Positions 1 through 22,705 of a stretch of DNA of 22,705 nt are shown piece by piece (within the stretch, counting starts at the first letter, position 1; every line of letters begins with the position of its first letter). Both the position numbers and the translations under genes were made by a program. The stretch is from the IMG/VR virus record IMGVR_UViG_3300046718_000717, positions 1 to 22,705 of that record; one strand, 5' to 3'. The stretch is from a virus. The notes below the pieces were generated by a model. The model worked only from the letters and a program-made list of their open reading frames with translations, was not told the origin of the DNA and ran no database searches.

Positions 1-78
1 ACGGCCGTCCTGTGCGTCACGATGCTCGGCAGCACTGCGGTGATCGTCAGCAATCTGTTCACGCTCTTTACCCGGTGA
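1..78 (+). CDS. C-terminal end of a membrane protein gene (partial)
   Basis: Frame 1 is open from the left window edge to a TGA at 76-78. The 25 visible residues are strongly hydrophobic (TAVLCVTMLGSTAVIVSNLF and then TLFTR), consistent with a final transmembrane helix followed by a short basic tail. The start and most of the gene lie outside the window, so no family can be named. It ends about 10 bases before the next plus-strand gene, whose SD overlaps its stop region, so the two are probably co-transcribed. Its strand is opposite to the structural module. Confidence 0.5.
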   Translation, partial: TAVLCVTMLGSTAVIVSNLFTLFTR

Positions 79-88
79 GGAGGATGTG

Positions 89-574
89 ATGTCCCTTGAC
101 CCCCAGCGCACCCCCCAACAGATCATCACCGCCGCGCTCCTGATCGCCATGGGTGAGGGCGCGATTACGGGTGCGGAGATGCGGATAGCGGAGCAGTGGT
201 TCGCCCACATCCGTGAGAAGGTGGAATACCTGTACGGCGGCTATGTCAGTGGCGAGGCGATCCGCGTCACGCCCGATGAGGAGTTGGTGGTCGACGCCGT
301 GTGGGAAGCGCGGCTGTTTGAACTTGACGCGATGCTGACGGCGGCGCGAGAGGCGGCCACCACCGCACCCGACCCCGCCACCCTCAACGAGGAAGCGAAG
401 TTCCGCGACCGGGAGCGGTTGAAGGCATCGGGGGTGGTGCCAATCGTGCCCAACCCCGGCCTGCCCATCTCGCCCGTCGTGCCCAACCCCGGCCTGTCCG
501 TCTCGCCCGTCGTGCCCAACCCGGGCCTGCCCATCTCGCCCGCCCCACCCACGGAGGGCGGCGAATCGTCCTGA
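89..574 (+). CDS. Hypothetical protein with C-terminal proline-rich 11-residue repeats
   Basis: A 162-codon plus-strand frame whose best start is the ATG at 89; a GTG directly before it at 86 would sit too close to the SD (GAGGAGG at 77-83). Residues 1 to about 110 are soluble and probably helical, with many charged residues, and match no family I recognise. Residues from about 120 form three tandem copies of a unit like VVPNPGLPISP, ending in a short acidic tail. Third codon positions are mostly G or C, as expected for a real gene here. It runs convergent to the endolysin gene. The Pro-rich tail could be a flexible linker or a binding tail; that is inference. The minus-strand frames covering the same bases look like shadows. 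Confidence 0.6.
   Translation: MSLDPQRTPQQIITAALLIAMGEGAITGAEMRIAEQWFAHIREKVEYLYGGYVSGEAIRVTPDEELVVDAVWEARLFELDAMLTAAREAATTAPDPATLNEEAKFRDRERLKASGVVPIVPNPGLPISPVVPNPGLSVSPVVPNPGLPISPAPPTEGGESS
448..546 (+). repeat. Three tandem 33-bp repeats inside the hypothetical gene
   Basis: Units at 448-480, 481-513 and 514-546 begin GCCCAACC and differ at only a few positions. Their 33-bp length keeps the reading frame, and each unit encodes one copy of an 11-residue Pro/Gly motif. Copy number could change by slippage or recombination without breaking the frame. Confidence 0.85.
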
Positions 575-589
575 TCGGGCACAAAGAAG

Positions 590-620
590 CGCCCCACCCC
601 CCGCGACAGGGAATGGGGCG
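590..620. terminator. GC-rich hairpin between convergent genes, possible terminator
   Basis: CGCCCCA (590-596) pairs with TGGGGCG (614-620), with further CCC/GGG pairing inside. It lies in the 77-base gap between the plus-strand hypothetical gene (stop at 574) and the minus-strand endolysin gene (stop at 652), where a bidirectional terminator is expected. No clear U-tract follows on either strand, so intrinsic termination is only a plausible reading. Confidence 0.4.
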
Positions 621-651
621 GAGTAGGGAGGAATGGGTAGGAATGATCGTG

Positions 652-1965
652 TTAGTAGTCTACATAGGGCCGAGATTCTTCTGCAGATAAGGTGACCACG
701 TTCCACGGCTCTCGGGCGCTCTGGGTCGCCATCACCGCCCGCTCGAAGAACATCAACTTGCGACCGGTCGGTAGCACCAGCTCATTCTTCATCGGATAGC
801 CGTACGTCGGCAGCGCCAATCCATCGGGGTTGATCGCGCCGACGTGATCGAGGGGCGTCCCCATCGTATTCAATGCGTCCCAGCGCGACCAGGCCCACAG
901 CGGAATCGGGATCGCGCTGCCATCGACCAGCACGTACTCCGGTGGCGGTGGCGCGGGCGGCTGCGGCGTTGCATCACGGCGGGCGGCAACAACACCCGGC
1001 GCACGCCACCAACCCGCGAGCGCGTTGTACCAGACGTCCGAATAGAAGTAGCCGATCCGTGACGGGTCGTAGAGCGTGGAGAGGAACGCGCCACGCTCCT
1101 CATCCCACAAACAGGTATGGCCGTACGGATCGAACGAGCGTCCCCACATGCAGATGCCGCCATGCTCCGGGCGACCCTGCTGCAACAGCCCTTGCGCCAT
1201 CACGACATCCAACTGATCGGCGGCCGATCCGCGATGGATTACTTCAAGACCCGCCGCCGCTCTGACTCCCTCCACGCTCGCCTGGCACCAACCCTGCCAT
1301 AAATGTGGCGCGTTCCAACTGTCGAGCGTGCCATCACTGATGCGCTCGTTTTCGTGCGCGGCCATGATCGTGATGAGGTCTTCCCCGTACACGTCCTGTC
1401 CCGTCACCACCGTTGCCTCTCCTTCTGCCGGGAACTTCGACAGATAGTATTGCCACTGGTCAACACGCGAGTGACCGGCCGCCATGTTCGGGTTGTTTGG
1501 CCCGCCGACGTAGATGCCCCACGCCCGCGCCAGGTCGCCGGCGCGGAAGGCATCACCGATGTACTCGTTGTTGAGCGTGCGGACCAGTTCCGCGACGAAG
1601 CCGCCGAAGTCATGGAAGCCGGCATAGTTGCCGATGCCTTCATTCCGGGGATAGGGGATACCGCTGTCAAATGCGCCCGGTTGCCCGGCCCACTTGATGC
1701 CGCCGAAGTTGAAGACCTTTGCTAACTCTGTGCCGCCGGCGGGGTCCGTGCCGTGGTGATCTTCAAAAAGTGTCGCTGCGAGCAACACCCGCAGATCGAC
1801 ATCGGCCGCCTTGGCCGCAGCCTCGGCAGCCGCCCAGTTGTCGTGACCATGCAGCGGCGAGCGGATGATGTTGCCGGCGTCGTCACGGAAGACTTCGCCC
1901 GCGCTGATGATCGCTTCGTACGCGGCCTCGGAGAGCGGCTGGTAGGCAAAATCACGTCTCTCCAT
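652..1965 (-). CDS. Endolysin: glucosaminidase-like plus CHAP/NlpC-P60-like domains
   Basis: A 437-residue protein, presumed to degrade host peptidoglycan at lysis. Residues about 10-180 look like a glucosaminidase/lysozyme-type glycosidase: LLAATLFEDHHG holds the likely catalytic Glu68, followed by NFGGIKWAGQPGA. Residues about 195-325 look like a cysteine peptidase or amidase of the CHAP/NlpC-P60 type, with Cys227 (WQGWCQAS) and His283 (YGHTCLW) as candidate catalytic residues. A proline-rich linker (about 333-342) leads to a C-terminal segment of about 95 residues that I do not recognise and that may bind the cell wall. There is no signal peptide, so release would need a holin. ATG at 1965 is preferred because AGGAG lies 5 bases upstream; an in-frame GTG at 1971 overlaps that SD. 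It is the last gene of the minus-strand module. The tape measure protein carries a related domain pair. Confidence 0.8.
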   Translation of the reverse strand: MERRDFAYQPLSEAAYEAIISAGEVFRDDAGNIIRSPLHGHDNWAAAEAAAKAADVDLRVLLAATLFEDHHGTDPAGGTELAKVFNFGGIKWAGQPGAFDSGIPYPRNEGIGNYAGFHDFGGFVAELVRTLNNEYIGDAFRAGDLARAWGIYVGGPNNPNMAAGHSRVDQWQYYLSKFPAEGEATVVTGQDVYGEDLITIMAAHENERISDGTLDSWNAPHLWQGWCQASVEGVRAAAGLEVIHRGSAADQLDVVMAQGLLQQGRPEHGGICMWGRSFDPYGHTCLWDEERGAFLSTLYDPSRIGYFYSDVWYNALAGWWRAPGVVAARRDATPQPPAPPPPEYVLVDGSAIPIPLWAWSRWDALNTMGTPLDHVGAINPDGLALPTYGYPMKNELVLPTGRKLMFFERAVMATQSAREPWNVVTLSAEESRPYVDY

Positions 1966-2056
1966 GGTCACTCCTGTTCAAGTGGCGACAGCAATCCGGG
2001 TCGAGTCGGGGAAGAGTGGAGACACCCGCCCGGATCGCCGCCGCTCGCTCACAATA

Positions 2057-2087
2057 CCCGTACACGCGCTCAGCGCCACGCTACGGG
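2057..2087. other. Hairpin in the gap upstream of the endolysin gene
   Basis: CCCGTA (2057-2062) pairs with TACGGG (2082-2087), enclosing an inner GCGC-TCA-GCGC hairpin and an internal loop containing CAC on both sides. On the minus (mRNA) strand it contains GTAGCGTGG, which also occurs in the repeated hairpin at 9512-9563. It sits in the 143-base gap 1966-2108, otherwise without a recognisable feature. On the plus strand it is followed by CTTTT, but no plus-strand gene is upstream to terminate. Confidence 0.5.
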
Positions 2088-2108
2088 CTTTTCACCTGCC
2101 GACACGCA

Positions 2109-2495
2109 TCATCCACCTCGCCGCTCGTCGAGCGCATCCATGTACACAACGATTGAGTCCTGAGTGCGCGCAAAGAAGCCCGCGTCGATGCCCGCGTCGA
2201 TCACCGTTTTTGCTTTGCGGCCAATCTCGTCCCAATCGAGCAGGCGCTTCAGGTCCCGCATGCTGATCGTCGCCCCGCCGCCGCGTTCCCGCACCAGATC
2301 GCAGGCATACCACCAGAGCATCGTCGCCCACGGACCGGCGGCAATCACCCGCTGGTGCTCGCGCCACCCGGCCGGCGGCGGCGGTGATGGCAGCGGCCGC
2401 ACCATCGGGCGCGTGATCGGCCCCGAGGGGCGATACGGCGGCGAGACGCCCTCGTCCGGGTCAGCGCCGACGTTCGGAATCTGCCTCGTGTTCAC
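2109..2495 (-). CDS. Hypothetical protein of the lysis region, possible helix-turn-helix C-terminus
   Basis: A 128-residue protein that starts with GTG at 2495, overlapping the stop of the preceding small membrane protein gene by 4 bases (GTGA). An AGGAGG lies about 8 bases upstream, so translational coupling is likely. Residues 1-45 are proline-rich and low in complexity. Residues 46-128 look globular and helical (GPWATMLWWYACDLVRERGG, then SMRDLKRLLDWDEIG). The 'ISMRDLKRLL' and 'AKTVIDAGIDAGFFA' stretches could form a winged-helix-like unit, but this is weak. I do not recognise the family. Its place between membrane genes and the endolysin suggests a late gene, not necessarily a lysis protein. 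Confidence 0.65.
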   Translation of the reverse strand: MNTRQIPNVGADPDEGVSPPYRPSGPITRPMVRPLPSPPPPAGWREHQRVIAAGPWATMLWWYACDLVRERGGGATISMRDLKRLLDWDEIGRKAKTVIDAGIDAGFFARTQDSIVVYMDALDERRGG

Positions 2496-2590
2496 TTTCC
2501 CCTCCTCCTCATGGCGCGGGCAACGAGCACCCCCGCGTAACCAGCGGCCAGCACAATCAGCAGGATGACCATGATCGTCCCTGCGCCCAC
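2492..2590 (-). CDS. 32-residue single-span membrane peptide
   Basis: A GTG start at 2590 follows GGAGG by about 5 bases. The product is almost entirely one transmembrane helix (MVILLIVLAAGYAGVLVARA) ending in the basic tail MRRRGK, which by the positive-inside rule should be cytoplasmic. The gene starts 13 bases after the stop of the 81-residue membrane protein and its TGA overlaps the next gene's GTG. Possible roles are an accessory holin, an antiholin or a membrane lysis helper. The tight spacing, strong SD and overlapping junctions support it as real despite its size. Confidence 0.6.
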   Translation of the reverse strand: MGAGTIMVILLIVLAAGYAGVLVARAMRRRGK

Positions 2591-2603
2591 GCGCTCCTCC
2601 CGC

Positions 2604-2849
2604 CTAATCAAATGGCTCCTCTTCCTCGTCGCTGTTGTCATACAACGGGTGCAGCAGCTGGGGCTCCCGGCCCTCGATCTTGGCGATCGATCGTTCGTGT
2701 GAGTTGACCCGACGCGACGAGCGGGCGATCAGGTCGCGGTCATGCCGCCGGCGGCGCTCATTGCTCACCACGATTCTCCAAAGCCACACCAGCGCGGCGA
2801 TGCCGGGAAGCGCCACAAGGAAGTCGAGAAGCGTGTTGCGATCGAACAT
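2604..2849 (-). CDS. 81-residue single-span membrane protein, holin or spanin candidate
   Basis: The product starts MFDRNTLLDFLVALPGIAAL. Residues about 7-27 form one transmembrane segment, followed by a strongly charged soluble part: a basic stretch (NERRRRHDRDLIARSSRR) and an acidic end (SDEEEEPFD). A start at the ATG 2849 is preferred because a long G-run SD lies just upstream; an in-frame TTG at 2864 would precede it. The single N-terminal span with a charged tail fits a small membrane protein of the lysis cassette, either a single-span holin or an Rz-like protein; no lipobox is seen. Position after the hub gene and before the endolysin supports a lysis role, but the exact class is inferred. 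Confidence 0.65.
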   Translation of the reverse strand: MFDRNTLLDFLVALPGIAALVWLWRIVVSNERRRRHDRDLIARSSRRVNSHERSIAKIEGREPQLLHPLYDNSDEEEEPFD

Positions 2850-2867
2850 CACCCCCCCTTCCAAGGA

Positions 2868-5800
2868 CTACACCCCAACACCCTGGGTGCCCGCCGATTG
2901 ATACTCCCCGACCAGGGTGTAGCTAATCCGCAGCCCGCCGCGCCCATGATCGGCGTTATCCGTGCTGCTGAATCGCACCTGAACATCCCGCCCCGGCCCA
3001 CCGAAGAAGCGCGAGCACTCGAAGATGAAATCCCCCGTCCACGGTCCGGTCTGTGAACCGTCCGAGACTTGCACCGAGCGATCCACAAACAGGCCATCGC
3101 CGCTGTCGATCTGGACCGTAATCTGCGTCGGGTTCGTCAGGGCATGCAGGTCGGGATCAACATCGTGGACGTGTTGGGGTTCATTGGCGAGGACCGTTCT
3201 CTCGGGAATGTGGGCAATCGTCGTGCCCTGTGCGGCAACCCGCTTGGCGATGGGTGCGGTGAAGGTCGATTGCGTCTTCGTCTTGGTGAAGTTGATCGAC
3301 ATCGACGCGCCGATCACCGCACCGTTCGGCGCACCACCCGTCGAGAGCGTGTAGTACGGCGCGACACCACCCGGCGTATGGAGATTGACATTCATCCGTT
3401 GACCGAGCGGCAGGTTGCCGCCGTCATTCTCGACGGTGATCTTCACCACCGCGTCGTTATCCTGTCCCTTCTGCACGAGGTCAAAGCCATCGGTGGTTCC
3501 CGTTGCACCGGTTCCGGCGGTGTTGAACGTGCCGCTGAGGTTGATGTCCGCCGGTGTCGGGAGTTCGATCGGCACGGCGCCGGTCGTCACGACCGGAGTA
3601 CCGGACGGGTTTTTCGACGTTCGGACGGGCTGCATGTAGGGGCCGAACCGGACGCGGAACCGCGCCTTCGTGATCCGATAGCACGATTCGTCAATGTGAA
3701 ATGCGTGGACGATCGGATTCGCGGCGTCGAGGGGTTCGAGCGGCAACGACGCCATCATCGGGATGGAGGTTGTCTTCCCCACCACCTGGACCGCGATCTG
3801 CTGTCGCTGCTCTCCCGTCGCTGCCTCGAGGTCATCGCCATATTTCCCGGACGACGAGAGGATCACCGTGTCCACGGGTTCGTCTTGTCCATAGTGACGG
3901 GTCACTTGCAGCACGCGCCACAAGCCATCCTCGGCGGGCGACGTCGTGATGCGGAGCGGAATAAACGTTTCCGGTGCGCGGATACCGATCTGTTGCGCCC
4001 CCAGGTGTGTGTAATCGACCGCCACCTTACTCCCCGATCGTGGTGGACGGCCGTAGCCAACGAGGGTCGCGCTGAACGTTACCCGCGGGCGCATCCCCGC
4101 TTGCATCTGTACGACTGCCGCCGCGTAGAGCGTGCGCGCCGCGAGTTCCTGTTCCGCGATCGTTGCCCCATCCGGCGGGTATGCCAACTCCTGATTGATG
4201 TACGGCTGCCCGCGAATCTCCCCGACGCCACCGGGCACGAACGCGGGCTCATACCGGATGTAGTATTCCGGCCCGCCACCGAACGTCGATACCATGTGGA
4301 TCGTGTAGTCCGGGTCATATTCAGGGAAGTTCTGGACACCGTAGTTGACGTAGGTGGCGTCGTTCAGGATCAGGAAGCAACGGGCCAAATCTACCTGCGC
4401 CGGGTAGGATCCGCCTCCGAGGGGCGTCAAGACCGTCACCATGTTATCGACGCTGCTGTACTCCGTCACCTCGCGGATGATGCGCTTCCGCGGGTTGCGC
4501 TTGAGACGATTCATATCCGCGCCATTGACGCTGACGAGCGTAATGCCGCTCAACTCACCCAGCGGCCCCACCTCCATTGCCCGCTGGGGACGCGCGGTAA
4601 TCGCATCGATCGCTTGCCGGACATAGATGCCCGTATCTTGCGCTAACTGAATGAGGCCGCCGAGATTGGACGGGCTGTTGTAGTTGACGGCCCACCAGAT
4701 GCGCGACATCGGCACATCGTGGACGATGGTTGCATTGCTGACTTCCCCACCCGCATTGCGAATCACCGCGGCGGGATAGTAGGGCAGCCGCGCCGTCGCC
4801 CCACCGGAGTAGACGAGAGAAAATGTCGGGTCGGTCGGGCGTTGGATCGAGTAGAGGAAGCGGCCGAAGGTGCGATCCAGTTCGATCTTGAACCGCGTAT
4901 TGGACGGCACTGCCAAGGCGGGAACCAGCGTATAGCCGTCAATCACCGCGAACGAGTATGTCCAGACACCGGAACTATCCTGCGAGATGCTATGGCGGAA
5001 CCCATACTGGACCCCGTAGCCGGGTGTCGGGTACTGGTTGATTCCCGCATCGGCATCCGTGGGAACAACGATCTGATAGGTCATCATCCACGGGCGGGTC
5101 GCGTCATCGTGGGCGGGGACACCACAGGCGGCGGGAGTCAGGTACTGGGTTTGGACAATGACATCGCGGCGGACACTGTTGCCATTGGCAACGAGATCAA
5201 CCAGGGAGCCACCGAGATTGTCGCCGCCGTTCGGGTTCCACTGGACGGGCGCGGCACTGGTTTCCACTGTGCCATCATCGAGATAGTTCGCCTGCCAACC
5301 GATGGGCTCACCGGGAATAATGTTCGTGAGCGCCTTCCCCGTCCCATCTCGGCCGAGGAACGCACTCTCGCCGATGGTCTGGGCATTCCCCATATTCCGA
5401 ACCATCTGGCCGATCTCTTGCCGGTCCACGTAGCGGAGGCCAAGATTCGTCTGGTCAAGTTCGGTCGTCAGATTATCCAGATGGACCGTGACCGTCCCAT
5501 CACCATTCTCCGTGACGGCTTGCTTTGGCGAAACCACGAGCCCGCGTGCGACGATCCCGAGCCCTTCCTCCTCCAAATCCATCTGTGCCCGCAGGACGAG
5601 CGCGTTGACGACGTCTTTGTCGCCCTCTTGAAACGTCAGGTCATGCCCATCGAAGCGATTGACCTGACTCATCACCACGTCACCCTCGGCAACATCCAGC
5701 GTGCCGATGTGGGTGCGGAGGTCATCGGACGTGCCGAGCGGCGCGGGCGCGTAGATGTGGGCACGGAGTGTGCCGTTCCCCACGTCCTGCATCCCGATCA

Positions 5801-7307
5801 CCGCATGCGTGTCCGGCGTCACAATGCCGGTGCTGGTGCCGACAGATGGAGGGGAGAAGATGTAGGTAAAGAGATCGGCGCGGGTTGCTGTGCCACCACG
5901 CGTCGTCACCGAGAGATTGACGGCGCCCGTGGTGTCGTGGGCGGGGATGAAACAGACGAGGGTGGTTGGGGTCAGGACGGTGACGACCGGGGATTGGCTG
6001 CCACCGAATGTGACGGTGGTGTTGCCAGCGATGAAGTCGGTTCCCGTAATGGTTGCCTGTCCACCCGTTGTCGACCCGGCGGACGCGGGCGTGATGCTCG
6101 CAATCGTTGGGGCAGGCGGCAGGACACCGGCCATCAGGGTATCGTAGGCGGGCTTGTGGGTGCCATCGGCCCGGATCACCCCGAGCCCGACGCTCCCGAC
6201 ATCCGGGTCGCGGTAGCCGAGCTGGATGATGGCGGCGGGATGCGCCTGTTTCAGTCCCGCCAACTGCCAGCCAATCACCGTGCTCTGGACGGCCTCCGTG
6301 TAGGTGGGATCGCCCGCGATGCCGTACTCGCCGAACTCCGTGATGAAGAGCGGCTTCGCGTACAGCGTCTGGAGGGTCGTCAGATAGCCGATCTTGGTGG
6401 CGGTGCCGGTGGGGTCACCGGGATCGAAGCCATCGTAGACATCGATCGCCAGCACATCGCAGTACCCGGCCACCGCGTTGAAATAGGTGATGAACTGTGT
6501 CTGGGCAATCGCATCGTATACCTGCCCGACGCCGGCGTTCGTGGTGACGATGGCGGTGCTGTGGGTGCGGATGGCGGCGCGGGCAAACGACATCGCCACC
6601 TGGACATCGGATTGGTACGCGGCGGGGAGGTCGGGGACCGTGTGACCGCCGGGGTTCGGGAGCACCACACCGCGGCCGCGATAATCGCCGAGGTTGCCCT
6701 CATTCCAGATCTGCCATGCATCCACCAGCGGCGCCCAGCGGTTCGCCAGATAGGAAAGGAAGATGGTCAGGACATTGAGATAGTCGCCTTGTGAATAGGA
6801 GACGGGACTGCCGCTCGCATGGGCTTTGGTGGCATTGGTGGTGGTCGTGATGACGTTGCCGACAACCGTATTGACCGTCAGGTTCTCACTGGCACCCGTG
6901 GTCATCACCGCATCACCGAAGGTCAGTACTTGACCGGGCTTCACATACCCTGCGGTTGCGAGGGTAAACGCGTTGGCGCCGATCGTTGTCGCACCTGTCT
7001 GGGTGATGGTGGTGAAAGCCGACAGTCCACCGGTGATGAGCATCAGTTTCATGCCACGCGAATGGACATACGCGAGCGCGTCATCGAGTTGACTGAGCCG
7101 GGATTCCTGCCACGCAAGCCCGTCTTTGGAGCAGCCGCTATAGTCGAGCAGTTCCCCGTCCGCGAGGCCGAAGCGGATCCACGTCATGCCGTGGTTGGCG
7201 AGATCGTCCACCGCGGCTTTGAAGAAGGGGACGGTGGTGTTGGTTTGGGAGACGAGGAGCGGCAGGGTGTTCGCGGCGACATTCGTGCCGTAGGTCGGGG
7301 TGACCAT
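2868..7307 (-). CDS. Tail hub (Tal-like) protein with N-terminal glycoside hydrolase and IPT/TIG domain
   Basis: A 1479-residue virion protein. Residues about 30-395 resemble a clan GH-A (GH5/GH39-like) TIM barrel: WIRFGLAD, the acid/base motif WQIWNEGN (Glu203) and the nucleophile motif LFITEFGEYG (Glu324). A beta-rich segment (about 98-170) interrupts the barrel. Residues about 397-485 are an IPT/TIG domain (TIASITPASAGSTTGG to LFTYIF). The rest looks like a tail hub, with 'RPRVTFSATLVGYGRPPRSG' near residue 1080 and 'GLWRVLQVTRHYGQ' nearby, as in Tal/gp27-type proteins. The C-terminal 250 residues are Gly/Thr-rich and beta-type. The enzyme part probably cuts a host surface glycan during adsorption. 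ATG 7307 follows AAGGAGC; the upstream gene stops 9 bases earlier. Substrate and exact GH family are uncertain. Confidence 0.75.
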   Translation of the reverse strand: MVTPTYGTNVAANTLPLLVSQTNTTVPFFKAAVDDLANHGMTWIRFGLADGELLDYSGCSKDGLAWQESRLSQLDDALAYVHSRGMKLMLITGGLSAFTTITQTGATTIGANAFTLATAGYVKPGQVLTFGDAVMTTGASENLTVNTVVGNVITTTTNATKAHASGSPVSYSQGDYLNVLTIFLSYLANRWAPLVDAWQIWNEGNLGDYRGRGVVLPNPGGHTVPDLPAAYQSDVQVAMSFARAAIRTHSTAIVTTNAGVGQVYDAIAQTQFITYFNAVAGYCDVLAIDVYDGFDPGDPTGTATKIGYLTTLQTLYAKPLFITEFGEYGIAGDPTYTEAVQSTVIGWQLAGLKQAHPAAIIQLGYRDPDVGSVGLGVIRADGTHKPAYDTLMAGVLPPAPTIASITPASAGSTTGGQATITGTDFIAGNTTVTFGGSQSPVVTVLTPTTLVCFIPAHDTTGAVNLSVTTRGGTATRADLFTYIFSPPSVGTSTGIVTPDTHAVIGMQDVGNGTLRAHIYAPAPLGTSDDLRTHIGTLDVAEGDVVMSQVNRFDGHDLTFQEGDKDVVNALVLRAQMDLEEEGLGIVARGLVVSPKQAVTENGDGTVTVHLDNLTTELDQTNLGLRYVDRQEIGQMVRNMGNAQTIGESAFLGRDGTGKALTNIIPGEPIGWQANYLDDGTVETSAAPVQWNPNGGDNLGGSLVDLVANGNSVRRDVIVQTQYLTPAACGVPAHDDATRPWMMTYQIVVPTDADAGINQYPTPGYGVQYGFRHSISQDSSGVWTYSFAVIDGYTLVPALAVPSNTRFKIELDRTFGRFLYSIQRPTDPTFSLVYSGGATARLPYYPAAVIRNAGGEVSNATIVHDVPMSRIWWAVNYNSPSNLGGLIQLAQDTGIYVRQAIDAITARPQRAMEVGPLGELSGITLVSVNGADMNRLKRNPRKRIIREVTEYSSVDNMVTVLTPLGGGSYPAQVDLARCFLILNDATYVNYGVQNFPEYDPDYTIHMVSTFGGGPEYYIRYEPAFVPGGVGEIRGQPYINQELAYPPDGATIAEQELAARTLYAAAVVQMQAGMRPRVTFSATLVGYGRPPRSGSKVAVDYTHLGAQQIGIRAPETFIPLRITTSPAEDGLWRVLQVTRHYGQDEPVDTVILSSSGKYGDDLEAATGEQRQQIAVQVVGKTTSIPMMASLPLEPLDAANPIVHAFHIDESCYRITKARFRVRFGPYMQPVRTSKNPSGTPVVTTGAVPIELPTPADINLSGTFNTAGTGATGTTDGFDLVQKGQDNDAVVKITVENDGGNLPLGQRMNVNLHTPGGVAPYYTLSTGGAPNGAVIGASMSINFTKTKTQSTFTAPIAKRVAAQGTTIAHIPERTVLANEPQHVHDVDPDLHALTNPTQITVQIDSGDGLFVDRSVQVSDGSQTGPWTGDFIFECSRFFGGPGRDVQVRFSSTDNADHGRGGLRISYTLVGEYQSAGTQGVGV

Positions 7308-7316
7308 GTTTGCTCC

Positions 7317-9488
7317 TTAGGCCCCGTAGACGAGTGCGTACAGGTATGCCGCGTTCGGCACCACGCCCGTCCCGCTCGCCGCTACCCCACCGATCTGGTA
7401 GACATTCGTCCCCGGCGTCAGGATGACGTACCGCGAGAGCGTCGCCGTGCCCCGGTTCACCTGACCGCTGGTGAGATATTCCACCTCGCTGTAGGGAAAA
7501 ATGGCGGCAAAGCCCGCGCCGTTGACGTTGTTGATGAGTTGGAACTGTGTGCGCCCGATGGACGAACCGCTGTGCGAGACGACGAAACTGATCCACGCCT
7601 TTGCCGCGATGGTCGTCGAGATGCTGATCGATGGGCCACCCGTGATCCCCGCCACCAGTGATGCACCGAGCGCGGTCGGGTTGGTCGCGCTCTGGTAGTC
7701 GGTCGGGGTGTACTGTGCCGCGCCGAGCTTCTTTACGTAGGAGGTGTTGAGCGCCCCGACGAAGTTCGTGCCATCGAAATACTGATCGGCAATCACCTTC
7801 TGGAATGAGCCAACGGCGTTCGAGGTCGACAGTGCGATGGTGTAGCCCGGGCCGGTCCCCGACAAATCCGCAATCAGGTAGCGGGTGCCTGCACCACCCG
7901 ATGTGGTGGCGGTGGCGGTGGCGGTGATGAAGCGCCAGCGGCCCGTGATGCTGATCCACGAGGGGAAGTTGACGCCGCACGTGATCGACATGCTGTTGGT
8001 GGACGAGCCGATTTGCCCCTCGAAGCCCGGTGAGTTGTCGTTTTGCAGGCGACTGGCGAGGTTGGCATCGAAGTCGCCGCCCCCACGATCGCCGGAGCGG
8101 AGCTGTGCCGCCAGGATCGCCGCGCCCGTGTTGCCGGGTGGGCCGGTGACCGTTGCGGCGCCGGAGGCGATTGCCGCCAACTGCTTGCTCGCACTCAGTC
8201 CCGCCTCAACCGCATCCGTGATGTACGTGGCCGTCGCACCCGCGCCACCACTGCCGGTGTTGCCATCGGGTCCGTCGGTTCCCCGCCAGTCATCGAAGGT
8301 TGCCGTGGCGAGGTTGCCAACACCCGGCGGCACGAGGACGTAGCCGATCTTCTTTTCGCTGGCAAGGAAGGCCGCTTTGGTCGCGGAACCGGAGACGGTA
8401 CTCCCGCCGGCGCTGTTGGCGGTGGCGTGGATCGCACCGGATGATCCAAGCGTGATCGCCCACCAGACGTACCGGGTGCCATCGCTCGTGACGGTCGCAT
8501 TGCCGCCCGCGAAGTTGACCGCGTTGCCGCCCGCGTCCACGTATTTGCCAGCAGCGATGGCGGCATTGAGAGTGGAGGGGGAGAGCGTGACCGCAAACTC
8601 GTTGAACTGTCGTGGAGAGAGTAGGGAGGAAACGAAGTTACCACTTGCGTCGATGACGTTCTTCTCGCTACCGAGTACTCCCGTCCAGTAGCCGTTCCTC
8701 GAGACGGGACTAAAGTCACTCCTGATACGGAAGTAGCCGATCGCCAGTGCCGAATCGGTGACCGTGAGGATGTCCGAGGTTGGGGTGACGGGTGCGGCAA
8801 CGACCAGTGTTGCCCCCGCGCCGTTCAGACCTTTGAAAACCCCCCGCGTCCCCTGCACACTGCCGTCCGGGCCCCACTGTGCCAGCAATGCACCGAGCTC
8901 ATCGCGAAAGAGCAGGAACGGCTTCGACTGGCTCGCCACACGGTTGAACAGGATATTGGCGGCTTGCCCGTTGGCGTTCGGGATCGACGAGATGATGGCG
9001 CGAAGGTTCACTTCGCTGTCTGTCGCCCCACGCTTCACCACCGTGTTCACCGTATCGTTCGGGGTCGCCGTGCCAATGAGTGTCCCCAAAGAAAGCAGGT
9101 TGAGATTGGCAACATCGCTGCGACCGAGCAGCGTCGTGATCATCTGCGTCAGACTGTTCGCGTTGGTGGTGCCGCCGATGATGTAGCGGAACAGGAGGCG
9201 GAACATCGCGTCGATCGACGCCTGCGAATAGACGGCATTGAGGACATTCGCATAGGGAGTCGTTTCGCCAACGGTGCCGCCGCCGCCAATCTCGAAGATA
9301 TTGGCCGTGGGATGCTGGTTCTTGCCACTGAGGTTCGCAATATGGTCGTACGTATAGGCGGCGAGATCGTCACGGCCCCACGCCATCGTCGTCGCGTTGA
9401 CGGGCGTCCCGCCCGACCCCCCCACGTCGTCGACAAGGACGTGGGTGCCGGGGACAACAAAGGGAGACAGGTCAAGCGGGCTCGGCAC
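7317..9488 (-). CDS. Tail fibre-like / receptor-binding protein
   Basis: A 723-residue protein counted from GTG 9488, which follows GAGGAGG by 5 bases. An in-frame ATG at 9527 would add 13 residues, but it lies inside the hairpin 9512-9563 and has no SD. The protein is low in Cys and rich in Gly, Ser, Thr and Ala. It contains 'LFRDELGALLAQWGPDGSVQ', a motif type seen in appendage proteins, short collagen-like patches (GPDGNTGSG near residue 410, GPPGNTGAA near 450) and a C-terminal beta-rich region of about 220 residues that could be a carbohydrate-binding jelly roll. Its position between the distal tail protein and the hub fits a baseplate or fibre component. No enzymatic motif is visible; the family is inferred from composition and position. 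Confidence 0.65.
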   Translation of the reverse strand: MPSPLDLSPFVVPGTHVLVDDVGGSGGTPVNATTMAWGRDDLAAYTYDHIANLSGKNQHPTANIFEIGGGGTVGETTPYANVLNAVYSQASIDAMFRLLFRYIIGGTTNANSLTQMITTLLGRSDVANLNLLSLGTLIGTATPNDTVNTVVKRGATDSEVNLRAIISSIPNANGQAANILFNRVASQSKPFLLFRDELGALLAQWGPDGSVQGTRGVFKGLNGAGATLVVAAPVTPTSDILTVTDSALAIGYFRIRSDFSPVSRNGYWTGVLGSEKNVIDASGNFVSSLLSPRQFNEFAVTLSPSTLNAAIAAGKYVDAGGNAVNFAGGNATVTSDGTRYVWWAITLGSSGAIHATANSAGGSTVSGSATKAAFLASEKKIGYVLVPPGVGNLATATFDDWRGTDGPDGNTGSGGAGATATYITDAVEAGLSASKQLAAIASGAATVTGPPGNTGAAILAAQLRSGDRGGGDFDANLASRLQNDNSPGFEGQIGSSTNSMSITCGVNFPSWISITGRWRFITATATATTSGGAGTRYLIADLSGTGPGYTIALSTSNAVGSFQKVIADQYFDGTNFVGALNTSYVKKLGAAQYTPTDYQSATNPTALGASLVAGITGGPSISISTTIAAKAWISFVVSHSGSSIGRTQFQLINNVNGAGFAAIFPYSEVEYLTSGQVNRGTATLSRYVILTPGTNVYQIGGVAASGTGVVPNAAYLYALVYGA

Positions 9489-9511
9489 GGTGGCCTCCTC
9501 GGTTTGGCAAT

Positions 9512-9563
9512 CTTGAATCGTTTGCATGTGAGCGTCTCCACGCTACACGGCAAACGGTTCAAG
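9512..9563. repeat. Dispersed hairpin element, copy A
   Basis: Outer arms CTTGAATCGTTTGC and GCAAACGGTTCAAG pair over 14 positions with one T-G. Inside lie the non-pairing boxes ATGTG and ACACG, then an inner stem AGCGT/ACGCT with a 4-base loop (CTCC on plus, GGAG on minus). It fills the gap between the distal tail gene (stop at 9580) and the fibre gene (GTG 9488). No U-tract follows, so it does not look like an intrinsic terminator. Related copies lie at 17308-17361 and 17837-17892. Confidence 0.85.
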
Positions 9564-9579
9564 AGGTTTGCGGGATGCG

Positions 9580-10506
9580 CTAGTTGAAGAGACGGTTCCA
9601 GACGATGACGATCGAGCCACCGCTCGTCTGATTGCCGCCGAAACTAAAGAGGGCGATGGAGTTCTGGACGCCGGCCTGGACGGCGAAGTCGTAGCCCAAA
9701 CCGACGCTCGTGGTGATGAACTGCGAGACATCCGTGATCGCACCGGCGCGGGTCAGGAGGTAATCTTTTGCGCCAAAATCCAGGCGGAGCGCATCACCCA
9801 CGAGGAGTTTGAGCCCAACATTGACCACACTCGGCAACCCCGAGAAGGATTGAATCGCAAAGCCGCCATCACCCCCAAATGGTCCCGTCATCTTGATGAC
9901 CGCACCCGTATCGCTGACGGTGGGGATACCGCCTGCCCCCGCGACGGAGGCATCACACATCGTGGACGGGATCGCGAACGTGGTGCCGGTGATCGCGACG
10001 GCGGCGCTGCCACCCAGGCGAAAGCCGGTTTGCCCGAGCCGGAGGCCCGCGCCAAGGTGGCGGTCGGGATTGACGGGGGCGCGCTCGTGCCAGGGAGAGA
10101 GGAGTTCCCACTCGACAGTCAGGTCGGAGACAATGCCGTCCGTGATGCTATCGATTGGCGCATCGAGCAGGTAGCCGATGGCGTCACAGATGCGCTCGTA
10201 GCCATCGTCGTGGATGTAGACCAACCGCACCTGACGGCCGAGGTCCATGGCGCGGTTCAACAGGTCGAGCGTCGCATCGTTACTCAGGTGCGTGCGGGAC
10301 GTGAAGAACCGGGCACTCCATCGCCACTTGCGTGGCTGCGCGGGCGCACCGGTCGCCAGGAAGGGTGAGGAGCCATAGGGACTGTTGGCGATGGTGTAGG
10401 TAGCGTTGCGACGCTCCCAGCCGCTGTTGCCCGTCAGATGGATGCGCTGAAACGTAAAGAGGGTGCCGGTGGCCGTGGCGGATTCAAGTCGGTCGAGGTA
10501 GCCCAC
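9580..10506 (-). CDS. Distal tail (Dit-like) protein
   Basis: A 308-residue protein directly after the tape measure gene, the normal position of the distal tail/baseplate hub protein that connects the tail tube to the tip. The N-terminal half has the expected pattern: 'HLTGNSGWERRNATYTIA', 'WRWSARFFTSRTHLSNDAT', a 'GRQVRLVYIHDDG' strand and 'VSDLTVEWELLSPWH'. The second half (about 165-308) is beta-rich (ITGTTFAIPSTM, SIVIVWNRLFN) and may be a galectin-like or carbohydrate-binding domain, as in large Dit proteins. The start is GTG 10506, only 2 bases past the TAA of the tape measure gene, so re-initiation is likely. The assignment rests on position and fold-like pattern more than on a catalytic motif. 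Confidence 0.7.
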   Translation of the reverse strand: MGYLDRLESATATGTLFTFQRIHLTGNSGWERRNATYTIANSPYGSSPFLATGAPAQPRKWRWSARFFTSRTHLSNDATLDLLNRAMDLGRQVRLVYIHDDGYERICDAIGYLLDAPIDSITDGIVSDLTVEWELLSPWHERAPVNPDRHLGAGLRLGQTGFRLGGSAAVAITGTTFAIPSTMCDASVAGAGGIPTVSDTGAVIKMTGPFGGDGGFAIQSFSGLPSVVNVGLKLLVGDALRLDFGAKDYLLTRAGAITDVSQFITTSVGLGYDFAVQAGVQNSIALFSFGGNQTSGGSIVIVWNRLFN

Positions 10507-10508
10507 CG

Positions 10509-13500
10509 TTAGCCTGCCTTCCGGCCCGACCCACCCGTGCGGGTCGGGGTGAGGGCTGCCCGCAGTTGCGCCTCGATCGGTGCCAGGATGCTGCGGATGG
10601 TCGCGTCCACGTTGGGATCGGCATTGACGGTGATCGGGGCATTGACGGTAATGGATCCGCCGTCACCGGCGGAGACGACCCGATTGTGCAGCGGCGTCAC
10701 CACCGCCCCGCCCGGCGCGAACACCAGCTCGGTGAACGGGGTCATACCCCCGCCCGGTGCATCGCCAACAAGGGCGGAGCCGCCCGCTGGGATCGCGCCA
10801 CCGGCGGCGAGGCGTTTGATGGAGCCGCCGCCGACGGGTTGGGATTGGAGGAAGCCCGACGATGCGCTCTGTGCGCTCGTGACGGCCGCGCCAAGTGTTT
10901 GCGACAACTGATCGCCCGTTTGTCCGAGCAGCGTCGCGGCGCTTTGGAGGGACGCCAACGCGGCATCTGCCGTCGTTGCCAACTCCTGTTGCTTGGCAAT
11001 CTCGTCATCGATTGCCTTCGTGGCCGCCTGATAGGCCGCGTCCTCTCGGGCTCGCTGATCCTCGATCTGCCACTGCTGGATTTGGTACGCCTGGTCGCGC
11101 GCCGTGCGGGTCGCCTGGATCTGCTCGTCCTGTGCGGCGTTCGCGTCCTGCATGATCTGCGACTCGCGTTGCAGTGCCGCAACGCGATCCTCATGCACCC
11201 GTGCGGCATCCACCCCTTCCTGCTGGATGTGGTACTTGGCATCCTCATAGCGCCGCGTCTCCGCGATTTGCGCGGTTTTGATCCCGTCCAGTTGGGAGGT
11301 GAGGGTGTCTTTCGCCCTTGCCTCATATTCCTTCTGGATGAGCAGGTTCTCTGCCGCCAACCGCTTGGAGGCCAGCGTGCCCGGCCCACCCGCCTGTGCG
11401 GCGAATACCTCTGACGCGATCGTATTTCCCGCGCTGTTCGTCTGTTGCGCCTTAGTGATGGCGTTGAGTTGATCCTCGAACTGGCGCGAGGCGATGGTGT
11501 GGCTGCGATCGGCCGCCGTGCCCTGATCTTCGATGCCGCGCGTCGTATCGGTGTAGCCCTGATTTTCCGCGGTCGTCCGTGCCTGGATATCCTGCTGGGC
11601 CATACGGCGGTCATGCTGGCGCTGGCTGTCTGCCGCCTGATCGGCCCAGCCCTGCATCGTCTGTGCCCGACTCGCCGCCTGATCGGTTTGTTGCCGCTGC
11701 GCCACGATGGCGGCATGATCGGCTTCGAGCGTCTTCTTGCGGTCGGTCAGTTGGGTGATCTGCGACGCAATCTGCGCTTGAGATGACATCACGTCGAGTT
11801 GCTGGTTGAGATTGGCGGCAAGGGGACCGCCGATGATGTCGGTGATGCGCTGCTCATCCGCCGCGAGATTTCCTGTTTGGGAGCGAATATCTGAGAGCGC
11901 GTGCGACCACGCATCGAGGAAGCCGAGTCCTTGTTGCAGCGCGGCACTGCTGGCGGCTGCTTGCTCGCTCGGCAAGATGTCGGGGCCGAACTGGATCGCG
12001 GCCTTCTTCTGGGCAATCGCATCGAGGACGGGTTGCAGGTTCTGGAATGCCTGCGTCGCCGCTTGGACATCCTTCGGGTCCATCGCCGCAAAGAGGGATT
12101 TGATACCGGCCGTCTGGGTGGTGATCGCCGCCGTTGATGCCGCCAACTGTGACGCCGCGGCAATGGCGTCGCCAGCGGCGGCCGTGCCCGTCAGGTTCGT
12201 GGTGCCACCACCGGCAGCGGCGAGGTACGACTGCGCGCCTGAGTGGATGCCGAGCGCGGCCGCCAGTTCCGGTGACAGGCCGGAAGCGCCACCGGCGGCG
12301 CCGATGGAGACGTACTGCGCGCCTGCGCCGACCGCTTCGGTATGGATGCGACTGCCACCGACATCCGCCGTGCTGACCTGCTTGCCGCCGCCCATATAGA
12401 TGGCAACGTGGCCGTTCGTCGCATCGCCGTAGTAGACAAGGTCGCCCGGTTGCGGATCGGTCGTCACCAGCCCTTGCTTTTGCGCTGAGGCAAAGGCGGC
12501 ATTGGCGCTGAGCTCATTCTTCCCGGTCGCGCCCCGCTTGCCGGTGATCGCCTGCACGGTCTCTTCGACCCACTGCTCGCAGTATCCCGCCAGTTTGTCC
12601 TGATCGACGTCCGCGAGGGCCTTCTGGACGATCTGATCACGGACGGTGCTGGCAACCGCGTCATGGGTACCGGACGCGGCCGGGTACTGCTGTGAGAGAT
12701 CGCCATAGTAACTGACGGTGTTGGCGATGTTCGCTGCCTGCGACGTGCTCGGTGTGGCGCTGCCCGCGACGTACCGCTGCCGGACTGCCGTCAGGTTGCC
12801 CGACTGGTAATCGCCCGCGTATTGCCCCGTCGTCAGGTTCGTCGCCATCGCCCGGAAGAAATCGGTGAGGGAGGCGAACTTCGCGTAGGGGTCGCCCTCC
12901 GGACTGGTCACGCCGGACGACGCGCCCGGCTGGCCGGCGTACTTGATGCCCGCGAGATTGTTGCCCGCGAGCTGTGAACCGGAAATGTTGGTCGCGTAGG
13001 AGTTTTCAAACTTCATGAACGCGAGCAGGGCGCGCGGATCGACGTTCTTTTCCTGCGCGGCGGCGATGATCGCCGCGTACGCCTGTGGGTTCGCCAGCGG
13101 CCCGGACGTGACGATGCTGCCGTACTGGGACTGCGACAGGGGTTGGAACTGGTTCCAACCACCACCACCGCCGGCGCCACCTTGCTGCAAGCTGTCATTG
13201 CCATACGGCCCGCCACCGGTGGAACGGATCGTGGTCGGCCGCGCGTAGCCGCTGTCGCCCACCGTGCCGCCCCCTGGCTGCGCCCCGCCAATCTGTGCGC
13301 CGGCCGCGTTGGCGATGATCGTTGCCAGCGCCGGCGGTAGTCCCGTCAGGTGCGTGGCGATCTGGACGTCGATGGTCGCCTGATGGGGCTTCGCCAGCAG
13401 GTCGGTAATCTGTTCGAGCGCCTTGTCGGTATTCGTTTTCACATCGATGACGAGTTGCTGCGGCCCGCCCACCTTGCCGATCATGTCTCGGAGCGTGTCG

Positions 13501-15581
13501 TCGGCCTTTTTCAGGTCCGGGTAGTTCGCGGCAATGCCGAGGATGTCGCCGGTGGCGTTCCGCTGCAACCCCGTCTTCTGCTGGTCGATGTTGGCGAGGA
13601 TGTTCTTGTAGTTCGCGAGCAGTTGCAGGTCTTCCGGCGTGGCAATGCCGAGGGAGCGCCGGCGGTCGGCGTCACTGGCCGCACCCGTCACCTGGCCGCG
13701 GAAGGTCGTCAACTGCTGGATCTTCTGGTCGGTCTCCGTGAGGGTAAGCATGAACCCTTTGTAGGCGGTGGTGGCCGCATCGGTCGCGTCGGTCAGCCTT
13801 TTGAACTGCGCGGACAGCGATGCAAGGTTGTCGAGCGCCTGATTGCTCTGCCCAAGGTCACGCAGGCTGTCGCGGGCTTTCGCGAGGTCGGGCGCCACCG
13901 CGGCGAAGCCGGCAATCCCGTGCGCGAGATCGACGGTACCGATGACCTGAGCGGCGCGTTGATAGGCGGTCGTCAGGTCCTGGATATCCTGCTTCGCGCG
14001 CTGGATCTGCTCCGGTGTCGCCTGCGCGCCCGTCCCGGTGATGCCGAAAATGGCGCGACCGACATCCTCCGAGGACGCGCCGAGCGCCTGTGCCTGACCG
14101 GCCTGCTTGAGTGCATCCTGCAACTTCTCGTGCGCGGCGGTGGCTGCATTGACCTGCGTGATGTGGTCTTCGATCGCCTGGTTCAGTTCGCCGCTGAAGA
14201 GGTGGGAGAGGTCGGCGGCATTGCCATAGAGCCCGCCAAAGGTGTCCGACAGCGCCCGCCACTGCTGGCGCGCCTGGTCGGCCGTGAGTGCGCCCGTGCG
14301 CACCTGATTCGTCAGGTCGGCGATGGCACCGCTGGCCGCGCGCTGCTGGAGGAAGCCCGCACCGCTCACGGTCGGCGCGAAGTCACCGGCCGCACTCTGA
14401 TCCGCTGCGGGACCGGTGTCAATGCCCGGCACGTTGATCTTGCCCAGTGACTTCACCGCGCCAATCAGTGCGTGACCGGGCGACAGCGCGGCCTCCAAAT
14501 AGGGAATCGCACCCGTCGGGATCTTCCCCAACGCTGCCGCGACCGCTTCGGCCGCCTTCGTGATCGCCGTCAGGTCGTCAACGAGGTCCGTTGCCGCCTG
14601 CTTGAACTTCGGTGACGCCAGTGCCTCTGCTCCGAGGTCAACGGCCTTCGACAGTTCCTCGAACAGCGGTTGACCGATCCCCGCCATCTCCTGCCGAAAC
14701 GTGTCATTGAGGTTTTCCAGCTTGCCCGCAAACGTCTTCGATATCTGGTCCATCAGGTTCGGTAGTTGACTCATGCCTGCGATGATCGCCGTCGACGCGG
14801 CCGCCCCGGAGATCTTCCCCGTCTCCGCCATCTGCCGTGCCTTGGCCTCCGTGACCCCCAGTTGATCGGCAAGGAGTTTCCAGGCGGGGATGTTTGCCTG
14901 GATGAGCTGATTCATGTCCTGGGAGTTCAGTTTGATACTGTTGTGCATCTGGCCGAGGGCGAGCGTTACCCGGTCGAGCGTCTCGGAGTTACCGCCGGCG
15001 GCAGCAACGGCATTGCCCATCGCGGTCAGGTCGGGGATGACATCCTTCGCCGCAAACCCAACGGCAAGCAGGCGCTGCGCGTAGCGGTTCACCTGGTCGA
15101 AATCAAACGGGGTTTTCTTGGCGAAGTCCTGCAACTGCCCGAGAAAGTCGTTCGCACGTGAGGCGGAGCCGAAGAGACTGGTGAAGGCAACCCGCGTCTG
15201 TTCCAACGTGCTGTTGAAGCCGACGATCGCATCCGCAGCCGCGCCAATCCCCTTCGTGATTTGCACACCGATAATCGCGCCGATTGCCGCAAGGCTGCCC
15301 GTCATGATCGAGGAGACTTTCGATTCCAAACCGGCCAGGCGGTTCTCCGCCTGTGACGTGTCCACGTCGACGCGGGCCCGCGCCGTCGTCTGATTGATGC
15401 GCGTCAGCTGGGTGGAGATGCCGCCGAGTTGCTGGTTGACGGTGGTCGTGTTCGCGGCCAGGTTGATGCGCGCACTCTGCTGCCCGAGCAGCGCCACCTC
15501 CTGCCGGACGGCACGCAGCGTCGCCAGAATCTGGTCCGCGCCGGTCGCCTGGAGTTGTACCCGGACAAGGGAATCAGGCAC
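10509..15581 (-). CDS. Tape measure protein with glucosaminidase and NlpC/P60-like domains
   Basis: A 1690-residue protein that sets tail length and probably helps DNA pass the envelope. Residues about 120-280 fit the tape measure N-terminal domain (TRVAFTSLFGSASRANDFLG, KTPFDFDQVNRYAQRLLAVG). A hydrophobic stretch at about 94-118 precedes it. Residues about 810-965 resemble a glucosaminidase-type glycosidase (LLAFMKFENSYATN with Glu859; NLAGIKYAGQPGA). Residues about 990-1090 resemble an NlpC/P60 cysteine peptidase (GYCEQWVEE with Cys1001; GDLVYYGDATNGHVAIYMGG with His1058). About 1290-1570 is a long Gln/Arg/Ala-rich coiled coil. The start is GTG 15581, preceded by GAGGAG, 3 bases after the stop of the T reading frame. 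Wall-degrading domains inside tape measure proteins are known in other phages and are thought to open a hole in the wall at entry. Confidence 0.9.
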   Translation of the reverse strand: MPDSLVRVQLQATGADQILATLRAVRQEVALLGQQSARINLAANTTTVNQQLGGISTQLTRINQTTARARVDVDTSQAENRLAGLESKVSSIMTGSLAAIGAIIGVQITKGIGAAADAIVGFNSTLEQTRVAFTSLFGSASRANDFLGQLQDFAKKTPFDFDQVNRYAQRLLAVGFAAKDVIPDLTAMGNAVAAAGGNSETLDRVTLALGQMHNSIKLNSQDMNQLIQANIPAWKLLADQLGVTEAKARQMAETGKISGAAASTAIIAGMSQLPNLMDQISKTFAGKLENLNDTFRQEMAGIGQPLFEELSKAVDLGAEALASPKFKQAATDLVDDLTAITKAAEAVAAALGKIPTGAIPYLEAALSPGHALIGAVKSLGKINVPGIDTGPAADQSAAGDFAPTVSGAGFLQQRAASGAIADLTNQVRTGALTADQARQQWRALSDTFGGLYGNAADLSHLFSGELNQAIEDHITQVNAATAAHEKLQDALKQAGQAQALGASSEDVGRAIFGITGTGAQATPEQIQRAKQDIQDLTTAYQRAAQVIGTVDLAHGIAGFAAVAPDLAKARDSLRDLGQSNQALDNLASLSAQFKRLTDATDAATTAYKGFMLTLTETDQKIQQLTTFRGQVTGAASDADRRRSLGIATPEDLQLLANYKNILANIDQQKTGLQRNATGDILGIAANYPDLKKADDTLRDMIGKVGGPQQLVIDVKTNTDKALEQITDLLAKPHQATIDVQIATHLTGLPPALATIIANAAGAQIGGAQPGGGTVGDSGYARPTTIRSTGGGPYGNDSLQQGGAGGGGGWNQFQPLSQSQYGSIVTSGPLANPQAYAAIIAAAQEKNVDPRALLAFMKFENSYATNISGSQLAGNNLAGIKYAGQPGASSGVTSPEGDPYAKFASLTDFFRAMATNLTTGQYAGDYQSGNLTAVRQRYVAGSATPSTSQAANIANTVSYYGDLSQQYPAASGTHDAVASTVRDQIVQKALADVDQDKLAGYCEQWVEETVQAITGKRGATGKNELSANAAFASAQKQGLVTTDPQPGDLVYYGDATNGHVAIYMGGGKQVSTADVGGSRIHTEAVGAGAQYVSIGAAGGASGLSPELAAALGIHSGAQSYLAAAGGGTTNLTGTAAAGDAIAAASQLAASTAAITTQTAGIKSLFAAMDPKDVQAATQAFQNLQPVLDAIAQKKAAIQFGPDILPSEQAAASSAALQQGLGFLDAWSHALSDIRSQTGNLAADEQRITDIIGGPLAANLNQQLDVMSSQAQIASQITQLTDRKKTLEADHAAIVAQRQQTDQAASRAQTMQGWADQAADSQRQHDRRMAQQDIQARTTAENQGYTDTTRGIEDQGTAADRSHTIASRQFEDQLNAITKAQQTNSAGNTIASEVFAAQAGGPGTLASKRLAAENLLIQKEYEARAKDTLTSQLDGIKTAQIAETRRYEDAKYHIQQEGVDAARVHEDRVAALQRESQIMQDANAAQDEQIQATRTARDQAYQIQQWQIEDQRAREDAAYQAATKAIDDEIAKQQELATTADAALASLQSAATLLGQTGDQLSQTLGAAVTSAQSASSGFLQSQPVGGGSIKRLAAGGAIPAGGSALVGDAPGGGMTPFTELVFAPGGAVVTPLHNRVVSAGDGGSITVNAPITVNADPNVDATIRSILAPIEAQLRAALTPTRTGGSGRKAG

Positions 15582-15584
15582 GCA

Positions 15585-16282
15585 TCACTCCTCAGCAGCA
15601 GCGCGTGCCGCCGCAAACTTGGCCCGCACTTGCGCGTCGGCCTGCGCGGCGAATCGGGCTTCGCGCTCCTCATCCGTCTCGGGTTCGACCAGGGATTCCC
15701 GCAGCTGTGCGCGCATCGCCTTCAGTCCGATGCCGAAGATGCGCGCCGGGTCGGAGGCGGGCAGGCCCATCGAGGGTTCCTGCGAGCAGAACGTCTCGTA
15801 CCAGTCGCAGTGTCGTCTGAAGGTTATGGGGTCGGCTTCGACGAGGTCACGGATTTCCCAGACGGTTTTGTGGAGGGCAGCGGCGTAGCCAAGGAGAGCA
15901 TAGGTTTCTGGATAAAAGGGTCGGGTTCAGCGGCTTTCACTGCCGCCTCATCACGATAATCGGAGGTAATCTTGATCACGAACTCGCGTGCGGGCTGGTA
16001 GAACCAGGCGCCGATCGCCAGCGCCTCGTCGGTCGTCAGCGGCGTGTTCGTCTCACTGACAAAGCCCATCGCCGCAACCGTGGCGTCGTAGCGCGCCGTC
16101 GAGAGGTTCGGATTTTCCGCTTGCAGTTTCACCAGCGTATCGGCCTGGAAACCGTCGAGGCGGCGGAAGTAGTACGTGTCGCCGTCGATCTCCAGCGGCT
16201 GCGGCATGTACCGCTGCTCGCTCTTCTGTTTCAAGCGCGCGATGGCGTTCAGGCCATTCGGGCTCGCGCCGTTCTCGGACAT
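15585..16282 (-). CDS. Tail assembly chaperone GT, made by -1 frameshift
   Basis: The product is read from ATG 16282 to the TTT ending at 15914 (123 codons), slips back one base, and continues in the -1 frame for 109 more residues to the TGA at 15585. The joined protein is 232 residues. The sequence after the slip (YPETYALLGYAAALHKTVWE, then IRDLVEADPITFRRHCDWYE) reads as normal protein and is open in this frame with no start of its own. The last 60 residues are charged and helical. The pair of G and GT products before a tape measure gene is a hallmark of siphovirus tails; both bind the tape measure protein and recruit tail tube subunits. An ATG at 15770 exists in this frame but has no convincing SD. 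Confidence 0.8.
15824..16282 (-). CDS. Tail assembly chaperone G
   Basis: A 152-residue protein from ATG 16282 (SD GGGGAG, 4 bases upstream) to TAA at 15824. It starts MSENGASPNGLNAIARLKQK and has a beta strand followed by helices (PLEIDGDTYYFRRLDGFQAD; DEALAIGAWFYQPAREFVIK), as expected of G chaperones downstream of major tail genes. The last 30 or so codons after the slip site (KPMLSLATPLPSTKPSGKSV) are low in complexity, fitting a non-frameshifted tail with little constraint. An upstream in-frame extension to 16384 is rejected because it lacks an SD and reads as noncoding. Confidence 0.8.
   Translation of the reverse strand: MSENGASPNGLNAIARLKQKSEQRYMPQPLEIDGDTYYFRRLDGFQADTLVKLQAENPNLSTARYDATVAAMGFVSETNTPLTTDEALAIGAWFYQPAREFVIKITSDYRDEAAVKAAEPDPFIQKPMLSLATPLPSTKPSGKSVTSSKPTP
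15914..15920 (-). promoter_or_regulatory. Programmed -1 ribosomal frameshift site, C CCT TTT
   Basis: Read on the minus strand in the G frame, the codons are GAC CCT TTT ATC. The heptamer C CCT TTT fits X XXY YYZ, so both tRNAs can re-pair after a one-base backward slip. The -1 frame is then open for 109 codons into the T part. The position between the major tail and tape measure genes matches the conserved G/GT arrangement. Confidence 0.85.
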
Positions 16283-16395
16283 AGCACTCCCCTTTGTGGG
16301 ACGTGACGAGCCGGGCATTGGGGAGGGATGTGCCATCAGCCCCGCCGCCCCGCTCACCACCGTCACGCACCGCATCAACCGCAATCTGCACTCAA

Positions 16396-17088
16396 CTACA
16401 CAAGTGCTTCTGCTCTAAATGTGGGGTCCTCGAAAAGCCCGCCCGTGCACGTGCCACCGACCATACCCGCGCCGGGAGCCGTGACGGGAAAGCCGCCGAC
16501 ATTTGCGTACACGATGCGCATACGATTGGATACGAGATCCTCGAAGAGGGCGAAGACGAAGTAGTTGGCACGCATGCGCTGGGCGGTCATGAGATCGACG
16601 ATGTCGGACGAGGAGTAATAGTCGAACTGGAACGTGCCGCTCACCTTGCCGGCGAACGAGGGCACGATCCGCTTGCCGTACTCATCGGCGGGGATCTGCG
16701 CGGCCGTCGAGCCTGCCTGCCAGTTGTTGACGTGGGAGAGCAGTGGGACGTCGGTGCCGCTGGCAGTCGAGATCCAGCCGCAGTCGATGGTGATCGTCGG
16801 CGTGCCTGTGAGCGGAGTATAGAAAACGACCTCGCCCGTCCCCCAGTTGATGTAATAGTCCGTCTGCTTGGCAGCGACCGTGGCATTCTTGACGATCGTC
16901 GGTGAGCGCGGATCGAGGACGCTATGGGCGCGTGCGGTGATGCGGAAGCACTGGTTCGCCGGGTAGGGCGTCGGGCTGCCCGAGAGCGTGGTGATCGCCG
17001 AGCACGGCTCGGCGGGCGCCAGCGTGGTGGCGCCCTTCAACCAGGCAATCCCACCTCCGACGCCAGTGGTAGGCGGCTGATAGCTCAT
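16396..17088 (-). CDS. Major tail (tail tube) protein
   Basis: A 230-residue protein encoded just before the tail chaperones, the usual place of the tail tube subunit. It is beta-rich with few charged clusters: 'TDYYINWGTGEVVFYTPLTG', 'KVSGTFQFDYYSSSDIVDLM', 'ANYFVFALFEDLVSNRMRIV', ending 'GLFEDPTFRAEALV'. The pattern of strand, helix (SSDIVDLMTAQ) and closing strands fits tail tube folds. ATG 17088 follows AAGGAG by about 6 bases. The gap of 113 bases to the next gene (16283-16395) shows no ORF with an SD; an imperfect GAGC...GCTC hairpin lies in it. Major tail proteins diverge greatly, so the call leans on gene order. Confidence 0.75.
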   Translation of the reverse strand: MSYQPPTTGVGGGIAWLKGATTLAPAEPCSAITTLSGSPTPYPANQCFRITARAHSVLDPRSPTIVKNATVAAKQTDYYINWGTGEVVFYTPLTGTPTITIDCGWISTASGTDVPLLSHVNNWQAGSTAAQIPADEYGKRIVPSFAGKVSGTFQFDYYSSSDIVDLMTAQRMRANYFVFALFEDLVSNRMRIVYANVGGFPVTAPGAGMVGGTCTGGLFEDPTFRAEALV

Positions 17089-17117
17089 TGGTGTTCTCCT
17101 TTATGGTGTAACGAACG

Positions 17118-17294
17118 CTACGGCGTCTTGCCCAGCCGGGCGGACCGCTCTTCTTCGCGCATCTGTTCCAACAGGGCCGCCTGCTCGGGCGCGATGCCGA
17201 CGCGCCGGGCCGCTTCCTCCTGCGCCGCGATCTCTGCCTCGCTTCTCGTCGATTCCTTTGGTTCCTTCTTCTCGGTGTCCTTCTCTGCCATCAT
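17118..17294 (-). CDS. 58-residue charged helical protein
   Basis: A small gene between the tail terminator and major tail genes. It starts ATGATG at 17294/17291 with GAGGAG just upstream and ends with TAG at 17118. The product is strongly charged and probably all helical: MMAEKDTEKKEPKESTRS, then 'AEIAAQEEAARRVGIAPEQA'. I recognise no family. Small helical proteins in this position could assist tail assembly, but that is inference. The repeated hairpin copy B ends 14 bases before its start, so that element may shape translation or stability of this part of the transcript. Confidence 0.65.
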   Translation of the reverse strand: MMAEKDTEKKEPKESTRSEAEIAAQEEAARRVGIAPEQAALLEQMREEERSARLGKTP

Positions 17295-17307
17295 GCTGCT
17301 CCTCTAC

Positions 17308-17361
17308 CGGTTGACCCTTTGCCGTGTAGCGTCTCCACGCTCACATGCAAAGGGTCAACCG
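17308..17361. repeat. Dispersed hairpin element, copy B
   Basis: Perfect 15-bp outer arms CGGTTGACCCTTTGC (17308-17322) and GCAAAGGGTCAACCG (17347-17361). Internal boxes are CGTGT and CACAT, i.e. the boxes of copies A and C on the opposite strand, around an inner AGCGT-CTCC-ACGCT hairpin identical to copy A in the same orientation. The TGA stop of the tail terminator gene lies inside the right arm. It ends 14 bases before the start of the 58-residue gene. Confidence 0.9.
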
Positions 17362-17807
17362 AGGTGATATGCCTGAACGCGCACGGTGATCGCAACATAG
17401 CGGTAAATTGCTCCCTGGACGTTCTCGGTGTAGGGCCGGGTGTTCTCGCGCGTGACCGCGGTCAGGTGCCAGCCGGCAACCGTCCACGGCGTGTCGAGCA
17501 GCGCCGTCTGGATGGCCGCGCCGAGGTCCGACACGATCGTCGTCGAGTATCCGGGCGCCGCCGGCCGATCAACGGCGGTGACCTGCCAGAGGTCATTGAC
17601 TCCTGCATGCGAGTACCACCCTTGCGTCTGGTCGCTCACGACACCGTAGACGAGATAGGGAAACGGGCCGCTTGACACGTCATCGTCGGGATAGATGCGC
17701 GTGCCCACGGCCGCCGCGATCGTGGGGTTGGCAAGGAGCGCGGCGCGGATGCCGATGCCGATCGCATGGATATCCAGTGCCCGCGGGACGGCGGTCATGA
17801 CGGTCAT
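17355..17807 (-). CDS. Tail terminator / tail completion protein (DUF3168-like)
   Basis: A 150-residue protein of the DUF3168 pattern: an N-terminal helix (IGIGIRAALLANPTIAAAVG), then 'TRIYPDDDVSSGPFPYLVYG', a central strand 'DLWQVTAVDRPAAPGYSTTI', a helix 'SDLGAAIQTALLDTPWTVAG' and closing strands 'YRYVAITVRVQAYHLG'. These proteins cap the tail tube and join it to the neck. ATG 17807 follows GGGAGGCG at good distance. The frame stays open upstream to a GTG at 17936, but that extension has no SD and runs through hairpin copy C. Its position between the gp10-like gene and the major tail gene is standard. Confidence 0.8.
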   Translation of the reverse strand: MTVMTAVPRALDIHAIGIGIRAALLANPTIAAAVGTRIYPDDDVSSGPFPYLVYGVVSDQTQGWYSHAGVNDLWQVTAVDRPAAPGYSTTIVSDLGAAIQTALLDTPWTVAGWHLTAVTRENTRPYTENVQGAIYRYVAITVRVQAYHLG

Positions 17808-17836
17808 CGATTCGCCTCCCAGTGCCTCGACGAATG

Positions 17837-17892
17837 TTTGAAAGGGGTTTGCATGTGACCGTTCAAGCGGTACACGGCAAACCCCTTTCAAA
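17837..17892. repeat. Dispersed hairpin element, copy C
   Basis: Perfect 16-bp outer arms TTTGAAAGGGGTTTGC (17837-17852) and GCAAACCCCTTTCAAA (17877-17892). The boxes ATGTG and ACACG match copy A. The inner stem is ACCG/CGGT with loop TTCAAG, different from copies A and B but still paired. It lies about 30 bases before the tail terminator start, in the largest gap of the structural module. Confidence 0.9.
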
Positions 17893-17907
17893 TGGTAGAA
17901 TCGGCGC

Positions 17908-18002
17908 GTGGGGACCGTGTTAGTCGCAAGACGCACTCTGTATATGCCCTGAGGGTGAAGCCGGTGCTAGCCCGTGTGGTAACCGTAGATGGCAGTCCCC
18001 AC
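17908..18002. ncRNA. Candidate structured RNA or element, 95 nt
   Basis: GTGGGGAC (17908-17915) pairs with GTCCCCAC (17995-18002). Inside, on the plus strand, are GTC-GCAA-GAC with a GNRA-type tetraloop and flanking GTG/CAC, CCC-TGA-GGG, and a longer imperfect hairpin from GCCGGT to ACC...GGC. The 202-base gap 17808-18009 has no convincing gene. I do not recognise a known RNA family; tRNA is excluded by the lack of a T-arm. Strand is undecided: the GNRA loop favours plus, the surrounding transcription favours minus. Confidence 0.35.
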
Positions 18003-18009
18003 ACCCCCG

Positions 18010-18345
18010 CTAGCCTCCGACAGCCGCAGCGATCGCGCGCACGAACTCATCGGCATACGCTTCGATGGCAGGGCGCAAATAGGGCTGTGCGGGACGACCA
18101 CGAGTCCCGTACTCAATCAGGTGCCCATAGGTGAGTCCTTCACCAGCGGTCACCTCGGCCACCAATCCATTGAGATGCGTGGTAATCGAATCACGGAGCG
18201 CGCCGGTCCGTACCGGCACCAACGTCTTCGCCTCCTCTTCGATCAGGCCGGCGTACTTCTCCACGATGGCCTCGATCTGCTCAAGGCGCGCGATGGTGGC
18301 ATCGATCGGTGAGACGTTCGACTGAATGCTGATCGAGACGCTCAT
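18010..18345 (-). CDS. HK97 gp10-like neck/tail completion protein
   Basis: A 111-residue protein with the classic HK97 gp10 layout: an N-terminal helix (ATIARLEQIEAIVEKYAG), the motif 'AKTLVPVRTGALRDSI', and 'YGHLIEYGTRGRPAQPYLRP' followed by a C-terminal helix. Such proteins sit at the head-tail junction and help tail attachment. ATG 18345 directly follows the TAG of the preceding gene (TAGATG), with GGAGGAG just upstream, so the two are translated together. No unusual feature is visible. Confidence 0.9.
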   Translation of the reverse strand: MSVSISIQSNVSPIDATIARLEQIEAIVEKYAGLIEEEAKTLVPVRTGALRDSITTHLNGLVAEVTAGEGLTYGHLIEYGTRGRPAQPYLRPAIEAYADEFVRAIAAAVGG

Positions 18346-18717
18346 CTACTCCTCCAACTTCACGGCCAGCTGGAGGCTGGTGGCAAAGGTCTGCCCCAAC
18401 GATGTCCCAACGATCTGCCAGGTGTCCCCTTTGAACGTCACGGTGTCCTCTTCTGTGGCAACGGTGTCGAGCGGCACCCAGAGGATACCGTTCGCCTGCA
18501 CCGTCAAGCGCCAGACGGCGAGGATCTCCGCCGCACCGCCAGCGTCAAGGAAGCGGCACGGCACCGTGGTCACGACGACCTCACCAGGCTCGCCACTCCC
18601 ATCAGGATTGATCGTGCCCGGTTCGGTGTGAACGATGTCGCACGTGTCAGCCATGGCACGCTCATCGAGCACCCGGAAGCGGTCAACGCGGTCGGTCGGG
18701 ACGTACGGGATGACCAT
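18346..18717 (-). CDS. Head-tail stopper (head closure) protein
   Basis: A 123-residue beta-rich protein: 'DTCDIVHTEPGTINPDGSGE', 'VVVTTVPCRFLDAGGAAEIL', 'VTFKGDTWQIVGTSLGQTFA', 'TSLQLAVKLEE'. This strand-rich pattern and the position between the adaptor and gp10-like genes fit head closure/stopper proteins (gp16-like), which seal the portal after packaging. The start is taken as ATG 18717, one base after the TAA of the adaptor gene; an internal ATG at about 18654 (MADTCDIVHTE) is a possible alternative that would remove 21 residues. Confidence in function is moderate because these proteins diverge quickly. Confidence 0.7.
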   Translation of the reverse strand: MVIPYVPTDRVDRFRVLDERAMADTCDIVHTEPGTINPDGSGEPGEVVVTTVPCRFLDAGGAAEILAVWRLTVQANGILWVPLDTVATEEDTVTFKGDTWQIVGTSLGQTFATSLQLAVKLEE

Positions 18718-18718
18718 G

Positions 18719-19261
18719 TTAGTACAGCCCCACCGGGTCCATGTTCGCGGCCGCCGCCATCAGTTGCTGGTACATCTGACTTTCCCGCGCACTGACCGCA
18801 CCAGGCACTGAGGAGTCAACACGGTTCATCGCCTTGCGCGCTTTGGTCCGCAGGCACTCCGCCGCGGCCTTGCGCACGTCGTACGGCCCGCCCGTCGGCA
18901 CCGCGGCCGCCCACGTGATCGTCCCGTCCTGCACGTATGCCACCGGGTTGCGGCTGCTCGCGGGGATCAGCCACGTTGGCTCGGTGTCACCGGAGACACC
19001 GGGGAAGCCACCGCCCGTGAAGTCCGGGTCCGAAGAGGCCCAATACGGGCCCTGTGCGTGCGTCAGTGGCACGTACGCCCAGCCATTGGGTATAGTCGGC
19101 GTCACGAGCACATCCGGGTAGTACGTCGTCGCCGCCGTCCACGTGCGGAAGCCCATGGTACGGAGGATCGCCGAATCGATCTCCGCGTCCGTGAGCACGG
19201 GGTCAAGCGTCGGTTCGCACAAGGCGACAACGGCGTCGTGGACGTCGACAGGAACGCTCAT
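18719..19261 (-). CDS. Head-tail adaptor (connector) protein
   Basis: A 180-residue protein. The N-terminus (VHDAVVALCEPTLDPVLTDA, EIDSAILRTM) and C-terminus (DVRKAAAECLRTKARKAMNR, ESQMYQQLMAAAANMDPVG) are helical, as in adaptor proteins that bind the portal. Between them is a Trp/Pro/Gly-rich stretch of about 70 residues (WTAATTYYPDVLVTPTIPNG, YWASSDPDFTGGGFPGVSG) that looks like an inserted beta domain and is larger than usual. The gene follows the capsid accessory genes and precedes the stopper. ATG 19261 is used; the SD is weak (GGGCCGG). Confidence 0.7.
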   Translation of the reverse strand: MSVPVDVHDAVVALCEPTLDPVLTDAEIDSAILRTMGFRTWTAATTYYPDVLVTPTIPNGWAYVPLTHAQGPYWASSDPDFTGGGFPGVSGDTEPTWLIPASSRNPVAYVQDGTITWAAAVPTGGPYDVRKAAAECLRTKARKAMNRVDSSVPGAVSARESQMYQQLMAAAANMDPVGLY

Positions 19262-19270
19262 GATCCGGCC

Positions 19271-19531
19271 CTACTTCTTGGCTGGCTTCGGCGCGGCCGC
19301 AGGATGGTCATCAGCCGGTGCTGGCTTCTCGTCCGTGGCCGGCCGGTCCGCCACTTTCGACGCGGCACCCTCGTCGGACGCCGCGCTCTCGTTCGTCAGG
19401 CCGTACTTCGCCGCTTCCTCGTCCGTGATCGTGCCGCCGGCGGCAACAACGAGGATCGCCGCATCGGGGCTGTCCGCGGGGACGACTTCGCCCTCGCTGT
19501 TCGCATAGACATCAACCTCAGACGTGTACAT
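19271..19531 (-). CDS. 86-residue acidic head-region protein
   Basis: ATG 19531 follows GGAGGAG by about 6 bases and is preferred to an upstream frame opening at 19711, which overlaps the gene before it and has no SD. Residues 1-45 (MYTSEVDVYANSEGEVVPAD, then PDAAILVVAAGGTITDEEAA) form a small globular unit with a 'TDEEAAKYGL' helix. Residues 46-86 are low in complexity (Ala, Pro, Asp, Lys) and end in PKPAKK. This type of small protein with a disordered Ala/Pro tail is common next to phage capsid genes, but I cannot name a function. It ends 9 bases before the adaptor gene. Confidence 0.7.
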   Translation of the reverse strand: MYTSEVDVYANSEGEVVPADSPDAAILVVAAGGTITDEEAAKYGLTNESAASDEGAASKVADRPATDEKPAPADDHPAAAPKPAKK

Positions 19532-19564
19532 CGGTGTCTCCTCCGTGACTTGGCGGATCGTTAC

Positions 19565-19607
19565 CGACCCGCCCGTGCGTACCTGTTCATGTTTGCCGAG
19601 CGGGTCG
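19565..19607. other. Hairpin in the gap between two head-region genes
   Basis: CGACCCGC (19565-19572) pairs perfectly with GCGGGTCG (19600-19607) around a 27-base loop. The loop contains ATGTTTGCC and CCGTGC, which loosely recall the boxes of the dispersed hairpins, but the match is too weak to call it a fourth copy. It lies in the gap 19532-19644, upstream of the 86-residue gene. Confidence 0.45.
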
Positions 19608-19644
19608 CGGACGCCGTGGCCAGGACTTGTCCAGAGGCGCGAAC

Positions 19645-19890
19645 TCACGTCTGAAGGCCGATTTTTGTCCAGACAATCGTTGACGTGCCGTTCGTGGCAG
19701 TGCAACTCCACCAGATGCCGGTGGTCGTGTCCACGTATGCCGTCCCTTGCGTGGCGGTGCCGAGGCCGGTGACGTTGACGGTTGGCGCGCCCGCACCCGT
19801 GGTGATGCCGACCGTTCCACTACTCCCGGCGGCCATGCGCTGGCGCGAACCGGGCATCGTGTTGCTAGCGTTCGGCGGCATGTATGACAT
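19645..19890 (-). CDS. 81-residue Gly/Thr/Ser-rich protein, possible head decoration or fibre tip
   Basis: ATG 19890 follows AAAGGAG by 6-7 bases. The N-terminus (MSYMPPNASNTMPGSRQRM) is followed by a Gly/Thr/Ser/Val-rich part, then 'GTAYVDTTTGIWWSCTATNG' and 'TSTIVWTKIG'. This resembles the short beta repeats of phage fibre and decoration proteins in which a Tyr/Trp pair surrounds a DTTTG turn. The gene lies directly downstream of the capsid gene, so a decoration or head fibre role is plausible but inferred. Its SD can be masked by a small hairpin (19897-19909). Confidence 0.65.
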   Translation of the reverse strand: MSYMPPNASNTMPGSRQRMAAGSSGTVGITTGAGAPTVNVTGLGTATQGTAYVDTTTGIWWSCTATNGTSTIVWTKIGLQT

Positions 19891-19896
19891 GCAACG

Positions 19897-19909
19897 CTCC
19901 TTTCAGGAG
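19897..19909 (-). promoter_or_regulatory. Hairpin covering the Shine-Dalgarno after the capsid gene
   Basis: On the minus strand CTCCT-GAA-AGGAG forms a perfect 5-bp stem. Its 3' arm is the SD of the gene starting at ATG 19890. It sits in the 38-base gap after the capsid stop (19929). Local AACG/CGTT pairing could lengthen it. It could lower translation of the small gene relative to the capsid gene. Confidence 0.5.
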
Positions 19910-19928
19910 GCAGTATGCGTAGCGTTAC

Positions 19929-21194
19929 CTAAGGCAATCCGGTCACAGTACAGAACGCGAGCGGACGGTAAACTGCCAGAGCAAGTCTTTCCTCTGCCCG
20001 AATCGTGATGAGGTTCTTCACGAAATCGTCCACGTTCGAGTTCGTCGTCTCCAGCGTGATGCCCTGGCGGCGGAAGACCTGGGCACCGAGTTTGAACGCG
20101 CCCACGAACGCGGTGTGCTGCGTCTGCGCGACCGTGGCGACCACCGGCAAGCCCCAGAGACGATTGGGACCGGGATCGGCCGGATGGCCCCAGATGTAGA
20201 TGCCATCGGCCGTCTTGAGCAGTTTGACGTTCTGCCAATCGAACGGGTTGAAGACGACACCATCGGCCTGGAAGAAGCCGACTGAGGCAACCTTCGTGAT
20301 CGCCTTGAAGACAGCGTCAGGGAGTGGATCGGTTCCAGCGGCCTGCGTCTGGATGCCGGAGGTCGTCTCGATCCCCTGGATGTTCGGGGGTGTGCCGTTA
20401 CCGAGCAGGATCTGCGCCTCTTCTTGCTGCGCGACCATGAACTGCAGGCGGTTGTTGACGTAGTCGCGGATGACCGGGAAGTCCGCGAACATCTCGTCGG
20501 TGACCTTCCCGGTGACGGCGATCTTGCGTACCGGCGCGTCCACCTCGGAGGTGTCGAATGCCGCTTCCGGCTTCGTGCCACCTTCCGCGACGGTCGTCGC
20601 TGCGTTGGTGTACGTGTCCTCACGGACATAGCGGATGGTGTTCATCGTCGTCTCACCCTGCGAGATGAGATCGGCGATGGTGAGGGCTTGCTGCCCGATC
20701 ATCACCATGCCGGGCTGGCGGTCGTACTCGGTCAGCGTCGAGACGGCCGTTGTGAACGTCGTCTTCGCCGCGAAGCCGAGTTGCTCCGGCACCTCGAAGA
20801 ATGCCTGCTGCTGGCCGCCACCGGGCCGCCAGGTCTTGTACGCCTCGCTGGTGACGAAGCGCTCACCAAGTGACTTCGTGGCGGGCGTGCTGCCCGGCGT
20901 CGCACCCGGATCGTCGGCCGATCCGCCAGCGAACGGCACGGGACGGACGATGCGACCGAGATCATCGAGCGACTTCCGGTTCTCCCGGTCGATGGTGGCG
21001 AGCTCTTCCGCCTGCTTGTAGGCGTCCACCAGCGGCACCAGTTCTGCTTCACGCCGGCGCACTTCTTGCACCTGATCGGCGGAGAGGTCATAGACCTCGG
21101 AACCATTGACGATCTTCCGGTGATCGTCGAAGAGTTTGCCGAGTTCGCCCTGCTTCTGATTCAGTTCGCGGCCCAGTTCAATCAATGTCGGCAT
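19929..21194 (-). CDS. Major capsid protein, HK97 fold
   Basis: A 421-residue protein. Residues 1 to about 110 form a charged coiled-coil delta region (LNQKQGELGKLFDDHRKIVN, SADQVQEVRRREAELVPLVD) of the kind removed by prohead protease. The mature part shows HK97 hallmarks: 'SQGETTMNTIRYVREDTYTN' with 'AATTVAEGGTKPEAAFDTSE' (E-loop region), 'VRKIAVTGKVTDEMFADFP', 'QILLGNGTPPNIQGIETTSG' and near the end 'RAEERLALAVYRPLAFCTVT'. ATG 21194 is chosen over the adjoining GTG 21197 because the AAAGG SD then sits at about 8 bases; the difference is one residue. The gene follows the protease gene by 18 bases, the standard order. Confidence 0.95.
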   Translation of the reverse strand: MPTLIELGRELNQKQGELGKLFDDHRKIVNGSEVYDLSADQVQEVRRREAELVPLVDAYKQAEELATIDRENRKSLDDLGRIVRPVPFAGGSADDPGATPGSTPATKSLGERFVTSEAYKTWRPGGGQQQAFFEVPEQLGFAAKTTFTTAVSTLTEYDRQPGMVMIGQQALTIADLISQGETTMNTIRYVREDTYTNAATTVAEGGTKPEAAFDTSEVDAPVRKIAVTGKVTDEMFADFPVIRDYVNNRLQFMVAQQEEAQILLGNGTPPNIQGIETTSGIQTQAAGTDPLPDAVFKAITKVASVGFFQADGVVFNPFDWQNVKLLKTADGIYIWGHPADPGPNRLWGLPVVATVAQTQHTAFVGAFKLGAQVFRRQGITLETTNSNVDDFVKNLITIRAEERLALAVYRPLAFCTVTGLP

Positions 21195-21212
21195 CACGAT
21201 TGCCTTTCTTCG

Positions 21213-22064
21213 TTAGGCGGAGAGTTCCACGCCGAGAGCTTCTGCCTCGCGTGCGAGCATGCGCAGGTAGATTTGCTCGATCTCGGCGTTCGTTTTCGCC
21301 GCTGGTTCGGTCTCATTGAGAAGCGCCTGCATCGTGGCGATGTGCGTCCCCATGGCCGCGTGGGCGACTTGCATCTGCGTGTGCATCTCTCGGAGTCTTT
21401 TGCGCCGGCCCATGGAAAACGGCCGGGCGTCTTTGATGCACAGGGCTTTGATCGCCTCTGCGCGCTGTACCGCATCCGCCACCGCAGCAAGCGCGGTTTC
21501 GATGCACTCTGCAAACGGCATCGCAGCAGGCGCGACGTCGTGCTTCGTCTTCCGCGATTCCAATCCGAGGAGCGCGGGCAGGGATTTCATCGCCACGGCG
21601 CCGTTGCGCGGCTCCGCTGGGGATGGTGTGAGCGACGCTTCGGCTATGGGCCAGTGCGTGATCTCGCGCACCGTCGCGCCATCTTTTGTCTCGACGGACT
21701 TGCGTGCGACAAGGTGCGCGGGCGCGCCCGATGACCAGCCGAGGGCCCCTTTGGCCGCGAGATTCGCGATCGCCTTTTCGTACTCATCACGCAGGTTCAG
21801 TTGTGCCTCAACCCAGATGCCAATCGCGTCCGTCTTGGCCGTGAAGCGACCGATCTTCTTGACGCCCAGCTGCTCGTCCAGTCCGTGCGCGTAATAGACC
21901 GAGCGCGTGTCACCGTCGGCGAGGTCGTAGTCGGTGTCCTTGGTGAAGTACTCACCCGTGAGGTCAGGGCTGGCCGCATCGGAGAAGGTGATTAAATAGC
22001 CACCCACGCGGCCATCGCCCAGGGCTTTTACGGCTGACCCGAAGGCGATTAGTGTATCGTTCAT
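21213..22064 (-). CDS. Prohead protease with long C-terminal helical region
   Basis: A 283-residue protein. Residues 1 to about 155 are an HK97-type (U35/S78-like) prohead serine protease: 'TRSVYYAHGLDEQLG' with catalytic His60, 'ALGWSSGAPAHL' with the likely catalytic Ser112, and 'EASLTPSPAEPRN' at the domain end. Residues 156-283 are helical and charged (AFAECIETAL-like and 'RRKRLREMHTQMQVAHAAMG' stretches) and may act as internal scaffold; the capsid also has its own delta region. ATG 22064 overlaps the stop of the small membrane gene (ATGA) and has GGAGG at good distance. An in-frame opening farther upstream (22109) runs through that gene and is rejected. Confidence 0.9.
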   Translation of the reverse strand: MNDTLIAFGSAVKALGDGRVGGYLITFSDAASPDLTGEYFTKDTDYDLADGDTRSVYYAHGLDEQLGVKKIGRFTAKTDAIGIWVEAQLNLRDEYEKAIANLAAKGALGWSSGAPAHLVARKSVETKDGATVREITHWPIAEASLTPSPAEPRNGAVAMKSLPALLGLESRKTKHDVAPAAMPFAECIETALAAVADAVQRAEAIKALCIKDARPFSMGRRKRLREMHTQMQVAHAAMGTHIATMQALLNETEPAAKTNAEIEQIYLRMLAREAEALGVELSA

Positions 22065-22228
22065 CCGACGCCTCCATGCCACAAAAGAAAAGCCACCGCC
22101 ATCAAGCACCAGGCGAGCGAGTGAACCCGCCAGCGCGCGTAGTCAACCGTGGTGAATCCCATGAGGAAGTCCAGGCCCCAAATGATGGCGGCACAGAGAA
22201 ACAGCAGCAGAACAACGCCCAACGTCAT
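22061..22228 (-). CDS. 55-residue membrane protein overlapping the prohead protease gene
   Basis: ATG 22228 follows AAAGGAG by about 6 bases. The product has two hydrophobic spans: MTLGVVLLLFLCAAIIWG near the start and 'LAWCLMAVAFLLW' near the end, joined by a short polar loop (TTVDYARWRVHS). Its TGA overlaps the ATG of the protease gene by 4 bases, which suggests translational coupling. A membrane protein between the portal and protease genes is unusual for this module. I recognise no family; a holin-like or membrane-modifying role would be a guess. Confidence 0.65.
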   Translation of the reverse strand: MTLGVVLLLFLCAAIIWGLDFLMGFTTVDYARWRVHSLAWCLMAVAFLLWHGGVG

Positions 22229-22239
22229 GGCCGACTCCT

Positions 22240-22443
22240 TTACGCCTCAGGGGCGCCATCGGGCCAGAGCGGCTTCACATCATTGGAAAAGATGCTCTCA
22301 GCCATTTCCTGGGAGAACGGATGGTAGGAGCGCCCATGATTCCGCCGCTCAAAGGCCGCAAGCCGGTCCCGAGCAAGAAAATATTCCAGGCTCAGGCGTC
22401 GCCACTCATCCTCTTCCTCGGGGCTGAGGTCAGGAAGCATCAC
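22240..22443 (-). CDS. 67-residue acidic hypothetical protein
   Basis: The gene starts with GTG 22443 (followed at once by an ATG at 22440), with GGAGG about 7 bases upstream, and lies 11 bases after the portal stop. The product is soluble, with a charged helical N-terminus (LPDLSPEEEDEWRRLSLEYF, LARDRLAAFERRN) and a Trp/Pro-containing end (KPLWPDGAPEA). I recognise no family. Tight spacing on both sides places it in the head operon. Confidence 0.65.
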   Translation of the reverse strand: MMLPDLSPEEEDEWRRLSLEYFLARDRLAAFERRNHGRSYHPFSQEMAESIFSNDVKPLWPDGAPEA

Positions 22444-22454
22444 GGCATGTCCTC

Positions 22455-22705
22455 CTATGCGTTCACGGGCACCGCTGCCTGCGCAGCCGCGGCCGGTTGA
22501 TTCCCATTCGTCGTTGGCACTGGCGGGATGTTGCTCGCACCCGGCTCCGTGTTCACCTTCTCGATCACCGGACTGACGGGCTCCGCGATCGAACCGTCAC
22601 TGAAGCTCGCACCGCGTGGCAGCAGGTAGATACCGTCGTCTGCCGGGACTGACTCCAGGTCAACCATCTTCAGGGCGGCCGCACGGTCGATGATGCCCGC
22701 GGTAA
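22455..22705 (-). CDS. Portal protein, C-terminal part (partial)
   Basis: The frame is open from the right window edge to TAG at 22455. The visible 82 residues begin 'TAGIIDRAAALKMVDLESVP' and 'ADDGIYLLPRGASFSD', a pattern typical of the end of HK97-family portal proteins, where a helix (AGIIDRAAAL) precedes a 'GD..Y.LP' strand. The last 40 residues are Pro/Ala/Asn-rich and probably disordered. The next genes (protease, capsid) support the call. An internal ATG at 22667 is not the start; the gene continues beyond the window. Confidence 0.8.
   Translation of the reverse strand, partial: TAGIIDRAAALKMVDLESVPADDGIYLLPRGASFSDGSIAEPVSPVIEKVNTEPGASNIPPVPTTNGNQPAAAAQAAVPVNA

Follow-up and report, generated by a model that had tools for sequence, protein, structure and literature searches.

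The question raised by this locus is why a single phage operon should carry three dispersed hairpins, the stems of which differ in sequence from one another yet remain almost fully paired. The window (the whole 22,705-nucleotide stretch of DNA analysed, IMG/VR record IMGVR_UViG_3300046718_000717) is a phage fragment coding for an HK97-type capsid, a tape measure protein and tail completion proteins, with nearly all genes on the minus strand and no tRNA detected within it. Its sole clear plus-strand gene (86–574) specifies a protein whose C-terminal end consists of repeated SPVVPNPGL units, and the tape measure protein (10509–15581, minus strand) gives a weak match to NlpC/P60 peptidases.

Three hairpins reported in an initial annotation of this DNA were each found at the places claimed: copy 1 at 9511–9564 (boxes in plus orientation, a single T-G mismatch within its outer arm, 66.7 bits with the covariance model), copy 2 at 17308–17361 (minus, 74.5 bits) and copy 3 at 17837–17892 (plus, 75.7 bits), the last having 14-bp arms, or 13-bp arms of the family type if taken as 17838–17891. 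The corresponding cores located by pattern search were 9524–9551 (plus), 17321–17348 (minus) and 17851–17878 (plus). Single-stranded DNA folds of the window copies on all six strands yielded z values of −6.9 to −10.6 relative to dinucleotide shuffles, and RNA folds of the three hairpins were likewise far better than shuffles. The outer stems were, as previously described, variable yet nearly fully paired in the three copies, with TTTGC/GCAAA adjoining the boxes; the inner stems differed between copies and no U-tract was present. The inner stem of copy 3 is of 4–5 bp, as in copies 1 and 2, with a T-G closing pair and a 4-nt loop. Neither a terminator nor a promoter was found at copy 1. That the three copies share one architecture was thus upheld, but the annotation had overlooked that copy 2 runs opposite to copies 1 and 3, even though all three lie within one minus-strand operon.

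Each element consists of outer arms of 13–14 bp, a bulged middle helix, an inner stem of 3–4 bp and a loop of about 5–10 nt. The opposed boxes, ATGTG and ACACG, had been described as unable to pair; by way of contrast, alignment of 67 copies revealed covarying pairs in a register shifted by one, the left box reading GC-A-Y-G-W-G-N and the right N-W-C-R-C-G-G-C. In copy 1 these correspond to GCATGTGA (9524–9531, plus strand, with A3 and G7 extrahelical) and TACACGGC (9544–9551, plus strand, with C5 and G6 extrahelical). Across the 67 copies, Y4-R4 alternated between T-A and C-G, W6-W2 and N8-N1 also covaried, and G5-C3 was constant, the W6-W2 switch from T-A to A-T having occurred in three different box backgrounds. 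The bases consequently left extrahelical in the family, A3, G7 and C5G6, were nearly invariant (G7 in 73, C5 in 71, G6 in 68 and A3 in 66 of 73 copies). An alternative GTG/CAC register with other bulged bases is permitted by energy models, and the covariation within the alignment favours the shifted one.

When the 67 distinct copies were aligned without their loops, 99.1% of the cells in 22 pairs were paired, and both sides had changed in 18 of those 22. Double-changed cells numbered 371, whereas the shuffles gave 95 such cells and 70% pairing; when the partner was displaced by 1–3 columns, pairing fell to 34–42%. A smaller alignment gave equivalent results (22 pairs, 99.1% paired, 133 double-change cells versus 34 in shuffles). 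The stems have therefore been held to Watson-Crick pairing while their sequences drifted, and the selection for structure proposed in the initial annotation is strongly supported. The pair cells comprised 1574 Watson-Crick, 8 G-T (0.5%) and 6 A-C, so that wobble pairs were no commoner than A-C, a scarcity attributable in part to detection by way of Watson-Crick arms, although the covariance-model search added few extra copies. Since selection on RNA would tolerate G-U, the near absence of G-T argues for pairing at the level of DNA, probably on both strands, or for arms that copy each other. A T(T/G)(C/G)A(T/G)TG-like motif is common to the apical loops of most copies and faces either way with respect to the boxes, as though the loop and the boxes had undergone separate inversions.

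When IMG/VR was scanned for the exact pattern GCATGTGA-N6..26-TACACGGC, 102 stretches were returned, about half of them chance matches with unpaired flanks and the remainder with perfectly paired arms of 12–15 bp; further copies in the same records were obtained with a relaxed scan and the covariance model. The resultant family comprises 76 distinct copies of a dispersed imperfect palindrome of 53–58 nt in more than 30 phage contigs, with up to about 11 copies per contig (one of 40 kb). The circumstances that the initial annotation had named as refuting it were thereby looked for and did not arise: there are homologues with compensatory changes, and copies situated inside genes proved to retain the structure. 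Three long-loop copies stand outside the 76 (G007:13719–13802, G007:47399–47482 and G015:19319–19402); in each the spacer is exactly 42 nt and holds an additional hairpin, that of G015 being possibly pseudoknot-like.

Among the matches listed, wider box variants in IMG/VR were due to chance except for two more genuine copies, and on the same basis the family appears restricted to a single group of environmental phages that are related to one another. The exact-pattern scan of 85,000 GTDB species genomes gave no match, nor did a search of named phages and plasmids; no chromosomal or host copies were found, and a portal protein scan for a host was also without a match. A long autonomous version with distant boxes and matching arms was sought, and none with a transposase occurred among the matches listed; the strong long box pairs that were examined arose by chance, from two similar copies, or from one copy lying within another. 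In the open-access literature we found no previous account of a hairpin family of this kind in phages.

Comparison of near-identical contigs established that a whole hairpin may be present in one and absent from another at the same site. A 56-nt insertion in G030 between CGACGAAG and AAGTAGGG is absent from G029, G002, G004 and G011, in flanks that are 97–100% identical (96.7 and 100% against G011), and L156 and L155, 98.8% identical, differ by the presence of an element at one site. Similarly, copy 2 of the window is an exact 54-nt insertion between CTCCTCTAC and AGGTGATATG relative to G020, G017 and G025. It alters the 3' end of a gene for a gp17-like tail completion protein (PF11367; 17355–17807, minus strand), the TGA stop of which (17355–17357) is provided by the arm of copy 2, while the uninterrupted counterpart in a relative ends with TAG at the insertion point. 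The claim that every copy lies between a stop codon and the next Shine–Dalgarno sequence hence holds only imperfectly for copy 2, although the Shine–Dalgarno sequence of the small downstream gene (17118–17294, minus strand) does lie just outside it. G004 carries a copy in a small gene at a site that is empty in the window, and further filled and empty pairs were provided by L165/L166, L141/G008 and L170/G022. No relatives were found by way of the protein adjoining copy 1, and copies 1 and 3 are therefore without a clean empty site. Five independent metagenomes have the same sites filled, and the element is therefore not an artefact of assembly.

What is inserted is the complete palindrome, its arms being of 13 or 14 bp; on our reading, 0–1 target bases are lost. 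No direct repeats of at least 4 nt flanked any of the 76 copies, the exact empty sites likewise showed no target duplication, and no target motif was detected (no flanking position exceeded 0.24 bit). Identical copies occupy unrelated sites of one contig (G007:49853 and 53325; G013:16622 and 16799), and about ten copies hold other copies within them. At G016:18935–19099, and equally in G001, three elements are nested with each outer arm pair still perfect. Parsimony and these nested copies suggest that the polymorphism reflects insertion and not exact removal. The element is accordingly dispersed and polymorphic, is inserted whole, copies itself within a genome, and enters both its own kind and genes in frame.

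An integron parentage could be contemplated at this point, the hairpins being regarded as sites of the attC type recombined by an integron integrase, since attC sites too are folded single strands with conserved extrahelical bases, variable stem sequences and strand asymmetry. However, the R-box pair RYYYAAC/GTTRRRY was present in only 1 of the 76 elements, cassette genes between copies were absent, and the insertions were single hairpins with no common crossover sequence. The lack of R-boxes largely refutes this reading, which is scarcely credible.

The positions and orientations of the copies bear upon a quite different proposal, favoured by the initial annotation, that the hairpins are RNA elements of a late operon, either RNase III-type processing sites or protein-binding mRNA hairpins. 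Consistent with this, the hairpin also forms in RNA and many copies are intergenic. However, the boxes were oriented with the transcription of flanking genes in 33 cases and against it in 30 (p = 0.80), the apical loop divided 22:29 and flipped independently of the boxes, G-U was virtually absent, the sites are insertion polymorphisms, and no Rfam covariance model matched the hairpins at its gathering score. Moreover, 26 of 68 unique copies overlap predicted genes by at least 40 nt (the 26 being approximate, from a simple gene caller), including recT (twice) and the genes for a C5-cytosine methylase, a portal protein and a prohead protease, in each of which the reading frame remains open through the hairpin. 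A role in mRNA is thus highly improbable, and the proposal of RNase III-type processing is not supported. The DNA cruciform site that the annotation had listed as an alternative came nearer the truth, but mobility was not suspected. One copy (G003:51053–51107) lies inside a VRR_NUC nuclease gene, and another (G007:54273) one gene away from that of G007; separately, a RecT homologue with an apparent intein (CFSEDTEVLTDQGF ... GFSMLCGNC) was encountered at G016:28998–31190, G001:18825–21017 and in the L124/L125 region.

The explanation that best accommodates these data is that the hairpins are very probably copies of a non-autonomous mobile DNA element, non-coding and structured, that has spread among related phages. 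Because it encodes no protein and nevertheless lands cleanly at new sites, some enzyme must move it. The element would travel as folded DNA, either a single-strand hairpin or a cruciform; an enzyme acting in trans, of host origin or from another replicon, would read the extrahelical A3, G7 and C5G6 and process the hairpin at its foot; the hairpin would then be joined to a target bearing a cut or a gap, the sequence of which would matter little, and the new copy would become fixed by replication. No Y1 transposase (PF01797) was found in 17 carrier records, although controls were detected in 5 genomes, and an integrase occurred in only 2 carriers (G007 and G022), which indicates that some carrier phages are temperate. 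Counting against this explanation, neither a mobilising enzyme nor any host or chromosomal copy was found; the number of bases lost at the joints is 0 in some and 1 in others, which a very precise transposase would not give; and the dissimilarity of the outer arms of most copies would require either fast compensated drift or rewriting of the arms during transfer.

The distribution of nested insertions is pertinent to how such movement may occur: of 12 counted, 4 lay between R4 and C5, 3 at G7 and 2 opposite G7, which is suggestive of a preference for irregularities of the hairpin, in a count that leaves out the arms, since a host copy with an interrupted arm escapes recognition. This clustering at bulges, together with the 0–1 base lost at joints, is consistent with spread driven by cruciforms and no dedicated transposase, whereby a phage VRR-NUC would cut cruciforms, and repair or template switching would copy the hairpin into breaks. 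VRR-NUC is a junction-resolving nuclease with a Holliday-junction-resolvase-like fold, and both phage and bacterial forms cleave four-way junctions (PMC4103454). VRR_NUC genes were detected in 7 carriers of different lineages, with weaker homologues in others, but not in the long carriers G001 and G016, which nonetheless contain nested copies, so that the nuclease is at most a candidate helper. It is also widespread in phages with no such hairpins, and the invariance of the unpaired bases points to a recogniser devoted to them; we consider this route unlikely.

Within the preferred reading of a mobile element moved in trans, insertion may be guided by structure rather than sequence, the enzyme reading the four nearly invariant extrahelical bases and tolerating any other change that preserves pairing, with existing bulges preferred as targets and 'Russian dolls' of nested copies as the outcome. 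This proposal is tentative and rather doubtful; if true, structure-read hairpin insertion would constitute a mode of transposition distinct from the DDE, HUH/Y1 and integron types already described. Tiny mobile hairpins also occur in bacterial chromosomes and in mitochondria, with no known mechanism of movement for most of them. In the compact phage genomes, filled sites can be set beside nearly identical empty ones, the insertion boundaries are exact, some copies are nested and the extrahelical bases scarcely vary, and the recognition rule and insertion mechanism are hence directly testable with oligonucleotides and extracts. The phage hairpins may serve as natural probes for DNA-hairpin-processing enzymes, and they caution that conserved covarying 'RNA' hairpins of phage operons can be mobile DNA.

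Of the known systems, the closest likeness is to the REP/REPIN sequences and their TnpA_REP (RAYT) transposases (PMC8266576, PMC3116915, PMC3733652), which are also short bulged palindromes, present in many dispersed copies, in both orientations and mostly intergenic, that encode no protein of their own and insert into existing copies. It is quite possible, though on balance we doubt it, that the phages are mere hitch-hikers bearing host REP/REPIN-like repeats moved by a host RAYT or an IS200/IS605-type single-strand transposase acting on the bulged hairpin. A single bulged DNA hairpin with no target duplication would fit such an origin, as would the facts that REP recognition requires both bulge and loop, the bulge being essential in Escherichia coli (PMC8266576), and that REPINs insert into one another (PMC3116915). 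However, the phage hairpins are single units of 54–56 nt with variable 13–14 bp arms, twice the total length of a REP, and lack the unpaired GTAG or CGTC tetranucleotide by which a REP is defined at one foot of its hairpin: GTAG occurred 0 times on the left and 6 on the right of 76 copies (1.4 expected), and CGTC 3 and 5 times (6.4 expected), which is background level. They also reside in phages, and neither a RAYT in the carriers searched nor a copy in the GTDB genomes was found. Mitochondrial GC clusters and repetitive hairpin elements (PMC4478555, PMC2800124) are similarly mobile palindromes of 40–60 nt with presence/absence polymorphism that merge and shuffle and have no known mobiliser. 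By way of contrast, the GC clusters of yeast lie between direct repeats of AG or ACT, whereas 2-nt flanking repeats of the phage hairpins numbered 4 against 4.4 expected, and the latter possess invariant bulge boxes and covarying arms and belong to phages rather than an organelle. The target-site duplication of classical MITEs, mobilised by DDE transposases, was seen in none of the 76 copies. Rickettsia palindromic elements (RPE) occur in frame within genes as well as intergenically, as do the phage hairpins, but are of other sequence and size. Cyanobacterial small dispersed repeats (SDR) are likewise tiny mobile hairpins for which other repeats serve as insertion sites, but are shorter, belong to bacterial chromosomes and have, to our knowledge, no covarying arm-box architecture. 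SDR are cited in PMC3116915, and some RPE are CGTC-type REPs (PMC3733652), a tag that the phage hairpins lack. Since they behave as do REP/REPIN sequences and mitochondrial hairpin elements but lack the features by which each of those is defined, the phage hairpins are a new family among the very small mobile hairpins.
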